NCBI RefSeq assembly: GCF_040256745.1
Contig: NZ_CP138335.1
Span: 1,612,001 to 1,676,000 of the forward strand
Reading direction: 5' to 3'
Source: Scrofimicrobium sp. R131
GTDB lineage: Bacteria > Actinomycetota > Actinomycetes > Actinomycetales > Actinomycetaceae
Length of the DNA stretch: 64,000 nucleotides
Shown here: positions 1 through 64,000 of the stretch, piece by piece
How positions within the stretch are numbered: the stretch's first letter is position 1
Layout: the number at the start of each line of letters is the position of its first letter
Made by a program: the position numbers and the translations under genes
Notes under the pieces: generated by a model
What the model saw: the letters and a program-made list of their open reading frames with translations, nothing else
Told to the model about the DNA's origin: nothing
Database searches by the model: none

Positions 1-735
1 GTTCGCCAGACCTCGCGCCCAGCCCCCCACTTCATCCGACTGACGGTGGCCGGGGCCGACTTGGAGGGAATGAAGGCCCACGGGCCGGGCGATCACCTGC
101 GGGTATTCTTCCCCGATCCGGCGAGCGGCATCCTAAATGCCCCCTCAACGGGGCCAGACGGCCTGATCCCGCCGCCAGCGCCAGGTCTGCACCGGGACTT
201 CACCCCGCTGCATCTGCGCACCGGGGCCGACGGAGTGCCCGAGCTGGACCTCGATTTCTTCCTCCATCACCATCCCGGCCCCGCGGCCCAGTTCGCGACT
301 CGGGCCGAGCCGGGTGACCGCCTGGTTCTGGTGGGCCCGCGCGGCTCAATCACCGCTCCCCCGGGGGCCGAACGCCTCGTTTGCTTCGTCGACGAGACCG
401 CCCTTCCCGCCACCGCCCGCTGGCTCCAGCTCACCCCGCCCAGCACCGCGGTGGAGGTGTACACCCGGGCCGACAGGTGGGTCGAGACCTATCTGGCCGA
501 CAACGGTGGGCGGGGTGAGCGAGTTCACCCGCTCGTCACCGATCTGGTCTCCGCCGCCCGCGCCGCCCACCTGGGTCGCAGCACGTACGTCTTTGCCGCC
601 GGGGAGGCCAGCGAGCTGGCAACGTTGCGCCGATTCATCCTAAAGGAGCTGGGATTAGCCGGGGAGCAGTGCGACTTTAGCGGCTACTGGAAACGAGGCG
701 TCAGCGAGTACGACCACCACGCGCCACTGGACTAG
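1..735 (+). CDS. Siderophore-interacting protein (SIP family), 5' end missing
   Basis: The reading frame is open from base 1, giving 244 visible residues; the true start lies upstream of the window. Proteins of this family are FAD- and NAD(P)H-dependent ferric-siderophore reductases of the cytosol, usually about 270-300 residues, so perhaps 25-40 residues are missing. The visible N-terminus (APHFIRLTVAG) fits the first flavin-domain strand. A GDRLVLVGPRG segment near residue 110 fits the end of the FAD-binding domain. The C-terminal SIP domain shows the usual AAGEASELATLRR and SGYWKRG signatures. A GTG at 46 is internal to the domain and is not the start. The stop codon overlaps the stop of the convergent acetyltransferase gene. 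Confidence 0.85.
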   Translation, partial: VRQTSRPAPHFIRLTVAGADLEGMKAHGPGDHLRVFFPDPASGILNAPSTGPDGLIPPPAPGLHRDFTPLHLRTGADGVPELDLDFFLHHHPGPAAQFATRAEPGDRLVLVGPRGSITAPPGAERLVCFVDETALPATARWLQLTPPSTAVEVYTRADRWVETYLADNGGRGERVHPLVTDLVSAARAAHLGRSTYVFAAGEASELATLRRFILKELGLAGEQCDFSGYWKRGVSEYDHHAPLD

Positions 736-1160
736 TCCAACCGGCGGGAGAAATGGTGCGAGCTGATTTGCATCCGCTCGCGCAGGTAGAAGCGGTGGGC
801 CGGGAACCGCTGCACCCCGGAGTCAAGCTCGATGGTCCGGCAGTTGTACTCGTCTCGCGCCCGCCGAGTGAGCTCAGCCAATAGTTGGCCGCCGTACCCT
901 CGCGAACGGTCACTGGCCCGCGTGGCCAGGTCATCGACGTAGAGTTTCCGACCCACGCTGGTAGTATCCATGATCCGCCAACCGGCTACCGCCACGCATT
1001 GGTCATCGTCGATGACAGCGGTGAAGCGCAGGCCCTGCCCGGCGGCCCGCACCAGAATCTGAACCAGTTCAAGCCGGGTCAACTGCGGACGCAGTTCCTG
1101 CAGGACTGGAAAAGCCCGGTCCCAAAGCGGGTCCTCCGGACCGGTGAGGTCAACGATCAT
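732..1160 (-). CDS. GNAT-family N-acetyltransferase
   Basis: A 142-residue protein with one GNAT fold. The acetyl-CoA pyrophosphate loop is RGYGGQLL around residues 88-94, preceded by the strand YVDDLAT, as in small-molecule or protein N-acetyltransferases. The C-terminal part (IELDSGVQRFPAHRFYLRERM) is the usual motif B region with a conserved Tyr. The substrate cannot be told from sequence. It is convergent with the siderophore-interacting gene, overlapping at the stops, and is read in the same direction as the HdeD-like gene 125 bp upstream, from which a hairpin separates it. Confidence 0.85.
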   Translation of the reverse strand: MIVDLTGPEDPLWDRAFPVLQELRPQLTRLELVQILVRAAGQGLRFTAVIDDDQCVAVAGWRIMDTTSVGRKLYVDDLATRASDRSRGYGGQLLAELTRRARDEYNCRTIELDSGVQRFPAHRFYLRERMQISSHHFSRRLD

Positions 1161-1242
1161 GGCGTCACTCTACGTCATCGGGAACCGCGCCTCCGGCCCG
1201 GTCCAGACACCCGACCTGCGGCCTGGGCGAGCCGGGCAAGGC

Positions 1243-1272
1243 AAAGGGCCCGACCGCAACCGGCCGGGCCCC
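1243..1272 (-). terminator. Probable terminator of the HdeD-like gene
   Basis: On the minus strand a GGGCCCG (1271-1265) / CGGGCCC (1252-1246) stem with a GC-rich loop is followed by TTTG. The T-tract is short, so this is only a moderate intrinsic terminator. It lies 13 bp past the stop of the gene at 1285-1824. Confidence 0.5.
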
Positions 1273-1284
1273 CGAGCGACAAAC

Positions 1285-1824
1285 TCAGACCGTGAAGGAA
1301 CGCACCAACTGCACCACGCCCATGACGATGGCCGAGATCCCGATGATGAACCACAGCATCACAGCCGATGCCATCGGCGAGAACAGCAGAATAAGGCCGG
1401 CAATGATGCTGATGATCGCGTAGAAGATCGACCATCCCTTGGACTTGGTGTGGCTGAGGGTGGTCAGCGCCATGATGCCTTCCACAATCCAGACGGCCCC
1501 GATCATGATCGTGATCAGAATGACCAGGATCGCGGTGGTCGACTGCAGGTTGGTAAAGAACACCACCCCGGCGATGATGTAAAGCGCGCCCAGCAGGATG
1601 TGGCCCAGTCGTCCCCAACCAGTCTTGTCGAGGGAGGACAGCCCAACCCCGATGTAGGACAGGCCTGCGACGACCGTGTAGAGACCCAGAATCGCAGCCA
1701 CCACCATGGCGGTTTTTCCGGGCCAGACCAGAATGACAATACCGATGACGATCGAGATCAGGCCACCGATGGCCAGCGCTGAGCGGACGCCCGAGCGCAC
1801 GGCAGTTACTTCGTTGAGGGACAT
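1285..1824 (-). CDS. HdeD/DUF308-family membrane protein
   Basis: A 179-residue integral membrane protein with six predicted hydrophobic segments in three pairs. This is typical of the HdeD (DUF308) family, whose E. coli member is linked to acid resistance; a function in actinobacteria is not established. Each pair ends with a Gly-rich turn (IVILVWPGKTAM, LLFSPMASA). The start is supported by AAGGAGA 9 bases before the ATG. It is monocistronic: a terminator-like hairpin follows, and more than 300 bp separate it from rpmF upstream. The role is inferred from family membership only. Confidence 0.8.
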   Translation of the reverse strand: MSLNEVTAVRSGVRSALAIGGLISIVIGIVILVWPGKTAMVVAAILGLYTVVAGLSYIGVGLSSLDKTGWGRLGHILLGALYIIAGVVFFTNLQSTTAILVILITIMIGAVWIVEGIMALTTLSHTKSKGWSIFYAIISIIAGLILLFSPMASAVMLWFIIGISAIVMGVVQLVRSFTV

Positions 1825-2150
1825 TGGAAGTCTCCTTGCGTGCTATTCCAACCGAATAAATAAAAGCGCCGGCCTTGTCGGCCAGCTAGCGAGACCATAG
1901 ACATCGGGGCCCAGGCAAGTCTCTTTCCCTTGTTGACCCAGTTCAAGCCTACCGGCGCCAAGGCGCTGATGCGCGCATTCTCACCGAGCGTCTATTTCAT
2001 TTTGGCCAAACTTTGGTCAAAGTGTGAGTCCATTTGCTCAAAGTCACAGCCGACACCGGTTCCACCCCGGCTCGGCCACCGACTCCGCCCCACCTCGGCC
2101 AAGCTCCGGCCCGGGCCGACTCCGCCCCGGGGCATTCCGGGTAGGCGAAA
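1825..2150. other. Intergenic stretch between rpmF and the HdeD-like gene
   Basis: No gene is supported here. It must hold the minus-strand promoter of the HdeD-like gene; an AT-rich TTTTATTTATT run sits about 30-45 bases before that start, but no convincing -35/-10 pair was found. Bases 2079-2091 and 2116-2128 are identical 13-mers (CCGACTCCGCCCC) 37 bp apart in a C-rich tract. Short near-repeats (GGCCAAACTTT, GGTCAAAGTGT) lie near 2005-2025. Nothing else was recognised. Confidence 0.5.
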
Positions 2151-2187
2151 GCCCGGGCAACTCCACCAAAAGTGGAAATGCCCGGGC
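2151..2187 (-). terminator. rpmF terminator
   Basis: On the minus strand GCCCGGGCA (2187-2179) pairs with TGCCCGGGC (2159-2151). An inner CCAC/GTGG pair sits around a TTTT loop, and CTTTCGCC follows. It lies 14 bp downstream of the rpmF stop and is a good GC-rich hairpin with a modest T-tract. Confidence 0.6.
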
Positions 2188-2200
2188 CAACAGAAGCTAT

Positions 2201-2371
2201 CTAGTCTTCAATCTCAACCAGACCGCGCTGGTAGGCCTTAGCCAGGCGACGCGGAATGCGAACCTCGCGGCCGCTGACGTTGATGTTCTCGAGGGTGGTC
2301 AGCTTGGCCTTCCAGGCCGAGCGACGGGTACGAGTGTTGGACCGGGACATCTTGCGCTTTGGAACTGCCAT
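2201..2371 (-). CDS. rpmF: 50S ribosomal protein L32
   Basis: A 56-residue basic protein starting [17 protein letters not shown], the canonical L32 N-terminus. It is part of the large ribosomal subunit. The start at 2371 is chosen because AAGGAG lies 8 bases upstream; the open frame continues further upstream but that extension has no family match. There is no Cys at all, so this is the zinc-free (C-) form of L32 rather than the zinc-ribbon form. It is monocistronic with its own terminator. Confidence 0.97.
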
Positions 2372-2558
2372 GGTCGATTCACTCCTTCCAGGTCCGGGGC
2401 TCACCATCGGGTGAGCTGTCAATAACAATCGCGTGGCCACAACCCGAAGACCGCGGCGTAAACACAACGGTTCAACTTTGCCACGTCCCCGCTACTAATT
2501 CCAGCCCGAGCCGCTCGAACGCCTGTGATTTCTACCGCTCCGAGCCGCCCGTGCCACA

Positions 2559-3215
2559 ATGGTGCCTGTGCGCACATTGAGGTCAGGATCGTCCACCACC
2601 GTCGAGGTGGAGATTAAGCGTTCCCGGTTCATCGCCACCGTCGCCCGAACCAACTCGGCCCAGGAGGCCCGCCAGCTCATCGACCTGGCACGTTCGACGT
2701 TCCCCGACGCTCGCCACCACTGTAGCGCATACGTGGTCGAGGCGGATCGGGTCAATCCGCTGCAGCATTTCTCCGACGATGGAGAGCCGGCCGGCACCGC
2801 CGGCAAACCCATGCTCGACGTGCTCACCCACGCGGAGCTTGGGAACGTGACCGCGGTTGTCACCCGCTACTTCGGCGGGACCCTGCTGGGCACCGGGGGC
2901 CTGGTGCGGGCCTACTCGGGTGCGGTGCAGGAGGCGGTGGCCGCCGCCTCGATCGTCGAAGTTCACACTTTAGCCCGGTTTCGCACCGAGCTGAATCCGG
3001 CCGTTGGGGGCCGAATCGAAGCGCAGCTGCGCGACGCTGGCTGGCAAGTCCTTGATTCGGTTTGGGGCCAAACTCTGCGCCTTGACGTCGCTGCCCCACC
3101 GGAGGCTCTGGCCCGGTTGAACTCGGAGCTATCCGCCTGGCTGCAAAGCCCCAGCGCTTTCCAACAGGTGGGCACAATCGACTGCGAGGTCGACAGCGAC
3201 GCGGCAGAGCAATAG
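2559..3215 (+). CDS. YigZ/IMPACT-family protein (UPF0029)
   Basis: A 218-residue protein with the N-terminal IMPACT fold: KRSRFIATVAR, HHCSAYV, FSDDGEPAGTAGKPML and the diagnostic VTRYFGGTLLGTGGLVRAY around residues 100-125. The smaller ferredoxin-like C-terminal domain (DUF1949) follows. The biochemical role of bacterial YigZ is not settled; the eukaryotic homologue IMPACT regulates GCN2. The ATG at 2559 has no clear ribosome-binding site, and GTG at 2568 would remove only three residues. It stands alone ahead of cysK. Confidence 0.88.
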   Translation: MVPVRTLRSGSSTTVEVEIKRSRFIATVARTNSAQEARQLIDLARSTFPDARHHCSAYVVEADRVNPLQHFSDDGEPAGTAGKPMLDVLTHAELGNVTAVVTRYFGGTLLGTGGLVRAYSGAVQEAVAAASIVEVHTLARFRTELNPAVGGRIEAQLRDAGWQVLDSVWGQTLRLDVAAPPEALARLNSELSAWLQSPSAFQQVGTIDCEVDSDAAEQ

Positions 3216-3389
3216 ACTCCAAAGCGTGCTGCGATTTTCAACTCTCAGTGGGACTTTCGTCCAGGCCTGTCGGCCGATCCACACCGGCTACTCCTGCTGT
3301 TGCTAGGGGCCGGGGTTTTAGCACGGCCATTTTCGGCTGCTCCCCTGCTCCAACCTGTTGAACCTAACCAGCTCTGACAAAGGATCATC

Positions 3390-4319
3390 ATGACCAACAT
3401 TTACCCTGCAATCGACGCAACCATCGGCAACACTCCCCTCGTCCGCCTCAGCTCCCTGGCTCCGGAAGGTGTCACCATCCTGGCCAAGGTGGAAGCCTTC
3501 AACCCGGGCGGTTCGGTCAAGGACCGGATTGGCAAATACATCATTGCCGCCGCGGAAAAGTCGGGCGCTCTGCCCCCCGGCGGAACCATCGTCGAGGCTA
3601 CCTCCGGCAACACCGGGATCGCCCTGGCGCTGATTGGCGCCGCCCGCGGATACCGAGTCGTCATCGCCATGCCTGCCTCCATGAGCAAAGAGCGCCGCTC
3701 GCTGCTGCGGGCCCTGGGCGCCGAACTGGTGCTGACCGAGCCGTCTGAAGGGATGCGCGGCGCGGTGGCGGCCGCCGAAAAGATCGTGGCGGAAAACGAG
3801 GGTGCAATTCTGGCCTCGCAGTTCACGAACCCGGCCAACCGCGAAGCCCACTACGAGACCACGGGCCCGGAAATCTGGCGCGACACCGACGGACAGGTTG
3901 ACTACCTGATCTCGGGGATCGGCACCGGCGGAACCATTTCCGGCGCGGGTGCCTACCTGAAGGAACAGGGCGAGGTGACCCTGGTGGCGGTCGAACCGGC
4001 CGAGTCGCCCCTCCTCACCAGCGGGCAGGCCGGCCCCCACCTGATTCAGGGGCTTGGCGCCAACTTCATCCCCGAGGTCCTGGACCGCGAGATTGTGGAC
4101 GAGGTGATTGACGTGCGCGGGGAGGCCGCCCTGGAGACGGCTCGGCGCGCTGCCCGCGAGGAGGGTCTGCTGGTCGGGATCTCCTCCGGCGCCGCCCTAG
4201 CCGCCGCGCTGGAGGTGGCCGCCCGGCCCGAGGCGCAGGGCAAAACCATCGTGGCGGTCCTGCCTGACACCGGGGAGCGCTACCTGAGCACCGCCCTGTT
4301 CGCGGAGCCCGAAGAGTGA
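3390..4319 (+). CDS. cysK: Cysteine synthase A (O-acetylserine sulfhydrylase)
   Basis: A 309-residue PLP enzyme that makes L-cysteine from O-acetylserine and sulfide in the cytosol. The PLP lysine is K44 in GGSVKDRIG, the substrate loop is TSGNTG at residues 71-76, the phosphate-binding loop is [10 protein letters not shown] near residue 180, and GISSGAA lies near residue 263. The start has AAAGGA 7 bases upstream. The stop overlaps the GTG of cysE (GTGA), so the two final enzymes of cysteine synthesis are translationally coupled. Length and motifs fit CysK rather than cystathionine beta-synthase, which carries CBS domains. Confidence 0.96.
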
Positions 4320-4894
4320 GTCTCTTTTCATTCCTGACCGTCCTGCGCGAAGACCTTCGCACGGCCATCGCGCAGGACCCGGCCGCCAACAGCCCCTGGG
4401 AGGTGGCGGCCTCCTACCCGGGGCTGCACGCCATCTGGGGTTACCGGCTCGGCCACGCCCTGTGGAACCGGGGCCTGCGCGCCCCGGCCCGCATTTTGCA
4501 GAACCTGATCCGGTTCGCGACCGGGGTGGATATTCACCCCGGCGCGAAGCTGGGTCGACGCCTCTTCATTGATCACGCGACCGGAGTGGTCATTGGGCAA
4601 ACTGCCCAGGTGGGCGAGGACGTCCTCATCTTCCACGGCGTCACCCTGGGCGGGGTCTCCATGTCCCCGGGCAAGCGCCACCCCACCGTGGGCAACGGCG
4701 TCGTCATCGGCGCGGGGGCCAAAGTGCTGGGGCCGATCACCATCGGTGACTATTCGAGGATCGGTGCCAACGCGGTCGTGATTTCGGACGTGCCCGAGGA
4801 CTCGGTGGCCGTCGGCGTGCCCGCCAAAGTCCGCTGCCCCCTGCCAAAGACCTACCGCGCCTCGCTGATGCAGGAACCGGAGCTGTACATCTAG
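4316..4894 (+). CDS. cysE: Serine O-acetyltransferase
   Basis: A 192-residue enzyme that makes O-acetylserine from serine and acetyl-CoA, feeding CysK. The N-terminal helical part (about residues 1-60) contains [13 protein letters not shown]. It is followed by a left-handed beta-helix of hexapeptide repeats from about 70 to 170, with [30 protein letters not shown] and the catalytic His of DHATG. This is the short CysE form common in Gram-positives. It starts at a GTG overlapping the cysK stop by 4 bp. No C-terminal extension is seen beyond QEPELYI. Confidence 0.95.
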
Positions 4895-4947
4895 ACAAGC
4901 CGGTCAAACGTGTGGTCGCCGCTGCGTTTATGACATAACCTAGCCAT

Positions 4948-5451
4948 ATGGCACGGATCACACTACAGGCAGACTTGCAGCGGCTGGAGGCGCCTCGACG
5001 CCCCGGCGAACTAGAGCTGGCCACGTTGACCATGTACGACGTGCCAGCCATGGCTTCCCTCAAACTGGTGGCCTACGACGAGCCCCTCACTTTCGAGTCG
5101 CTCCTGGAATCCAGTGACGAGATGAGAATGGCCTTCGAGGGGGCTTTCGGGACCCCGCGCGACGACTCTTTTATTGGCGCCTGGTTGGGCGGGCAACTGG
5201 TGGGGGCAGTGATGGCCGTCCTCGATCCGCCTTGGGACGACGCTCCTCGCGGCCCGTTCGTTACCGAGCTGATGGTCGATCCTGAATATCGGCGCCAGGG
5301 CGTGGCCACGGCCCTGGTTGGAGAGTTGGCCGCCCGCGCCGCCGAATGGGGTTACGACTCGCTCACCCTGCGCTTGGACCTGCGCCAAAGCCCGGGAGCT
5401 TACGGCCTCTATCAGGACCTCGGCTTCAGCGTCATCACCGAAGAGGACTAG
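4948..5451 (+). CDS. GNAT-family N-acetyltransferase
   Basis: A 167-residue protein with a GNAT domain in its C-terminal two-thirds. The acetyl-CoA loop is RRQGVATAL at residues 115-123, preceded by the beta-4 strand FVTELMVDPEY, and YGLYQDLGF is the conserved tail motif. The first 40 residues form a short extension. The substrate is unknown. It follows cysE by 53 bp on the same strand but has no sequence tie to cysteine metabolism. No terminator was found between the two, so cotranscription is possible. Confidence 0.82.
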   Translation: MARITLQADLQRLEAPRRPGELELATLTMYDVPAMASLKLVAYDEPLTFESLLESSDEMRMAFEGAFGTPRDDSFIGAWLGGQLVGAVMAVLDPPWDDAPRGPFVTELMVDPEYRRQGVATALVGELAARAAEWGYDSLTLRLDLRQSPGAYGLYQDLGFSVITEED

Positions 5452-5479
5452 CCGCCGGCCAGCCGCTCAGCCGCACTTG

Positions 5480-6370
5480 CTAGCGCTGACACTGCGGGCA
5501 CCAAAACAGTGCCCGCCCCTTCAGCTCTGCCTGTCGAATTGACGTTCCGCACCGCAGGCACGGGCGCCCGGTTCGATGGTAGACGTACCAGCGTTCAGCT
5601 TCTGGATCCCAGTCCTGCGCCTCATCCGGCTCGACCGTGTTGATGGCCCCCTCAATCACTCCCCGGCGCATGAGCACCACGAAATCATCCCAGAGCGCCC
5701 CCAGCCGGGCCGCCGACACCCGCGTGCCCGCCCGGTAGGGGTTGATCCCGGTGCGAAACAGGGCTTCGGCGCGGTAAATATTCCCCACCCCGGCGCTGAC
5801 CGACTGATCCATCACCAACTCGCCCACCGGCCGGCTTGATTTCCGAACTCGGGCGACAAAATCTTGGCGGACCGGCTCGGACAGCGCGTCGTCAGCCAGC
5901 GGATCAGGCCCCAAGCGGGCCTCAATCCCGGCCATTTCCTCCGCCGTCACCAACTGGCACCGGTTCGGGCCAATCAGGTCAGCCAGGGACTCCGCGGTCA
6001 AAATCCGCAGGCGAACCGCTCCGCGCGGCTCCGGGGGCCAGTGTTCGGACGGGGTCGCCGGCAAAATCCCCGGGTCCGGGTCCAGGCGCTGAGGGGAAAG
6101 GGCCGTGCCCACCTCACTTTTGCCGGCAAACCGCCAGCCGCCATACAACCCCAGGTGGACGTGAATCCACTCCTCGGTCTCCCCCGGCTCGGGCCCAAAC
6201 CCCAGAAACAAGTGTTTACCCTTGGTCTGTGCGGCGCTCATCCACCACCGGTCAAGCTGAGCGGCCCCGGCGGCAAAGCGCCCCTGAGGCGAACTCAGCT
6301 CGCACTGCTCCCCCACAAACGAGGCGTCAAAGGCCAGGGCCAGACGCCGGATCGCGTGACCTTCCGGCAC
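5480..6370 (-). CDS. nei: Nei/Fpg-family DNA glycosylase (endonuclease VIII-like)
   Basis: A 296-residue base-excision-repair glycosylase/AP lyase. After removal of Met the N-terminal PEGH supplies the catalytic Pro and Glu. K52 in TKGKHL matches the conserved beta-hairpin Lys. The helix-two-turn-helix carries VGNIYRAEALF. The C-terminal zinc finger is CLRC...CPQC in the last 28 residues. The MPEGH start and overall layout resemble mycobacterial Nei1 rather than Fpg (MPELPE). It starts at a GTG only 2 bp after the leuS stop, so it is the distal gene of a leuS-nei unit. Confidence 0.9.
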   Translation of the reverse strand: MPEGHAIRRLALAFDASFVGEQCELSSPQGRFAAGAAQLDRWWMSAAQTKGKHLFLGFGPEPGETEEWIHVHLGLYGGWRFAGKSEVGTALSPQRLDPDPGILPATPSEHWPPEPRGAVRLRILTAESLADLIGPNRCQLVTAEEMAGIEARLGPDPLADDALSEPVRQDFVARVRKSSRPVGELVMDQSVSAGVGNIYRAEALFRTGINPYRAGTRVSAARLGALWDDFVVLMRRGVIEGAINTVEPDEAQDWDPEAERWYVYHRTGRPCLRCGTSIRQAELKGRALFWCPQCQR

Positions 6371-6372
6371 CG

Positions 6373-9252
6373 TCAGTCCCTCGGGGGGACGACGTTGACC
6401 AGCTTCGGTGCGCGCACAATCACCCGCAGCGGCTCCCGCCCAGCCAGGACCTTTTGAATCTGCTCGGTGCCGAGCGCCTGCTCGCGCAGTTCGTCCTCAC
6501 CGATGTCGGTCGGCACCTCCAGCTTGGCCTTCAGTTTGCCGTTCACCTGCACGATGCAGGTGACCAGGTCCTCCACCAGCAAGGACTCGTCTTCCACCAC
6601 CGGGAAGGGATGGTCGGACAGCGACTGGTCGTGCCCGAGGCGGGACCACAGTTCCTCGGCCAGGTGCGGGGCCACGGGGGCCACCAGCAGCACCAGCGTC
6701 TCCAGGGCCTCGCGCGGCACCGACTCCAGCTGGGTCAGGTGGTTGTTCAGCACGATCATCCGGGCAATCGCAGTGTTGATCCGCAGGTGGTTGTACTCTT
6801 CCGTCACCTCGGCCACCGTCTTGGCCACCAGTCGCCGAGTCTCCTCACCGGCCGGCTGGTCGACCACGGTCAACTCACCGGTCTCCTCGTCCACCGCGTT
6901 GCGCCACAGGCGCTGCAGGAACCGTTGCGCCCCGACAACCGCGCGGGTGTCCCACGGGCGCGACAGGTCCAGCGGTCCCATCGACATTTCGTACAGGCGG
7001 AACGTGTCCGCGCCGTAGCTGGCGCACATTTCGTCGGGGGTGACCGAGTTCTTCAGCGACTTGCCCATCTTGCCGTACTCGCGGGTAACCGGTTCCCCGC
7101 GGTAGGTGAACCCGCTCCGCTCGTCACCCTCAACTTCTTCGGCCGGCACGTACACTCCGCGGGCATCCGTGTAGGCGTATGCCTGGATGTAGCCCTGGTT
7201 GAACAGGCGGTGGAACGGCTCAGCCGCGCTGACGTAGCCCAGGTCGAACAGAACCTTTTGCCAGAACCGCGCGTAGAGCAGGTGCAGCACCGCGTGCTCC
7301 ACTCCCCCAACGTACAGGTCGACGCCGCCGGCCGGCTTGGTCGGGCGCGGGCCCATCCAGTACTCGTCGTTGGCCGGGTCAATCAGGTGATCCGGGTCGG
7401 TCGGGTCCACGTAGCGCAGCTCGTAGTAGCACGACCCGGCCCAGTTCGGCATGGTGTTGGTGTCGCGCCGGTACTTCTGCAGGCCCTCTCCCAGGTCCAG
7501 TTCCACCTCAACCCAGTCCTCGGCCCGGCCCAGCGGAGTCTCCGGGTTGGAGTTCGCGTCGTCTGGGTCGAAGGTGCGGGGCGAGAAGTCGTCCAGGTGC
7601 GGCAGTGTCACCGGCAGTTGATCTTCCGGCAGTGCGTGGACCCGGCCGTCCTCCCCGTAAACAATTGGGAATGGCTCGCCCCAGTAGCGCTGACGCGAGA
7701 AGAGCCAGTCGCGCAGGCGGTAGGTGGTGGTGGCTTCGCCGTAGGCTTTCTCCGCCAGCCAGGCGGTGATCGCGCTGACGGCCTCGGCCTTGTTCAGGCC
7801 GTTCAGGCTGATCTCGTCGTTGGCCGAGTTGATCAGGCTGCCATCCCCGGTCCAGGCGGCTTCGTCCAGGTTGAAACCCTCGGCCGGCTCAATGGTGGGA
7901 ATGATATCCAGGTCGAAGCGACGGGCAAAGGCGTAGTCGCGTTCGTCGTGGGCCGGCACGGCCATGATGGCACCCGTCCCGTATCCCATCAGCACGTAGT
8001 CGGCAATGAAGATCGGAACCGGCTTGCCGTTCACCGGGTTGGTGCCAAACAGACCGGTGAAGACGCCGGTCTTTTCGCCCGCATCCTCCTGGCGTTCCCG
8101 TTCGGTGCGCGAGGCGGTCCAGGCCTGGTAGGTGCGAACGGCCTCCGCCGGGCTCGGGTGGTCCCCGGTCCAGGCTGGGCGTGTCCCCTCGGGCCAAGCC
8201 CCCGGCAACTCGTCGATCAGGATCGGATGTTCCGGAGCTACCACCATAAAGGTGGCGCCAAACAGGGTGTCGGGCCGGGTGGTGAACACTTCCAGCTCGC
8301 CCCGCCCCTCCACCTGGAACTTGACGGTGGCGCCGGTGGACTTGCCGATCCAGTGCCGCTGCATGGACCGAACCTTGTCGGGCCAGTCGATCTGGTCCAG
8401 AGCCGAGGCCAGCCGATCCGAGTAGGCGGTGATCCGCATGTTCCACTGGCGCAGATTCCTGGTGAAGACCGGGAAGTTGCCCCGCTCGGAGCGTCCTTCG
8501 GAGGTGACTTCCTCGTTGGCCAGCACCGTCCCCAGGCCGGGGGCCCAGTTGACGGGAGACTCGGAGATATAGGCCAGCCGGTAGCGGTCCAGCACGCCGG
8601 ACTGCTCGGCTGGGCTCAGCTGGTCCCAGCTCCGCCCCGCGGCCACCTCGTCCGGCAATTCCCGCTGTCCGGACTCAAACTGTTCGATCAGCTCTGAGAT
8701 GGGCCGGGCCCGTCCCAACGAACCCTCTCCGTTCGGTGCCTCAGGGTCAAACCAAGAGTTAAAGATCTGCAGGAAAATCCACTGGGTCCACCGAACGTAG
8801 TTGTCGTCGATGGTGGCAAACGAGCGGCGCGGATCGTGCGAGAGACCGATTCGCTTCAGTTGCGCGCTCATATTGGCGATGGCGGCCTCGGTGGTAATCC
8901 GGGGATGCTGCCCGGTCTGAATCGCGTACTGCTCGGCGGGCAGGCCAAAAGCATCGAACCCCAGCGTGTAGAGGACATTCTTGCCCCGCATCCGCTGGTA
9001 GCGGGCCATGGTGTCGGTGGCAATGTAACCCAGCGGGTGACCCACGTGCAGCCCCGACCCGGAAGGATACGGGAACATATCCATCACAAACCAGGGCTCA
9101 GCCTGCGCCTTTGGCCCAGCTAGGTTGCCGACCGGGTTGTCCGCCTGGAAGGAGCCACGCTCCTGCCAGAGCTGTTGCCACTTGAGCTCGATCTGTCCAG
9201 CCAGCTCGGCATTGTAACGGAACTGCGGTTCGCTTGCGCTGTCATCAACCAT
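6373..9252 (-). CDS. leuS: Leucine--tRNA ligase
   Basis: A 959-residue class I aminoacyl-tRNA synthetase charging tRNA-Leu. The HIGH motif appears as HVGH at residues 69-72 and the KMSKS motif as KMGKS near residue 728, the variant usual in actinobacteria. The editing domain lies between about 230 and 430 ([30 protein letters not shown]). An anticodon-binding domain and a C-terminal domain ending in [10 protein letters not shown] follow. The start at 9252 is chosen because AGAAAGG lies 8 bases upstream and the family N-terminus begins here; the open frame extends 32 codons further but that part is unlike LeuS. Confidence 0.97.
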
Positions 9253-9374
9253 GGATATACCTTTCTCAACTGCCCCTACATTAGCGCAATCTAGCGGGAG
9301 AGCGGCTGGGCGACAGCCTGGCGAAACGTGGCCGAAGCGCCCCACCAAAAGTCGAAACGGGGCATGATGGTCAC

Positions 9375-9821
9375 ATGAGCACTGTATTTGAGATGATTAT
9401 CGACGGACAGATTCCAAGCAAGTTCATCTGGGCGGATGACCAGTGTGTTGCCATTTCCACAATCGAACCAATCGAGGCGGGACACACCCTGGTGATTCCC
9501 CGCCAGGCGATCGACAAGTGGACCGACCTGCCCCCGGCTCTGCTGGACCACCTGTTCCGCGTGGCTCAGATCATTGGCCGCGCACAGGAGCAGGCTTTCG
9601 ACGTTCCGCGTTCCGCCGTCATCATCGCCGGGTTCGAGGTTCCCCACATGCACATCCACGTGGTCCCGGCCCATACCGAAGCTGCCGTGCAGCTGCCCCG
9701 GGCCCGGGCTGCCTCCGACGAGGAGCTGACGGTAGCCGCCCAGAGCCTGCGAGAGGTGCTGCGCCAAAGCGGATACGAGCAGCACGTGCCGCTCGAGTTG
9801 GGCTCACCGCGGGTCAGCTGA
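9375..9821 (+). CDS. HIT-family nucleotide hydrolase/transferase
   Basis: A 148-residue histidine-triad protein. The catalytic H-x-H-x-H motif is H91-M-H93-I-H95 followed by VV. The N-terminal half ([21 protein letters not shown]) matches the HinT/Fhit-like branch acting on AMP-linked substrates such as adenosine phosphoramidates or dinucleoside polyphosphates. It is divergent from leuS, with 122 bp between the starts, and convergent with the mntR-like gene, overlapping its end by 18 bp. The exact substrate is not predictable. Confidence 0.88.
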
Positions 9822-10532
9822 AACCCAGATCGCCTCCACCGCCCGGTCACCCAGGGCAAACTCTTGCTGCTGTCCCGGCCCCACTCCGGGTTGGAGGGAG
9901 TCGCGCTGGCGTGGCTCCCAGTCTGCCGGCGGAGTTACCTGCACGGTGGTCGTGCCGGCAAAGTCGGCCCGCTCGACAATCGCCAGGTGCGCGTCCAGCA
10001 CCACCCCGAGTGAATCGAGGTAGCGCAGGAGGGCCGGATCGGCATCGCTGATCCGCTCAACGACGGCTTCCTCGCCGACGGCCACCTCGCTCAAGGAGCG
10101 ACGGGACAGGGCGCCGCCTCCCCCCTCGACCGGTGGGATGGGATCCCCGTGGGGGTCCCGGGTGGGGTGACCGAGCGCCGCCGACATTCTAGCCAGGAGC
10201 TTGTCCGAGACCGCGTGTTCCAGGACTTCAGCTTCCCGGTGCACCTCGTCCCAGTCGTAACCCAGGCGCGAGTAGAGGTAGGTCTCCAGGATCCGGTGGC
10301 GCCGGATAATCATGATGGCTGCCCGCCGACCGGATTCGGTCAGGTGGGCACGTTGATAGGGAGCGTGGCTGACCAGCCCCTGCTGCTGGAGCTTCCGGAC
10401 ATTTTCCGAAGCGGTTGAGGCCACCACGCCCATCGCCCGGGCCAGGTCAGTGACCCCCAGCCCATCCTCGCCTCGCTCTTCTGCCGCGTAGAGAGTCTTG
10501 AGGTAATCCTCCGTCATGGGAGAACTGTTCAC
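9804..10532 (-). CDS. mntR: DtxR-family metalloregulator, MntR type
   Basis: A 242-residue repressor: winged helix (about 1-70), metal-binding dimerisation domain (70-145) and a C-terminal FeoA/SH3-like domain (170-242). Aligned to DtxR, H79, E83, H98, E105 and H106 are kept. However, the position of DtxR Cys102 is Glu102 and the Met10 position is an acidic residue (E8/D9), the substitutions that make MntR manganese-selective. This predicts control of manganese homeostasis; the target genes are not in this window. The GTG start at 10532 overlaps the upstream VKOR stop (GTGA), so I prefer it to the ATG five codons later. Confidence 0.85.
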   Translation of the reverse strand: MNSSPMTEDYLKTLYAAEERGEDGLGVTDLARAMGVVASTASENVRKLQQQGLVSHAPYQRAHLTESGRRAAIMIIRRHRILETYLYSRLGYDWDEVHREAEVLEHAVSDKLLARMSAALGHPTRDPHGDPIPPVEGGGGALSRRSLSEVAVGEEAVVERISDADPALLRYLDSLGVVLDAHLAIVERADFAGTTTVQVTPPADWEPRQRDSLQPGVGPGQQQEFALGDRAVEAIWVSADPR

Positions 10533-11131
10533 AGCAGGTATCCAATCTTGTCCGGCAAAGACAGGACGATCGCGAGCACAACCAGCAGGTACATGGCCAG
10601 GACCACCAGCGGCCAAAAGCGGAGCACGGACCGGCCCAGCGCCACCCCGCGGCCCCCAAACATGCCCCCGGCAAACAGGGCTGCCCACACAATGGTGAAG
10701 ATCCCGATGGTGGCAGCCCAGACGATCATGCAGTAGGGGCACAGGGCCCGGAAGGTCAGCAGGGATTGAAGCAGGAAGTACAGGACGTACACCATCGCCA
10801 CCAGGGTGCCCACGCCCAGGCCGCCCCAGATCCACCGGGGCAGTCGCACCCCGGCTGCCAAGGTGACCGCCAGCGCCACCAAAGCCGAAAACGCCATCAT
10901 CCCGATCATCGAGTTGGGCACCCCCAGCAGGTGTGCCTGGGGGGTCATCAGCGAGTCCGAGCAGGCAATCAGCGGGTTGATGTCGCACCCGAGATTGGCG
11001 GCCGGATCGGCCAGGAGTTCCAGTTCCGACTTCAGCAGGAGGAACGACGCGCCGAGTCCGATCACCGCAAACAGGAGGAGGGCGATCGCCACCGGGCGAG
11101 AGAGCTGCGGTGCGGTCTTCGAGGGGGTCAC
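10529..11131 (-). CDS. Vitamin K epoxide reductase (VKOR) family disulfide-bond oxidase
   Basis: A 200-residue membrane protein with about four to five hydrophobic segments. The active-site pair is C131-P-Y-C134 and the loop pair is C49/C57, as in bacterial VKOR, which reoxidises an extracytoplasmic DsbA-like thioredoxin using menaquinone. No DsbA partner gene lies next to it. Its stop codon overlaps the start of the mntR-like gene by 4 bp, so the two are translationally coupled. Actinobacteria often use VKOR in place of DsbB, and this copy would support folding of exported proteins, including those encoded in this window. Confidence 0.92.
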   Translation of the reverse strand: MTPSKTAPQLSRPVAIALLLFAVIGLGASFLLLKSELELLADPAANLGCDINPLIACSDSLMTPQAHLLGVPNSMIGMMAFSALVALAVTLAAGVRLPRWIWGGLGVGTLVAMVYVLYFLLQSLLTFRALCPYCMIVWAATIGIFTIVWAALFAGGMFGGRGVALGRSVLRFWPLVVLAMYLLVVLAIVLSLPDKIGYLL

Positions 11132-11311
11132 GGAGGGGCCTTTCGACGGGTACTCAGATGATATGTCCTAGCGGGCAGAGCGCGCCACGGGATGCGCATT
11201 CCCGGCCCGCGGCCCCGGTGGTTTCGGCCGCGAAAACGGCCTTTGCGCGCAGCCTTCGGTCCTGGGCTCGACCACTACCCTGGTTAGCTGCAACACATTC
11301 GGCTCTTGGGT

Positions 11312-11341
11312 TTGCGCCAAGGCGCTCCCATCTACTAAAGT
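11312..11341 (+). promoter_or_regulatory. Possible promoter of tRNA-Lys
   Basis: TTGCGC at 11312-11317 and TAAAGT at 11336-11341 are 18 bp apart, placing a transcription start about 10 bp before the mature tRNA. The match to consensus is partial. Confidence 0.35.
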
Positions 11342-11358
11342 CTTCTTTGTCGAAAGAC

Positions 11359-11431
11359 GCGCCATTAGCTCAATTGGCAGAGCAGCTGGCTCTTAACCAG
11401 CGGGTTGGGGGTTCAATTCCCTCATGGCGCA
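11359..11431 (+). tRNA. tRNA-Lys (anticodon CTT)
   Basis: 73 nt folding into a full cloverleaf. The acceptor stem is GCGCCAT/ATGGCGC with discriminator A. The anticodon stem is GCTGG/CCAGC around the loop CTCTTAA, giving anticodon CTT. The T arm is GGGGG-TTCAATT-CCCTC with one G-T pair. The D arm contains AGCTCAATTGGCAGAGC. The 3' CCA is not encoded. A strong intrinsic terminator follows within 10 bp. Confidence 0.97.
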
Positions 11432-11437
11432 CTTCTA

Positions 11438-11463
11438 AGCCCCGGCGAAAGCCGGGGTTTTTT
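11438..11463 (+). terminator. Intrinsic terminator of tRNA-Lys
   Basis: CCCCGGC (11440-11446), GAAA tetraloop, GCCGGGG (11451-11457), then six T (11458-11463). A textbook rho-independent terminator. Confidence 0.93.
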
Positions 11464-12099
11464 GTTCCTCCGGGTGCGGGCTCACTCGCGGCCCAGGTCC
11501 GGGACCGGGTTTGGATCGAGCTGCTGGCCGAGCTGTTGGCCGAGCCGGACCGGCCGCCCAACGTTTGTCGGCCGTCGAACACGCTTGTCAGTGCGGAACG
11601 TTGGCAAACATGTGCAACTGCTGGCAAACCTGGAGCCGCGGGGACTAAACCGGGTCAACCACCCAACGTTTGCCAGCCGTTGGATACCTTTGCCAACGCC
11701 AGCGACTGGCTAACATGTCTGAATCCTGGCAAAACCACCCCCGGGAGCCCTTAATCGGGTCAACCACCACACGTTTGCCAGCACTGCGCATCGTTGCCGC
11801 AGCCGCCCCTGCCACCACCTCCACTCAGAGCCCTCTTCCCCCAGCTCGGAACCTCCCCGGACCCCGGTCCCAACCGATGTGTAACCTGCCCAACACCTGC
11901 CCCACCTGATCATTAATGATTCAAAAGAGTGCTTGCGTTGCATGATTGCGCAATGTTAGGTTGGGAGAGGTGCCGGGTGACCGGCGCCACGGAGAAATTT
12001 TGTTCAACGTCGATCTCGGCACAGTGGCGCTTCGTCGCGGTGTCAGTTACCCATCTACAAACCATGGCCTCGGCCGTGAAAACAAGGGAAATCTCATCC
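11464..12099. other. Long intergenic region upstream of the GH101 gene
   Basis: About 640 bp with no supported gene. Several frames stay open, but starts, codon patterns and family matches are lacking. Its middle part is the 105-bp-period repeat described separately. Closer to the glycosidase there is a perfect 10-bp palindrome ATTGCGCAAT at 11945-11954 inside an AT-richer patch, which may be part of the promoter or regulatory region. An unambiguous -35/-10 pair was not found. Confidence 0.55.
11554..11790. repeat. Degenerate direct repeat with an exact 105-bp period
   Basis: Units begin at 11554 (CCGCCCAACGTTTG), 11659 (CCACCCAACGTTTG) and 11764 (CCACCACACGTTTG), exactly 105 bp apart. Units 1 and 2 both end with CGGGTCAA, and by hand alignment agree at about 69 of 105 positions without gaps. 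Unit 3 is recognisable for roughly its first 25 bases. Inside each full unit two TTTGCCA-like words are followed by two TGGCAAA-like words (for example 11669, 11689, then 11707, 11727). Each unit could therefore fold on itself or offer four inverted sites. 105 is a multiple of three, so a decayed coding repeat is possible, but no convincing gene contains it. Confidence 0.75.
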
Positions 12100-15000
12100 A
12101 TGCGCAGAACTAAAATCACCCGCGCGGGACTGGCCCTGGTGCTTGCAACCTCACTTCTCCCCTGGGGTTCGCTGGCAGCCATCGGGGCAGAACCCGACCC
12201 TCTAGACCAAGCTCAGTCCGGTGACGGAGGAACTTTGGTCCCGGGTCCGCTCGACCCGACCCCAACTCCCGACCCGGGCCAGACCGGGGACTCAACACCG
12301 ACCGTGACGCCTGAGGCAGACCCTGATGTCTCCCCCCTGGCTGACGAGGAAGAGCTGATTCCGTTCGCCTCCTACAGCCTCCTGGGTTGCAGCAGTGAAG
12401 CACCCTACGGCTCCGAGGGTGACGGCACCTGCGCCGCAGCCCTGAACGATCGGCAAGACCACATGTGGTCCGCCAAGTACACGACCGTTGAAGGCCAAAT
12501 CGTCCCGGAGGGAGGATGGCCGCAGTGGCTCGCTTTCGACTTGGGGAAGGAACGCGATCTCACTGCCCTCAACTACTGGCAAAAGCAGACCAATGGCGCC
12601 GTTAAGGAGTACGAGGTCTACGTTTCCAACGATTCGGCCGTGGCCGGTGACCCGGGGAACTTTGAGCTGTGGGGCGACCCGGCAGCCACCGGCGAACTGC
12701 CCGCCGGGATTCGGGAGTGGCACCAGATCCCGCTGACCGACGCTCCCCTGGCCGGACGCTACGTGCTGTTTGCGGCCTACTCCACCTACGCCAATGCTCC
12801 CGGGGCGACCATGCTCCAGGTGAGCGCGCTGGTTGACGACGATCCCACTGGCGGAGAGGACGTTCAGAACCCCGCCACTCCGGCTCCGATCACCGTTGGT
12901 GACCTGACCGTAAACGTGGCCGAGGAGTTCCCCCAGGTGGTCAACTACCAGCTCGGTGACGCCACCCTCCAGGGCAACCCATCGGTGCTCGACACCTTCA
13001 CCCTGAACGGGAGCAAGGTCAAGTTCAACACCGTATTTGACGGGGTCGCCGGCAACCGGGCCTCCTGGACCTCCACCACCGATAACCCCAACTGGACCGA
13101 TCTGACGCTCTCCTCCTCGGTGACGGTCGACGAGTCCGGAGTCGTCACCTTCCGGATCGACTCAATCGCCGGAGCGGACGAAGCCAACGTCCAGACCATC
13201 GCTATTCCCGGCCACCGCCTGGCCTCCGTCGCCTCTGATCAGGCCGGCGCCACCTTGGCGCGGACCTGGATCAGCACCGACTCCACGACCAATGCGGACC
13301 GGATCCTGCCCATCACCGGTTCGACCGAACTGGACCCGAGCCCGGTGAACACCCCCTACGCCTTCGCCTCCACGGCGGAGCTGGCGGCCGGGGTCTACTC
13401 CAACTCGACCGTGCAGCAGGGCGCCAGCAACACCAACCAGCGCCTCAACACCCAGATTCTGAAGTCGGGTGAGGCGACCGTGGCCACAGTTCAGGCTGGC
13501 ACCTGGACCTGGAACCCGAAGGTTGCCACCGATGCCCGGGTTGAGCGCTACGAGCTGCCCGAAGCCATCGTGGTGATTTCGGCCGACCAGAATGAGGACG
13601 CCCGGGTTGACTGGCAGGATGCCGCCATCAGCTTGCGGGACGCGATCGAAGCTCCCCTGGGGGCTGACCGCGTGCCCGAGCGGGTCGTCCACCGGATCCC
13701 GTTCAACATCGCCTCGGAGGGAACCAACCCGTTCCTGACCACCCTGGATTACACCAAGCGGCTGGCTTTGGCCACCGACGGACTCGGCCAGTACGTCCTG
13801 CTGAAGGGGTACACCTCCGAGGGCCACGACTCGGCCAACACCGACTACGCCGGAAACTACAATGAGGGCGCGGGCGGGCTGGATGCGCTGAACCAGCTGA
13901 TCGATACCGGCAAGGAAGATTACAACGCGGACTTCTCCGTCCACGTCAACGCCACCGAGATCTACCAGCAGGCCCGCTCGTTCAACGACCTGCTGACGAA
14001 CAATGGCGCCAGCTTGGGCTGGAACTGGCTCAACCAGGCCTACATCATCAACCAGAACGTCGACTTGGGCCAGGGTTTTGTCCTGGATCGCTTCCAGCAG
14101 TTGCGGCGCGAAGTGCCGAACCTGGACGGCGTCTACATTGACGTTTGGTACAGCTCCGGGTGGATTCCCGAAGCGCTGGCCGGACAGCTGCAGCAGATGA
14201 CCAACGATGTCTCCGACGAGGGATTTGAGTTGGCTTCAGAATGGGCCTACTCGTTCGAGGGCAACTCGATCTGGTCGCACTGGGCCAACGACAAGAACTA
14301 CGGCGGGCCGGACAACAAGGGGATCAACTCTCAGATGATCCGCTTCATGTTCAACACCCAGCGCGACGTGTGGAACGTCGATCCGCTCCTCGGCGGCGTC
14401 GACATGCACAACTTCGAAGGTTGGGGCGGCAAGACCGACTGGAACGACTACTACCGGAGCCTCTGGACCTCCAACCTGCCCGCCAAGTACCTGCAGCACT
14501 TCCCGGTCCTGAGCTGGGAGCAGGGGACCGAGGCCAAGTTGGCCGACGGGGTGGAGATCAGCACCGCCAGCGGCGAGCGAGTCATCACCCAAAACGGCGC
14601 CGAGGTGCTGCGCGGTGACTCCTACCTGCTGCCCTGGTCCGAGCTCGATGCCAACCGGCAGAGCAGCCCGGTCAACGCGGACAAGATGTACTTCTTCTCC
14701 GCTTCCGGCGGGTCGCACACCTTTGACCTGGTGGACGCCTTTGCCGGCGTCTCTTCCTTCGACGTCTACCAGCTGACGGAGACGGGGCGCGAGTCGGTGG
14801 GCACCATCGCCAGCGACGGCAGCACCCTGACCATCAGCGGCGAGGCCAACACCCCCTACGTGGTGGTACCCGCCGGCGGGACCGCCCCCTACGCCGACGT
14901 TGATTACGGACAGTATTCCGGCCTGCAGGATCCGGGCTTCAACAGCGAGGATCTGTCCGTCTGGAACCCGACCGGCGACGCGGTGCGCGGCCATGACGCC

Positions 15001-17469
15001 AAGGGCGACGGCGAAGCTCACTTCGGCGAGGCGGCCAGCTCCCTGAGCCAGACCCTGACCGGGCTCACCCCCGGGAAGGAATACTGGGTGGAAGCCATGG
15101 TCCAAGTTGGGCCGGAAGCCAAGCGAGACTTCACCCTCTCAGCCGGTGACGCCTCGCGCACGATCAACGTCACCCCGGCCCGGAACACGGTTGGATCCGA
15201 TCCGAAGAACGGCTCCTTCCTGCAGCGGATGGGAGTGAAGTTCACCGCTCCGGCCAACGGCGAGGTGGAGCTGCTGCTGTCCTCCCCCTCCGGTTCTGCC
15301 CGGGTGGTGGTCGACAACGTCCGGTTGATCGAGCTCAAGAACCTGACCGACCAGTTCGGTGAGGAGCCGCTGGATTCCCTGGTGGATTCGGACGACTCGG
15401 ACCTGTTCTGGGACTTCGAGGACAACCGGGTCGGCTACGGTCCGTTCGTCCGAGGCGGTTCCGGCGGACTCTCCGACGCGCGCCTGTCCAAGTCGATCCT
15501 GCACGATCCGTACACGCAGAAGGAATGGAAGAACACCCACACCCCGTACAACTCCGGTTCCCTGAACGGAATCGCGGTGGACGACGTGGTCTCGGGCACC
15601 CGCTCGCTGAAGTCTCACGAGGACTACAACGGGCTCAACTACCGGACCACTCCGGCCACGGTCGACTTCCTGGCCGGTCACCAGTACCGGGTCTCCTTCT
15701 CCTACCAGGCCACCCACTCGGACACCTACGAATGGGTCCTGGGGAAGGACGAGTTGGCTGACGGCTCGTCCACCATCTACCAGCGGATTCCGATCCAGCA
15801 GGCGCTCGACACCACCCGGTTCGAGCACGAGTTCGTGGCCGGCTGTGGTGATACCACCTTCGTGGGCCTGAACCGCGCCTTCGGTTTGTCCGGGGCCGAC
15901 TTCGTGCTGGATGACTTCCTGGTCGAAGACCTGGGCGTGTCCTCCGATGCTCCTGCCTGCGGGTCCACCGAGGGCCGGGCTCCCGGCGACCTGACGATCG
16001 GCCACGCGAACGAGGTGACCACCTCCTTCACCAACTTGGAGAAGAAGACCGCCACCAACGTCGCCATGCAGCTGACCGACGTGCCGGAAGGCTGGAAGGT
16101 TGAAGTCAAGGAGCAGGGCGGAAACCTGTTCGATTCGGTGGCTCCGGGTGAGACCGTTGAGACCGTCTGGTTGGTGACCCCGATTGAGGCGGAGACCTAC
16201 ACGCTTGGATTCACCACCGATTACGCCGTTGACTGCATCGACCGGCACCTGACCGGTCAGTTCGGCGGCAAGCTCACCACTCGCGCGGCCATTCCGGCGC
16301 AGTCGATCAAGGCGACGGCTTCCTCCGAGCAGCCCGGGTCGGGTGGCGAAGGTCCGATTCACTACGCCCTGGATGGGGACACTTCCACCATCTGGCACAC
16401 GAACTGGACCCCGTCCGCGCATCCGCACTACGCCACCTTCGAGTTCAATAACCCCACCCAGATTGATGGCTACGGGTACATGAACCGGCAAAGTGGCGGG
16501 GCCAACGGGCGGATCAAGGATTACGAGATCCAGGTCTCTGACAACGGCATGGACTGGACCACGGTTGCTTCCGGCCAGTGGCAGGAAAGCTCCCCGGACC
16601 TGCAGGTAGTGAACTTTGACGAGGTCACCACCAAGTATGTCCGGTTGGCATCCCTGTCGGCTTGGAACGGCCAGGGCTTCAGCTCAGCCGCAGAGCTGCG
16701 CGTCTTCGGCGTCCCGCAGGACGAGGTCAGCGGCTTCGAGCCGTCGGAGCGGCCTGCGACCGATCCCGACGCGTGCACTCCCGACGCACCGGAAGCACCC
16801 CTGGGACTGACCGTCGATGGAGTCACCTACGACTCGATCACCGTCTCCTGGGATCCGGTGGCGGACGCGGAAGAGTACGTGGTCACCTTCAATGGTCAGA
16901 CCATCACGACCAGTGACACCACCGTGGTCCTGACGAACCTGACCGAATCGACCGAGTACCAGATCACCGTTCGGGCTTCGAACCAGTATGGCGAGTCGGA
17001 AGATTGCGATCCGGTGACGGCCACGACCACGGAAAAGCCCGTGGTTGAGCCCGAGGCGCCCGCTGCCCCGACCGGGGTGGTGGCCACCAAGGTGACCGCT
17101 TCCAGCATCGCGCTCAAGTGGGACCCGGTCGAGGAGGCAGCCAAGTACGTTGTCACCTACTCGGCCGGCGGGGCCCCGCAGAGCACCTTCACTGCGGAGA
17201 CGTCCGATCCTTCGATCGTGCTGAGCAGCCTGAAGGCTGACACCGAGTACACGATCACCGTGCAGGCGGTCAACGAGGCCGGTCAATCTGACCCGTCCTC
17301 TGCACTGAAAGTACGGACGCTGAAGCAGGGCGAATCGCCGGTCACTCCCCCCGCACCCGGGGAGGAAGACCTGCCGGTCACCGGCGGGGCCATCGCTGGC
17401 CTCGTGGTGCTGGCCGCGGCCCTGATTGGAGCAGGAACCCTGTTCTATCGGCGCCGGCGGATCGGGTAA
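12100..17469 (+). CDS. Cell-wall-anchored endo-alpha-N-acetylgalactosaminidase (GH101)
   Basis: A 1789-residue secreted surface enzyme predicted to release the core-1 disaccharide Gal-beta1,3-GalNAc from Ser/Thr-linked mucin glycans. Order: signal peptide (about 1-30); Pro/Thr-rich linker; F5/8-type discoidin domain (about 90-250); GH101 beta-domain and catalytic barrel; galactose-binding-like domains; a second F5/8-type domain (about 1397-1537); two fibronectin III domains (about 1562-1740); sorting signal LPVTG at 1758-1762 with a membrane segment and an RRRR tail. D681 in YIDVWYS and E714 in SEWAYSFEG match the nucleophile and acid/base of the pneumococcal enzyme. The ATG at 12100 has AAGGGA upstream and starts the signal peptide. 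It is monocistronic, with a terminator after it. Confidence 0.93.
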   Translation: MRRTKITRAGLALVLATSLLPWGSLAAIGAEPDPLDQAQSGDGGTLVPGPLDPTPTPDPGQTGDSTPTVTPEADPDVSPLADEEELIPFASYSLLGCSSEAPYGSEGDGTCAAALNDRQDHMWSAKYTTVEGQIVPEGGWPQWLAFDLGKERDLTALNYWQKQTNGAVKEYEVYVSNDSAVAGDPGNFELWGDPAATGELPAGIREWHQIPLTDAPLAGRYVLFAAYSTYANAPGATMLQVSALVDDDPTGGEDVQNPATPAPITVGDLTVNVAEEFPQVVNYQLGDATLQGNPSVLDTFTLNGSKVKFNTVFDGVAGNRASWTSTTDNPNWTDLTLSSSVTVDESGVVTFRIDSIAGADEANVQTIAIPGHRLASVASDQAGATLARTWISTDSTTNADRILPITGSTELDPSPVNTPYAFASTAELAAGVYSNSTVQQGASNTNQRLNTQILKSGEATVATVQAGTWTWNPKVATDARVERYELPEAIVVISADQNEDARVDWQDAAISLRDAIEAPLGADRVPERVVHRIPFNIASEGTNPFLTTLDYTKRLALATDGLGQYVLLKGYTSEGHDSANTDYAGNYNEGAGGLDALNQLIDTGKEDYNADFSVHVNATEIYQQARSFNDLLTNNGASLGWNWLNQAYIINQNVDLGQGFVLDRFQQLRREVPNLDGVYIDVWYSSGWIPEALAGQLQQMTNDVSDEGFELASEWAYSFEGNSIWSHWANDKNYGGPDNKGINSQMIRFMFNTQRDVWNVDPLLGGVDMHNFEGWGGKTDWNDYYRSLWTSNLPAKYLQHFPVLSWEQGTEAKLADGVEISTASGERVITQNGAEVLRGDSYLLPWSELDANRQSSPVNADKMYFFSASGGSHTFDLVDAFAGVSSFDVYQLTETGRESVGTIASDGSTLTISGEANTPYVVVPAGGTAPYADVDYGQYSGLQDPGFNSEDLSVWNPTGDAVRGHDAKGDGEAHFGEAASSLSQTLTGLTPGKEYWVEAMVQVGPEAKRDFTLSAGDASRTINVTPARNTVGSDPKNGSFLQRMGVKFTAPANGEVELLLSSPSGSARVVVDNVRLIELKNLTDQFGEEPLDSLVDSDDSDLFWDFEDNRVGYGPFVRGGSGGLSDARLSKSILHDPYTQKEWKNTHTPYNSGSLNGIAVDDVVSGTRSLKSHEDYNGLNYRTTPATVDFLAGHQYRVSFSYQATHSDTYEWVLGKDELADGSSTIYQRIPIQQALDTTRFEHEFVAGCGDTTFVGLNRAFGLSGADFVLDDFLVEDLGVSSDAPACGSTEGRAPGDLTIGHANEVTTSFTNLEKKTATNVAMQLTDVPEGWKVEVKEQGGNLFDSVAPGETVETVWLVTPIEAETYTLGFTTDYAVDCIDRHLTGQFGGKLTTRAAIPAQSIKATASSEQPGSGGEGPIHYALDGDTSTIWHTNWTPSAHPHYATFEFNNPTQIDGYGYMNRQSGGANGRIKDYEIQVSDNGMDWTTVASGQWQESSPDLQVVNFDEVTTKYVRLASLSAWNGQGFSSAAELRVFGVPQDEVSGFEPSERPATDPDACTPDAPEAPLGLTVDGVTYDSITVSWDPVADAEEYVVTFNGQTITTSDTTVVLTNLTESTEYQITVRASNQYGESEDCDPVTATTTEKPVVEPEAPAAPTGVVATKVTASSIALKWDPVEEAAKYVVTYSAGGAPQSTFTAETSDPSIVLSSLKADTEYTITVQAVNEAGQSDPSSALKVRTLKQGESPVTPPAPGEEDLPVTGGAIAGLVVLAAALIGAGTLFYRRRRIG

Positions 17470-17488
17470 CCGATTAGTTAGGTAGCTG

Positions 17489-17520
17489 GGTGGCCCCGGA
17501 AGTGATTCCGGGGCCACCTT
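17489..17520 (+). terminator. Terminator of the GH101 gene
   Basis: A perfect 13-bp stem, GGTGGCCCCGGAA (17489-17501) with loop GTGA and TTCCGGGGCCACC (17506-17518), followed by only two T. It lies 20 bp past the stop. Confidence 0.75.
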
Positions 17521-17559
17521 CGCGTTTGCTCAGCTTAAAGTCCCAGCTGGAGCCGGTGT

Positions 17560-17565
17560 TATGAT
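17560..17565 (+). promoter_or_regulatory. Possible -10 element of the deoR-type gene
   Basis: TATGAT lies 30 bp before the ATG. The best -35 is TTAAAG at 17535-17540 with a long 19-bp spacer, so the promoter is weakly supported. The putative operator at 17574-17585 would cover the start of transcription. Confidence 0.35.
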
Positions 17566-17573
17566 CGTAATTA

Positions 17574-17585
17574 TTCAACGACGAA
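17574..17585. promoter_or_regulatory. Candidate DeoR-family operator (autoregulatory copy)
   Basis: TTCAACGACGAA fits the pattern TTCR-N4-CGAA found twice upstream of the sugar operon at 24690-24723. It lies 10 bp before the regulator start codon. The binding assignment is inference from shared pattern and position. Confidence 0.4.
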
Positions 17586-17594
17586 CGGGGGGCC

Positions 17595-18392
17595 ATGGAT
17601 ATCCGGGACAGATACCTTCCTCCCTCACTCCGTCGCCGTCAAATCCTTGCCTTGGCCGAAGTGAATGGGTTTGTTCGAGTGACCGCGCTAGCTCATAGAT
17701 TTGGAATATCCGAGGTGACGGTGCGGCTAGACCTGGATGCACTGGCAAATGAAGGACACCTCATCCGAATCCACGGCGGCGCGCTACCGGCAGGAGATCG
17801 CCGCGCAGAAGAGCGGACGTTTGAGCGAGCTAGCGCCGAAGCCCCTGAGGAAAAAGCCGCAATCGGGCTTGAGGCCGCCGGTTTAGTCAAGTCGAGTCAG
17901 ATTGTCATGCTCGACGCAGGCTCAACAACAAACGCTGTCAGTCGGGCCCTGGTGGAAAAAACGGATGTTGATGACGTCCTGGTTGTGACCAATGCTCTCC
18001 CGATTGCAGTGGAGCTGGAGCTCTGTTTTCCTCGAATCACTGTGCTTATGACCGGGGGAACCCTCAGACCGAATCAGCATTCTCTGGTCAACCCATTTGG
18101 GGATCTCCTGTTCGGCGAGGTACGGGCTGACATCGCAATCGTGGGCTGTAACGGAGTCACCGCTGAGCACGGGGTGACAAACATGAAGATGCCGGAAGCT
18201 GAGATGAAGCGAGCCATGCTCCGTGCGGCATCACGCAAGATCCTGGTGGCTGACAGCACCAAAATCGGCACGGTGAGCAACACCCGAATTGCCGACATAG
18301 GCGACTTTGACCTCTTGATTACCACCAAGCTCGCAGACGCAGCAGAAGTTGCCCGTCTGCGAGCCGGTGGGCTCAATGTGCTTCAGGTTTAG
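17595..18392 (+). CDS. DeoR/GlpR-family sugar-operon regulator
   Basis: A 265-residue regulator. The N-terminal DeoR helix-turn-helix (about residues 14-64) has RVTALAHRFGISEVTVRLDL and ends in the family mark IHGGA. The C-terminal DeoRC effector domain resembles sugar-phosphate isomerases, with DAGSTTNAV near 113 and TGGTLRPNQHS near 155, where a phosphorylated sugar would bind. It is convergent with, and overlaps by 4 bp, the last gene of the minus-strand sugar operon, its likely target. GC is lower than the surroundings (29 of 60 bases at 17881-17940). Candidate operators of one pattern occur before this gene and before the operon. Confidence 0.9.
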   Translation: MDIRDRYLPPSLRRRQILALAEVNGFVRVTALAHRFGISEVTVRLDLDALANEGHLIRIHGGALPAGDRRAEERTFERASAEAPEEKAAIGLEAAGLVKSSQIVMLDAGSTTNAVSRALVEKTDVDDVLVVTNALPIAVELELCFPRITVLMTGGTLRPNQHSLVNPFGDLLFGEVRADIAIVGCNGVTAEHGVTNMKMPEAEMKRAMLRAASRKILVADSTKIGTVSNTRIADIGDFDLLITTKLADAAEVARLRAGGLNVLQV

Positions 18393-19348
18393 CTGGACCT
18401 TCCGGCGCTCCCGAACTCCCTCATTCTCATTGCCACCATTTCGATCATTCCCGTCAGTGCCGCCCCGATGATTACACTCGGCTCAACGGTGATAGGGTCA
18501 TCGGCCAAATGTTGACGCAGGGCGGCCACCCAGACCAGATGGGAATCTGTTCCTTGGTTGATCTTCCTAATGCCTGACTGAACCGCTTGCGCCTTTTGGG
18601 CGGGAGCAATGCCGTAGGAAGCAGGAAGATTGCCACCATTCGCGTTTATTATTTCAACCGCTGCGGCTGGGATCGAGGAGCTTCCATGCAACACCAAGAA
18701 CGTGTTGGGAAGGCGACTCTTGATTTGCTTGATCAGGTCGATCTTCAATGCCGCTTTGGCATCTGGGGTGGTGAACTTGACCGACCCGTGGCTCGTTCCA
18801 ACCGCCACCGCCAACGCATCCACCCCTGTGAGCTCAACGAACTCTGCCGCTTGCTCCGGATCAGCGTAAATCAATCCCTCGAGAGTTGCCCCCGTGGCCT
18901 CGGCCCCGCCCACGGTGCCCAGCTCTCCTTCCACCGACACCCCAAGTTCATGAGCCAGCTTCACGACAGCAGCAGTACGAGCCACATTGTCTGGAAAACT
19001 GGATGGCTCGTCCGTGCCGACTACGCGACTCGCATCAATCATGACACTGGTGAACCCCGCATCAATGGCTCGCCGGCAATCCTCCAAGGTTCGGCCATGG
19101 TCCAGATGAAGTGCCACCTCCACCTCGGGAAAACTGACTAACAGCTCCCGGAGCCGCCGCCACCACCAAGACTCACTCTCATAGGGGTGCACGCCGGCTA
19201 TGGCCTGAACTATTACCGGAGATTTCTGCTGCTTGGCCGCAGTCATGACCGCATAGGCCTGGTTCAGATCCGACACATTGAACGCGCCAACGGCATAGCC
19301 TCCAGCTTCTGCCTGGGCCAGGAGATGATGCAGGGTTACCAGAGTCAT
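18389..19348 (-). CDS. Class II (zinc) fructose-bisphosphate aldolase-family protein, altered substrate motif
   Basis: A 319-residue protein of the FbaA/GatY/KbaY family, which cleaves ketose bisphosphates into dihydroxyacetone phosphate and an aldehyde. HLDH at 81-84 provides the catalytic Asp83 and zinc His84. Further zinc ligands are H187 (GTSHG) and H221 (LHGSSS), with E142 in VEGELGT. The helix around LHGSSSIP...YGI resembles the Calvin-type fructose-bisphosphate aldolases, but their substrate motif NIDTD is N264-Q-G-T-D here. The Asp replacement (Gly) recalls the Ala of tagatose-bisphosphate aldolases (NVATE). Substrate therefore uncertain. Last gene of the operon. Confidence 0.82.
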   Translation of the reverse strand: MTLVTLHHLLAQAEAGGYAVGAFNVSDLNQAYAVMTAAKQQKSPVIVQAIAGVHPYESESWWWRRLRELLVSFPEVEVALHLDHGRTLEDCRRAIDAGFTSVMIDASRVVGTDEPSSFPDNVARTAAVVKLAHELGVSVEGELGTVGGAEATGATLEGLIYADPEQAAEFVELTGVDALAVAVGTSHGSVKFTTPDAKAALKIDLIKQIKSRLPNTFLVLHGSSSIPAAAVEIINANGGNLPASYGIAPAQKAQAVQSGIRKINQGTDSHLVWVAALRQHLADDPITVEPSVIIGAALTGMIEMVAMRMREFGSAGRSS

Positions 19349-19356
19349 GATTCCTC

Positions 19357-19995
19357 CTAGAGGGATTCGGTGATGCCCAAAGTCTGGTAATCCAGAACAA
19401 TGGGGAACTGGGTGATCCCTCTGGCCATGGTCATGACTTTCGCCGATGACTCAACCGCGACACTAGTCTTGAAGGCAGTGCGAAGATCCGGCCCAACGGT
19501 TAGTAGGCCATGGTTGGCCCACACGACAGCATTAAGGTCTCCCATCACATCGCACATGGCATCGCCGAATGCCGAGTTGTTGCTCAGCGCGAACGGCATG
19601 ATCGGCACTTCACCCTTCGTATAGATCACCATGTTCACCAAGGCGCCCTGAATCGGTTCACCAATCACACCCCAGACGTTGGTATAAACCGGCTCTGTGT
19701 GCACGATGGCATGGACATCCGGCCGACGGCGATAGGTGGCAACGTGCACCGTGACTTCTGAGGAAGGTCCATGTTTGCCTTCAATTACGTTGCAGTCCCC
19801 ATCCACCAACACCATGTCGTCGGCCGACATCAGATCGTACTCGAGATCGGTTGGAGTGATTAGATACCGCTCCTCGTCACCCGGGACACGGATACTAATG
19901 TTGCCCTGGGTGTTGAAGTTCAATCCATAGTCCATCGAGCGAAGGCAATAGTCCAGGATCTCCTGCTTTGCGGCTTCCAGATCAAAATCGGTCAT
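19357..19995 (-). CDS. Class II aldolase/adducin-family protein (FucA/AraD type)
   Basis: A 212-residue protein of the family that includes L-fuculose-1-phosphate aldolase and L-ribulose-5-phosphate 4-epimerase. GNISIR (31-36) is the phosphate-binding motif. SSE with Glu80 matches the catalytic Glu73 of FucA, favouring aldolase over epimerase chemistry (the epimerase has Asp). Zinc-site residues are H99 and H162, but the second ligand, normally His (HNH or HTH), is Glu101 (HTEPVYT). Glu can bind zinc, so the protein may be active with changed specificity. It lies 8 bp after the kinase gene and 8 bp before the other aldolase gene. Confidence 0.82.
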   Translation of the reverse strand: MTDFDLEAAKQEILDYCLRSMDYGLNFNTQGNISIRVPGDEERYLITPTDLEYDLMSADDMVLVDGDCNVIEGKHGPSSEVTVHVATYRRRPDVHAIVHTEPVYTNVWGVIGEPIQGALVNMVIYTKGEVPIMPFALSNNSAFGDAMCDVMGDLNAVVWANHGLLTVGPDLRTAFKTSVAVESSAKVMTMARGITQFPIVLDYQTLGITESL

Positions 19996-20003
19996 GATTT
20001 CTC

Positions 20004-21338
20004 CTATTTGTTTTGTTTGAACGTCGGTACCAGGGACCGCGTCGTCTGATATAGGTCCGCGTAGTGCTGTCGCTGCTGCGCGTACCAGGTTTGGTTCCTC
20101 GGGTGCACCGACGTGTCGGCATCAACCGAAGGAAGATCATGAAGGGAGGGGTAGATTCCCAATCCCACTCCGGCCAGAAAGGCTGCTCCACGTGCAGACG
20201 CCATTGAGTCGACCGCATCAAGCGATACCCCGGCCGCATTTGAACGTACCTGCAGACTGTTCCGGTCCAGCGAGCCGGCACCAACCGCCCTAACGGCCCC
20301 AGGCTCCAGGTGGTCAAGAGCGTCCTTGATTTTCGCAAGCTCATATCCAGTGGCCTCCAGGAAGCCTTGCCCCAACTGTCTCGCAGTGGTCGCCAACGTC
20401 AGCCCTACCACCACGCCAGTTGCTCCCGGATCGTTGTCCAGAGTCCCAGAACCAGCCAGATATGGAAGCACCAGAAGCCCGCTTGGCTCGTCGACTCCGG
20501 TCTCTACTAGTTCGGACACTGAGGAGTGGACCAGCCCGGCCAACCATTGGAGGGACCATCCACCAGCTGCGGTGCCAGCCAGCGTAATCCAGAGGTCATC
20601 AGCCAGCGGATAGGTGGCGGCCCCCGTCGGGAGCTGCAATTTCGGGCGGCTCTTGGTGCCTACTGTCAGACAGTCGGAAGTGCCCAGCGAAAACGCGCTG
20701 GCGCACCCCACTTTTCCACCAGCTCCCAAGTAGGCAGCGGCTTGGTCGTGGGCACCGGCAACCAACGGAACATTCTGCCGTGTCTTGCCAATTACGGTTC
20801 CCGGAGCAACTACCTCAGGCAGGTCCCAACCCCGCACCCAATCGGCTTGCCAGGATCGGCGATTCACATCCCAGCAACCAGTCCGAGCAGCCATGGAATA
20901 GTCAGTCACTGGTGACTCCACCCCCAGATGCCGAGCCACATAGGAGTCAAGAGTCTCAAACCCAGGTCCCGGCATCGTCAGCATCTTAAAGATAGAGAAC
21001 ATCGGGTGAACCGGCTGACCGGTGATTTCCTGAAAGCCCTCCAAACCGACGACCTCACCTCGGCGGTCGAGGCTGACTGGAACACTTTCTGGTTCGGCCA
21101 GACAGACAAAGGCCTCCCCTTGTGTGGAAAACGAGATAGCGCTGGCTGGCACCTGAGACACAACCTCAGCCAGACAGTGATCTACAGCGTTCAGCACATC
21201 TTCGGTTCGGAGTTCAACTTGACTTCCGCTCCGATGGAGCGTTAGCCCCGCGGTGGAACTCACCAGCTCAATGCCAGACTCGTCGAAGGCCGCAACCCTG
21301 ACTCCACTGGTTCCCAGATCCACCCCGATCAGGCTCAT
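20004..21338 (-). CDS. FGGY-family carbohydrate kinase
   Basis: A 444-residue ATP-dependent sugar kinase of the xylulokinase/rhamnulokinase superfamily. The N-terminal phosphate loop is GVDLGTSGVR. The presumed catalytic Asp is in VAGAHDQAAA, ATP-binding motifs include FSLGTSD and AVGAGS, and GCWD is typical of the family. It is about 40-50 residues shorter than usual: the segment between the QG of the first domain and SLDRRGE lacks the usual W-x-D-x-R loop. The start at 21338 overlaps the permease stop (ATGA). The sugar is unknown; a ketose whose phosphate is cut by a downstream aldolase is the natural inference. Confidence 0.87.
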   Translation of the reverse strand: MSLIGVDLGTSGVRVAAFDESGIELVSSTAGLTLHRSGSQVELRTEDVLNAVDHCLAEVVSQVPASAISFSTQGEAFVCLAEPESVPVSLDRRGEVVGLEGFQEITGQPVHPMFSIFKMLTMPGPGFETLDSYVARHLGVESPVTDYSMAARTGCWDVNRRSWQADWVRGWDLPEVVAPGTVIGKTRQNVPLVAGAHDQAAAYLGAGGKVGCASAFSLGTSDCLTVGTKSRPKLQLPTGAATYPLADDLWITLAGTAAGGWSLQWLAGLVHSSVSELVETGVDEPSGLLVLPYLAGSGTLDNDPGATGVVVGLTLATTARQLGQGFLEATGYELAKIKDALDHLEPGAVRAVGAGSLDRNSLQVRSNAAGVSLDAVDSMASARGAAFLAGVGLGIYPSLHDLPSVDADTSVHPRNQTWYAQQRQHYADLYQTTRSLVPTFKQNK

Positions 21339-22210
21339 TTGATCGCTCCCGCCAGACCGTTCACCAGGTATTTCTGCAGGAAGATGAAGACGATGATCAC
21401 GGGAAGTGAGATCAGGACCAGCACCGCAAACAGAGCTCCAGGCTGGCTCAAGAACAGCCCTCGATAGGCCATCGGCACCAAGGTAAGGGGCTTGAGGTTG
21501 TTGTTCGAGATGGACACCAGGGGTAGCAGGAAATCGTTCCAGGACATCATCAGCTGCCAGATCACAACCACGGAAATGGCTGGCTTGGCCAACGGAAAGT
21601 AAACCCGCCAGAAAATGGTCCACGGGCTAGCCCCATCAACCACTGCCGCCTCGTACGTGTCCTCCGGGATCGCCAGAAATGAAGTACGAATGATAATAAC
21701 GGCAAACGGTAAACCTAGGGCAGAGTAGACCAGCACCAATCCAAGTAGGTTGTCGTATAGTCCGATGGTCTGCAGGATCTTGAAAACGGCAACTACGATT
21801 CCTGACATGGGAAGCACTAATCCCAAGATCAAGATTCCGAAGAACAGCGCTTTGACTGGGATACGGAGCCGAGCCAAAGCAAAGGCGGCCATCGCACCGA
21901 CGAAGACCACAATGATCACCGATGGAAGCGCTATCAGGGTTGAGTTCAGCAGGTGGAGAAAGATCGGATTCTCTCGGAAGACCAGTCCGTAGTTAGAGAT
22001 CGATGGCGCCTCAGGCAGGATCCCAAAGAAAGTGGTCTTGGGATTGTTTGAAGGCATCAGGGACAGTCCCACAACCATGATGAGGGGCACCATCCATAGC
22101 AACGCAAGCGGAACCAGGATGGCGTGTAGCCAGTTCTTTTTTCGCTCCAGGTGCGATCCGCTGCGAGCGAGCCGACGCGCTTCGCGCCGGTCAAGGCGAG
22201 GCATACTCAT
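21335..22210 (-). CDS. ABC sugar transporter permease (MalG/UgpE type)
   Basis: A 291-residue inner permease of a carbohydrate ABC importer (CUT1 family) with six hydrophobic segments. The cytoplasmic EAA loop is YEAAVVDGASPWTIFWRVYFPL near residues 185-205, where the ATPase docks. The N-terminus is basic (RREARRLAR). It overlaps both neighbours by 4 bp. No ATPase gene lies in this operon, so it presumably shares an MsiK-type ATPase encoded elsewhere, as is common in actinobacteria. Confidence 0.93.
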   Translation of the reverse strand: MSMPRLDRREARRLARSGSHLERKKNWLHAILVPLALLWMVPLIMVVGLSLMPSNNPKTTFFGILPEAPSISNYGLVFRENPIFLHLLNSTLIALPSVIIVVFVGAMAAFALARLRIPVKALFFGILILGLVLPMSGIVVAVFKILQTIGLYDNLLGLVLVYSALGLPFAVIIIRTSFLAIPEDTYEAAVVDGASPWTIFWRVYFPLAKPAISVVVIWQLMMSWNDFLLPLVSISNNNLKPLTLVPMAYRGLFLSQPGALFAVLVLISLPVIIVFIFLQKYLVNGLAGAIK

Positions 22211-23133
22211 TTGTCATCTCCTGTCAGGAAGCCGGAACCAAAGACCCGGACCATCAGCAGGGAGGCAGCAACAGCAATCACAATCAGGACCATCGATATC
22301 GCTGAGGCATAGCCAACATTCTGCAGTTGGAAGGCCTGTTGAAATGCATAGGTGGGGAGCATTTCAGACGCGTGAGCAGGACCTCCTTGCGTCATCACGT
22401 AGATCAGCTCAAAAGTCTTCAACGAGCCAATGATGCCCAGCAAGAGCAACGAGAGATGGGTTGTCTTCAGCAGGGGGAAGGTGATCCGCATAATCGTTTG
22501 AAAGCCAGTAGCACCGTCGATCTTGGCTGCCTCCAGCACGCTCTTGTCGATCAGTTGCAGGCCGGCGAGATAAAACAGCATCGAGAAACCGGTCCACATC
22601 CAGACATTTACGAAGATGACCGCGAATATCGCCGTCTTAGGGTTTCCGAGGAAGTCGAAATTCAGGTTCTTCAAACCCAACGTGTGGCCCAGTGAGGCTA
22701 AGACGCCATTGAACGGGTCCATGATGCGCTGCCAAACAATGCCAACCACCACTGGAGAGAGAATTGCCGGGACAAAGAACAACGCCCGGTAGGCGGTGCT
22801 GCCTGCCAGCTTCTGGTCCAAAGCAACCGCAAGGAGAAAACCCATGAGCGCCTGCGGGATGATGGTCAGCGGAATCCACAAGAGAGAATTTCGAAGGGTA
22901 GTCAGGAACACTGGATCCTTAAACAGCTCGGCATAGTTGGCAAGGCCGGCTGAGGTACCGGGGTTCACCCCGTCCCAGTGGAGGAGGCTCGCCTGATTGT
23001 TGTAAACAATGGGGTACACAACGAACCCGACGAACAGGAGCAGGGCCGGGAGTAAGAAGAGTAGGCCCGAAAATTGGTACCGGTGTTTCTTTGCGCTGCT
23101 TGGCAGCTTCTTTGCCGTCTTCACAAGCAACAT
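22207..23133 (-). CDS. ABC sugar transporter permease (MalF/UgpA type)
   Basis: A 308-residue partner permease (CUT1) with six hydrophobic segments. The EAA loop is LEAAKIDGATGFQTIMRITFPLL near residues 205-225. The short N-terminal cytoplasmic stretch is rich in Lys. It lies 72 bp downstream of the binding-protein gene, with a strong hairpin in the gap, and overlaps the next permease by 4 bp. GC is low for the window (30 of 60 bases at 22561-22620). Confidence 0.93.
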   Translation of the reverse strand: MLLVKTAKKLPSSAKKHRYQFSGLLFLLPALLLFVGFVVYPIVYNNQASLLHWDGVNPGTSAGLANYAELFKDPVFLTTLRNSLLWIPLTIIPQALMGFLLAVALDQKLAGSTAYRALFFVPAILSPVVVGIVWQRIMDPFNGVLASLGHTLGLKNLNFDFLGNPKTAIFAVIFVNVWMWTGFSMLFYLAGLQLIDKSVLEAAKIDGATGFQTIMRITFPLLKTTHLSLLLLGIIGSLKTFELIYVMTQGGPAHASEMLPTYAFQQAFQLQNVGYASAISMVLIVIAVAASLLMVRVFGSGFLTGDDK

Positions 23134-23146
23134 TTCCTTTCTGTGA

Positions 23147-23178
23147 AGCTGGGGTCGGTTCGCTGACCGACCCCAGCT
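23147..23178 (-). promoter_or_regulatory. Intercistronic hairpin after the binding-protein gene
   Basis: AGCTGGGGTCGGT (23147-23159) pairs perfectly with ACCGACCCCAGCT (23166-23178) around a 6-nt loop; GTGA/TCAC pairs can extend it. There is no T-tract. Such stems after binding-protein genes usually block 3' exonucleases or cause partial termination, raising binding protein over permease levels. Confidence 0.7.
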
Positions 23179-23205
23179 GTGTTCACGGAGGGTCGCTTAT
23201 TGGAC

Positions 23206-24552
23206 TCACCCGGCGCTGATTGCGTCCTGCACCTTCTGGATCGCTTCGGCACCCTGTTCCGGTGTCAACTGCCCAGCTGCAATTGCAGCGAGATTGTCGG
23301 CGACTGCCTGGTCCAGTTTGGGATCGTTGAAGTATCGCGAGTATTTGACTTTCGGCATCCAGTCGTTGACGAAGAGGTCCCAGATCTCTTTCTGCTTATC
23401 CGAAGTGAACTCCTCAGGAGCCATGCCCTGAACAGCCGGCAGGTCATTCATGGTGTTGACCAGTTTCTGCGCACCGGCTCCAGCAATCCAGTCCGTCAAA
23501 ACCTTGCAGGCAAGGTCGGGGTTCTTTGTGTCTTTGGAAATCCCAAGTGAGACATCGATGCCCCCAACCAGTTGTGGTTCAGCGGAACCGCCTGGAATCG
23601 TCGGGAACAAGAACGGCTCATATCCCTCCATTCCCAAGGAGAGAGGCGGGATGGTGCTCTGATCCTTGGTCGGGTCAGATTGTTGAATCCACCAGGCACC
23701 AAGCGGAATAATCGCAGCGTTTCCGGCTTCAAACTGGTTCGCACCGGTGGGGTAGGAATCAAGACCCAACGCCCCATCCTGAGCAATTCCGTCTGTGAAG
23801 AGCTTCTGCCAGTAGGTCAAGGCCTCGACCAGTTCGGGCTCCGTCCATTTGGCGGTCCCGGCTTCTGCCTCGTAGACCAATCCCGGCGCTATATTGTTAG
23901 CAATCTGCAAAAAGACCACATTTCGCAGCCAGCCATCTTTGGCAGGAAGCATGAACGGAGCGAAATCTCCCCCCTTCGTGTCTGCAACGAACGAGGCCAG
24001 CTCATCCCAAGTTTGAGGAATCTTCTGTCCGGTTTCCTCAAAAATCTCGCTATTGGCCCACAGGTTCACAGACTGAACCAGGATCGGGAGAGAGTAGAAG
24101 TTATCGTCGCCTTCAGGGTTCCCAGCTCGAGCCTGCTCCAAGCCAATCGGGTAGAACTTGTCTTGCCAATCATCTCCCCAAACCTCGGCCGCGCAGTCCT
24201 GCAAGGGCAAAAGGTTATTACGGTACTGCTGGGTGAGGGCTCCCGGCTGCAGGCCGACAATGTCAGGGAAGGTGTTTGAGCTAGCTCGAGTCTGGAGATC
24301 CACCAGGTACTCGGGATAGTTGAAGATAGTCGCATCAATCTTGGATCCGGGGTTCGCATCTTCGAAGGCGGCGATCATTTGGCGGGTTGTCTGTTCAATG
24401 GGGCTCCACGAGCGGAAAGTAACGGTGCCAGCGTCACTACTGGACTGAGCACCATCACTAGATTCCGAGCTGGGAGCGGCTCCTCCGGCACAGCCGGCTA
24501 GGAGAAGTGTGGCTGCGGCTGCTCCTCCAAGCAGCCCAATTCGCTTGTTCAT
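23206..24552 (-). CDS. ABC sugar-binding lipoprotein (extracellular solute-binding family 1)
   Basis: A 448-residue lipoprotein. The signal peptide ends in the lipobox LLAG-C21, then an Ala/Ser-rich linker to about residue 45 and the two-lobed MalE-like fold (TFRSWSPIEQTTRQMIAAFEDANPG, and GAWWIQQSD in the second lobe). It captures the sugar for the two downstream permeases. AAGGAG lies 8 bases before the start. First gene of the minus-strand operon; the 195-bp region upstream, shared with the divergent DUF488 gene, carries two candidate DeoR sites. Confidence 0.93.
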   Translation of the reverse strand: MNKRIGLLGGAAAATLLLAGCAGGAAPSSESSDGAQSSSDAGTVTFRSWSPIEQTTRQMIAAFEDANPGSKIDATIFNYPEYLVDLQTRASSNTFPDIVGLQPGALTQQYRNNLLPLQDCAAEVWGDDWQDKFYPIGLEQARAGNPEGDDNFYSLPILVQSVNLWANSEIFEETGQKIPQTWDELASFVADTKGGDFAPFMLPAKDGWLRNVVFLQIANNIAPGLVYEAEAGTAKWTEPELVEALTYWQKLFTDGIAQDGALGLDSYPTGANQFEAGNAAIIPLGAWWIQQSDPTKDQSTIPPLSLGMEGYEPFLFPTIPGGSAEPQLVGGIDVSLGISKDTKNPDLACKVLTDWIAGAGAQKLVNTMNDLPAVQGMAPEEFTSDKQKEIWDLFVNDWMPKVKYSRYFNDPKLDQAVADNLAAIAAGQLTPEQGAEAIQKVQDAISAG

Positions 24553-24689
24553 TCCTTAACTCCTTTTGTGTCTACGCTGTCTACTCTGGGGCTCTCTAAG
24601 GCACCTGACATCCAACGCTGGTTGTCAATTCTGAGACTACGTTTCGGCTAAAGAGCCAGCAATCAAATCTCCTATCGGCAGCAATAATC

Positions 24690-24723
24690 TTCGATAGCGA
24701 AGGTCTACCCTTTCGAAAACGAA
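24690..24723. promoter_or_regulatory. Paired candidate operators upstream of the sugar operon
   Basis: TTCGATAGCGAA (24690-24701) and TTCGAAAACGAA (24712-24723) share TTCG-N4-CGAA and are spaced 22 bp, two helical turns, so they lie on one DNA face. A third relative precedes the deoR-type gene. They sit between the divergent binding-protein and DUF488 genes, 138-171 bp upstream of the former and 24-58 bp upstream of the latter. That position leaves the regulated promoter unsettled. Confidence 0.5.
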
Positions 24724-24747
24724 ACTGGGCCCGCGTACAGTTGAGGG

Positions 24748-25266
24748 ATGCTGGTGTACACCATTGGGCACTCCACCCGCAGCTGGGAAGAGGTGGAAGA
24801 GATGCTGACCCAGAACGGAATTACCCGCCTGGTCGACGTGCGCTCATTTCCGTCGTCGCGCAAGTTCCCACAGTGGAACCAGGAAAACCTGCTGGATCGG
24901 TTCCCCTACGTCTGGTTGAAAGATCTGGGCGGAAGGCGCCACACTCCGGCCGGGGTGGTCAGCCCAAACACGGGTTGGCGGGTCAAAGCATTCCGGGACT
25001 ACGCCGACTACATGGCCACGGAGGATTTCGACCGCGGCCTCAAAGCTCTGCTGGCTATTGCGCAGGAGCAGATCCCCGCGATCATGTGTTCGGAAGCGGT
25101 GCCTTGGCGCTGTCATCGCCGGCTGATCACCGATGCCCTCCTGGTGCGCGGGGTGGAGGTGCGGGACATCCTCTCCCCCACCTCGGTTCGCGAAGCCAGC
25201 CTGACCGACTTTGCCCAGGTGGACGGCACGGCCTTAACCTACCCCGCGCCGCCCCCGGGCCCCTAG
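24748..25266 (+). CDS. DUF488-family protein
   Basis: A 172-residue cytosolic protein of DUF488. Family signatures are YTIGHSTRSWEE at the N-terminus, LVDVRSFPSSRKFPQWN, and the hallmark CSEAVPWRCHRRLI near residue 117, whose two Cys and Arg-His pair suggest a nucleic-acid or nucleotide-related activity. No function is firmly established. It is divergent from the sugar operon and overlaps the end of the cebR-like gene by 4 bp. Nothing ties it to sugar use. Confidence 0.85.
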   Translation: MLVYTIGHSTRSWEEVEEMLTQNGITRLVDVRSFPSSRKFPQWNQENLLDRFPYVWLKDLGGRRHTPAGVVSPNTGWRVKAFRDYADYMATEDFDRGLKALLAIAQEQIPAIMCSEAVPWRCHRRLITDALLVRGVEVRDILSPTSVREASLTDFAQVDGTALTYPAPPPGP

Positions 25267-26246
25267 GCCGACTCGCGCTCCACCAGGGTTAGCGGCAGCA
25301 GCACCGAACGGGCCGGCTCATTGCCTTCGAGTCGCGACAGCAGCAGTTGGACCATGGTTTGACCCTGGGCGAACGGGTCCTGGCGGATAGTGGTCAAATG
25401 CGGGCGGGCCACCGTAGCCGCGACCGAGTCGTCAAATCCGACCACCGCAATGTCTTCGGGCACCCGCCTGCCGCTGGCTTGGAACACGTCGACCGCCGCC
25501 CGAGCCATCAGGTCGTTGGCCACGAAGACGCCGTCGACCGGCCCACCCGCGTCCAACAGCCGCCGGGCCGCCTCGGCCCCGCTGGCCGCCGAATAGTCTC
25601 CCGCCTCGATCACGGCCGAGCCGGCCAATTCCAGGAACCCGGCCCGCCGCTCCTGGGCCGAAGGCATGTCGGACGGACCCGCGATCATGGCTAGCTGACG
25701 ACGGCCTTTGGCCAGCAGATGACGGGCAGCCATCCGACCGCCCTCACAGTTGTCCACGTCCACGTAGTTTTTCTCTTCCGGGTTCCCGATCGGCTTTCCG
25801 CCGTAAACCACCGGGATCCGGCGTTCAACCGCCTCAATCAGCCGGTGGGAGGTGTGGTGGGACAGCACCAGGATTCCGTCGGACTGTCCCCCCACCAGAA
25901 ACGAAAGGATCTTGTCGGAAGATGCCTCGGAGGTGACCACCAGGTTGAGGACCAGGGAGGTGGACCGAATTCCGTCCTCAATTCCGGAGATAATCGCGCC
26001 GAAGAACGGGTCGCCGAAGAATCTCTCCATGTCCTCGGGAATCAGGGCGGTCACCACGGCTGCTTTTCGGCTGGCCAACGCCTGGGCGGAGCGGTTGGGC
26101 ACGTATCCCAGTTCGGTCACCGCCTCCATCACTGCGGCAACCGCTTTGGGGCTGGCATCGGGCGAGCCGTTGATCACCCGGGAAACCGTGGAGCGGGAAA
26201 CTCCAGCACGCGCACCAACCTCCTCCAAGGTGACGGCCCGTGCCAT
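25263..26246 (-). CDS. cebR: LacI-family repressor, CebR/CelR type
   Basis: A 327-residue repressor. The N-terminal LacI helix-turn-helix is TLEEVGARAGVSRSTVSRVING, with the hinge helix NRSAQALASRK near residue 52-62. A periplasmic-binding-protein-like effector domain follows. Assignment as CebR rests on context: it is the last gene of an operon whose promoter holds two exact TGGGAGCGCTCCCA boxes, the known site of Streptomyces CebR and Thermobifida CelR, released by cellobiose. It starts 9 bp after the glucosidase stop. In Streptomyces cebR lies divergently upstream; here it is promoter-distal, so it would repress its own transcription. Confidence 0.85.
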   Translation of the reverse strand: MARAVTLEEVGARAGVSRSTVSRVINGSPDASPKAVAAVMEAVTELGYVPNRSAQALASRKAAVVTALIPEDMERFFGDPFFGAIISGIEDGIRSTSLVLNLVVTSEASSDKILSFLVGGQSDGILVLSHHTSHRLIEAVERRIPVVYGGKPIGNPEEKNYVDVDNCEGGRMAARHLLAKGRRQLAMIAGPSDMPSAQERRAGFLELAGSAVIEAGDYSAASGAEAARRLLDAGGPVDGVFVANDLMARAAVDVFQASGRRVPEDIAVVGFDDSVAATVARPHLTTIRQDPFAQGQTMVQLLLSRLEGNEPARSVLLPLTLVERESA

Positions 26247-26255
26247 AATCTCTCC

Positions 26256-27743
26256 CTACTCCACCAGTGTGCCTCGCCGAATTACCCGCCCGGTGTTTGG
26301 TTCAACGTCCAGCTTCCGGGTTGCGATGATCTCAGCATAAAGCCTGCCACTATCTTTCACGATCCGTTCCTGGGTCTCATAGTTGACGTAGACGATTCCG
26401 AACCGTTGCGAGTAGCCCCAGGCCCACTCAAAGTTGTCCAGGAACGACCAGTAGAAGTAGCCGCGCACATCCACCCCGAGGCGCTGCGCGTCCAGCACTG
26501 CACCCAGGTGCCACTGCAGGTAGTTGGCCCGGTCCTGGTCGTGAACCTGCCCGTCGGTGACGACGTCGGTGAACGCAGCCCCATTCTCCGTGACGTACAG
26601 GTGGACTCCGGCCGGGCCCGTGTACTCCTCGTGCACCCGTTGCAGCAGTTCGGTCAGCAGCAGCGGGTCGACCTGCCAGCCCATGGCGGTGCGCGGCAGG
26701 CTGGTGTCGGGCCGGTAGATCGGGGTGGCCGAGGGGGTGGGCGCGCTCACGGGTCGACTGACCGGAGCGTCGCCCCGGGGAGGAAGTGGAAACTCGCCGA
26801 ACTTCTCCGCCAGCTCTGCGGGCAGTTGCGGCTGGGCCGTGACGATGTCGCCCTGATAGTAGTTGATCCCCAACACGTCGATCGGGGTGGAGATCGCCTC
26901 CAGGTCACCGGGTCGAACCGCCGCGGTAAACCGATCCGCAGCCGCCTCATCCACCCGCCGGTACTCCTGAACGATGTCAGCCGGATAGCGGCCCCGGAAC
27001 AGTGGGTCCAGGAACCAGCGATTGGCCTGCCCGTCAACAATTTCCGCCACCGCCTTGTCAGCGCTGGTCAGCGGCTGGACCGGCGTCAGGTTCAGGGTCA
27101 GTCCGAGCTCTAGGTTCGAGTCGGCCTCGCGCAGCGCCTGCGTGGCCCAGCCGTGCCCGAGGAGCAGGTGGTGACTGGCGAGCATCCCCTCCCCCAGATC
27201 CTGGTGTCCCGGGGCGTGGGCGCCCGCCGTGTAGGACAGGAAGGAGGAGCACCAGGGCTCGTTCAGCGTGGTCCAGGTGTCGACCCGGTCCCCCAACGCC
27301 CGGTGGACGGTCAGCGCGTAGTCGCGGAAGCGTTCGGCGGTATCGCGGCTGGGCCAACCCCCCTCATCCTCTAGCGCCTGGGGCAAATCCCAGTGGTAGA
27401 GGGTGAGCCACGGCTTGATTTCTGCCTCCAGCAGCTCGTCCACCAGCCGGGAGTAGAAATCCAGCCCGGCCTGGTTCAGGTGCCGCCCGTCGGGGAAAAT
27501 CCGCGCCCAGGAGGTGGAGAACCGGTAGCTGTCGAGCCCCATCTGCTTCATCAGCGCCACGTCTTCGCGGTACCGGTGGTAGTGGTCGCAGGCCACCTGG
27601 CCGTCGTCACCGTCCAGCACCGCCCCGGGCACCCGGCAGAAAGTGTCCCAGATGGAGGGTCCCCGGTCGGCGCCTCCTTCGATCTGGAAGGCGGCGGTGG
27701 CCGCCCCGAGGACGAAATTCGACGGGATTTGTTGGGAGTTCAT
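26256..27743 (-). CDS. bglC: GH1 beta-glucosidase (cytoplasmic, cellobiose-type)
   Basis: A 495-residue GH1 glycosidase hydrolysing beta-glucosides such as cellobiose. The acid/base is E162 in TLNEP and the nucleophile E386 in YVTENG. FQIEGG and HWDLPQAL, both sugar-binding segments, are present. There is no signal peptide, so it acts on sugar already imported by the upstream transporter. It starts 1 bp after the cebG stop. A Pro/Ala-rich insertion at about 320-350 (PRGDAPVSRPVSAPTPSATP) varies among GH1 members. The symbol follows the Streptomyces ceb operon. Confidence 0.92.
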   Translation of the reverse strand: MNSQQIPSNFVLGAATAAFQIEGGADRGPSIWDTFCRVPGAVLDGDDGQVACDHYHRYREDVALMKQMGLDSYRFSTSWARIFPDGRHLNQAGLDFYSRLVDELLEAEIKPWLTLYHWDLPQALEDEGGWPSRDTAERFRDYALTVHRALGDRVDTWTTLNEPWCSSFLSYTAGAHAPGHQDLGEGMLASHHLLLGHGWATQALREADSNLELGLTLNLTPVQPLTSADKAVAEIVDGQANRWFLDPLFRGRYPADIVQEYRRVDEAAADRFTAAVRPGDLEAISTPIDVLGINYYQGDIVTAQPQLPAELAEKFGEFPLPPRGDAPVSRPVSAPTPSATPIYRPDTSLPRTAMGWQVDPLLLTELLQRVHEEYTGPAGVHLYVTENGAAFTDVVTDGQVHDQDRANYLQWHLGAVLDAQRLGVDVRGYFYWSFLDNFEWAWGYSQRFGIVYVNYETQERIVKDSGRLYAEIIATRKLDVEPNTGRVIRRGTLVE

Positions 27744-27744
27744 A

Positions 27745-28581
27745 TTAACCTTTCACCGCTCCCTGCATGATGCCTGCCACGAGCTGGCGCCCGGTGAATA
27801 CAAACAGGATCAGCAGCGGAATTGTTGAGAGCAGGACTCCGGCCAGCACCACCGAATAGTCCACAAAATAGTTGGCTTGCAGCAAGGATAGCGCGACCGG
27901 CAGCGTCGGGTCCTGCGGGTCGAGGACAATAAACGGCCAGAAGAAATTGTTCCACGCGCTAACAAAAGTAAACAGTGCCAGCATGGTGGCCGCCGGGCGT
28001 GCGGCGGGCAAACCCACGGTCCAGAAGGTCCGGAAGGAGGATGCTCCATCCACCCGGGCCGCCTCCACCAACTCGTCGGGCACTGTCTGCTGCAGATACT
28101 GCGTCATCCAGAACACGCCGAAAGCACTGGTTAGAGCCGGCACAATCACCGCCCCGATGGTCCCGGTCCAGCCGATTTGGGAGAACAGCAGATACAGCGG
28201 GACAACTCCCAGTTGGGAGGGAACCGCCATGGTCCCAATGACGAAGACCAGCAGCACCTTGGACCCTTTGAACCGAAGCTTGGCGAAAGCCCAACCGGCC
28301 AGCGTCGAGAAGAACACTACCGAGACGGAGATCAGGGCCGAGGAGTAAATCGAGTTCCACAGCGCCCGCCAGAAGTTCACCGCCGGATTGTTGATCACCG
28401 AGCTGGCATTCTTCAAGAAGTTACCCCCTGGCAGCCAAGACATATTGGGGTCGCGAATGGCGTAGGCGTCCTTAGATCCGATCAGGAACGACCAGTAGTA
28501 GGGAAACAGGAATCCGAGGAGAACCGCCGCCAAAATGCCGTACACGTACCACCGGGGACGGCTCCAAACATGTTTCTTCAT
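27745..28581 (-). CDS. cebG: ABC cellobiose-type transporter permease (MalG-like)
   Basis: A 278-residue CUT1 permease with six hydrophobic segments and the EAA loop VEAARVDGASSFRTFWTVGLP near residue 175-195. The start at 28581 (MKKHVWSRPRW) overlaps the cebF stop (ATGA) and begins the expected N-terminus. It ends IMQGAVKG, typical for MalG relatives. No ATPase gene is present, consistent with use of a shared MsiK-like ATPase. The cellobiose assignment comes from the operator boxes and the neighbouring glucosidase. Confidence 0.9.
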   Translation of the reverse strand: MKKHVWSRPRWYVYGILAAVLLGFLFPYYWSFLIGSKDAYAIRDPNMSWLPGGNFLKNASSVINNPAVNFWRALWNSIYSSALISVSVVFFSTLAGWAFAKLRFKGSKVLLVFVIGTMAVPSQLGVVPLYLLFSQIGWTGTIGAVIVPALTSAFGVFWMTQYLQQTVPDELVEAARVDGASSFRTFWTVGLPAARPAATMLALFTFVSAWNNFFWPFIVLDPQDPTLPVALSLLQANYFVDYSVVLAGVLLSTIPLLILFVFTGRQLVAGIMQGAVKG

Positions 28582-29555
28582 CGCGCCACCTTTCGCAGAC
28601 GCCGCTTGGTTCGGACGTTCGCATCGGCTACCACCGAGCGGGTGGCCACCAGGTTGATGACGCCAATCAGCAAAATGATCAGGAACAGCAGCCAGGCAAT
28701 TGCGGCGGCCCGGCCGAAGTCCCATTCCCCCCACCCGGTCAGGTACAGGTACAGGCTGACGGTCAGCCACTGGTTGTTGGCGCCGCCGGTTCCCGTCTGG
28801 TCAAACATTCTGGGCTCGTCAAAGATCTGCAGCCCCCCGATGGTCGAGGTGATGATGACGAAGATCAGGGTCGGCTTCAGGGAGGGCACCGTGATCGAGA
28901 AGAACTGGCGCACCCGGCCGGCTCCGTCCACCGTGGCGGCTTCGTAGAGCTCACGCGGGACCGCCTGCATTGCCGCCAGCAGGATCAGCGTGTTGTAGCC
29001 GGTCCACCGGAAGTTCACCATGGTCGCAATGGCCACGTGGCTGAGGAACGGGTTCACGTGCCAGGCCAGCGGGCTCATCCCCAGGTCGGACAGCAGGTTG
29101 TTGATCAGCCCGTACTTGTCCCCAAACATGTTCGAGAAGATCAGCGCCACCGCGACCGGTGCCATCACGTAGGGGACCAGCACCCCCATCCGCCAGAAGG
29201 TCTTGGCCCGCAGGTTCGAGTCCAGCAGCGCCGCCAGCACGATGGCCGCGATCAGCTGCGGGACCGAAGACAGCAGGAAAATGCTGAACGTGTTGCGAAC
29301 AGCGATCCAGAACTTAGGTTGGCTGAGCAGGTAGGCGTACTGGTCGAACCCGATAAAGGTGCCGGTGTTGCGCACCAGGTCCCAGTCCATGAAGGAAATC
29401 ACCCCGGTATAGATGATCGGGAACATTCCCACCAGAGCAAAGATCACGAAGAAGGGGGCGATGTACAGGTATGGCGAAAACTTGTGCTCCCAGGCCGTGA
29501 AGCGGTCCCGCCGGGTGCGGCGCGAGGCCGCACCCGACTTCTGTGTGTCACTCAC
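28578..29555 (-). CDS. cebF: ABC cellobiose-type transporter permease (MalF-like)
   Basis: A 325-residue CUT1 permease, six hydrophobic segments, EAA loop YEAATVDGAGRVRQFFSITVP near residues 210-230. A basic N-terminal tail (SRRTRRDRFTAWEHK) precedes the first membrane helix. It lies 7 bp after cebE and overlaps cebG by 4 bp. Unlike the DeoR-linked operon, there is no hairpin between the binding-protein and permease genes. Confidence 0.9.
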   Translation of the reverse strand: MSDTQKSGAASRRTRRDRFTAWEHKFSPYLYIAPFFVIFALVGMFPIIYTGVISFMDWDLVRNTGTFIGFDQYAYLLSQPKFWIAVRNTFSIFLLSSVPQLIAAIVLAALLDSNLRAKTFWRMGVLVPYVMAPVAVALIFSNMFGDKYGLINNLLSDLGMSPLAWHVNPFLSHVAIATMVNFRWTGYNTLILLAAMQAVPRELYEAATVDGAGRVRQFFSITVPSLKPTLIFVIITSTIGGLQIFDEPRMFDQTGTGGANNQWLTVSLYLYLTGWGEWDFGRAAAIAWLLFLIILLIGVINLVATRSVVADANVRTKRRLRKVAR

Positions 29556-29562
29556 GCCGGAC

Positions 29563-30855
29563 CTACTTGATGGCGTTTGCTTCTTGGACGAACTGATCCC
29601 ACGACTGCTCCGGGGTCTGCGAGCCGTCCTGTGTGCGCGTCAACGCATCTTGCAGCGCGGTCATTACCTTGAAGTACTGGGGTCCCTTGAACGGGGTGAC
29701 GGTTACCGCGCTGGCCCGATCAGCCAGGATCTGACCGATGGGGGCATTGTTGAAGTACTCGTTGGTCGAGTTCAGCAACTCGTCGGATGAGAGAGCCTCC
29801 ACCTGCGAGGGGAAGGTTCCAACGTTGGCAAAGGCCTTCAGCTGTACCTCGGGAGAGGTCAGCCAGGCTGCCAGTTCCTGCGCTTCAGCCACGTGCTTGC
29901 CGTTGGCGGGGACGGTCAGGTAGGACCCGCCCCAGTTGCCGCCGCCGTTCGGGAAGACGTTGGCCACATCCCAGGTGGTGACATCGGGAGCATTGCCCTC
30001 GATGATGCCGAGGAACCAGCCCGGGCACAGGGTGGTGGCAAAGTCGCCGTTCGCCATCCCGGCGTACCAGTCGTCGCTCCACAGGGTCAGATTGGCCGAC
30101 TGGGTGGCCGAGGCGGCCGTGAGCTGGTCGTAAATCTGCTTCACTTCCGGGTTGGTAGTAGCAATGATTTCCCCGGTGTCCGGGTCCTCAAATGCGGCCT
30201 CAACCTGGTTGAACATGCCCTGGGCGATGGCCCCGGCCGAGTCGTAGAAAGCCTTGCCGGTGGCGTCGACATACTTTTGCCCCACGTCAAAGTAGTGGGC
30301 CCAGTCGCCGGTCAGGAGCTCAGCCACCTCGTCCCGGTCGGTCGGCAGCCCGGCGGCCTCAAACAGGTCGGAACGGTAGCAGATAGCTTCGGGGCCAATG
30401 TCGGTGCCGTATCCAATCAGGTTTCCCTCAGAGTCGGTGGCTGCCTGCACCTTCCAGTCCAGCCAGCGCGACTTCAGATCTTCGGGCACGGGGGCCAGCA
30501 GGTCCGAGTACTGCATCACCTCGGGCAGCCAGTCGACCTCCACCGCTTCGATGTCGGCCAGGCCGGTCTTGCCCAGCTTCTGGAAATAGTTTGCCCGAGC
30601 ATCGTCGGACAGAGCGGCCCGGTTGTGGACCACCTTGATCCCCGGGTGAGAGTCCATGTATTCCTGCAGCAACTCGTCCGTGTAGCCGAACTCGTTGAAG
30701 GTGGCCACCGTCAGGGTAATCTCCTCGCCCGACGAGCCGGCTGAGCCTCCCGACTCGTCGGCGCTTTGGGCAGATCCCCCCGATGAACACGAAGACAGCA
30801 GCAGGGTTCCTGCCACTAGCGAGGCGCCCAGGGCGCCGACAGATGTTTTGCGCAT
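29563..30855 (-). CDS. cebE: ABC cellobiose-type binding lipoprotein
   Basis: A 430-residue lipoprotein: signal peptide with lipobox LSS-C23, a Ser/Gly-rich linker and a family 1 solute-binding fold (TLTVATFNEFGYTDELLQEY, GMANGDFATTLCPGW). The start at 30855 is set by AAGGAAG 6 bases upstream and by the signal peptide; an in-frame start ten codons earlier would spoil it. First gene of the ceb operon, 78 bp downstream of its promoter. Ligand inferred as cellobiose or another cello-oligosaccharide from the CebR-type boxes. Confidence 0.9.
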   Translation of the reverse strand: MRKTSVGALGASLVAGTLLLSSCSSGGSAQSADESGGSAGSSGEEITLTVATFNEFGYTDELLQEYMDSHPGIKVVHNRAALSDDARANYFQKLGKTGLADIEAVEVDWLPEVMQYSDLLAPVPEDLKSRWLDWKVQAATDSEGNLIGYGTDIGPEAICYRSDLFEAAGLPTDRDEVAELLTGDWAHYFDVGQKYVDATGKAFYDSAGAIAQGMFNQVEAAFEDPDTGEIIATTNPEVKQIYDQLTAASATQSANLTLWSDDWYAGMANGDFATTLCPGWFLGIIEGNAPDVTTWDVANVFPNGGGNWGGSYLTVPANGKHVAEAQELAAWLTSPEVQLKAFANVGTFPSQVEALSSDELLNSTNEYFNNAPIGQILADRASAVTVTPFKGPQYFKVMTALQDALTRTQDGSQTPEQSWDQFVQEANAIK

Positions 30856-30907
30856 GATCACTTCCTTGTAATGGGCTTGGGCCAACCGCGACCCCTCGAA
30901 CCAGTTT

Positions 30908-30921
30908 TGGGAGCGCTCCCA
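30908..30921. promoter_or_regulatory. CebR/CelR-type operator, proximal copy
   Basis: TGGGAGCGCTCCCA, a perfect 14-bp palindrome identical to the established CebR/CelR box. It lies downstream of the -10 element, just after the expected transcription start of cebE. Confidence 0.9.
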
Positions 30922-30933
30922 GAACTGCCTTCG

Positions 30934-30961
30934 AGTCTAGTGGGAGCGCTCCCAGACGCAA
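30934..30961 (-). promoter_or_regulatory. Promoter of the ceb operon
   Basis: On the minus strand TTGCGT (30961-30956) and TAGACT (30939-30934) flank a 16-bp spacer that is almost entirely the distal operator. Bound repressor would block RNA polymerase directly. Confidence 0.6.
30941..30954. promoter_or_regulatory. CebR/CelR-type operator, distal copy
   Basis: A second exact TGGGAGCGCTCCCA, 33 bp (about three helical turns) from the first and located between the -35 and -10 elements. Confidence 0.92.
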
Positions 30962-31026
30962 CCGGCTGAAGGTAACAAATTGATAACAGGAATGGCGGTG
31001 GAGGGTGATCGCACTAAGGTGAGGCC

Positions 31027-31518
31027 ATGGCGCAGATCGAGATAAACCAGGAGGCGCTGCCGGGAATTGGGCTGCGCGATGACTTTGTGACCGAGCGGGG
31101 CCGCCGGGTCGGGGTGATCTCTCACCGCGACGGGCGCCGGGACCTGCTGGTCTACGCACGGGAAGACCCGGATTCGTGCTCCGAGACCCTGACCCTCAGT
31201 GCTGACGAGGCCGACGCCCTGGCCGAACTGCTGGGCACTCGGCGAGTGGTTGAGCGCCTGGCCAGCATTTCGGAGCAGGTTGAGAGCCTGCAGTCCGCTT
31301 CCGTCACCGTGGCCCAAGATTCAGTTCTGGTCGGAAAGACGCTGAACGAGGTTCGAGTACGGGCCCGGACCGGGGCCGCAATCGTAGCGGTTTGGCGTCA
31401 CCAGCTCGTCACTGTTTCCCCTCCATCCGACTTCTCGATTCAGGCGGGTGACAAGTTCATCCTGATCGGAACGGCCGAGGCGCTCGGCGCGGCCGAGCAT
31501 CTGTTCAATGGCGGGTGA
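31027..31518 (+). CDS. K+/H+ antiporter regulatory subunit (KhtT-like)
   Basis: A 163-residue soluble protein. Residues about 85-160 form a TrkA-C (RCK C-terminal) domain, with VGKTLNEVRVRARTGAAIVAVWR and GDKFILIGTAEAL. The first 70 residues match the small N-terminal domain of KhtT, the cytosolic regulator of the B. subtilis potassium/proton antiporter KhtU. It lies 3 bp before the antiporter gene and is surely cotranscribed. It is divergent from the ceb operon. The nucleotide or ion it senses is not evident. Confidence 0.85.
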   Translation: MAQIEINQEALPGIGLRDDFVTERGRRVGVISHRDGRRDLLVYAREDPDSCSETLTLSADEADALAELLGTRRVVERLASISEQVESLQSASVTVAQDSVLVGKTLNEVRVRARTGAAIVAVWRHQLVTVSPPSDFSIQAGDKFILIGTAEALGAAEHLFNGG

Positions 31519-31521
31519 CCC

Positions 31522-32694
31522 GTGGACCTGGCCCGGACCCTGCTGGAGCTGGGGGGCATCATTTTGCTCCTCGGTCTCTTGGGGCGCCTGGCCGCACTGA
31601 TCAACCTCTCCCCCATCCCCCTCTACCTGCTCGGCGGGCTGATGTTTGGCCGGGGAGGCTTTATCCCCCTCTCGGCCGGGGAAGAGTTCATTTCCATTGG
31701 AGCCCAGGTCGGGATCATCCTGCTGCTGCTTCTGTTGGGCCTGGAGTACTCGGCCGAAGAGCTGGTCTCCAATCTGCGAACCCACTACCCGGCGGGAATC
31801 CTCGACTTTGTCCTGAATGCTAGCCCGGGGGCGGCCGCCGCCTGGCTGCTGGGGTGGCCGCCAGCGGGCATCGTCGCCATGGCCGGCGTCACCTACGCCA
31901 CCTCCTCTGGGATCGCGGCCAAACTCCTGTCCGACCTGGGCCGGGTGGGGAACCGGGAAACTCCGGTGGTCCTGTCGATGCTGGTGTTTGAGGACCTACT
32001 GATGGCGGTGTACCTGCCGGTGCTGACCGCCCTCCTGGCGGGAGCCGGCGTCATGGGCGGCCTGATTTCCGTCTTCGGTGCGATGACGGCAGTGGCGATC
32101 GTGATGGTGGTCGCGGTGCGATTCGGCCAGACCATCAATCGGCTGGTGTTCTCCGCAAACGACGAGTTGCTGCTGCTGGGAATCCTCGGGATCGTCCTGG
32201 TGGTAGCCGGGATTGCCGAGGAACTGCACGTCTCCACCGCGGTGGGGGCTTTCCTGGTGGGGATTGCCCTGTCTGAGAATGTGGCCGAAAGTGCCCGGGC
32301 GGTCCTAACGCCGCTGCGCGACCTGTTCTCAGCGGTCTTTTTCGTCTTCTTCGGACTGCAAACGAACGCCTGGGATATTCCGGCGGTGCTGCCGGTGGCC
32401 CTGACCCTCGGGGCGGTGACACTTACAACGAAGCTGGCGGTCGGCACATGGGCAGCGCGACGAGCGGGAGTTGGGCTGCCCGGTCAGATCCGAGCCGGAA
32501 CGGTGATGATTCCCCGCGGCGAGTTCAGCATCGTGATTGCAGGGTTTGCAGCCACCGCCGGGGTGGCCGGGATCGGCCCCCTCGCCGCCACCTACGTGAT
32601 GCTGATGGCCATCGTAGGCCCGGTACTGACCAGGGTGGCCGACCCGCTCACCCTCGGAATCCTGAGCCGCACCCAGGGGCGACGCCCCGGCTAG
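31522..32694 (+). CDS. CPA2-family K+/H+ antiporter (KhtU/KefB-like)
   Basis: A 390-residue membrane protein with about twelve hydrophobic segments, matching the transport domain of the CPA2 family. Typical features are LGLEYSAEEL, TYATSSGIAAKLL, VLVFEDLLMAVYLP with an acidic pair in a membrane helix, and GAFLVGIALSE. There is no C-terminal RCK domain, as expected when the regulator is the separate upstream gene. It likely exports K+ in exchange for protons. GTG start, 3 bp after the regulator stop. The end overlaps the convergent ferredoxin gene by 4 bp. Confidence 0.88.
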   Translation: MDLARTLLELGGIILLLGLLGRLAALINLSPIPLYLLGGLMFGRGGFIPLSAGEEFISIGAQVGIILLLLLLGLEYSAEELVSNLRTHYPAGILDFVLNASPGAAAAWLLGWPPAGIVAMAGVTYATSSGIAAKLLSDLGRVGNRETPVVLSMLVFEDLLMAVYLPVLTALLAGAGVMGGLISVFGAMTAVAIVMVVAVRFGQTINRLVFSANDELLLLGILGIVLVVAGIAEELHVSTAVGAFLVGIALSENVAESARAVLTPLRDLFSAVFFVFFGLQTNAWDIPAVLPVALTLGAVTLTTKLAVGTWAARRAGVGLPGQIRAGTVMIPRGEFSIVIAGFAATAGVAGIGPLAATYVMLMAIVGPVLTRVADPLTLGILSRTQGRRPG

Positions 32695-33635
32695 TCCCGG
32701 TGAGTGGGCGCCCCCGCCTCGGAAACCAGTTGGCCCACTCCCCAACCCAGATGCTGGCGCCGATAGACCTCGGCCCGCCGAATCAACTCGGCCACGTCGG
32801 CGGTCACCCCAAACACCTGCTCGGTTCGGGGCCGACAGGTTTGGCAGTAATCCTGGTCCACTTCGTGATGCACGCTCTGACAGCGGGCGCAGCGGGCCAC
32901 CGGCACCCGGGCCAGCTCCGTCGGGCCCGCCCCCACCAACTCGGCCAACGACAGGGACCCGGGCGAACTCAGGGCACCGGCCGGGCAGAGGGTGAGGCAG
33001 TCGCCCTCCCCCTGGCAGGCACTCGGGTGGTGGTCCAAGCGCGCGGTTCCCTCGTCCACCGTCAGGGTCAGGGCTCCGTGCGGGCAGGACTGGACACAAA
33101 CCCCGCAGGCCAGGCAACCATCGGCCGCCAGCCGCCACGCGGTCGAAGGTACCGGCACCGGGGTAAACTGGCCGGCTGCTCGCAGTTGGGCAAACGCCTG
33201 CAGTTCCCGGTCGTGCTCGCTTTGGTGCAGGTCCAGCGGCCCGGCCACACCCGTAACCGACAGGCCCAACACCAGTCGCCGCGGGAGCGGAATGCTGCCC
33301 AGGTAGAGGACCTCGGGGCGCCAGCTCCCCCACCGCCCCGACGGCTCCTGCCACCGGTGCACGCCGGTCAGGGCCTGGGCCAAGACCTGCCAGGAGCGGC
33401 CGGGGTCGGTCGGCGCATCCGAGCAGGTCTCGGCGACGGCCACCTCGTCCACGCCGCTGGCGCGTAGCTGGGCGGCCAACCCCAAGTAGCGGGCATCCAC
33501 ACAGGTGGGCACCTCTACCACCAGGGTCCCTTTCGGCACCCGCCTCACCTCACTAAACGGACAGGCCAACACCACCGCCCGCGGCGTGTCCGAAGCGTAG
33601 ATCCACCGCAGGAGGGCCCGACTCGGGTCAGTCAT
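32691..33635 (-). CDS. Ferredoxin-domain iron-sulfur protein linked to the dms operon
   Basis: A 314-residue cytosolic protein. A two-cluster ferredoxin domain lies at about 170-222. The first set is C174-x2-C177-x2-C180-x3-C184-P, a standard [4Fe-4S] ligand set. The second has C207, C213 and C217-P, but Glu210 where the second Cys is expected, which suggests a [3Fe-4S] or labile cluster. A four-Cys ribbon (C249, C252, C264, C267) follows. The N-terminal half (C25, C45, C71) is not recognised. It lies 18 bp after dmsC and probably acts in electron supply to, or maturation of, the DMSO-reductase-like enzyme. Confidence 0.75.
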   Translation of the reverse strand: MTDPSRALLRWIYASDTPRAVVLACPFSEVRRVPKGTLVVEVPTCVDARYLGLAAQLRASGVDEVAVAETCSDAPTDPGRSWQVLAQALTGVHRWQEPSGRWGSWRPEVLYLGSIPLPRRLVLGLSVTGVAGPLDLHQSEHDRELQAFAQLRAAGQFTPVPVPSTAWRLAADGCLACGVCVQSCPHGALTLTVDEGTARLDHHPSACQGEGDCLTLCPAGALSSPGSLSLAELVGAGPTELARVPVARCARCQSVHHEVDQDYCQTCRPRTEQVFGVTADVAELIRRAEVYRRQHLGWGVGQLVSEAGAPTHRD

Positions 33636-33653
33636 GACAGCGCGGCTCCGGGA

Positions 33654-34643
33654 TCAGATGCCGAGGCGGAACATCGACTCGTAGTGCAGGGAGCGGCCCA
33701 TCAGCTCGGCCACGAGCGCCAGCACGAAGGCCAGGGTCACCACCACGGCCAGGGTCCGGGCCGAGCGCCGGGTAGCGGTGGCGGCAATCCGGAAGGCCAG
33801 GAAAGCCATCAGCACCGCCGACAGACCCAGCAGTGCCAGGCGGACCACGAAGAAGGCCCCGCTGAAAACCTCGGCTGCCTGGACCTCACCCAGCTGGGCC
33901 AGGTTGGTCAGGTGCAGCGCGTAGGAAATCAGGACGGCGATTCCCGCCGCAGCCGCGGTGAGGGACAGACCCTGAACCGCCCGCATGGTCAGCCGCCACT
34001 GCGGCTCGGTCGCCGGCTGGTTGATCTCTCGGATCCTCCCCCGGATCTGCCCGATCAGACCCGACCCGGCCGGGGCCGAGGTCGAACCCCGCTCAGCCAG
34101 CCGCTGACGCCAGGCATCGACGATCAGTAGCGCCGCGCAGATGGCCAGCGAACCCAGGATCAGGGCGGTGCCGAAGAACTGGAACGGGACCACCCAGGTG
34201 TTCCACGTGGGCACGGTCGGCAGCGAAGCGTAGATCATGGACATCGACCAGATCAGCCCCACCCCGAGCACCGCGGCCACGGACGCCACCACTTCACGCA
34301 GCCACCCCGGACCCCAGCCTAACCACTGCAGCAGTGCGAACAGGAAGCCGAACGCGGCGAACGACAGCCCGAAGATGATCTCACGTGAGAGCCAGGACGA
34401 ATCCCAGTGCCGGAACACGTTGAGGGTGTGCATGATGTCGTTCATGTGGAACATCGACACCGCCAGTCCCGCCACCAGAATCGGGCCGATGGCCCAAAGG
34501 ACCGGGGTGGTCACCTGGTCGATGGTCTTTTGCTTGAATCGGGCCCGGGCCGCCAGTTGGATCACGCCCAGCCCAATGAACGCGCCCACACACATTTGCG
34601 CGATGACCGTGAACAGGATCATCGGTAGTTCGTGAGTGTTCAT
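33654..34643 (-). CDS. dmsC: DMSO reductase anchor subunit
   Basis: A 329-residue membrane protein with eight to nine hydrophobic segments, of the DmsC family. It anchors DmsAB and takes electrons from menaquinol. The N-terminus (NTHELPMILFTVIAQMCVGAFIGLG) is typical. A cytosolic loop near 170-205 is rich in Arg, Gly and Pro. It starts directly after the dmsB stop with no gap (TAA then ATG). Order A-B-C is conserved with E. coli. Confidence 0.9.
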   Translation of the reverse strand: MNTHELPMILFTVIAQMCVGAFIGLGVIQLAARARFKQKTIDQVTTPVLWAIGPILVAGLAVSMFHMNDIMHTLNVFRHWDSSWLSREIIFGLSFAAFGFLFALLQWLGWGPGWLREVVASVAAVLGVGLIWSMSMIYASLPTVPTWNTWVVPFQFFGTALILGSLAICAALLIVDAWRQRLAERGSTSAPAGSGLIGQIRGRIREINQPATEPQWRLTMRAVQGLSLTAAAAGIAVLISYALHLTNLAQLGEVQAAEVFSGAFFVVRLALLGLSAVLMAFLAFRIAATATRRSARTLAVVVTLAFVLALVAELMGRSLHYESMFRLGI

Positions 34644-35288
34644 TTACATCTCCTTCGGGTTCGCAATGGTGCCGGTGGCGCGATCCCAAGCTTGGGCGTC
34701 CCGGTGGGGGGTGATCACCAGATGCGGCTGCGTCGTCTTCGGGTCTGGCAGGGGGGCAATCCCGTTCTCGGTGCCGTACTTTTCGCGCAGTTCGTCAATT
34801 GGACCCCAGTCCAGTGCGCGCGAGGGACACGCCGCCACGCAGGCCGGATCCTGGCCCTCGGACCGGTAGTCGTAGCACAGGTCGCACTTGGACATGTGGC
34901 CGGTGGAGGCGTTGAACTGCGGGGCCGAGTAGGGGCAGGCCCATTCGCAGTACCGACAGCCCACGCACTTGGAGTCATCCACGTAGACGGTGCCGTCCTC
35001 GCGCTTGGTCATCGCGGTCGTCGGGCAGACCTGAACGCAGATTGGGTTCTCACAGTGGTTGCATGAGATCGAGGTGTAGTAGGTGAACACCTGCGGCACC
35101 ACCGTGTGGTTGTGGTCGTCGCGCTGCCAGGTGCCCCCGGAGTACTCGACAATTCGGCGGAAGTTCACCCCGATCGGCAGGTCGAACTTGTCGTTGCACG
35201 CCACCTGACAGGCCGCACAGCCGGTGCACGCCGACTGGTCGAAATGGAAGCCGTAGTTGGCTCCCGCTTGAGTCTTTGAGTCAGCCAT
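34644..35288 (-). CDS. dmsB: DMSO reductase iron-sulfur subunit
   Basis: A 214-residue electron-transfer subunit with four [4Fe-4S] ligand sets: CTGCAACQVAC, CNHCENPICVQVCP, CVGCRYCEWACP and CDLC with a late CVAACP. This is the standard DmsB pattern linking DmsC to the catalytic DmsA. There is no Tat signal of its own; it would be exported bound to DmsA. It lies 12 bp after dmsA. The third set has Cys at all ligand positions, so no [3Fe-4S] centre is expected. Confidence 0.94.
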   Translation of the reverse strand: MADSKTQAGANYGFHFDQSACTGCAACQVACNDKFDLPIGVNFRRIVEYSGGTWQRDDHNHTVVPQVFTYYTSISCNHCENPICVQVCPTTAMTKREDGTVYVDDSKCVGCRYCEWACPYSAPQFNASTGHMSKCDLCYDYRSEGQDPACVAACPSRALDWGPIDELREKYGTENGIAPLPDPKTTQPHLVITPHRDAQAWDRATGTIANPKEM

Positions 35289-35300
35289 TTATCTCTCCCG

Positions 35301-37859
35301 TCAGGCTTTCTTCACTTGCGCGATGGACGTGTGGACCGCGTTGCCCTTAGCCAGGGGCGAGGGGTGGAGCGAGGTCAGCGAGTTGACCGAGCCGGCCACA
35401 TCCACCGGCTTCTCCGGGTTGGCTTCCGCGGGTGGTTTCACCTCGTTGGCCGGGCGCGGGTCGTACCAGGCGCCCTGGGGCACCGAGATGACCCCGGGCA
35501 TGATCCGCTCGGTCACGCGGGCGGGCAGACGCAGGGTACCGCGGTCGTTGAACACGAAGACGGTGTCGCCGTTCTTAATTCCGCGCTCGGCCGCGTCCTG
35601 CGTGTTGATCCACACGGTTTGCGGGTGGGCCTGTTTGAGCCAGTCCACGTTGCCGTAGGTGGAGTGGGTACGACCCTTGAAGTGGTGCCCAATCACCTGC
35701 AGCGGGTACTCCTTCGAGGTGCGTGCCTCCAGCGCTCCCTCCCAGGTGGGGGTGAACTCGGGCAGTGGCACCAGCCGGTCGCCCTCCAGTTCGGGCCGGA
35801 ACACGCCAAACTGCCACTTTTTGGCCATCTGGGCGAGGCGGTCAGAGTAAATCTCGATCTTGCCCGACGGGGTGGACAGCGGGTTAGCTTCGGGATCGGC
35901 CCGGAACTCCTGCAGGGCGATCGCCGACCCCAGGTTCTTCCGGAACAGGCCCATCTTCTTCCACTCGTCGTAGGTGGGTAGGTCCGGGTCGTTGGCGCGG
36001 GTGGCCTCGATCGTCTCCCGCAGCCAATCCTCGCGACTCTTCCCCTCGGTGAAGGCCGCCTCGGTCCCCAGCAACTTGGACATCTCGGTGCAGATATCAA
36101 ACACCGACTTGCACTCGTAGAGAGGTTCGATCGCCTGGGAAGAGACGATCCCGTAAGCCATCGGGGTTGCGTTCTCACCGGGGTGAATGTCGAACTCTTC
36201 CGCGGTGGAAGTGCCGGGCAGAATGTAATCGGAGTAGCGGGCAGAAACCGTGTACTGAATGTCGCAGGTGACGATCAACTCGCACTTGGAATCGTCCTGC
36301 AGGATCTCGGTGGACAGGTTGTTGTCCCCGGTCTGGTTCACGATGGAGTTGCCCCCGTACTGCCACACCATCTTGATCGGCACGTCCAACTTCACGTTGG
36401 TCGGATTGCCGTTGTCGTCGACCGGCACCTTGTTGGCACGCACCCCCGGAGCCACCTTTTCGCACACCCCCGCGTTGAAGGTGTCCATCTCGGGCCCGTG
36501 GTCAATCGCGTCCAGCCAGGAGAACACCGAGATGATCTTCATCGACGGGTTCATCGTGCCGGTGTTGAACGGTTTGCTGAACGGGAGCCCAACCGAGCCC
36601 TCGCGGGCACCGGTTCCACCCCCAACCAGGCCAATGTTGCCGGTGGCGGCGGCCAGCAGGAAGATGGCCCGGGCCGCGTTCTCACCGTTGGCGTGGCGTT
36701 GAGGACCCCAGCCCTGGGTGATCGCGCACGGTTTCGCGTGGGCGATTTCCCGAGCCAACTGCCGGATCCGCTGGGCGGGGACCCCGGTGATTGAGGCGGC
36801 CCACTCGGGGGTCTTCTCGGTCTGGTCCGGCCCCTTCCCCTCCAGGTACGAGCGGTAGGAGGCGTGCTTAGGCGCCCCCTCGGGCAGGGTCTCTTCGTCA
36901 AAGCCAACGCAGTACTTGTCCAGGAACTCCTGATCGTGCAGGTTCTCCTTGACCATCGTGTGCAACATCCCCGCCACCAGAGCGGCGTCCGTTCCCGGCC
37001 GCAGCGCTACCCAGTCGTCCGCCACTACGGCGGCCGTGTCCGAGTACCGCGGGTCAATCACAATGGTGCGCACCCCGGACTGCTTCTTGGCGGTGGTGGT
37101 GATAAAGGTCTGACCACCCCCCGACATTCTGGTTTCCAGGGGGTTGTTGCCAAACATGACCTGCAGCTGCGAGTTGGCCGCGTCGTCCAGCGAGTTGGAG
37201 TTGACCCAGTCCCCGTAGAAGTACGGGTAGGCCTGGGTAATCTCGGTGGTGGAGTAATCCGAGTAGTGGTCCAGGTATCCGCCCCAGGTGTTCAGCAGGC
37301 GGGCAAACGGGGTCGCATCCGGCGGCCACGAACAGGCCAGCGTCGAGCCAAGTGTCCCGGTGCCGTAGTTGATGTAGAACGCCTCGTTGCCGTACTGCTG
37401 TTTAATCTCCTTCATCTTGTCGGTGATCTCCTGCAGGGCCTGCTCCCAGGAAATTTCTTCCCACTGCTCCTCGCCCCGCTTGGTGCCGGCCACCCGTTTG
37501 AGCGGAGTTTTCAGCCGATCCGGGTTGTAAATGCGGTGTCGAATAGAGCGACCGCGGACACAGGCCCGCACCTGCTGGCTGCCCAGTTCGTTGGTGCCGG
37601 TATCGTCGGGCAGCACCCGAACCACGGTGCCGTCTTTGACTTCCAGCCGAAGCGGGCAGCGTGACCCGCAGTTCACCGTGCAGGCGGACCAAACCACCTG
37701 CGAGGCCCCGTCCGAACCTGCTTCTTCCGCGTGAGCTCGGCTGCGGGGCATCCCCAAGTCCACGGTCGTCACCAGCGCGGCGGCCCCGCCGACGGCTCCC
37801 GACCATTTCAAGAACGTCCGCCTCGATGGCCCGCCCAGGCGGGTCTGTTCATTGGACAT
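35301..37859 (-). CDS. dmsA: DMSO reductase-like molybdopterin catalytic subunit, Tat-exported
   Basis: An 852-residue molybdo-bisMGD oxidoreductase. The twin-arginine signal is S-R13-R14-T-F-L-K, with the hydrophobic stretch to about 45. The N-terminal [4Fe-4S] ligands are C60, C64, C68 and C100. YGTGTLGS near residue 160-170 is the region of the Mo-ligand Ser in DmsA. Cofactor motifs (MFGNNPLETR, GWGPQRHANGENAARA) and the C-terminal molydopterin dinucleotide-binding domain (IGHHFKGRTHSTYGN) are present. The start at 37859 opens the Tat signal. The acceptor may be DMSO, TMAO or another N- or S-oxide. First gene of dmsABC plus ferredoxin. Confidence 0.92.
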   Translation of the reverse strand: MSNEQTRLGGPSRRTFLKWSGAVGGAAALVTTVDLGMPRSRAHAEEAGSDGASQVVWSACTVNCGSRCPLRLEVKDGTVVRVLPDDTGTNELGSQQVRACVRGRSIRHRIYNPDRLKTPLKRVAGTKRGEEQWEEISWEQALQEITDKMKEIKQQYGNEAFYINYGTGTLGSTLACSWPPDATPFARLLNTWGGYLDHYSDYSTTEITQAYPYFYGDWVNSNSLDDAANSQLQVMFGNNPLETRMSGGGQTFITTTAKKQSGVRTIVIDPRYSDTAAVVADDWVALRPGTDAALVAGMLHTMVKENLHDQEFLDKYCVGFDEETLPEGAPKHASYRSYLEGKGPDQTEKTPEWAASITGVPAQRIRQLAREIAHAKPCAITQGWGPQRHANGENAARAIFLLAAATGNIGLVGGGTGAREGSVGLPFSKPFNTGTMNPSMKIISVFSWLDAIDHGPEMDTFNAGVCEKVAPGVRANKVPVDDNGNPTNVKLDVPIKMVWQYGGNSIVNQTGDNNLSTEILQDDSKCELIVTCDIQYTVSARYSDYILPGTSTAEEFDIHPGENATPMAYGIVSSQAIEPLYECKSVFDICTEMSKLLGTEAAFTEGKSREDWLRETIEATRANDPDLPTYDEWKKMGLFRKNLGSAIALQEFRADPEANPLSTPSGKIEIYSDRLAQMAKKWQFGVFRPELEGDRLVPLPEFTPTWEGALEARTSKEYPLQVIGHHFKGRTHSTYGNVDWLKQAHPQTVWINTQDAAERGIKNGDTVFVFNDRGTLRLPARVTERIMPGVISVPQGAWYDPRPANEVKPPAEANPEKPVDVAGSVNSLTSLHPSPLAKGNAVHTSIAQVKKA

Positions 37860-37889
37860 GCTGCACGTGCCCCTCTCTGCTCCAATTGC

Positions 37890-37903
37890 TCGACAGCTGT
37901 CGA
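37890..37903. promoter_or_regulatory. Candidate operator in the dmsA-tetR intergenic region
   Basis: TCGACAGCTGTCGA is a perfect 14-bp palindrome, 31 bp before the dmsA start, in the 219-bp gap shared with the divergent TetR-type gene. It is a plausible TetR site by position and symmetry; no consensus supports it further. Confidence 0.45.
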
Positions 37904-38078
37904 TGAGCTCAGCTAAGCAACAGATGTAGGTGACTAACGGGGACCTTGGTCCACGCCCCAAACCTTCGTTGACCTGCGGCGCTTTCCTCCGGATGGTTGT
38001 GCGAAGACACACCTGCACCTATCTCGCCGACGCGTCCGTTTTCGGCAGATTAGGTGATGATGCACTACATTTATTCGA

Positions 38079-38789
38079 ATGAAGGAGGATAAGCGTCGCC
38101 CGGAGGATGATCCGCGGTATCAGCGCGTTCGACGAAGCTTGCACGATGCCGTGCTGCGCTTGAGCGCCAAGAAGCCGGTGGACGAAGTCTCCGTCGCTGA
38201 GCTGACCAATCTGGCCGGGGTCCACCGCACCAGCTTTTACGCCCACGCCAGTTCGCCCTCAGATCTCCTGGTGGCCGCCCTCGTCGCCGAGATGGAGCCG
38301 GGCTTACGGATGCTTCACTCCACACTGCAGCTCGAAGAAACCGACTATTCCGAGTACTGGCAGAACGTCTACACCCACGTTCTGTCCCACGTGCGCGAGC
38401 GCGAGGGAACCTACCGCCAAATCGTCACCGCCAACTCGGCGGTGCTGGTGGGCCTCTACAACTACTTTGCCGACCACGTCAGCGCGTCCCTCGCGGTGAT
38501 GATGAGCTCGTGGAAGAACACCGACTTCACCCCGCTGTGGCTGGAGATGGCTCGCCAGCAGCAAGCTCACAACCTGATGGCGGTAATCATGGCGTGGGTG
38601 GCCACAGATCTGCGGGCCCCCATTCCGCGAGTGGTCGAAGCCTACTGGACCCTGGCTCCGCCCTGGCAGCTGGCCAAAAAGGGCACTGACGGGATGGTTG
38701 AGATGTACCGGCGCGCCACTGACGGCTCGACGCCGGCCTCCGTGGCGCTAGCTGGCCGCCGGCAGATCCTCGAGAGCGGCAGTAAATGA
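38079..38789 (+). CDS. TetR-family transcriptional regulator
   Basis: A 236-residue regulator with an N-terminal TetR helix-turn-helix: VSVAELTNLAGVHRTSFYAHASSPSDLL near residues 38-66. The C-terminal domain (about 80-210) resembles the TetR C33/AcrR type, often small-molecule sensing. AAGGAGGA precedes the start. It is divergent from dmsA, so control of the dms genes is likely. The last 42 bp overlap the end of the convergent TorD-type gene, an unusually long antisense overlap. Confidence 0.88.
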   Translation: MKEDKRRPEDDPRYQRVRRSLHDAVLRLSAKKPVDEVSVAELTNLAGVHRTSFYAHASSPSDLLVAALVAEMEPGLRMLHSTLQLEETDYSEYWQNVYTHVLSHVREREGTYRQIVTANSAVLVGLYNYFADHVSASLAVMMSSWKNTDFTPLWLEMARQQQAHNLMAVIMAWVATDLRAPIPRVVEAYWTLAPPWQLAKKGTDGMVEMYRRATDGSTPASVALAGRRQILESGSK

Positions 38790-39392
38790 GTCCAGCGTGC
38801 CGATCGTCAGTTGGCACACCCCGCGCATGAACTCGGTTTCCGCGGCCTCGGTTGCTTCGGCCAGCATGTCCGGTCCCCACTGGTTGAGGTGCTCGGCCAG
38901 AAACTCGCGCGCCAGGTTCAGGTAGGTGAGCGCCTGCTGATCCTGGCCGGCATCGAGGGCGTCGAGCGCCCGCAGCAGGCACTGGGCCAGAAAGTCGACT
39001 TCAACCCCGATGTGGTCGTCGGGCTCCCGGTTCAACCGGGGCACCTGCAGCGAAAGCTGCCGGTAGGCTTCGCGCACCAGCAGGGTCTGCTGGTCAAACA
39101 CCAGCCCGTCCCGGTCGCGGTGGACCGACTCGTACGGGGCTACCCGAGCCACCGCGCTGACGCCGTAGAGCCGGTTCAGGTCGCCCCGGATTTGATAGGC
39201 GGATTCGGCTTCGGCAAAAGACGTACGCAGGTGGGCCAGACCGGCTGACGAGGCCTCACCTACCGGGACCGGCCATTCCTCCAGCAACTCCCCGAAGGCA
39301 CTCAACGTGTTCTCGTCAGGCGCCTGGCGGTGAAACCGGCCCAGGGTGGCCAGCGCCGCGGCATAGTCATCAAGTTCGTCAGCTGTAAGCAT
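38748..39392 (-). CDS. TorD/DmsD-family molybdoenzyme chaperone
   Basis: A 214-residue all-helical cytosolic protein. Signatures are RLYGVSAVARVAPYESVHRD (near 88-107) and EPDDHIGVEVDFLAQCLL (near 137-154). These chaperones bind the Tat signal of DmsA-like enzymes and hold them until cofactor loading is complete. The start at 39392 (MLTADELDDY) is chosen because the upstream in-frame extension has no family match. It is separated from dmsA by the TetR gene and is read in the same direction as dmsA. Confidence 0.88.
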   Translation of the reverse strand: MLTADELDDYAAALATLGRFHRQAPDENTLSAFGELLEEWPVPVGEASSAGLAHLRTSFAEAESAYQIRGDLNRLYGVSAVARVAPYESVHRDRDGLVFDQQTLLVREAYRQLSLQVPRLNREPDDHIGVEVDFLAQCLLRALDALDAGQDQQALTYLNLAREFLAEHLNQWGPDMLAEATEAAETEFMRGVCQLTIGTLDSFTAALEDLPAAS

Positions 39393-39496
39393 GAAACAAA
39401 ATTGTAGGTCAAGTACGGACAATTGGGCGGATCTTGTCCACCCCGGTAGCAACGCGGTACTTTGAGGTGGTTACTCACCGACGAGAGGAGACCCGC

Positions 39497-39772
39497 GTGG
39501 CACCCAAGAAAGATGATCCGCAAGAAATGGAAAAGATGCGCCAGTGGCTCGGCGCCGCCGCGACCGAACTGGACCTGGACCAGAAAACCATTGCCGAGGT
39601 GGAACAACCGCTGCTGGGTCTGATCGGCACGGTCGCTCACGGCCCCTCGCGGCCGGGGGCACCACTCTCAGCCTATTTGGTCGGGGTCGCCGTTGGGCGG
39701 GGAGCCGACCCTGAGCAGGCGATTTCCCAGCTCACCCAACTGGCCGAGAGCTATCCTTCGACCGGTCGGTAG
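39497..39772 (+). CDS. DUF6457-domain protein (MobA-associated)
   Basis: A 91-residue protein matching DUF6457, a helical domain otherwise found at the C-terminus of, or beside, molybdopterin-guanine dinucleotide transferases in actinobacteria. Its hallmark is AHGPSRPGAPLSAYLVG near residue 45-61. The GTG start at 39497 is chosen because GAGGAG lies 6 bases before it; upstream in-frame starts lack this. Encoded between the TorD-type chaperone and the tat genes, it fits a role in making or inserting the DmsA cofactor. The family has no proven activity. Confidence 0.75.
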   Translation: MAPKKDDPQEMEKMRQWLGAAATELDLDQKTIAEVEQPLLGLIGTVAHGPSRPGAPLSAYLVGVAVGRGADPEQAISQLTQLAESYPSTGR

Positions 39773-39816
39773 CGGTAGTCTGTCGGCGAACCTAGTTGAG
39801 ATGAGGGGAGGGCCAG

Positions 39817-40212
39817 ATGTTCGGGATCAACGGAGCCGAACTGCTGGTCCTCCTCTTTGTCTTCCTGATTATTTTGGGCCCGAAAGGCATCCAGGACGCC
39901 CTCCGCGGGTTCAAACGCCTGGTGGCCTGGGCCCGCTCTATCAGCGCCAAGCTCCGCGAGGAATCCAACCTGGACCTGCAGTCCACCGGCCTCACTGAAC
40001 TCAACCTGTCAGACTTTGACTTAAGCCAATACGATCCGCGCGAAATTATCCGCCAGGCGGTCCGCGAGGAGATGGACGCCTGGATCGAGCAGGCCAAGCA
40101 CGGGGCCTCTCCCACCGGCAATAACCCCAGGTCGAACCCCGGGTCAGCTACGATACAAGTGCATCGCGAGGACAACCCCTCGACCGGATCGGCCCCGGCG
40201 CCGACCGACTAA
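39817..40212 (+). CDS. tatB: Sec-independent translocase subunit TatB
   Basis: A 131-residue single-span membrane protein. The N-terminus MFGINGAELLVLLFVFLIILGP is the TatB type (membrane helix, then Gly-Pro hinge), followed by an amphipathic helix to about residue 50 and an acidic tail of roughly 80 residues. It works with TatC to recognise twin-arginine signals such as that of DmsA. First of three tat genes; 26 bp separate it from tatA. A TatB identity is favoured over TatA by the Gly-Pro hinge and acidic tail. Confidence 0.88.
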   Translation: MFGINGAELLVLLFVFLIILGPKGIQDALRGFKRLVAWARSISAKLREESNLDLQSTGLTELNLSDFDLSQYDPREIIRQAVREEMDAWIEQAKHGASPTGNNPRSNPGSATIQVHREDNPSTGSAPAPTD

Positions 40213-40238
40213 CCAGGCTGTAAAGGACGCAATCAGCT

Positions 40239-40559
40239 ATGAGACCAAGTCACTGGATCATCGTCATCCTGGTGGTGATCATCATTTTCGGTGCCGCGAA
40301 GCTTCCGGACATCGCGCGCTCGATCGGCCAGTCCGCCAAAATCCTGAAGAAGGAAATGCGCGAGCTGCAAGAGGAGCCCCCCGCCCCGCAGACATACGAC
40401 CCCAATGCGGTTCCGCCCCAGCCCCCCACGTACAACCCGAACGTGCCCCAGGCTGGTGCCTACGATCCCAACGCCGGACCTGCCGCCCCGGGGTCAGCCC
40501 CACCCGGCCAGGTTCCGCCCGCCGGTCCGCCGGCTCCTGATCAACCGCAAGGGACGTGA
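40239..40559 (+). CDS. tatA: Sec-independent translocase subunit TatA
   Basis: A 106-residue single-span protein. The membrane helix IIVILVVIIIFGAAKLPDIARSIGQSAKILKKEMREL carries the FG hinge typical of TatA. From residue 46 the tail is Pro-rich, with repeated TYDPNA, TYNPNV and AYDPNA units about 16 residues apart, longer and more repetitive than usual. TatA oligomers form the passage for folded proteins. The stop overlaps the tatC start by 4 bp. Confidence 0.9.
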   Translation: MRPSHWIIVILVVIIIFGAAKLPDIARSIGQSAKILKKEMRELQEEPPAPQTYDPNAVPPQPPTYNPNVPQAGAYDPNAGPAAPGSAPPGQVPPAGPPAPDQPQGT

Positions 40560-41347
40560 AAGAGCGCACCCGGCGCCCCCCAAACCCTGAGAAGCGAATG
40601 ACGGTGCTTGCGCACCTGAAAGAACTGCGCAAGCGCCTGCTTCTCATTCTGCTTGGCCTCCTGGTGGGAACCATCGTGGGCTGGTTCTTCACCATGCCGG
40701 TGTTGGAGTACATTCAGCGTCCACTGCTCCAGCTCACCGATGCCAACCCTCGCCTGAACTTCCAGACCATTGGCGGCGCCTTCGACCTGCGACTCCGGGT
40801 TGCATTTTGGACCGGCGCCATCCTGTCCAGCCCCTGGTGGATCCTGCAGATCGGACTGTTCGTCTGGCCGGGGCTGCGCCGGAAGGAACGCCTCCACGCC
40901 CTCGGCTTTGGGGTGGCTGGCGTGATCCTGTTCGGGGCCGGCGTGGTGGCCGGAATCAAAGTGGTGCCCCAGGCGATCGACATTCTGGTCTCGTTCCTGC
41001 CCGGCGGCGCCGAAATGCTGCTCCGAGCCGACTCGTACCTCAGCTTCTATATGACGCTGGTGTTCGCGTTCGGGTTCTCTTTCCTGCTGCCAGAGATCCT
41101 GGTCGCCCTGAACTTTGCCGGGATCCTGCCGGCGAAAGCCATGCTGAAGGCGTGGCGTTGGGCGGTCCTGGTGGCCTTTGTGATTGCAGCCATCATCAAC
41201 CCCATTCCGAACCCAATCCCCATGATCATCCAGGCCTTCGGTCTGATTGCGCTGTACTTGGTGGCGGTGGGGATTTCCTGGTGGCGCGAGCGGATCATCC
41301 GCAAGCGCCGGTCCGACCCCACTTCCACCCCGGAAGTGGCTGGGTGA
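40556..41347 (+). CDS. tatC: Sec-independent translocase subunit TatC
   Basis: A 263-residue membrane protein with six hydrophobic segments. Conserved features are MTVLAHLKELRKRLL at the start, LRLRVAFWTGAILSSPWWILQ, WPGLRRKER and FGFSFLLPEILVAL. TatC is the receptor for twin-arginine signals. GTG start overlapping tatA (GTGA). tatB-tatA-tatC as one unit is less common in actinobacteria than tatA-tatC with a separate tatB, and its place beside the dms genes is telling. Confidence 0.95.
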   Translation: MKERTRRPPNPEKRMTVLAHLKELRKRLLLILLGLLVGTIVGWFFTMPVLEYIQRPLLQLTDANPRLNFQTIGGAFDLRLRVAFWTGAILSSPWWILQIGLFVWPGLRRKERLHALGFGVAGVILFGAGVVAGIKVVPQAIDILVSFLPGGAEMLLRADSYLSFYMTLVFAFGFSFLLPEILVALNFAGILPAKAMLKAWRWAVLVAFVIAAIINPIPNPIPMIIQAFGLIALYLVAVGISWWRERIIRKRRSDPTSTPEVAG

Positions 41348-41497
41348 GCAACCCCTCAGTTCCGACCCTACGCTACCGTAACCTTGAGAGTAGACTCTTA
41401 GTTTCGGATCGCCGCTGAGCTGGACAGTTCTGCTTGACGGCATCCGCGCCGCCCTCGGTTGGCGACGGGACTTAAGAGGTGTCGACAAGGAGTTCTC

Positions 41498-43909
41498 ATG
41501 CGTGGCCCCAAACTCACCGGAAATGCGTTTGCCAATATTCTGGTCATTCTCGCCATCGCCTTCATTCCGCTGATGTACGGTGGCCTGCTGTCTTCGGCCT
41601 ACCAGAGCCCAATTGAGCACCTGGACCACCTCCGCGCCGCAGTGGTGAATGAGGACCAGCCTGCCACCGCCAACCTGATCTCTGGCCAACGCCAGACTCT
41701 GGACGTTGGCGAAATGCTGGTCGACACCCTGACCGACCCGGCCCCCGGCCAAGACGTGGGCTTCACCTGGGAGGAGTTGGGTCGCGCCGATGCCGAGGCG
41801 CAGCTGGCAGACGGCACCCTGGCCGCCATCCTCTACGTCCCCCGCTCCCTGTCCGCCGACGTGATCCAAATTGGCACCTCGGCCGCCCCAAACGCCCGCC
41901 CAGCCCAATTAGAACTAGTCACAGACGACGGGGTCAACTACCTGACCGGGACGATGGCTCGCACGGTCGCAACCGCGTTGGAAGATGAAATCCGGGCCAC
42001 CGCTTCCAAGACCTACGTCGACGCAATCCTGGGGTCCTTCGGCACGATTCGCCAGGGAATGGTCAGCGCCGCCGACGGGGCCGACCAGCTCAACACGGGG
42101 GCCGACCAGTTGGATCGGGGGCTGGGTGAGCTGAACAGCAAGATCCCGAGCCTGTCCGACGGCGCCTCGCAGCTTTCCAGTGGGGCCGAACAGTTGGCTG
42201 GCGGAGCCAACTCGCTCAACTCGGGCCTGGATGCCTACACCGCCGGCGTGGATCAGGCAGCCGCCGGCGCAAACACCCTGCGGGGGAAGACCGGACAGCT
42301 GCAGAGCGGAATTGAGCAGCTCCGAGCCGGAAGCGCACAGGTGGCAGCCGGCAACAAGAAGCTGGACGATGGGTTCCACCAGATCAGCGATCCGGTGTCT
42401 GAGTTGGCTCCGCTCCCCGACGAACTGCTGAAGCTGGTCCAGGACACCGCCGCCAACTTGGACGAGCTGTCCGCCCAATGCCAGCAGGACTACCCGGGCT
42501 CTGACCTGTGCCTCTTCCTGGAAGATTTGCAGTCACACCAGGGTGAGATCACCGCCAAGGCGGGCGAGATTGCCGACCAGGCAAACGAGGCCATCGGTGC
42601 GGTGGGCCAGCTCCAGGGCTCGCTGGACCAGCTGGCCGACGGCTCGGCCCAACTCGAATCCGGCCTGACCACCCTGCAAACTCAGGTCGGCTCCACCTCT
42701 GACGGGGCCGCCAACCAGACGCTGATCGGCGGGATCAACGCGCTCAGCTCCGGCCTGGACCAGCTGTCCGCCAACTCGGAGCAACTTCGGGCCGGCGGAG
42801 GTCAGCTGAGTGACGGCTCGCGCCAGCTCGCGGCCGGAACCTCGGAACTGAACTCCCAGGTGCCGACGTTGGCCGCGGGCGTCGGCCAGTTGGACGAGGG
42901 GGCCGGTCGCCTCCACGACGGCACCGAACAGTTGGCCGGAGCACTGGCCGAGGGCAGCGACCAGGTGCCCGACTACAACCACCAGGACCAGGATTCCATC
43001 GCCTCGACCGTGTCCCAGCTAGTTGGGGTGGAGCCGATCCGGGCCAACCCGGTGGCCAACAACGGGGCGGGCTTCAGCCCGATGTTCCTCTCGCTGGCGC
43101 TGTGGGTGGGCGCCATCGCCATCTTCCTGGTCCTGCCCGCGCTGGACCGAGGCGTCCGACCGGGTGAACACTGGGCCCTCCAGGCGATCCGCCCCGGCTC
43201 GACCGCCGCCCTGATGGCGATGATTCAGGCCGTGATTGCCGTGGTCCTGACCAACTTCTCAGTGCAGATGGAAGCTAAGGACCTGGCCGGGTTTGTCCTG
43301 GTGGCCGTGCTCGCCTCCCTCACGTTCGCGGTGATCAACCAGGCGTGCATTGCGGTTCTGGCCTACCGCGGGCGGTTCGTCTCGATCGTGCTGCTGGTTT
43401 TGCAGATCACGTCGATGGGCGCCACCTTCCCGGTGGAGACCATGCCGGCCTTCTTCCAGTGGATCCACCCGTGGTTGCCGATGACGTACACGCAGCTGTC
43501 CTTCCGCGCGTTGATTGCCGGCGCCGGGGTGCCCAACATTGTCTGGCACACCGTCGGGGTCCTGCTGCTCTGGTGGGTGGTCGCGGTGCTGGTAATTCTG
43601 TGGGCGGCGCACCACCGCTATCAGAAGCGGCCCCTCCCCTACGATCAGGCTCTGCTGCCCGACAACTACCCGCTGGACGAGGACGCCTCGCCGGAGGAGT
43701 TGGCCCGGCGCCGCGACCTGAAGACGGAAGTATTTGCCGATTGGCGCGCAGCTCGCCACGCGGTCGAAGGACGGTTCATCATGGACCGTCAGCGCCGCGG
43801 AGCCACCACCGCCGTGCTGGAGCCCTCGGCCCCGGATGAGCCAAACTCGGATCCGGAAGCCCCGGCCGCGGACGAGGGGGACTCACCCACCCCGACCGAT
43901 CAGGGCTAG
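41498..43909 (+). CDS. YhgE/Pip-family membrane protein with a long repetitive extracellular domain
   Basis: An 803-residue protein. One N-terminal membrane helix (about 12-35) is followed by an exported YhgE/Pip N-terminal domain. A repeat region from about 190 to 500 follows, in which short units of the form G-A-x-Q-L-x-x-G recur (SDGASQLSSGAEQLAGGANSL and many relatives); it predicts long alpha-helical hairpins. About five C-terminal membrane helices (530-720) and an acidic tail end the protein. Related proteins include phage-infection protein Pip and YhgE, which also resembles ABC-2 permeases; the physiological role is unclear. AAGGAG lies 8 bases before the chosen start. Confidence 0.85.
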   Translation: MRGPKLTGNAFANILVILAIAFIPLMYGGLLSSAYQSPIEHLDHLRAAVVNEDQPATANLISGQRQTLDVGEMLVDTLTDPAPGQDVGFTWEELGRADAEAQLADGTLAAILYVPRSLSADVIQIGTSAAPNARPAQLELVTDDGVNYLTGTMARTVATALEDEIRATASKTYVDAILGSFGTIRQGMVSAADGADQLNTGADQLDRGLGELNSKIPSLSDGASQLSSGAEQLAGGANSLNSGLDAYTAGVDQAAAGANTLRGKTGQLQSGIEQLRAGSAQVAAGNKKLDDGFHQISDPVSELAPLPDELLKLVQDTAANLDELSAQCQQDYPGSDLCLFLEDLQSHQGEITAKAGEIADQANEAIGAVGQLQGSLDQLADGSAQLESGLTTLQTQVGSTSDGAANQTLIGGINALSSGLDQLSANSEQLRAGGGQLSDGSRQLAAGTSELNSQVPTLAAGVGQLDEGAGRLHDGTEQLAGALAEGSDQVPDYNHQDQDSIASTVSQLVGVEPIRANPVANNGAGFSPMFLSLALWVGAIAIFLVLPALDRGVRPGEHWALQAIRPGSTAALMAMIQAVIAVVLTNFSVQMEAKDLAGFVLVAVLASLTFAVINQACIAVLAYRGRFVSIVLLVLQITSMGATFPVETMPAFFQWIHPWLPMTYTQLSFRALIAGAGVPNIVWHTVGVLLLWWVVAVLVILWAAHHRYQKRPLPYDQALLPDNYPLDEDASPEELARRRDLKTEVFADWRAARHAVEGRFIMDRQRRGATTAVLEPSAPDEPNSDPEAPAADEGDSPTPTDQG

Positions 43910-43920
43910 TCGCCGGAAGG

Positions 43921-44352
43921 TTACCCGCGCGCCCGTTTCTGCCAGTCGGGCCAAACCCGGGTGAGCGCGTCCACCAAGTCGATGGTTTCTCCGTCGCGGC
44001 CGCCCTTGCCCAGAATCAGGGGCGGGTCGGCCGGCTCCGGCCGAACTCCCCGCAGGCGCTCCAGCAGCGTCAGGGGCGCGGTGAGCAGGTAGAAGTTCCC
44101 GTCAACATCGACGCCCATCGAGCGGTTATCCCGCAGGTACCAGCCGCGCAGGGGGGTGCGGGCGCGAGCCCCATTCCCCGGGTGGGTAACGAAGAGTGGT
44201 TCGGGAGCGGGGCCGCCCTCGCGGGCCGCCTCGACGAACCGGGCCAGCAGCGCCCGCCCGGCCGCATACTCCTGTTCCTGTTCGGCCCGCAGGAGGGCAG
44301 CCCGGGCCCGGGCATTCTCCCGCCGCTGATCAGCCCAAGATGATGAGTCCAT
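43921..44352 (-). CDS. Conserved hypothetical protein
   Basis: A 143-residue soluble protein not recognised. The first 50 residues are Arg/Ala/Glu-rich and probably helical. The remainder has alternating strands (PLRGWYLRDNRSMGVDVDGNFYLLTAP) that look like a small beta-rich domain. No signal peptide or membrane helix. It is 10 bp downstream of, and cotranscribed with, the TIGR01777 gene. Coding bias (strong third-position GC) supports a real gene. Confidence 0.65.
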   Translation of the reverse strand: MDSSSWADQRRENARARAALLRAEQEQEYAAGRALLARFVEAAREGGPAPEPLFVTHPGNGARARTPLRGWYLRDNRSMGVDVDGNFYLLTAPLTLLERLRGVRPEPADPPLILGKGGRDGETIDLVDALTRVWPDWQKRARG

Positions 44353-44361
44353 TCCCCTACT

Positions 44362-45276
44362 TTAGCTTTTGGCTGCGAGGGCGGCGGCGACCGCCTCGTC
44401 CACCGTTCGGTGCTGAAAACGGAACCCGCTGGCCAGCAGTGCGGCCGGAACTACGCGAGCGTCAGCCAGCAGCAGCGAGTCGGCAGCATCCGCCCCCAAC
44501 GCAAGCCGCAGCGCCCAGGCGGGGGTGGGCAACCAGTAGGGCCGGTGAAGCTGTTTGGCCAGCGCGCGGCCCAACTCGCCAGCGGTGGCGGGCGCGGGAC
44601 CGGTCAGGTTAACCGGGCCCGACCAGTCGGAGTCAACCAGGTGCAGGATTGCCTCCACCTCGTCCACCAGGGAAATCCACGGGAGGTACTGCGAGCCGGG
44701 ACCCAGCCGGCCGCCCAACCCCAGTTTGGTCAAGCGCACCATCGGTTTGAGGACTCCCTGCCGGGAGACGACCGGGGCCGTTCGGAGCGTGACCACCCGG
44801 CTGGCGGGAGCAGCGGCCATGGCCTCAGCCTCCCACTGGCGACAGATTCCGGCCAGGAAAGTGTTGCCGACCGGGGACTCCTCGGTCAAGACCCGACCGG
44901 GCTGATTCCCGTAGTAGCCGACGGCCGAGGCGGAAATGAACGCCGGTGCTCCCGCGCCCAGCTCCCGCAGCGCGCTCGCCAACGTTCGGGTGGGAGCCAA
45001 CCGGGAGCTGATCAGTTTCCGCCGGTAGCTGCGCGTCCAGGGCAGGCGTCCGATACTGGCCCCGTTTAGGTTGACCACCGCCCGCGCGCCCACCAGCACC
45101 TGCGAGTCAATTCGGCCCCCAAGCGGATCCCACTGCGACTCTTCATCGGTCCGGGCCAGTCCCCGGACTAGCTGCACCACCGGGATTTGGCGGGCCCGGG
45201 CAGCCTCAATCAGAGCGCGACCAATCAGTCCGGATCCACCACTGACAACCAGATGGCCTGTCGCGGAAACGTTCAT
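44362..45276 (-). CDS. TIGR01777-family epimerase-like protein (extended SDR fold)
   Basis: A 304-residue Rossmann-fold protein. The dinucleotide-binding motif is VVSGGSGLIGRAL at the N-terminus. NLNGASIGRLPWTRSYRRKLISSR and SASAVGYYGNQ are hallmarks of TIGR01777 (YfcH/SulA-like), and the C-terminal DUF1731 part carries GFRFQHRTVDEAV. The family's substrate is unknown; homologues are epimerase-like and some are cell-division-related by name only. Its neighbour downstream is a hypothetical protein. Confidence 0.88.
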   Translation of the reverse strand: MNVSATGHLVVSGGSGLIGRALIEAARARQIPVVQLVRGLARTDEESQWDPLGGRIDSQVLVGARAVVNLNGASIGRLPWTRSYRRKLISSRLAPTRTLASALRELGAGAPAFISASAVGYYGNQPGRVLTEESPVGNTFLAGICRQWEAEAMAAAPASRVVTLRTAPVVSRQGVLKPMVRLTKLGLGGRLGPGSQYLPWISLVDEVEAILHLVDSDWSGPVNLTGPAPATAGELGRALAKQLHRPYWLPTPAWALRLALGADAADSLLLADARVVPAALLASGFRFQHRTVDEAVAAALAAKS

Positions 45277-45407
45277 CGTCTACTCCTGCTGCTCGCCGGT
45301 GCGATCATTTCCCAACCTAGTACAGGCTCCCGCTGGGCACTAGCGCAGCGGTGGGAGACGGTACTATCGGATCAGTTCGTTTGTCGATGCGGTGGAAGGG
45401 GTGGCCG

Positions 45408-46556
45408 GTGCCCACTGGGTCAAGAGATCCTGCAAAAGCCAACCGCTCCGCATTGCTTGCGGAACTATTGGCTGCCGGACCGATGTCCAGGGTTGAACTG
45501 TCCCGTCGGACCGGTCTTTCACCGGCCACGACCAACCGGCTCACTGCGGCGCTGCAAGAATCGGGCCTGGTCCAAGAGGTAGGTTCTGACCTCAGTACGG
45601 GTGGCCGGCCATCCATGCTGGTTCAATTCAACCCGGACGCTAGAAGAATCCTAGCTGCCGACATCACGCAGGATGTCGTCGAGACGGCCGCCATCAATTT
45701 GGGCGGGAAGATCGAAGAGAGACACTCTCGGGCAATCTCCGGACTCTCGCCGGAAGAGAAAGCCGAGGCACTGCGGTCCTCGCTGACAGAGGCGCTCGCA
45801 AGTTGGGAAGGTTTGCCGCCGGTGGCAGTAGGGGTCTCAGTTCCGGGACCGGTTACGGATGCCGGAGTGGTTACCCTTGCTCCGGCTGTCGGCTGGTACG
45901 ACTTCCCACTGGGGAGCAAACTGGCCGACTGCTGCCCTGGCCCGATCATTGTGGAGAATGACGTCAACCTCATCGCCTATGGCGAGTTCTTCTGCGGCGC
46001 GATCCCCGAAGCCAACTCTTTGCTGGCGATCGGCGTCTTTCAAGGCGTAGGTGCGGGCATTGTGGAACACGGTCGTCTATGGCGCGGTCAGGGAGGGGCT
46101 GCCGGTCAGTTCGGGCGGATGCTAATGGACGTCAATGGTTTGCGCGAAGACCGCAAGGGATTCGGACAGGTAGAACGCCGTTTGGGCGAGACGGCCCTGC
46201 GGGATCGGGCGGTGGAAGCATCCGTACTTTTCTCCGACGACGCTTCGGCCGATGCGCTGTTCGACCAGGTTGAACGCGGCGAGCCCCGCGCTGCGGCCCT
46301 GTTCTCGGAAGCCATGGATGAGTACGCGTTCCAGTTGGTTAATCTGTGCGCAATCGTTGCTCCCGAAGTGATCGTGTTTGACGGACTGTTTGGCCGTTGG
46401 TCCCACCTGGTGATTCCAGCACTGTCGGAGCGCCTGCACGAGAACGTCCTCCACGAGCCGATCCTCTCTCCGTCAGGACTGCAGGGTGACGCAAAGTTGG
46501 TTGGCGCGGCCCTCTATGCCCTCGATGCCGCGGGAGGCATCCTGGAGCTGGCCTAG
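45408..46556 (+). CDS. ROK-family transcriptional repressor
   Basis: A 382-residue protein: an N-terminal winged helix with MSRVELSRRTGLSPATTNRL and a ROK (NagC/XylR-like) domain. The ROK zinc motif CxCGxxGCxE is absent; after HGRLWRGQGGAAGQFGRM there is no Cys cluster, so it is a regulator, not a sugar kinase. The GTG at 45408 is preferred because GGAAGGGG lies 6 bases before it; earlier in-frame starts (GTG 45351, ATG 45387) have no such site. Likely represses the ABC operon 193 bp downstream through the inverted repeat at 46690-46720. Confidence 0.88.
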   Translation: MPTGSRDPAKANRSALLAELLAAGPMSRVELSRRTGLSPATTNRLTAALQESGLVQEVGSDLSTGGRPSMLVQFNPDARRILAADITQDVVETAAINLGGKIEERHSRAISGLSPEEKAEALRSSLTEALASWEGLPPVAVGVSVPGPVTDAGVVTLAPAVGWYDFPLGSKLADCCPGPIIVENDVNLIAYGEFFCGAIPEANSLLAIGVFQGVGAGIVEHGRLWRGQGGAAGQFGRMLMDVNGLREDRKGFGQVERRLGETALRDRAVEASVLFSDDASADALFDQVERGEPRAAALFSEAMDEYAFQLVNLCAIVAPEVIVFDGLFGRWSHLVIPALSERLHENVLHEPILSPSGLQGDAKLVGAALYALDAAGGILELA

Positions 46557-46655
46557 TTCGCCCTCTCTCAGACCGTTATCAAACTGTAATGGTTCACTTT
46601 GGCTTGATATCACGCACCTCCGCTGCAGCCGCCATCGCACTCGTTGATCTTGTGC

Positions 46656-46684
46656 TTGATCTCACTAATGACCCCTCCTAGAAT
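46656..46684 (+). promoter_or_regulatory. Promoter of the ROK-linked ABC operon
   Basis: TTGATC (46656-46661), a 17-bp spacer, and TAGAAT (46679-46684). The start of transcription would fall near 46691, at the left arm of the operator. Confidence 0.65.
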
Positions 46685-46689
46685 GAGAG

Positions 46690-46720
46690 CTACCTTATTT
46701 GCATGATGAAAATAAGGTAG
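46690..46720. promoter_or_regulatory. Candidate ROK-repressor operator
   Basis: CTACCTTATTT (46690-46700) and AAATAAGGTAG (46710-46720) are perfect 11-bp inverted arms 9 bp apart, overlapping the expected transcription start. The inner TTATTT/AAATAA half-sites resemble those of the ROK regulators NagC and Mlc. Confidence 0.75.
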
Positions 46721-46749
46721 GTGAGCCAGATCGATCAAGGAGGAACGAA

Positions 46750-47850
46750 ATGAAATCACGAGGTTTCGTCTGGTCCGCAGTAGCCGCCCTAGCAGGGGTT
46801 TCCCTCCTCGCGGGTTGTTCTTCACCGACACCAGCATCCGGTGGGAATGAACCAGCCACAGAATCCGGCGCCGAAGGAACCGCTTCTTCGGCCGGCCCGT
46901 TCACCATTGGGGTGAGCAACGCCTTCGTCGGAAGCGAGTATCGAACCCAGATGATCGAAGCCATTCAGGATGTGTTCGATGAGTACAAAGAGCAGGGTCT
47001 GGTTGATGACCTGATCCTGGAAAACGCAGACGCAGATGTGAACGGTCAGATTCAGCAGATTCGCAACCTAATCAACTCCGGGGTCGATGCCATTATCGTC
47101 GACCCCAACTCCGCCTCGGCTCTTTCGGCAGTCTTTAAGGAGGCCACCGACCAAGGGATTTTGGTCTACGCCATCGACCAGGCGGTCGACTCGCCCGAGG
47201 TCATTAACGTTGGCATCTCCCAGCAGGACCTGGGTGCGGCCAACGCGCAGTGGTTTGCCGACCAGTTGAAGGAAGGCGACAAGATTGTCACCGTCGAAGG
47301 CGCCACCGGAAACCCCGCCACGGACGCCCGCTGGGCCGGTGCCGAGCCAATCTTCAAGGAGAAAGGCATTGAAGTCCTGACCCGAGGCGATGGGGGCTGG
47401 GACCAGACAACCGGTCAGACCGTGGCCACTGACCTGCTAGCAACCTATCCCGAAATTGCCGGCATCTGGACCTACGACGGCATGGCCCAGGGCGTGCTCA
47501 AGGCAATTGAGGCCGCTGGCAAGACCGATTCAGTCGTGACCAGTGGCGAAGCACGCGTGGGTTTCATGCGCATGTGGAATGACCTGCTCCCCAGTGGGTT
47601 CTCCTCTGTCGGCATCATCAACCCCCCTGGCACCGGTGCCACGGCAATGCACTTCATCATCAACCAGCTTCAGGGGAAAGAAATCGATGAGAGCAAACTG
47701 GTCGACGGACACACTATTGTGTTGCCGCTTGCACCGGCCATCACCAACGAGAACTTCGAAGCGGAATGGGAAAAGGTGAAGGACCAACCCGACACCTATG
47801 TACTTGACTCAATCCTCAGCGCCGACGAGGTAGCTGCGTACTTCAAGTAG
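46750..47850 (+). CDS. ABC sugar-binding lipoprotein (RbsB type)
   Basis: A 366-residue lipoprotein. The signal peptide has lipobox LLAG-C23, then a Ser/Gly/Glu linker to about 50 and a periplasmic-binding fold type I: TIGVSNAFVGSEYRTQMIEA, LINSGVDAIIVDPNSASAL and the second-lobe GIWTYDGMAQGVLKAIEA. It likely binds a monosaccharide or polyol; CUT2 importers take ribose, galactose, xylose, inositol and related compounds. The start at 46750 has AAGGAGGA upstream. First gene of the operon; a hairpin follows the stop. Confidence 0.92.
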   Translation: MKSRGFVWSAVAALAGVSLLAGCSSPTPASGGNEPATESGAEGTASSAGPFTIGVSNAFVGSEYRTQMIEAIQDVFDEYKEQGLVDDLILENADADVNGQIQQIRNLINSGVDAIIVDPNSASALSAVFKEATDQGILVYAIDQAVDSPEVINVGISQQDLGAANAQWFADQLKEGDKIVTVEGATGNPATDARWAGAEPIFKEKGIEVLTRGDGGWDQTTGQTVATDLLATYPEIAGIWTYDGMAQGVLKAIEAAGKTDSVVTSGEARVGFMRMWNDLLPSGFSSVGIINPPGTGATAMHFIINQLQGKEIDESKLVDGHTIVLPLAPAITNENFEAEWEKVKDQPDTYVLDSILSADEVAAYFK

Positions 47851-47859
47851 TCCCCTACT

Positions 47860-47888
47860 GGTGGTGGTGGGTACAACCCACCACCACC
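47860..47888 (+). promoter_or_regulatory. Intercistronic hairpin after the binding-protein gene
   Basis: GGTGGTGGTGGG (47860-47871), loop TACAA, CCCACCACCACC (47877-47888): a perfect 12-bp stem, no T-tract, 9 bp past the stop. Likely stabilises the upstream message or lets only part of the transcripts continue. Confidence 0.72.
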
Positions 47889-47912
47889 GCCAAGCCCGAA
47901 TGGAGAGAGCCA

Positions 47913-49439
47913 ATGTCTCTGCTCGAAATGACCGGGGTATCCAAACGTTACGGCGGGGTCCAGGCACTAGCTGAAGCCCACCTTGTCGTCGAGAAAGCAC
48001 AGGTACACGGACTTCTGGGTCCAAACGGTTCCGGCAAGTCAACTTTGAACAAGGTGCTCACCGGCACGGTAAAACCGGACCGTGCCCACATTCGACTAGC
48101 AGGCCAAGATCTCCAGATCAATAGACCCCTGGACGCATACCACCATCGAATTTCTGCGGTTTACCAGCAACTCTCCTTGATCCCACAGCTCACCGTGGCT
48201 GAGAATCTTCTGCTCGGCACCGAGATTACGGGCCAGGGGTTTCTCAAGTCTCGCAAGATGCGCGCTGCAGCAGAGGAGGCAATTGCCCCGTTTTGGCCCG
48301 GCCTAGACGAGGGGACCACCCTGGACACAGAAGTGTCCCGCCTAAGCCCCGGCTCCCAGCAACTGGTTGAGGTCGCCAAAGCGATGGCACGGAAACCCCA
48401 GATCCTCGTTTTGGACGAAGCCACCGCGTCACTGCGTCGTGATCAGGTCCAACTGGTCTTTGACCAGGTCCACGCCCTGATCGAGCAGGAGGTGAGCGTT
48501 GTATTCGTGTCGCATCGCCTCGAAGAAATCCTGGCCCTCTGTTCGCACGCAACCATTCTGCGTAACGGGCAGACTGTGGCAACCGTGGATCTGGCCACAA
48601 CCAGCCAACCCGAGCTGGTGCAACTGATGGTCGGCGAAGAACTCACCTCGGCGCCTCCGAATCGAACGACGGCCCGGGGAAAAAGCCGCGACCAGGTGGT
48701 GCTCGCGGTGGAAAACTTGCACTCAGAGACCCTGACCGGAGTTGATCTCGAAGTCCAGGCCGGGGAGATCGTTGGACTTGGTGGCCTGCAGGGTCAGGGC
48801 CAATCAGACCTGCTACACGTACTGTTTGGCGATTGGCCTCACTCCTCCGGGACCATCTCGACCGGAGGGCGCGTCCGGGATATTCGCCATCCCCGAGGAG
48901 GCATCGGTGCCGGACTGGCCCTAGTGCCTGGGGACCGCTCCACCCAGGGTCTGTTCATGAAACGCCCGATCCTCGAGAACCTATCCATTGTGAGCCTCCC
49001 CCGCCGGCTCCGCGGCGGAGTGTTCGTGTCCCTTCGACAGGAACGCAAGGTGGGCGGCGCTGAGGTACAACGCCTCAGGATCAAAATCGGTAGCCTTGAC
49101 GACCCTGTCAGTTCCCTCTCCGGTGGGAACCAACAGAAAGTGGTCCTCGGCAAATGGCTGCTTGACCAACCGCAAGTGGTGCTCCTAGACGATCCCACCA
49201 AGGGAGTCGACATTGGGGCCAAGAGTGAGATCTACTCGATCATCCGCGAACTGACAGCCGCCGGAGTTGGGGTGGTGTTGAACTCTTCGGATGATGAAGA
49301 ACTGCTGGAGCTTTGCGACCGAGTCCTGGTCATGTACGAGGGCGCCGTCGTTGATCACCTAATCGGAGACGAGATCACCAAAGACAATCTGGTCGCGGCT
49401 GCGCTTCGTGTCGAAGAGAAAGGCGGGGATCATGTCTGA
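47913..49439 (+). CDS. Sugar ABC transporter ATP-binding protein (RbsA/MglA type, two ATPase domains)
   Basis: A 508-residue protein with tandem ATPase domains. The first has GPNGSGKSTL (Walker A, about 34-43), signature LSPGSQQ and LVLDEATASL (Walker B). The second has a degenerate P-loop, GLGGLQGQGQSDLL, as usual for this family, the signature LSGGNQQKVVLGKWL and LLDDPTKGVDIGAK, in which Asp replaces the usual catalytic Glu of the second Walker B. It powers import by the two downstream permeases. It overlaps the next gene by 8 bp. Confidence 0.93.
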   Translation: MSLLEMTGVSKRYGGVQALAEAHLVVEKAQVHGLLGPNGSGKSTLNKVLTGTVKPDRAHIRLAGQDLQINRPLDAYHHRISAVYQQLSLIPQLTVAENLLLGTEITGQGFLKSRKMRAAAEEAIAPFWPGLDEGTTLDTEVSRLSPGSQQLVEVAKAMARKPQILVLDEATASLRRDQVQLVFDQVHALIEQEVSVVFVSHRLEEILALCSHATILRNGQTVATVDLATTSQPELVQLMVGEELTSAPPNRTTARGKSRDQVVLAVENLHSETLTGVDLEVQAGEIVGLGGLQGQGQSDLLHVLFGDWPHSSGTISTGGRVRDIRHPRGGIGAGLALVPGDRSTQGLFMKRPILENLSIVSLPRRLRGGVFVSLRQERKVGGAEVQRLRIKIGSLDDPVSSLSGGNQQKVVLGKWLLDQPQVVLLDDPTKGVDIGAKSEIYSIIRELTAAGVGVVLNSSDDEELLELCDRVLVMYEGAVVDHLIGDEITKDNLVAAALRVEEKGGDHV

Positions 49440-50412
49440 GCTCATCGTCCGAGACGGGTCAAAACCGTGGACTTCCCGACTGACGTTCACGCTCTCAAGC
49501 GCTATCACGGGACTCCTTTTGGTTGCAGTGGTGGTCGTCAACGTGGCCGTTCAGCCAACCTTCTTCACCCTCTATTCGTTCACCAGCAACTTTGCGACGT
49601 TTGTTCCGCTGGTGTTCGCTGCCCTGGCCCAGGCAATTGTCGTGATCGGTGGTGGACTGGACCTTTCAATCGGAGCACAGGTTGCCCTGATCTCGGTCAT
49701 CGCACTCCGAGTGATGGACGGGCAAGATAGCCGAATTGTCCTGGGTCTCTTGGCAGCAATACTTGCCGGGGCCATCTGCGGGGCCATCAATGGCCTGGTC
49801 GTGGCGATAGTTCGTTTGCAGCCGCTGATCGCCACTTTTGCCACCGCATCGGTCTTTTCCGGCTTGGCTCTGTTTGTCCTGCCTGCCCCAGGCGGAGCGG
49901 TCCCACCAGCCATGACTAGCGGTTACCGAATGGCGGTGGCGTTCGTTCCGGTGCCGGTGATCATTGTGGTTCTCGGCGGTCTCTTGTGGTGGATGGTGTC
50001 AAAGACAAAGTTCGTCCGCCACCTGTACGCAGTCGGAGGAGACAGAGAGGCCGCCTACGCCTCCCTAGTCCCGGTCACTTCGGTCATATTTTCCAGTTTC
50101 ACCGTGGCCTCGGTTTTCACCAGCTTCGCGGCTTTTGCCGTGTTGGCCAATACTGGCTCAGGTGATCCACTAATCGGCGCCAACATGGCATTAGACTCAA
50201 TCGCCGCAGTAGTTTTGGGCGGGATTGCCTTGAGCGGTGGTCGAGGCAAACCCATTGGCGCCATCGCCGGCGCTCTGATTCTGGCCATCAGCACCAACAT
50301 TTTGGCCTTTATGCGCGTACCCACCACCTACCGAGCTTTGGCGAGCGGGCTCATCATTATCTTCGCCCTTGCACTCTCGGTCCTGACTACCGGCAAGGGA
50401 GGCAAGAAATGA
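49432..50412 (+). CDS. ABC sugar transporter permease (RbsC type), first of two
   Basis: A 326-residue permease of the CUT2/branched-chain-like fold, nine to ten hydrophobic segments. Conserved features are IVVIGGGLDLSIGAQVALISV, GAICGAINGLVV and VLGGIALSGGRGKPIGAIAGAL. The start at 49432 (MSELIVRDG) overlaps the ATPase stop by 8 bp. Paired with the following permease it would form a heterodimeric channel. Confidence 0.92.
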   Translation: MSELIVRDGSKPWTSRLTFTLSSAITGLLLVAVVVVNVAVQPTFFTLYSFTSNFATFVPLVFAALAQAIVVIGGGLDLSIGAQVALISVIALRVMDGQDSRIVLGLLAAILAGAICGAINGLVVAIVRLQPLIATFATASVFSGLALFVLPAPGGAVPPAMTSGYRMAVAFVPVPVIIVVLGGLLWWMVSKTKFVRHLYAVGGDREAAYASLVPVTSVIFSSFTVASVFTSFAAFAVLANTGSGDPLIGANMALDSIAAVVLGGIALSGGRGKPIGAIAGALILAISTNILAFMRVPTTYRALASGLIIIFALALSVLTTGKGGKK

Positions 50413-51410
50413 GGCAGCCTGAAGCTCCCCTAGAGGAGATGCCTACCGGAACTCGCAATTCTGTTCCATCTTGGCTGAGAAACCCCGCGCTAGTAGCCGG
50501 AATCATCGCGATCATTCTGATCGTGGTGGGCCAGCTGGTATCCCCCGGATTTGGCTCATACGGCCAGGTGGTCTCAATGCTGCGGGTCGCTAGTTTCCTC
50601 GGATTTATCGCCATCGGACAGACGATCGTCATTCTCACCGGCGGAGACGGAATCGACCTTTCGGTGGGCAAGGTGGCGACATTTGCGGCCATCATTGCCT
50701 CCAAGATGATGGCCGGATCAGATGAAGGCCTGCTGTTGGCCATAGCGGTTCCTTTGGCGGTTGGAGCCGCCATTGGTCTGGTCAACGGCCTCGGGGTCCT
50801 CTATCTTCGGATCCCGCCGTTTGTCATGACTCTGGGGATGATGGGCGTGGTTCAGGGGTTGATCCTGGCCTACACCCAAGGAAAAGCTGGGGGACGCAGC
50901 GCCCCGGCCTTGACGGCGTTGGTCAACGACAGATGGCTTTTCCAGCTCCCAGGAGTCCTCTTCCTGTGGTTGATCGCCACCATCTTGATCACCCTTATGC
51001 TTCGACACACGTCACTGGGCTGGAACATCTACGCCGTCGGCGCTAATCGGACTGCGGCCAGGCTATCCGGAGTGCCAGTCAATCGAACCATCCTCCTGGC
51101 CTACTCCGCTTCGGGCCTGTTCGCAGCTCTGGGCGGGATCATGCTGCTCGGTTACACGGAGACGGTGTTCCTGAATTTGGCGGATGACTACACGTTGCGT
51201 TCGGTGGCCGCGGTTGTGATCGGAGGAACGCTGGTTTCGGGAGGAATCGGCGGATACGTGGGCTCAGCAGTCGGCGCAATCCTACTGACAGTCCTGACTT
51301 CGTTCCTCACCACCATCAACATGCCGGAATCGGGCCGGATCGTGATCAACGGTTTGGTCCTAATCACTCTCTTGGCCGTCTATGGCCGCCAGCGGCGGTT
51401 GCGGTCCTAA
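50409..51410 (+). CDS. ABC sugar transporter permease (RbsC type), second of two
   Basis: A 333-residue permease with nine to ten hydrophobic segments. It has IVILTGGDGIDLSVGKVATFAA, GLVNGLGVLYLRIPPFVMTLG, AVGANRTAARLSGVPV and VVIGGTLVSGGIGGYVGSAVG. The N-terminal 25 residues are polar. It overlaps the first permease by 4 bp (ATGA). CUT2 systems with two distinct permeases and a double ATPase occur for several sugars, so substrate is not deducible. Confidence 0.92.
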   Translation: MRQPEAPLEEMPTGTRNSVPSWLRNPALVAGIIAIILIVVGQLVSPGFGSYGQVVSMLRVASFLGFIAIGQTIVILTGGDGIDLSVGKVATFAAIIASKMMAGSDEGLLLAIAVPLAVGAAIGLVNGLGVLYLRIPPFVMTLGMMGVVQGLILAYTQGKAGGRSAPALTALVNDRWLFQLPGVLFLWLIATILITLMLRHTSLGWNIYAVGANRTAARLSGVPVNRTILLAYSASGLFAALGGIMLLGYTETVFLNLADDYTLRSVAAVVIGGTLVSGGIGGYVGSAVGAILLTVLTSFLTTINMPESGRIVINGLVLITLLAVYGRQRRLRS

Positions 51411-51446
51411 TCCCCATCTCGACAAAAACAAAGAAAGGTACTGGCA

Positions 51447-52700
51447 ATGACTGAACGAAAGACTCTTGGGGTCGGCATCCTCGGCGCAGGCTTCATTGGG
51501 AATTTCCACGTCCGCGCCTGGCAGGGGGTCCGGGATGGCGACATTGTCGCAGTCTGCTCCCGCACTCTGACCAAGGCCAAAGAACTCGCGAAGACGGCCG
51601 CCGAGACGGGAGTGGGAACCGACGTAGCCTCCTACACCGACGTGGTTGATCTGGTTCGGGACCCGCGGGTAGACGCCATCTGGGTCCTAACCCCCAACTA
51701 CACGAGGTTGGAGGTAATTCGCGCTATTACTGACGAGGTGATTCAAGGACGCGCTGAGCTAACTGCCATCGCCATTGAGAAACCACTGGGCCGCACCGTA
51801 GCTGAAGCCACAGAGGTGTTGGAAATGGTCCAAAGCGCAGGGCTTCTACACGGCTACCTGGAGAACCAGGTCTACGCTCCCGGACTGGTAAGGGCACGGG
51901 AGGTGATTTGGCAGCGGGGAGCAGCTGCAGCCGGCTCACCCTACCTGGCCCGGGCCGCAGAAGAACATTCTGGCCCCCACAACACTTGGTTCTGGAACGG
52001 GGTGACGGAAGGCGGAGGCGTCCTAAACGACATGATGTGCCATTCGGTGGAGGCCGGCAGGTTCCTGCTCACCCCTCCGGGCAAATCCTCTTCCGAGTGG
52101 CTTCGACCAGTGGCGGTGACCGCCACCATTGCTAGTTTGAAATGGGGCCGGGAGGAATACGCACGCCAGTTGAAGGCAGACTACCCGGGCGTGGTGGACT
52201 ATACCAAGAGCCCCAGCGAGGACTACGCCCACGCGGTCTTTGAGTTTGTCAACGGCGACGGTGAACCGGTCGTGGTCGAAGCTACCACCTCGTGGAGCTA
52301 CGTTGGAGCGGGCCTACGCCTCTCCTTCGAACTTCTTGGCCCAGAGTACTCCATGGAGTCAGACACCCTTTCTACCGAGTCGAAAGTGTTCTTGTCACGA
52401 TCCCTGGAACAGTCCGAAGGTGAGGACCTAATTGAGAAGCAGAACGCGGAACAGGGACTCATGCCGCTTCTCTCAGACGAATCCGTCAGCTACGGCTACA
52501 CCGGAGAGAATGCAGCCCTCACCCGCGACTTTCTCAATGGCACCCAGCCCCTGGAGTCCCTCGTGGCCGGAGTGGAAGTCATGGAACTACTGATGGCGGC
52601 CTATCGGGCGGCCGAAACCGGTCAGACCGTGCGCTGGCCAATCGACCTGCACGATTTCGTGCCGGCGGTCGCCAAGGGAGAGTGGAACCCACGGGCCTAG
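51447..52700 (+). CDS. Gfo/Idh/MocA-family NAD(P)-dependent oxidoreductase
   Basis: A 417-residue protein: an N-terminal Rossmann domain with GILGAGFIGNFHVRAW and the family motif AIEKPLGRT near residue 113, followed by the alpha/beta substrate domain (GVTEGGGVLNDMMCHSVEAGRF carries the expected Asp and His). Members oxidise or epimerise sugars and polyols such as myo-inositol or glucose-fructose. AAGAAAGG precedes the ATG. It is the last gene of the ROK-linked operon, and the likely first catabolic step. At 417 residues it is longer than the usual 330-390. Confidence 0.9.
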   Translation: MTERKTLGVGILGAGFIGNFHVRAWQGVRDGDIVAVCSRTLTKAKELAKTAAETGVGTDVASYTDVVDLVRDPRVDAIWVLTPNYTRLEVIRAITDEVIQGRAELTAIAIEKPLGRTVAEATEVLEMVQSAGLLHGYLENQVYAPGLVRAREVIWQRGAAAAGSPYLARAAEEHSGPHNTWFWNGVTEGGGVLNDMMCHSVEAGRFLLTPPGKSSSEWLRPVAVTATIASLKWGREEYARQLKADYPGVVDYTKSPSEDYAHAVFEFVNGDGEPVVVEATTSWSYVGAGLRLSFELLGPEYSMESDTLSTESKVFLSRSLEQSEGEDLIEKQNAEQGLMPLLSDESVSYGYTGENAALTRDFLNGTQPLESLVAGVEVMELLMAAYRAAETGQTVRWPIDLHDFVPAVAKGEWNPRA

Positions 52701-52706
52701 CGTGGC

Positions 52707-52728
52707 GGGAGGGGCTCAGGCCCCTCCC
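52707..52728. terminator. Bidirectional hairpin between convergent genes
   Basis: GGGAGGGGC (52707-52715), loop TCAG, GCCCCTCCC (52720-52728). A perfect 9-bp stem placed exactly between two convergent stops; no T-tract on either strand. Confidence 0.55.
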
Positions 52729-53934
52729 CTACTCGGCCAGGCTGGAGCGCAGTTCCGTCAACCGGATTCCCGCCTCGCGCAGCTGCTGGTGCGGCAGCGA
52801 ACCGTCCTGCACTGCCGCGGCAATCCCGTTGACGAGTTCGTGCGCGAACGCGGTTGCGGCCGGACCGGTGTCGCCGTCAATATCCAACACCAGGGTGGCC
52901 CCGGCATTGAGAGCTGCAACCGCGTTGGCCACCGGGTCGGCAAACTGGGCTTCACCCGAGTCGCGGAGCATCTTCAAATCATCGGTCACGATGATCCCGT
53001 CAAAGCCGAGCTGTTGGCGCAGAATCTGGTTCCATCGAGCTGAAAGTGAGGCCGGCTCGGGGGCAATCTCTGGGAACAGCAGGTGCCCGACCATCACCAT
53101 TTCGGCCCCGGCGTCGATCCCGGCCGCAAACGGGAGCGCGGCTGTTTGCGCCCACTGATCGGGATCTATACTGCCAACCGGCACCGTGAAGTGGGAGTCT
53201 TCCTCAATCAGGCCGTGCCCGGGGAAATGCTTCAGGGTGGAAAATACTTCCCCATTTTCACCCGCAACCGCCGCGCTGACCCGCTCGGCCGCCGCTTCCG
53301 GGGTGGTGCCCAGGACTCGCGGCCAGATGGCGGCGTTCTCGTCGGCGGTCGTGTCCGCCACAATCCCAAAGTTCGTGTTAATTCCCAGTGACTTCAAGTA
53401 CTCGCCGCGTGCATGGAATGACGCTTCAGTCTGAGCCGGGTCCTGGTCACGCAGGTCCTCCGGCGACTCTCCCGGATCGTCCGCCAGGCGGGAAACCAAG
53501 CCACCCTCCTGATCGATGGCCACCAGCAGCGGTAGGCCACCCACCTGACCCCACTGCGCGACACTCTGCGCCAACCCCGACTCGGGGTCGGGAACGTTGT
53601 CCGACATCAGGATCAGGCCGGCGGGGCGAATGTCGTCCACGAAAGTCTTGATCTGGCTGACGTCGGTTCCGGGATAGTGCAGCATCAGCACGGAGGCCGC
53701 CTGCTCCAGTGGGCTCAGCTGATCCCAGTACTGGGCCGCATCGGGATCCACGGTTCGCTCGGGCAACTGCGAGTAATCGTCAGACTGCGCGGTCTCAAGG
53801 GCGCCCGGACCGGATTGGGATTGCTCTCCCAGGGTGCGGCCCCCGGTGGATGAGGTGCAGCCGGCCGCAGCCAGCAAACTGGTCACGCCCAGGGCGACGA
53901 TTCCGATCGAACGGGGACTCAAAGGTAGTTTCAC
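52729..53934 (-). CDS. GH3 beta-N-acetylhexosaminidase lipoprotein (NagZ type)
   Basis: A 401-residue GH3 enzyme. The lipobox is AAAG-C26, followed by a polar linker to about 60. The NagZ signature KHFPGHGLIEEDSH supplies the His/Asp catalytic dyad near residues 230-245; IDQEGGLVSRL and VTDDLKMLRDSG, with the Asp nucleophile, are also present. It should remove terminal GlcNAc, from peptidoglycan fragments or host glycans. Being a lipoprotein, it acts outside the membrane, unlike cytoplasmic NagZ of Gram-negatives. Convergent with the Gfo/Idh gene. Confidence 0.9.
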   Translation of the reverse strand: MKLPLSPRSIGIVALGVTSLLAAAGCTSSTGGRTLGEQSQSGPGALETAQSDDYSQLPERTVDPDAAQYWDQLSPLEQAASVLMLHYPGTDVSQIKTFVDDIRPAGLILMSDNVPDPESGLAQSVAQWGQVGGLPLLVAIDQEGGLVSRLADDPGESPEDLRDQDPAQTEASFHARGEYLKSLGINTNFGIVADTTADENAAIWPRVLGTTPEAAAERVSAAVAGENGEVFSTLKHFPGHGLIEEDSHFTVPVGSIDPDQWAQTAALPFAAGIDAGAEMVMVGHLLFPEIAPEPASLSARWNQILRQQLGFDGIIVTDDLKMLRDSGEAQFADPVANAVAALNAGATLVLDIDGDTGPAATAFAHELVNGIAAAVQDGSLPHQQLREAGIRLTELRSSLAE

Positions 53935-54001
53935 GGGCCAATTACCTCACGAACAGGCTGCGGTTGGCAGCTTGGGGTTGGGAGCGTTGTCAGTTTTCCG
54001 C

Positions 54002-55060
54002 TTAGGGAATGCGGTAGACCCACTCGGGCGACGAGAACTTGTCCTCGGCCCGGCGCTCGGCTACTTCCAGGTCGGCCGCGGTGATCTCACCCGGGTCAGC
54101 CAGATACTTCTGCGCGAAGTGGTCCTTCAGGACCTCGATGATATCTTCGCGGGCCATCCCGGTCTGGCTCCGCATCGGGTCCACCCGTTTGACGGCCGAA
54201 CGCAAGCCTTTGTCCCGGATCTTCTCTTTGCCGATCCGCAGGCATTCGTTCATCTTGACCGCGTCGATGTCGTAGGCCATGGTCACGTGGTGAACCATGT
54301 AGCCGTTTGCGAACCGCTTCTGGGCGGCGCCCCCAATTTTCCCTTTCTCAGAGGCTATGTCGTTGAGGGGAACGTAGGTGGCGTTGACCCCCACCTTCTT
54401 CAGCGCCTCGATCACCCACTCATCCAGGAACGGGTAGGCGGCCTCAAAGCTGAGCCCGTCGACCAGCGCGGTGGGCACCACCAGCGAGTAGGTGATGCAG
54501 TTCCCGGGTTCCATGAACATGGCTCCCCCACCGCTGATCCGGCGCGACACGGTGATCCCGTGCCGATCGATCCCCTCCTGGTTGATCTCGTTGTCGTAGG
54601 ACTGGAACGAGCCGATCACGATCTGGGGGGCGTTCCACTCCCAGATCCGCATGAACGGACGGCGCCGTCCGGCCGCCACGTCCTCAACCAGCGTCTCATC
54701 CAAGGCCACGTTGATCACCGGGGCCACGGACGGGCCGTGAATCACCTCGAAATCAATGTCGTCCCAGGACAGGGCCGCTCCCAGGGCCCGCCGAATGGCC
54801 ACCCCGATCGCCCCGGGGGAGACCCCCATCAGCACGTCGGTTGGCTCCAGCGCCACCTCCATCCGGGTGGTCAACTCGGCTCCGCTCAGGTCGGCCGGGG
54901 CCCCCAGGACCGCGGCTTGCATTCGGAACAGGGCCTCGTCTGGCTCTATGAAAAAATCCCCGCTCAGCGTCAGCGACGAGATCACTCCTTCGTTGACCTC
55001 AACGTCAGCGACGACTAGCTTTCCTCCAGGCATCTTGTATTCACCGTGCATGACCCCCAT
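54002..55060 (-). CDS. Lipoate--protein ligase A homologue with an N-terminal accessory domain
   Basis: A 352-residue protein. Residues about 100-350 form the BPL/LplA catalytic domain, with RRISGGGAMFMEPGN for the lipoate-binding loop and the Lys motif EKGKIGGAAQ for lipoyl-AMP. The first 95 residues (GGKLVVADVEVNEGVISSLTLSGDFF) resemble the accessory domain that normally follows the catalytic domain in LplA. The order is therefore permuted. It attaches or transfers lipoate to 2-oxoacid dehydrogenases. No good ribosome-binding site; ATG at 55060 or 55051. Divergent from ilvD. Confidence 0.85.
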   Translation of the reverse strand: MGVMHGEYKMPGGKLVVADVEVNEGVISSLTLSGDFFIEPDEALFRMQAAVLGAPADLSGAELTTRMEVALEPTDVLMGVSPGAIGVAIRRALGAALSWDDIDFEVIHGPSVAPVINVALDETLVEDVAAGRRRPFMRIWEWNAPQIVIGSFQSYDNEINQEGIDRHGITVSRRISGGGAMFMEPGNCITYSLVVPTALVDGLSFEAAYPFLDEWVIEALKKVGVNATYVPLNDIASEKGKIGGAAQKRFANGYMVHHVTMAYDIDAVKMNECLRIGKEKIRDKGLRSAVKRVDPMRSQTGMAREDIIEVLKDHFAQKYLADPGEITAADLEVAERRAEDKFSSPEWVYRIP

Positions 55061-55189
55061 TATCGCAGCTTTATCCGGCGACCGAGTTCGCCGGTAGATT
55101 ATCGGTCAGTGGTCTTCATGGCCAAACGTTTAGTTAGGCTCCTACACTTGAGAAAAGATTAGCTGGACCGACAATTTGTGGGAGGAATC

Positions 55190-57070
55190 ATGCCGAGGCA
55201 ACTACGTTCTGCCACCTCGACGCAGGGACGAAATATGGCTGGGGCGCGGGCCCTCTGGCGAGCCACGGGGATGGGTGACGACGACTTCGGCAAACCCATC
55301 ATCGCGGTGGTTAACTCCTTCACCGAGTTCGTTCCCGGGCACGTCCACCTGCGCAACATGGGCAAGCTGGTGGCCGATGAGATCCACCGGGTTGGCGGGG
55401 TAGCCAAAGAGTTCAACACGATTGCGGTGGATGACGGCATTGCCATGGGTCACTCCGGGATGCTCTACTCGCTGCCCTCGCGCGAGGTGATCGCCGACTC
55501 GGTTGAGTACATGGTCAACGCCCACTGCGCCGACGCCATGGTCTGCATTTCCAACTGTGACAAAATCACCCCGGGAATGCTGCTAGCCGCTTTGCGGCTG
55601 AACATCCCGGTCGTGTTTGTTTCCGGTGGTCCGATGGAGGCCGGCAAGAACATCCCGGCCGATGCCATCATCGGGGACTCCCAGACTGGACACGGCAACC
55701 TGATCACCGTGATGAACGCGACCGCGGACGATTCCATCTCTGACGAGAAGCTGCTCGAAATTGAGAAGCTGGCCTGCCCCACCTGCGGCTCCTGCTCCGG
55801 CATGTTTACCGCCAACTCGATGAACTGCCTGACCGAGGCCCTGGGCTTGTCCCTGCCCGGCAACGGCTCAACCCTGGCCACCCACGTGGCCCGCAAAGCC
55901 CTGTTCGAGGAGGCTGGCCGCCTGATCGTGGACCTGTGTCAGCGCTACTACAACGAGGATGACGACTCGGTCCTGCCGCGCGCCATCGCCACCAAGGACG
56001 CGTTCCGGAACGCCATGGCGCTGGACATGGCCATGGGCGGCTCCTCCAACACGGTGCTGCACATCCTGGCCGCCGCCCACGAGGGCGAGGTGGACTTTGA
56101 CCTGGAGGATATCGGCGAGATTGGCGCCCGGATCCCCGTGCTCTCGAAGGTGGCCCCCAACCACAACGACTACCACATGGAGGACGTCCACCGGGCCGGT
56201 GGCATTCCCGCACTGCTGGGCGAGTTGCGCCGGGCCGGCCTGCTGAACCGGGACGTGCACACCGTGCATTCACCGGACCTGGACTCGTGGCTGGATCGCT
56301 GGGATATCCGGGCGGAAAACCCCAGCCAGGAAGCGCTGGACCTGTTCAGCGCCGCCCCGGGGAACGTCCGCACCACCGAAGCGTTCTCCACCAATAATCG
56401 CTGGGCCGAACTCGACACCGATGCGGCCAACGGCTGCATCCGGGATCTGGAGCACGCCTACACCAAAGAGGGCGGCCTGACCGTGCTGCGGGGCAACATT
56501 GCCGAGGACGGTGCCATCATCAAGTCCGCCGGCGTGGACCCCTCCCTGTTCAGGTTCCAGGGGCGCGCCCGGGTGATGGAGTCCCAGGAGGAAGCCATCG
56601 AGAAAATCCTGGACAAGACCGTGGAAGCTGGGGACGTGGTGGTGATCCGCTACGAGGGTCCCGCCGGCGGGCCCGGCATGCAGGAAATGCTCTACCCCAC
56701 CTCGTTTATCAAGGGCCGCGGACTTGGAGCCAAGTGTGCGCTGATCACCGACGGGCGCTTCTCCGGGGGCACCTCCGGCATCTCGGTCGGACACATCTCC
56801 CCGGAAGCTGCCGCCGGCGGCGCCATTGGCCTGATTGAAGACGGGGATGAGATCTTGATTGACGTGAACCGGGGCCTGCTGGAACTGCTGGTGGACGACG
56901 CCGAGTTGGAGCGGCGCCGGGCCGAGCAGGAGGCCCGGGAACACCCGTGGACCCCGCGCACCCGCGAACGCCACGTCTCCCCCGCCCTCCAGCTGTATGC
57001 GGCCACCGCCCTGTCCGCTGACCGGGGCGCGGCCCGCGACGTCAGCAAAGTTCTGAAGGCGAGGTCCTAA
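55190..57070 (+). CDS. ilvD: Dihydroxy-acid dehydratase
   Basis: A 626-residue iron-sulfur enzyme of valine, leucine and isoleucine synthesis. Cluster ligands are in NCDKITPGM and [19 protein letters not shown]; the C-terminal motif is [20 protein letters not shown]. The start at 55190 ([20 protein letters not shown]) has GGGAGGA 6 bases upstream; the GTG at 55178 lies inside that site and is rejected. Encoded apart from the ilvBNC operon. It lies 5 bp before manA and may be cotranscribed with it. Confidence 0.96.
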
Positions 57071-57075
57071 CCCCA

Positions 57076-58257
57076 TTGCTGCGGATCACAGGTTTTCCAC
57101 AACACTACGCGTGGGGATCCCACGTTCGATTGCCGGAGTTCCTGGGGACCAGTCCCAGTCCTGAACCGTTGGCCGAACTCTGGTTTGGCGCCCACGAACT
57201 GGGCTCTGCCACCACCGCGACCGGCGAGCGACTGGCTGACCTGATTGCGACCCACCCCCGGGAGTACCTGGGCCCCTCCACCCGGTTCATGTTTGGCGAC
57301 CGCCTGCCCTACCTGATGAAGCTGATCGCACCGGCGGCCCCGCTCTCTTTGCAGGTGCACCCGAACAAGCGCCAGGCCGAGGCGGGTTTTTCAGCCGAGG
57401 AGGAAGACGGGATTGGCCGGTCTGATCCCCAGCGGATTTACCGCGACGACAACCACAAGCCGGAGCTGCTGTACGCGCTGACCGAGTTCACCCTGCTGGC
57501 TGGATTCTCGGTGCGTCGGCAGGTGCGAGAGCTGCTAGACGGGCTGGAGGTTCCCCTCGCCTATCGCCTGGGCCGGCGCCTCCGCCTGGCCGCGGGCCGG
57601 GCGATGAAACCGGTGGTGTCCTGGCTGCTGGACCCTGATTCAGCCCCGGACCGGGCCGAAATCGACCAGTTTGCCCAGGCGTGCTCGGAGCGACTGGAGG
57701 CGGGCCGCTCCCCCCTCCCCCTGCTCGACTCCACCGTCCGCTATCTGGCAGAGGCCTATCCGGGCGATCCCGGCGTGATCGTGGCGTTCCTGATGAACCC
57801 GGTTCGACTGGAACCGGGAGAAGCCATCTATCTGCCCCCTCGAACCCTCCACTCGTACCTGGATGGCTTCGGACTGGAAGTGATGGCCAACTCGGACAAC
57901 GTGATTCGGGCCGGGCTCACCCCCAAGCACATCGACCGCACCCAACTGGTCGAGGTGGGCCAGTTCGACGCCCACCCGCCGGTGCGCCTGGCCCCGGAGT
58001 ACCCGTCGGAGGGGATCCGACGCTACTACGCACCGGTCGAGGACTTCGAGCTCTCGGTGGTGTCCCTGGACGCGCAGACGATGCCGCTGCTTGGGACCGG
58101 CCCCCGCCTCGTCATTTGTCTCCAGGGTTCACCCACGGTGATGACCCGAGCCGGAGAGCTGGAACTGCGCCGGGGCGAGTGCGTGTTCGTCACCGCCAGC
58201 GAAGGGCCAATGCTGAGCTCCGGCACCGGCGTCCTGGCCCAGTGCGCGGTGCCGTAA
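57076..58257 (+). CDS. manA: Mannose-6-phosphate isomerase, class I
   Basis: A 393-residue zinc enzyme converting mannose-6-phosphate and fructose-6-phosphate. Metal-site motifs are QVHPNK (near 92), KPELLYAL and LHSYLDG (near 260); NSDNVIRAGLTPKHID is typical. The start is a TTG at 57076, which gives MLRITGFPQHYAWGS, the normal family N-terminus; no ATG is available. It lies 5 bp after ilvD and ends before a hairpin shared with the convergent ilvE. Confidence 0.92.
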   Translation: MLRITGFPQHYAWGSHVRLPEFLGTSPSPEPLAELWFGAHELGSATTATGERLADLIATHPREYLGPSTRFMFGDRLPYLMKLIAPAAPLSLQVHPNKRQAEAGFSAEEEDGIGRSDPQRIYRDDNHKPELLYALTEFTLLAGFSVRRQVRELLDGLEVPLAYRLGRRLRLAAGRAMKPVVSWLLDPDSAPDRAEIDQFAQACSERLEAGRSPLPLLDSTVRYLAEAYPGDPGVIVAFLMNPVRLEPGEAIYLPPRTLHSYLDGFGLEVMANSDNVIRAGLTPKHIDRTQLVEVGQFDAHPPVRLAPEYPSEGIRRYYAPVEDFELSVVSLDAQTMPLLGTGPRLVICLQGSPTVMTRAGELELRRGECVFVTASEGPMLSSGTGVLAQCAVP

Positions 58258-58278
58258 CCCGGCCTTTCGGTCAGACCG

Positions 58279-58314
58279 GTTGACCCCGGCCTCCTGGTGG
58301 GGGCCGGGGTCAAC
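58279..58314. terminator. Bidirectional terminator-like hairpin between manA and ilvE
   Basis: GTTGACCCCGGCC (58279-58291) pairs perfectly with GGCCGGGGTCAAC (58302-58314), a 13-bp stem with a 10-nt loop. T-tracts are poor on both sides. Placed between convergent genes. Confidence 0.65.
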
Positions 58315-58334
58315 TGATTGGGGGTTTGGTCGCG

Positions 58335-59486
58335 CTAGACCAGGCGGTACATCCACCCGTGCCGGTCCGGCACCAGCCCGCGCTGAATGCCGCCAAGTTC
58401 GTCGTGAATGGCCGCGGTCAGCTCGGTTCCAGGGAGGGTAAAGTCGAAGCCGTCGCCGGCAATCCGACCGATCGGGGTCACCACCGCGGCGGTCCCGCAG
58501 GCAAACATTTCCGTGATCTCGCCCGCTTCGATTCCCGCCACCAGCTCGGCCAGGCTGAGCGCAGTTTCGGTCACCGGCACGCCCCGGTCAGCCAGCAGCT
58601 GCATGATGGCCGAGCGGGTTCCGCCTTCCAGGATGGAGCCGGACAGAGCCGGGGTCAGGACCGTGCCGTCAGCCCGTCGAACAAAGACGTTCATCCCGCC
58701 CAGTTCCTCCAGCACCGAGTTGGTCGCCGCGTCCAGGTAGCAGACCTGGTCAAATCCCTGCTGGGCCGCCAGCTGTTGCGGGAGCAGCGAAGCCGCGTAG
58801 TTGCCGCCGGTCTTGGCCGCCCCGGTGCCGCCGGGAGCCGCCCGGTGATAGTCGGTGGAAACCCAGATTGAGACGGGCTTCAGCCCACCCTTGAAGTAGG
58901 GGCCAACCGGCGAGGCAATCACCAGGTACAGGTACTCGCGGGCGGGCCGCACCCCGAGGAACGGCTCGGAAGCAATCATCATTGGCCGCAGGTACAGGGC
59001 CGAGTCCGGGATAGAGGGCACCCAGTTGGCATCGACCCGCACCAACTGCACGATCGAGCCGAGGAAGTCCTCCACCGGCAGGCTCGGCATCGCCATCCGC
59101 ACCGCGGACTGGTTCATCCGGGCCGCGTTGAACGTCGGGCGGAACGTCCAGACAGATCCGTCGGCCCACCGGTAGGCCTTCAATCCTTCGAAGATTTCCT
59201 GCCCGTAGTGCAGGACTGCGGCCGAGGGATCCAGCGCCAGCGGGGCGTAGGCCTCGACGCTTCGGCCGTGCCACCCCTCTTCCGGGTTCCAGGCCTCGAT
59301 CGCCAGGTGGTCGCTAAAAGTGGTGCCAAAATCCAGGTCACGCAGGGCCTGAGCCCGCTCTTCGTCGGAGGCGGGAGTCGGGTTCTGGGAGACCGGGAAC
59401 CGGGAAGCAACCTCGTCCGCGTTCGGTACCGGCACCGCTGCCGCTTCCTCTAGTTCACTGAGTTGACGGACCGTACTTTCAGTCAT
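58335..59486 (-). CDS. ilvE: Branched-chain amino-acid aminotransferase
   Basis: A 383-residue PLP class IV aminotransferase, last step of Val, Leu and Ile synthesis. The PLP lysine lies in AAKTGGNYAASL near residue 220; SIWVSTDYHRAAPGGTGA, EELGGMNVF and LSLAELVAGIEAGEITEMFACGTAAV are typical of the actinobacterial long form. GGAGAG lies 9 bases before the start. Last gene of the ilvB-ilvN-ilvC-leuB-ilvE series, 49 bp after leuB. Confidence 0.95.
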   Translation of the reverse strand: MTESTVRQLSELEEAAAVPVPNADEVASRFPVSQNPTPASDEERAQALRDLDFGTTFSDHLAIEAWNPEEGWHGRSVEAYAPLALDPSAAVLHYGQEIFEGLKAYRWADGSVWTFRPTFNAARMNQSAVRMAMPSLPVEDFLGSIVQLVRVDANWVPSIPDSALYLRPMMIASEPFLGVRPAREYLYLVIASPVGPYFKGGLKPVSIWVSTDYHRAAPGGTGAAKTGGNYAASLLPQQLAAQQGFDQVCYLDAATNSVLEELGGMNVFVRRADGTVLTPALSGSILEGGTRSAIMQLLADRGVPVTETALSLAELVAGIEAGEITEMFACGTAAVVTPIGRIAGDGFDFTLPGTELTAAIHDELGGIQRGLVPDRHGWMYRLV

Positions 59487-59535
59487 TGGTGACTTCTCTC
59501 CACTTGGTCCCGCCCCGGTGGGCGGGTCTGATTAG

Positions 59536-60582
59536 CTAGTTGAGCGCTGCCAGCACCGCATCGCCCACCTCGGCGGTGCTGCGCCGCTGCCCGGGGTTCT
59601 CGGCCCGCCAGGTCATGTCGGCCATGATCGCTTGGCGGACCCGCTCGGCCTCAGCCGGGAAACCGTTGTTTGCCAGCAGCAGCTCGACCGAGCCGATGGC
59701 GGCGATCGGGTCGGCGATGCCCTGCCCGGCGATATCCGGGGCGGAGCCGTGAACCGGCTCGAACATTGAGGGGAAGCGCCCTTCGGGGTTCAGGTTGGCC
59801 GAGGCGGCCAGCCCAATTCCGCCGGTGATAGCCGCGGCCTCATCGGTCAAAATGTCGCCGAACAGGTTGTCGGTGACAATCACGTCGAACCGCTGCGGGT
59901 CCTTGACCAGGTAGATGGTGGCGGCGTCAATGTGAGCGTAGTCGACCTGCACCTGCGGGAAGTGCTGGGCTACCGCCTCCACCTGGCGCTGCCAGAGGCC
60001 ACCGGCGTGGACCAGCACGTTCGTCTTGTGGACCAGGGTCAGGTGCTGGGCGGGGCGCGAGGCGGCCAGCTCGAACGCGTAGCGGACCACCCGCTCAACC
60101 GCGTAGGCGGTGTTGATCGAGCTTTCGGTCGCAATCTCCTGCGGGGTTCCCGTGCGGACAGAGCCGCCGTTGCCGACGTAGAGACCCTCTGTCCCCTCGC
60201 GCACGACCACCAGGTCGGTCCCGTCGGGATGCTGGAGGGGGGAGTCGACTCCCGGGTAGTAGAAGGAAGGCCGCAGGTTGACGTACTGGTCAAACCCGAA
60301 CCGCAGCTTCAGCAGCAGGCCGCGCTCCAGGATTCCCGGAGCCACCCGCGGGTCGCCGACGGCGCCCAGCAGGATGGCCTGGTGTCGGGCCAGCGCCTCC
60401 TGATCCGCCTCCGTCAGGATGTCGCCGGTCTCCAGGTAGCGGTTGGCTCCCAGGTCAAAATAGTCCAGGTTCAGACCGGCTCCGGCCTGGTCCAGCACCT
60501 GTTCCAGCACCCGAACTGCCTGGGCGGTGACCTCGATGCCGATCCCGTCGCCCGGGACAACAGCTACCTGCAGAACTGACAT
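59536..60582 (-). CDS. leuB: 3-isopropylmalate dehydrogenase
   Basis: A 348-residue NAD-dependent decarboxylating dehydrogenase of leucine synthesis. It has the nucleotide-binding [17 protein letters not shown], the metal/substrate segment [13 protein letters not shown] and [11 protein letters not shown]. The start at 60582 ([15 protein letters not shown]) is set by GAAGGAGAA 6 bases upstream. Here it sits between ilvC and ilvE, placing one leucine-specific gene in the shared ilv operon. Confidence 0.95.
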
Positions 60583-60642
60583 GTATTTCTCCTTCACTGT
60601 GACGGGGTGGACCGGATCATTCCGACCCACCCCGGAAAACTG

Positions 60643-61668
60643 CTAGCGAGCCGCAGATCCGTCGACGTAGTCCGAATCCTGCTGGGCCCATCCGAAGTGC
60701 TTGCGCAGCTCCTGGCCGGTCTTCTCGATCGGGTGACCTTCACCCTGGGCGCGCAGAGCCTTGAACTCCTGGCCGCCATTGTCCTGGTCGGCAATGAAGC
60801 GGCGGGCGAAGGTGCCGTCCTGAATATCGTTCAGTACACCCTTCATGTTCTCCTTCACGTGCGGGTCGATGACTCGCGGGCCGGAGACGTAATCGCCGTA
60901 CTCAGCCGTGTCGGAAATGGACCAGCGCTGCTTGGTGATGCCGCCCTCGTTGATCAGGTCGACGATCAGTTTCAGCTCGTGCAGCACCTCAAAGTAGGCA
61001 ATTTCGGGCTGGTAGCCAGCCTCGGTCAGGGTCTCGAACCCGTACTGGATCAGCTGGGAGACACCGCCGCAGAGGACGGCCTGCTCGCCGAATAGGTCGG
61101 TCTCGGTCTCTTCGGTGAAGGTGGTCTTGATGACCCCGGCGCGGGTGGCGCCGATCGCCTTGGCGTAGGACAGAGCCAGCTCCCAGGCCTGACCGGAGGC
61201 GTCCTGCTCAACCGCGACAATCGCGGGGATGCCCTTGCCCTCCAGGTAGGTTTCCCGCACCTTGTGGCCCGGGCCCTTCGGGGCAACCATGCAGACGTCG
61301 TGCTCCGGTCCGGGGTTGATGTAGCCGAAGCGGATGTTGAACCCGTGCGCGAAGAACAGGGCGGCGCCAGGCTTCAGGTTCGGCTCAATCTGGTCGGCGT
61401 ACAGGCCCCGCTGGTGCTGATCCGGAACCAGGATCATGACTACGTCGCCCTGGCCAACCGCGGTGGGGACATCGGCAACTGCCAGCCCGGCCGCCTCGGC
61501 CTTGGCCCAGGAAGCGGAGCCGGGACGCAACCCGACCACCACGTCGACGCCGGAATCGCGAAGGTTCAGCGCGTGCGCGTGTCCCTGGGAGCCGTAGCCA
61601 ATGATGGCCACTTTCTTCGACTGGATGATGGATAGGTCGGCATCATTTTCATAGAAGATTTCGGCCAT
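60643..61668 (-). CDS. ilvC: Ketol-acid reductoisomerase
   Basis: A 341-residue class I enzyme converting acetolactate to dihydroxyisovalerate with NADPH and Mg. The Rossmann motif is [18 protein letters not shown] (residues about 24-41), and the cofactor-specificity loop is LRPGSASW. The acidic Mg ligands lie in [16 protein letters not shown] and the C-terminal knot. It begins at a one-base overlap with the ilvN stop (TAATG). Confidence 0.97.
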
Positions 61669-62183
61669 TAGTACTTCTCCTTGATCTGATCTGTGATCGA
61701 CTTGGGCCCGCGGCCAATAACGACCGCGCCCGATTGCGCCAACTCTCGCACTCCGTAGGGTTCGAGGGCAGCAAGTAGTGCTTCCAGTTTGTCACGAGAG
61801 CCAATGGACTCGACGACAACGGTTTCAGTTTGGACATCGACGACGTGGGCGCGGAACAGATCCACGATCTGCAGCACCGCGGTCCGGCAGCTCTGGTCCG
61901 CATTCACCTTGAGCAGCAGCAGGCGGCGCTCAATCGACTCACGCGGCCCCATCTCAACCACCTTGATCACGTTGATCAGTTTGTTGAGCTGCTTGGTCAC
62001 CTGTTCGAGGGGAACCTGGTCGGCATCCACGATGATCGTCATCCGGGAGATCCGCTGGTTCTCAGTCTCACCCACGGTCAGGGACTTGATGTTGAAGTTG
62101 CGCCGGGCAAACAGCCCCGAAACCCGGGCCAGCACGCCGGGCCGGTTGTCCACCAGGACCGAGAGCGTATGCAGATTTTCCAT
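61668..62183 (-). CDS. ilvN: Acetolactate synthase small (regulatory) subunit
   Basis: A 171-residue subunit that stimulates IlvB and confers valine feedback inhibition. An N-terminal ACT domain is seen ([28 protein letters not shown]), followed by the C-terminal ALS-ss domain (RELALLKV-like [12 protein letters not shown]) ending ITDQIKEKY. It lies 3 bp after ilvB. Confidence 0.96.
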
Positions 62184-62186
62184 GAT

Positions 62187-63941
62187 TTATTCCTCTCCGT
62201 CCCACTGCGGGGCCATGCCGCGCGCATAGCGAATATCGTCGTTGGAGACGCCGGCTGCCACCATCGGCCAGACCATGGCGTCCTTGGAGACACTGAAGTC
62301 GATCAGGACCGGGCGGTCGTTGATCTCCAACGCCCACTTGATCGCCTCGTCCACCTCTTCGGCTTTGGTCACCCGCCGCGACGGCATCCCGTACGCTTCG
62401 GCAAGCTTGCAGAAGTTCGGGACCTGCTCTCCCCCGCCTTCGGCCAGGTCGGTGTGGGAGTAGCGCTGATCGTAGAACAGGTTCTGCCACTGGCGGACCA
62501 TGCCCAGGACCTTGTTGTTGATCAGGGCCACTTTGATCGGAATGTTGTTGATGACGCAGGTCGCAAGCTCCTGGTTGGTCATCTGGAACGAGCCGTCCCC
62601 GTCAATGCACCAAACCACCGAATCCGGGTTCGCCACCTGGGCGCCCATCGCAGCGGGAACCCCGTAGCCCATCGTGCCCAGGCCGGAGGAGGAAACAAAG
62701 TGGCGGGGGTGTTCAAAGTCGATGAACTGGGCCGCCCACATCTGGTGCTGACCCACCCCGGTGGCCCAAATCGCCTCGGGCCCGGTCAACTCGGACAGGC
62801 GCTGCAGCACGTACTGCGGGGCCAACTCGCCGTCGCTGGGCTCCGTCCACCCGAGCGGGTACTGGGAGACGAGGCGGTTCAGGTAGCGCCACCAGCCGGA
62901 CAGGTCCGGGGCGCCGTATTTCTCTTGCGCGTGCGGCAACTGCTCAACCAGCAGCTCCAACACCCGGTTCAGGTCCCCCACGATCGGAATGTCAGCCGTG
63001 CGGTTCTTCGAGATCTCGGCGGCATCGATGTCGACGTGAACGATCCGTGCCCGCGGGGCGAACGAGTCCAACTGCCCGGTCACCCGGTCGTCGAACCGGG
63101 AGCCCAGAGCCAGAATCAGGTCGGCGCGCTGCAGGGCACCGACGGCTGCCACCGTGCCGTGCATGCCGGGCATCCCCAGGTTGTGCGGGTCCGAGTCGGG
63201 GAACGCCCCGCGCGCGGTCAGGGTGGTGACCACGGCCGCGTTGGACAGCTCCACCAGTTTGGTCAGTTGGTCGGAGGCACCCGAGCGGGTCATGCCGCCC
63301 CCGACGTAGAGAACCGGAGCCTGAGCTTCACACAGCGCCTTGGCGGCTGCCTTGATCTGCTTCATGGAGGGCTTGGTCGGCAGGCGGTAGGAGGCCAGGT
63401 CGGTCTGAGGTGGCCACTGGAAGTTGCACTGAGCGGTCTGAGCCGACTTGGCGATGTCAACCAGCACCGGGCCGGGCCGGCCGGTCGAGGCGATCTCAAA
63501 TGCCTCGGCAATGCGGGCGGGAATGTCGTCGGCCTCGGTCACCAGGAACGAGTGCTTGGTCACCGGCATCGAGGCACCTACCACGTCCGCTTCCTGGAAA
63601 GCATCCGAGCCGATCAGCGGCGCAGCCACCTGGCCGGTAATAACCACGATCGGGACCGAGTCAATGTTGGCATCGGCCAGCGGGGTCATGGTGTTGAGGG
63701 CCGCCGGGCCGGAGGTCACGATTGCCACCCCCACTCGACCGCTGGAAACGGCGTACCCCTCGGCGGCGTGGCCGGCGCCCTGCTCGTGGCGAACCAGGAT
63801 GTGGCGAATGGAGGAATCCATCAGAGGGTCGTAGGTGGGCAGGATCGCCCCGCCGGGCATCCCGAAAACTTCGGTCACTCCGAGGCACTCAAGCGATCGA
63901 ACGATCGCCTCCGCCCCGGTTATGGTTTCTTGCTGCGTCAC
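62187..63941 (-). CDS. ilvB: Acetolactate synthase large (catalytic) subunit
   Basis: A 584-residue TPP- and FAD-dependent enzyme, first common step of branched-chain amino-acid synthesis. Catalytic Glu in [13 protein letters not shown] near residue 53, FAD-binding middle domain ([13 protein letters not shown]) and the TPP/Mg motif [19 protein letters not shown] near 450. GTG start at 63941 with GGAG 9 bases upstream. First structural gene of the operon; the upstream region is cut by the window edge. Confidence 0.97.
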
Positions 63942-63983
63942 TGCTCTGTCTCCATCTTTCAGGTCTGTGTGGGTTTGGGCAAC

Positions 63984-63998
63984 AAAAAATCCCCAGCC
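63984..63998 (-). promoter_or_regulatory. Right half of a probable ilvB attenuator hairpin
   Basis: On the minus strand GGCTGGGG (63998-63991) is followed by A and six T (63989-63984), the right arm and T-tract of an intrinsic terminator 43 bp before ilvB. The left arm lies outside the window. Transcription attenuation through a leader peptide is known for ilvB in other actinobacteria. Confidence 0.5.
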
Positions 63999-64000
63999 AG

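Follow-up and report, generated by a model that had tools for sequence, protein, structure and literature searches.

The locus described here raises the question of what a ferredoxin-like protein does when its gene stands directly behind the genes of a DMSO reductase. The window, that is, the whole stretch of 64,000 nucleotides that was analysed, belongs to the genome of Scrofimicrobium sp. R131, which is a single contig of 2.22 Mb. An open reading frame at 32691-33635 on the minus strand begins with ATG and encodes a protein of 314 amino acids, for which the provisional name DmsX is used. The initial annotation had read this protein as a ferredoxin with a glutamate in place of one ligand cysteine, and had suggested that it may be a new accessory subunit. 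It is argued below that DmsX is probably a cytoplasmic factor for the maturation or quality control of the Tat-exported DmsA, working much as NapF does for NapA. The features are as follows.

32691 to 33635, minus strand: DmsX, with an alpha/beta domain, a twin-arginine (RR) motif, a Fer4 dicluster and a four-cysteine ribbon (open reading frame, Pfam, homologues, AlphaFold2)
33162 to 33635, minus strand: N-terminal alpha/beta domain, residues 1-158, with C25, C45 and C71 (AlphaFold2 of the part alone; cysteine pattern)
33276 to 33281, minus strand: R119-R120 in the motif IPLPRRLVLGL (RR in 83/83 homologues)
32982 to 33116, minus strand: Fer4 dicluster, C174 to P218, motif 2 being C207-E210-C213-C217 (Pfam)
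32835 to 32891, minus strand: four-cysteine ribbon, C249, C252, C264 and C267 (83/83 homologues; structural match to HycF)
33654 to 34643, minus strand: dmsC, membrane anchor (PF04976)
34644 to 35288, minus strand: dmsB, iron-sulfur subunit (TIGR02951, 255 bits, cut-off 214)
35301 to 37859, minus strand: dmsA, molybdopterin subunit (TIGR02166, 1042 bits, cut-off 778)
38079 to 38789, plus strand: TetR-like regulator, divergent from dmsA (20.2 bits, under the Pfam cut-off of 24)
38748 to 39452, minus strand: TorD/DmsD/NarJ-type chaperone (PF02613, above cut-off)
39434 to 39772, plus strand: DUF6457 protein (PF20058)
39817 to 41347, plus strand: tatB-like, tatA and tatC (tatA and tatC by Pfam; the tatB-like gene, which has no Pfam match, from its position and from tblastn hits at further tat loci)

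The operon runs in the order dmsA, dmsB, dmsC and the DmsX gene, with gaps of 12, 0 and 18 bp. The start of dmsA is assumed to lie at MSNEQ, as the open frame extends to 38018, and DmsA carries the Tat signal PSRRTFLKW (PF10518). The DmsX frame is a real gene, since its match to Fer4_7 (PF12838, Pfam) lies above the cut-off (37 bits against 27), it has near-full-length homologues (up to 41% to 46% identity, depending on the aligner), and it is placed 18 bp behind dmsC.

DmsX contains 14 cysteines, at residues 25, 45, 71, 174, 177, 180, 184, 207, 213, 217, 249, 252, 264 and 267. The first cluster motif is a complete 4Fe-4S motif (C174-x2-C177-x2-C180-x3-C184-P), while in the second, residue 210 is a glutamate replacing one cysteine (C207-x2-E210-x2-C213-x3-C217-P). 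The tail is a four-cysteine ribbon of the form CxxC-x11-CxxC. The sequence thus bears out the anatomy first described, from the complete cluster 1 and the altered cluster 2 to the spaced N-terminal cysteines and the ribbon. With seven ligand cysteines and E210, DmsX falls short of an eight-cysteine 8Fe dicluster ferredoxin, which has two CxxCxxCxxxCP motifs. As the initial annotation held when it called the N-terminal domain unrecognised, the Pfam search at E 1 (full list, 15 matches) gave no family specific to residues 1-165; the tail has one match in this list, under its cut-off. The full Pfam list also holds no Tat signal and no DNA-binding or signalling domain. Among the best 25 of 81 NCBIfam matches, none is above its cut-off. 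No membrane segment was found by hydropathy, the highest 19-residue mean being 1.26 for DmsX, at most 2.08 for its 83 homologues and 2.49 for DmsC.

DmsX is a member of a protein family that occurs in actinobacteria and is tied to dmsA. A search with the single sequence (E 1e-8) found a homologue in 54 of the 213 genomes of the taxonomic family, counting that of the window itself. All 54 also possess dmsA, which is present in 71 of the 213 (DmsA, E 1e-60), and no homologue was found in the 142 dmsA-negative genomes; the five other genomes of the genus have neither gene. With a profile (35-row alignment, 1e-12), DmsX was detected in 68 of the 213, namely in 65/71 dmsA-positive and 3/142 dmsA-negative genomes (Fisher p 1e-43, with every genome counted as independent despite kinship). 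The co-occurrence with dms that had been proposed as a check is thus present. Wide occurrence without dms genes, named beforehand as the finding that would speak against the idea, was not seen among these 213 genomes (0/142 by single sequence, 3/142 by profile), and the three matches are paralogues or apparently broken copies. In G094, the match is a paralogue adjoining weakly DmsA- and DmsB-like genes; G086 has a paralogue and an apparently broken copy beside torD; G202 has a broken copy beside dmsA/dmsB fragments. By profile, six dmsA-positive genomes (G015, G027, G120, G168 with a partial dmsA, G190 and G197) have no detected DmsX, which is therefore not strictly needed.

Beyond the family, homologues occur in Nocardioides, Tessaracoccus, Arachnia, Cellulomonas, Sanguibacter, Nitriliruptoria and others. 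A contig scan with the single sequence gave no relatives, and the same scan with the alignment gave 110, of which the best 80 were kept. Among these 80, the match extends past Fer4 in the loci L087-L122, which include Georgenia satyanarayanai (L087) and Tessaracoccus antarcticus (L102), whereas the score of L123-L166 comes chiefly from Fer4 (in L144 from the tail too). The fetched stretch contains dmsA for 27 of the loci L087-L122, which number 36; half of these 36 loci repeat family genomes. A class-wide profile search at 1e-10 gave 5 of 394 genomes, comprising the window's own and four that match over Fer4 or, for L168, over Fer4 and the tail. Full members are thus rare in the class-wide sample, as no further one appeared among the 394 genomes. 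Plasmid proteins gave no match to DmsX at 0.01.

The constant and the variable parts of the family were read from an alignment of 83 homologues and five outgroup rows (the four paralogues L237-L240 and L168). One paralogue locus (L085) was left out of the 54 family loci, and 18 of the 36 loci L087-L122 were left out as they were taken to be the same contigs as family genomes. Out of 17 later loci, L236 and L241 were left out as apparently broken, and L237-L240 were moved to the outgroup. Both R119 and R120 are present in 83/83 homologues, and the ribbon cysteines 249, 252, 264 and 267 in 83/83 homologues and 5/5 outgroup rows, a constancy that is perhaps somewhat overstated because the rows were collected by similarity. 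It spans Actinomycetes and Nitriliruptoria.

The iron-sulfur part, judged by the same alignment, is the most variable region of the family. Site 210 is C in 50 of the 83 homologues, E in 18, D in 4, A in 4, S in 2, T in 2, N in 1, H in 1 and a gap in 1. Since every one of the five outgroup rows has Cys here, loss of the cysteine is the likely direction of change. E210 as the key to function was considered and rejected on these two counts, and the weight that the initial annotation had given to this residue is not supported. Cysteine 177 is replaced by S or R in three homologues. In ten homologues (L086, L232-L234, L242-L245, L247 and L248), each motif has lost a cysteine, C180 in the first and C213 in the second, so that neither can be an ordinary four-cysteine 4Fe-4S site. 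In L235, a protein of 204 amino acids encoded behind dmsC with torD upstream, the N-terminal domain, RR, ribbon and NPF are kept, and no Fer4 is found in any of the three forward frames. Altogether, the clusters are degenerate or absent in 11/83 homologues, with the remainder of the protein kept.

The N-terminal cysteines C25, C45 and C71 are essentially all present or all missing. They read CCC in 70 of the 83 homologues and CHC in 2 and are absent in 11, one of which (L095, printed C--) was so counted since its cysteine falls in an insert. Among the first 55 sequences, the paralogue L085 included, 46 have all three, 9 have none and 0 are mixed. On a quick-method tree of 86 of the 88 rows (L235 and L168 were left out), site 210 changes between Cys and not-Cys at least four times, the N-terminal triplet at least four times, and the double cysteine loss arises once. 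The placement of the window's DmsX on this tree is unsure because of its long branch. By median identity to the window, DmsX diverges faster than its enzyme: over the 23 loci, out of 54, that a length filter let through, the value is 32%, whereas DmsA has 72%.

The neighbours were surveyed in 54 fetched loci (L033-L086, L085 being the paralogue locus) of up to 19.9 kb, some of them ended by contig ends. By tblastn at 1e-3, torD was found in 47, dmsA in 42, dmsB in 42, dmsC in 39, DUF6457 in 39, tatC in 20, tatA in 18, tatB in 16 and TetR in 15. In nine loci (L033 and L036-L043), the DmsX gene adjoins tatB/A/C with no dmsABC within the stretch; in these genomes, dmsA lies on a separate contig or more than 0.5 Mb away. 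A diverged TorD (26-29% to that of the window) adjoins the DmsX gene in five of these nine tat-side loci and in Nocardioides L091, where a second TorD (53%) stands by dmsA. This placement with tat and TorD, far from dmsA, favours a role alongside chaperone and export and not a place inside the enzyme.

AlphaFold2 modelling of DmsX with 36 homologues gave a pLDDT of 88 and a pTM of 0.80. For the C-terminal half, E. coli HycF heads the structural matches (7z0t_F; VIA-align Z 9.8, rmsd 3.3, 108 residues, model 165-274). Foldseek matched the DmsX model to 7z0s_F at E 3.8e-5, and hhalign gave a probability of 97 to E. coli HycF across Fer4 and as far as the tail's first CxxC. Taken together, the ferredoxin and the ribbon are thus similar to a module of the HycF type. 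HycF is a structural, electron-transfer subunit of a hydrogenase, the formate hydrogenlyase. The family HycF/HyfH (PRK12387) shares with DmsX a Fer4 dicluster followed by a cysteine tail; however, PRK12387 scores 28.3 bits against a cut-off of 204, and its match excludes the N-terminal domain.

The N-terminal domain modelled alone (residues 1-158) gave a pLDDT of 87.8 and a pTM of 0.85. Foldseek found no match to it at E 0.001. In the VIA list, 5odc_D stands first (Z 4.4, rmsd 4.5, 91 residues), in ties with unrelated folds such as 2cd9_B (Z 4.4), and 7bkb_F and 5odh_D follow at Z 4.3; the three, which we take to be MvhD chains, hold ranks 1, 3 and 4. By hhalign, the N-terminal alignment matched 18 PF02662 sequences with P 0.0012 and probability 20, with C45 and C71 in register, and the alpha/beta domain of L168 with P 0.00054 and probability 30, with all three cysteines in register; L168 matched the PF02662 set with P 0.0002 and probability 46. 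Single-sequence hhalign against PF02662 was weak (probability 1.5 and 1.0). PF02662 was matched neither in DmsX (Pfam, E 1) nor in its genome, and it is not among the best 25 of 42 families listed for 37 homologues. Membership in the MvhD family by profile was, therefore, rejected. The likeness to MvhD/FrhD (FlpD, PF02662) lies in the cysteine register and the structural ranks, each weak alone, and the difference is that DmsX has three cysteines where the PF02662 set has five conserved. With the structural list and the profile tests combined, the domain is probably, on moderate evidence, a diverged MvhD-like fold. The profile search of the N-terminal half that had been called for thus gave a mixed outcome, with probability 20 to the PF02662 set on one side, and on the other, no Pfam family and, among PDB sequences, a best E of 0.076 to unrelated proteins.

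Relatives are also found outside dms. The paralogues L237, L238, L239 and L240 (343-381 amino acids) align over the alpha/beta cysteines, RR, the Fer4 dicluster and the ribbon, in the same order as DmsX; they differ in an extra N-terminal Fer4-type stretch in L237, L238 and L240, and the enzyme of L237 is TtrA-like. L237 matched the DmsX family at E 8.5e-18 by hhalign. Its neighbour is a molybdoenzyme with TtrA as the best match (392 bits, cut-off 1750), partnered by a DsrO/ArrB/TtrB-like subunit. The link to dms that was first suggested holds for the family. This build is not confined to dms, since similarly built paralogues exist, one of them beside this TtrA-like enzyme. L168 (523 amino acids) and L144 (486 amino acids, Pyrodictium) each have two Fer4 diclusters and a cysteine tail; with L168 as the query, 1 of 296 genomes of the phylum was matched at 1e-15. 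Beside the paralogues, L168 and L144, DmsX seems to be a shortened version of a broader type of ferredoxin linked to molybdoenzymes. The SO4508-type ferredoxins of torD/fdh operons in Proteobacteria are presumably like DmsX in domain order, a likeness for which L144, L168 and the paralogues speak. The neighbours and paralogues of DmsX would also fit a role as an electron donor or a sensor.

We know of no protein that is settled as the one placing the Fe-S cluster in the catalytic subunits of DMSO-reductase-type enzymes. A twin-arginine motif ahead of the Fer4 motifs is a defining trait of NapF. This motif was reportedly found in a 2006 paper not to be essential. In E. coli NapF, which has 164 amino acids, DASRRGILTG stands ahead of the clusters and there is no room for an N-terminal alpha/beta part. 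Fe-S insertion into such catalytic subunits is described in a review as preceding Moco insertion (PMC10609526), and in the part of this review available to us, a dedicated Fe-S helper is named for Nap only, namely NapF (PMC10609526). NapF is given there as a cytosolic Fe-S protein with four tetra-Cys motifs; it was required when the Fe-S cluster of R. sphaeroides NapA was reconstituted in vitro, and the E. coli protein was found bound to its NapA (PMC10609526). Loss of NapF is described as having a strong effect in R. sphaeroides, while E. coli and W. succinogenes are hardly affected, and not every nap operon includes the gene (PMC10609526).

DmsX resembles NapF (TIGR00402) in being a soluble Fe-S protein from the operon of a Tat-exported molybdoenzyme, and in having a twin-arginine before Fer4, although this motif is short (IPLPRRLVLGL against DASRRGILTG, with E. 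coli NapF as the only one compared). In contrast, the sequence match is confined to Fer4, the partner of NapF is Nap and not Dms, and DmsX has only two tetra-Cys motifs, one of them with three cysteines. TIGR00402 is not among the best 25 of the 81 NCBIfam matches of DmsX. DmsX would be NapF-like by its proposed manner of working and not by membership.

The cytoplasmic role in DmsA maturation or quality control is proposed because no Tat signal or membrane segment was found in DmsX, because its gene travels with torD and tat, and because RR is invariant in the 83 rows. The constant core of alpha/beta domain, twin-arginine and ribbon would dock on unfinished DmsA, on the TorD chaperone or on both. 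The ferredoxin module, by analogy with NapF, would supply or repair the Fe-S cluster of DmsA, or give electrons for this, before the Tat export. E210 may make the second cluster a [3Fe-4S], a Glu-ligated or a labile one, and this would suit a donor. The Fe-S step would be optional, as the observed variation suggests that the family also works without that ligand or without both clusters. If the protein can do without its clusters, the donation of Fe-S is not what it mainly does; docking would likely be the core, with Fe-S or electron supply added to it.

It is considerably less probable that DmsX is a subunit or partner in electron transfer, whose clusters relay electrons between a cytoplasmic donor and DmsABC. 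The Fer4 dicluster, the place in the dms operon and the closest match of the C-terminal half, to the electron-transfer subunit HycF, all speak for such a relay. However, DmsA has a Tat signal, and DmsX has no Tat signal or membrane segment that could be found; the ligands vary, with both clusters degenerate or absent in 11/83 and the rest kept; and the gene is tat-side, not dms-side, in nine genomes. The accessory part of the first suggestion stands, as a dms-linked protein; the word ‘subunit’, for the reasons just given, is not supported.

A bolder and rather improbable reading holds that the core is no ferredoxin but a docking protein. Its internal twin-arginine would mimic a Tat signal (P/S-RR-x-L-L/F-G; SRRTFLK in DmsA), engage a TorD-type chaperone or the Tat receptor, and hold or release DmsA. 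The three-cysteine MvhD-like site and the ribbon would then serve as a redox or metal switch, the ferredoxin would be exchangeable, and Dms, Ttr and Fdh operons would share an unnamed class of maturation factors beside NarJ/TorD and NapD.

Another unlikely alternative, a little behind these two, makes DmsX a redox or metal sensor, in which the N-terminal cysteines, the weak cluster 2 and the ribbon report oxygen or metal to a chaperone or regulator and so tune expression or assembly. The nearly all-or-none cysteine triplet, the variable cluster ligands and the TetR-like gene by the operon would suit it, but the full Pfam list offers no DNA-binding or signalling domain and TetR is present in only 15/54 loci. 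That DmsX is a decaying ferredoxin, without a selected function and kept by linkage, is very improbable, for while ligands are lost in several lineages and the window's copy is a long branch, RR and the ribbon are unchanged in 83/83 and a copy is present in 65/71 dmsA-positive genomes, in nine of them away from dms.

In the open-licence literature, no description of a DmsX-type family was found. As a maturation factor, DmsX is proposed to be a ferredoxin-type accessory protein of DMSO reductase that has a probably MvhD-like domain and in which the ferredoxin part is optional. The natural forms without ligand 2, with one cysteine fewer per cluster, without the N-terminal triplet or without the whole ferredoxin amount to a ready mutant series, with which docking can be set apart from Fe-S donation.

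The accessory protein is diverging faster than its enzyme: the median identity to the window's sequence is 32% for the accessory protein, encoded at 32691-33635, as against 72% for DmsA, encoded at 35301-37859, a comparison drawn from only the 23 of 54 loci that passed the length filter. The ferredoxin part is among the regions that vary. In 10 homologues (L086, L232-L234, L242-L245, L247 and L248), C180 and C213, exactly the third cysteine of each Fer4 motif, are missing, and what remains is CxxC-x6-CP, present twice. The motifs thus altered may now be zinc sites. A natural ferredoxin-less form of the protein was also observed, which comprises the N-terminal domain, the RR and the ribbon only, and its gene is directly preceded by dmsC:

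L235:9252-9866, forward strand, accessory protein without the ferredoxin part, 204 aa

A broken copy of the accessory gene lies at L241:9020-10461, adjoining fragments of dmsA and dmsB, and the genome concerned has no dmsA match at 1e-60. Judged from this locus, the accessory gene, dmsA and dmsB seem to decay together. In the five other genomes of the genus to which the window belongs (G184-G188), neither a dmsA match at 1e-60 nor the accessory gene was found in any of the five; the dms locus is, therefore, patchy within the genus.

The dms locus L091 holds two TorD-type genes, at L091:1145 and L091:6434, with 53% and 28% identity to the window's TorD. The diverged TorD adjoins the accessory gene, as it also does in L033, L036, L038, L042 and L043. 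Could it be a chaperone specific to this pair?

Paralogues with a build like that of the accessory protein occur at L085 and L237-L240. The one at L237 adjoins a molybdoenzyme that resembles TtrA, together with a DsrO/ArrB/TtrB-like subunit, and weak DmsA- and DmsB-like matches fall within the stretches of L085, L238 and L240.

In the window, the 3' end of the accessory gene overlaps by 4 bp (32691-32694) with that of a neighbouring gene:

31522-32694, convergent to the accessory gene, sodium/proton exchanger gene
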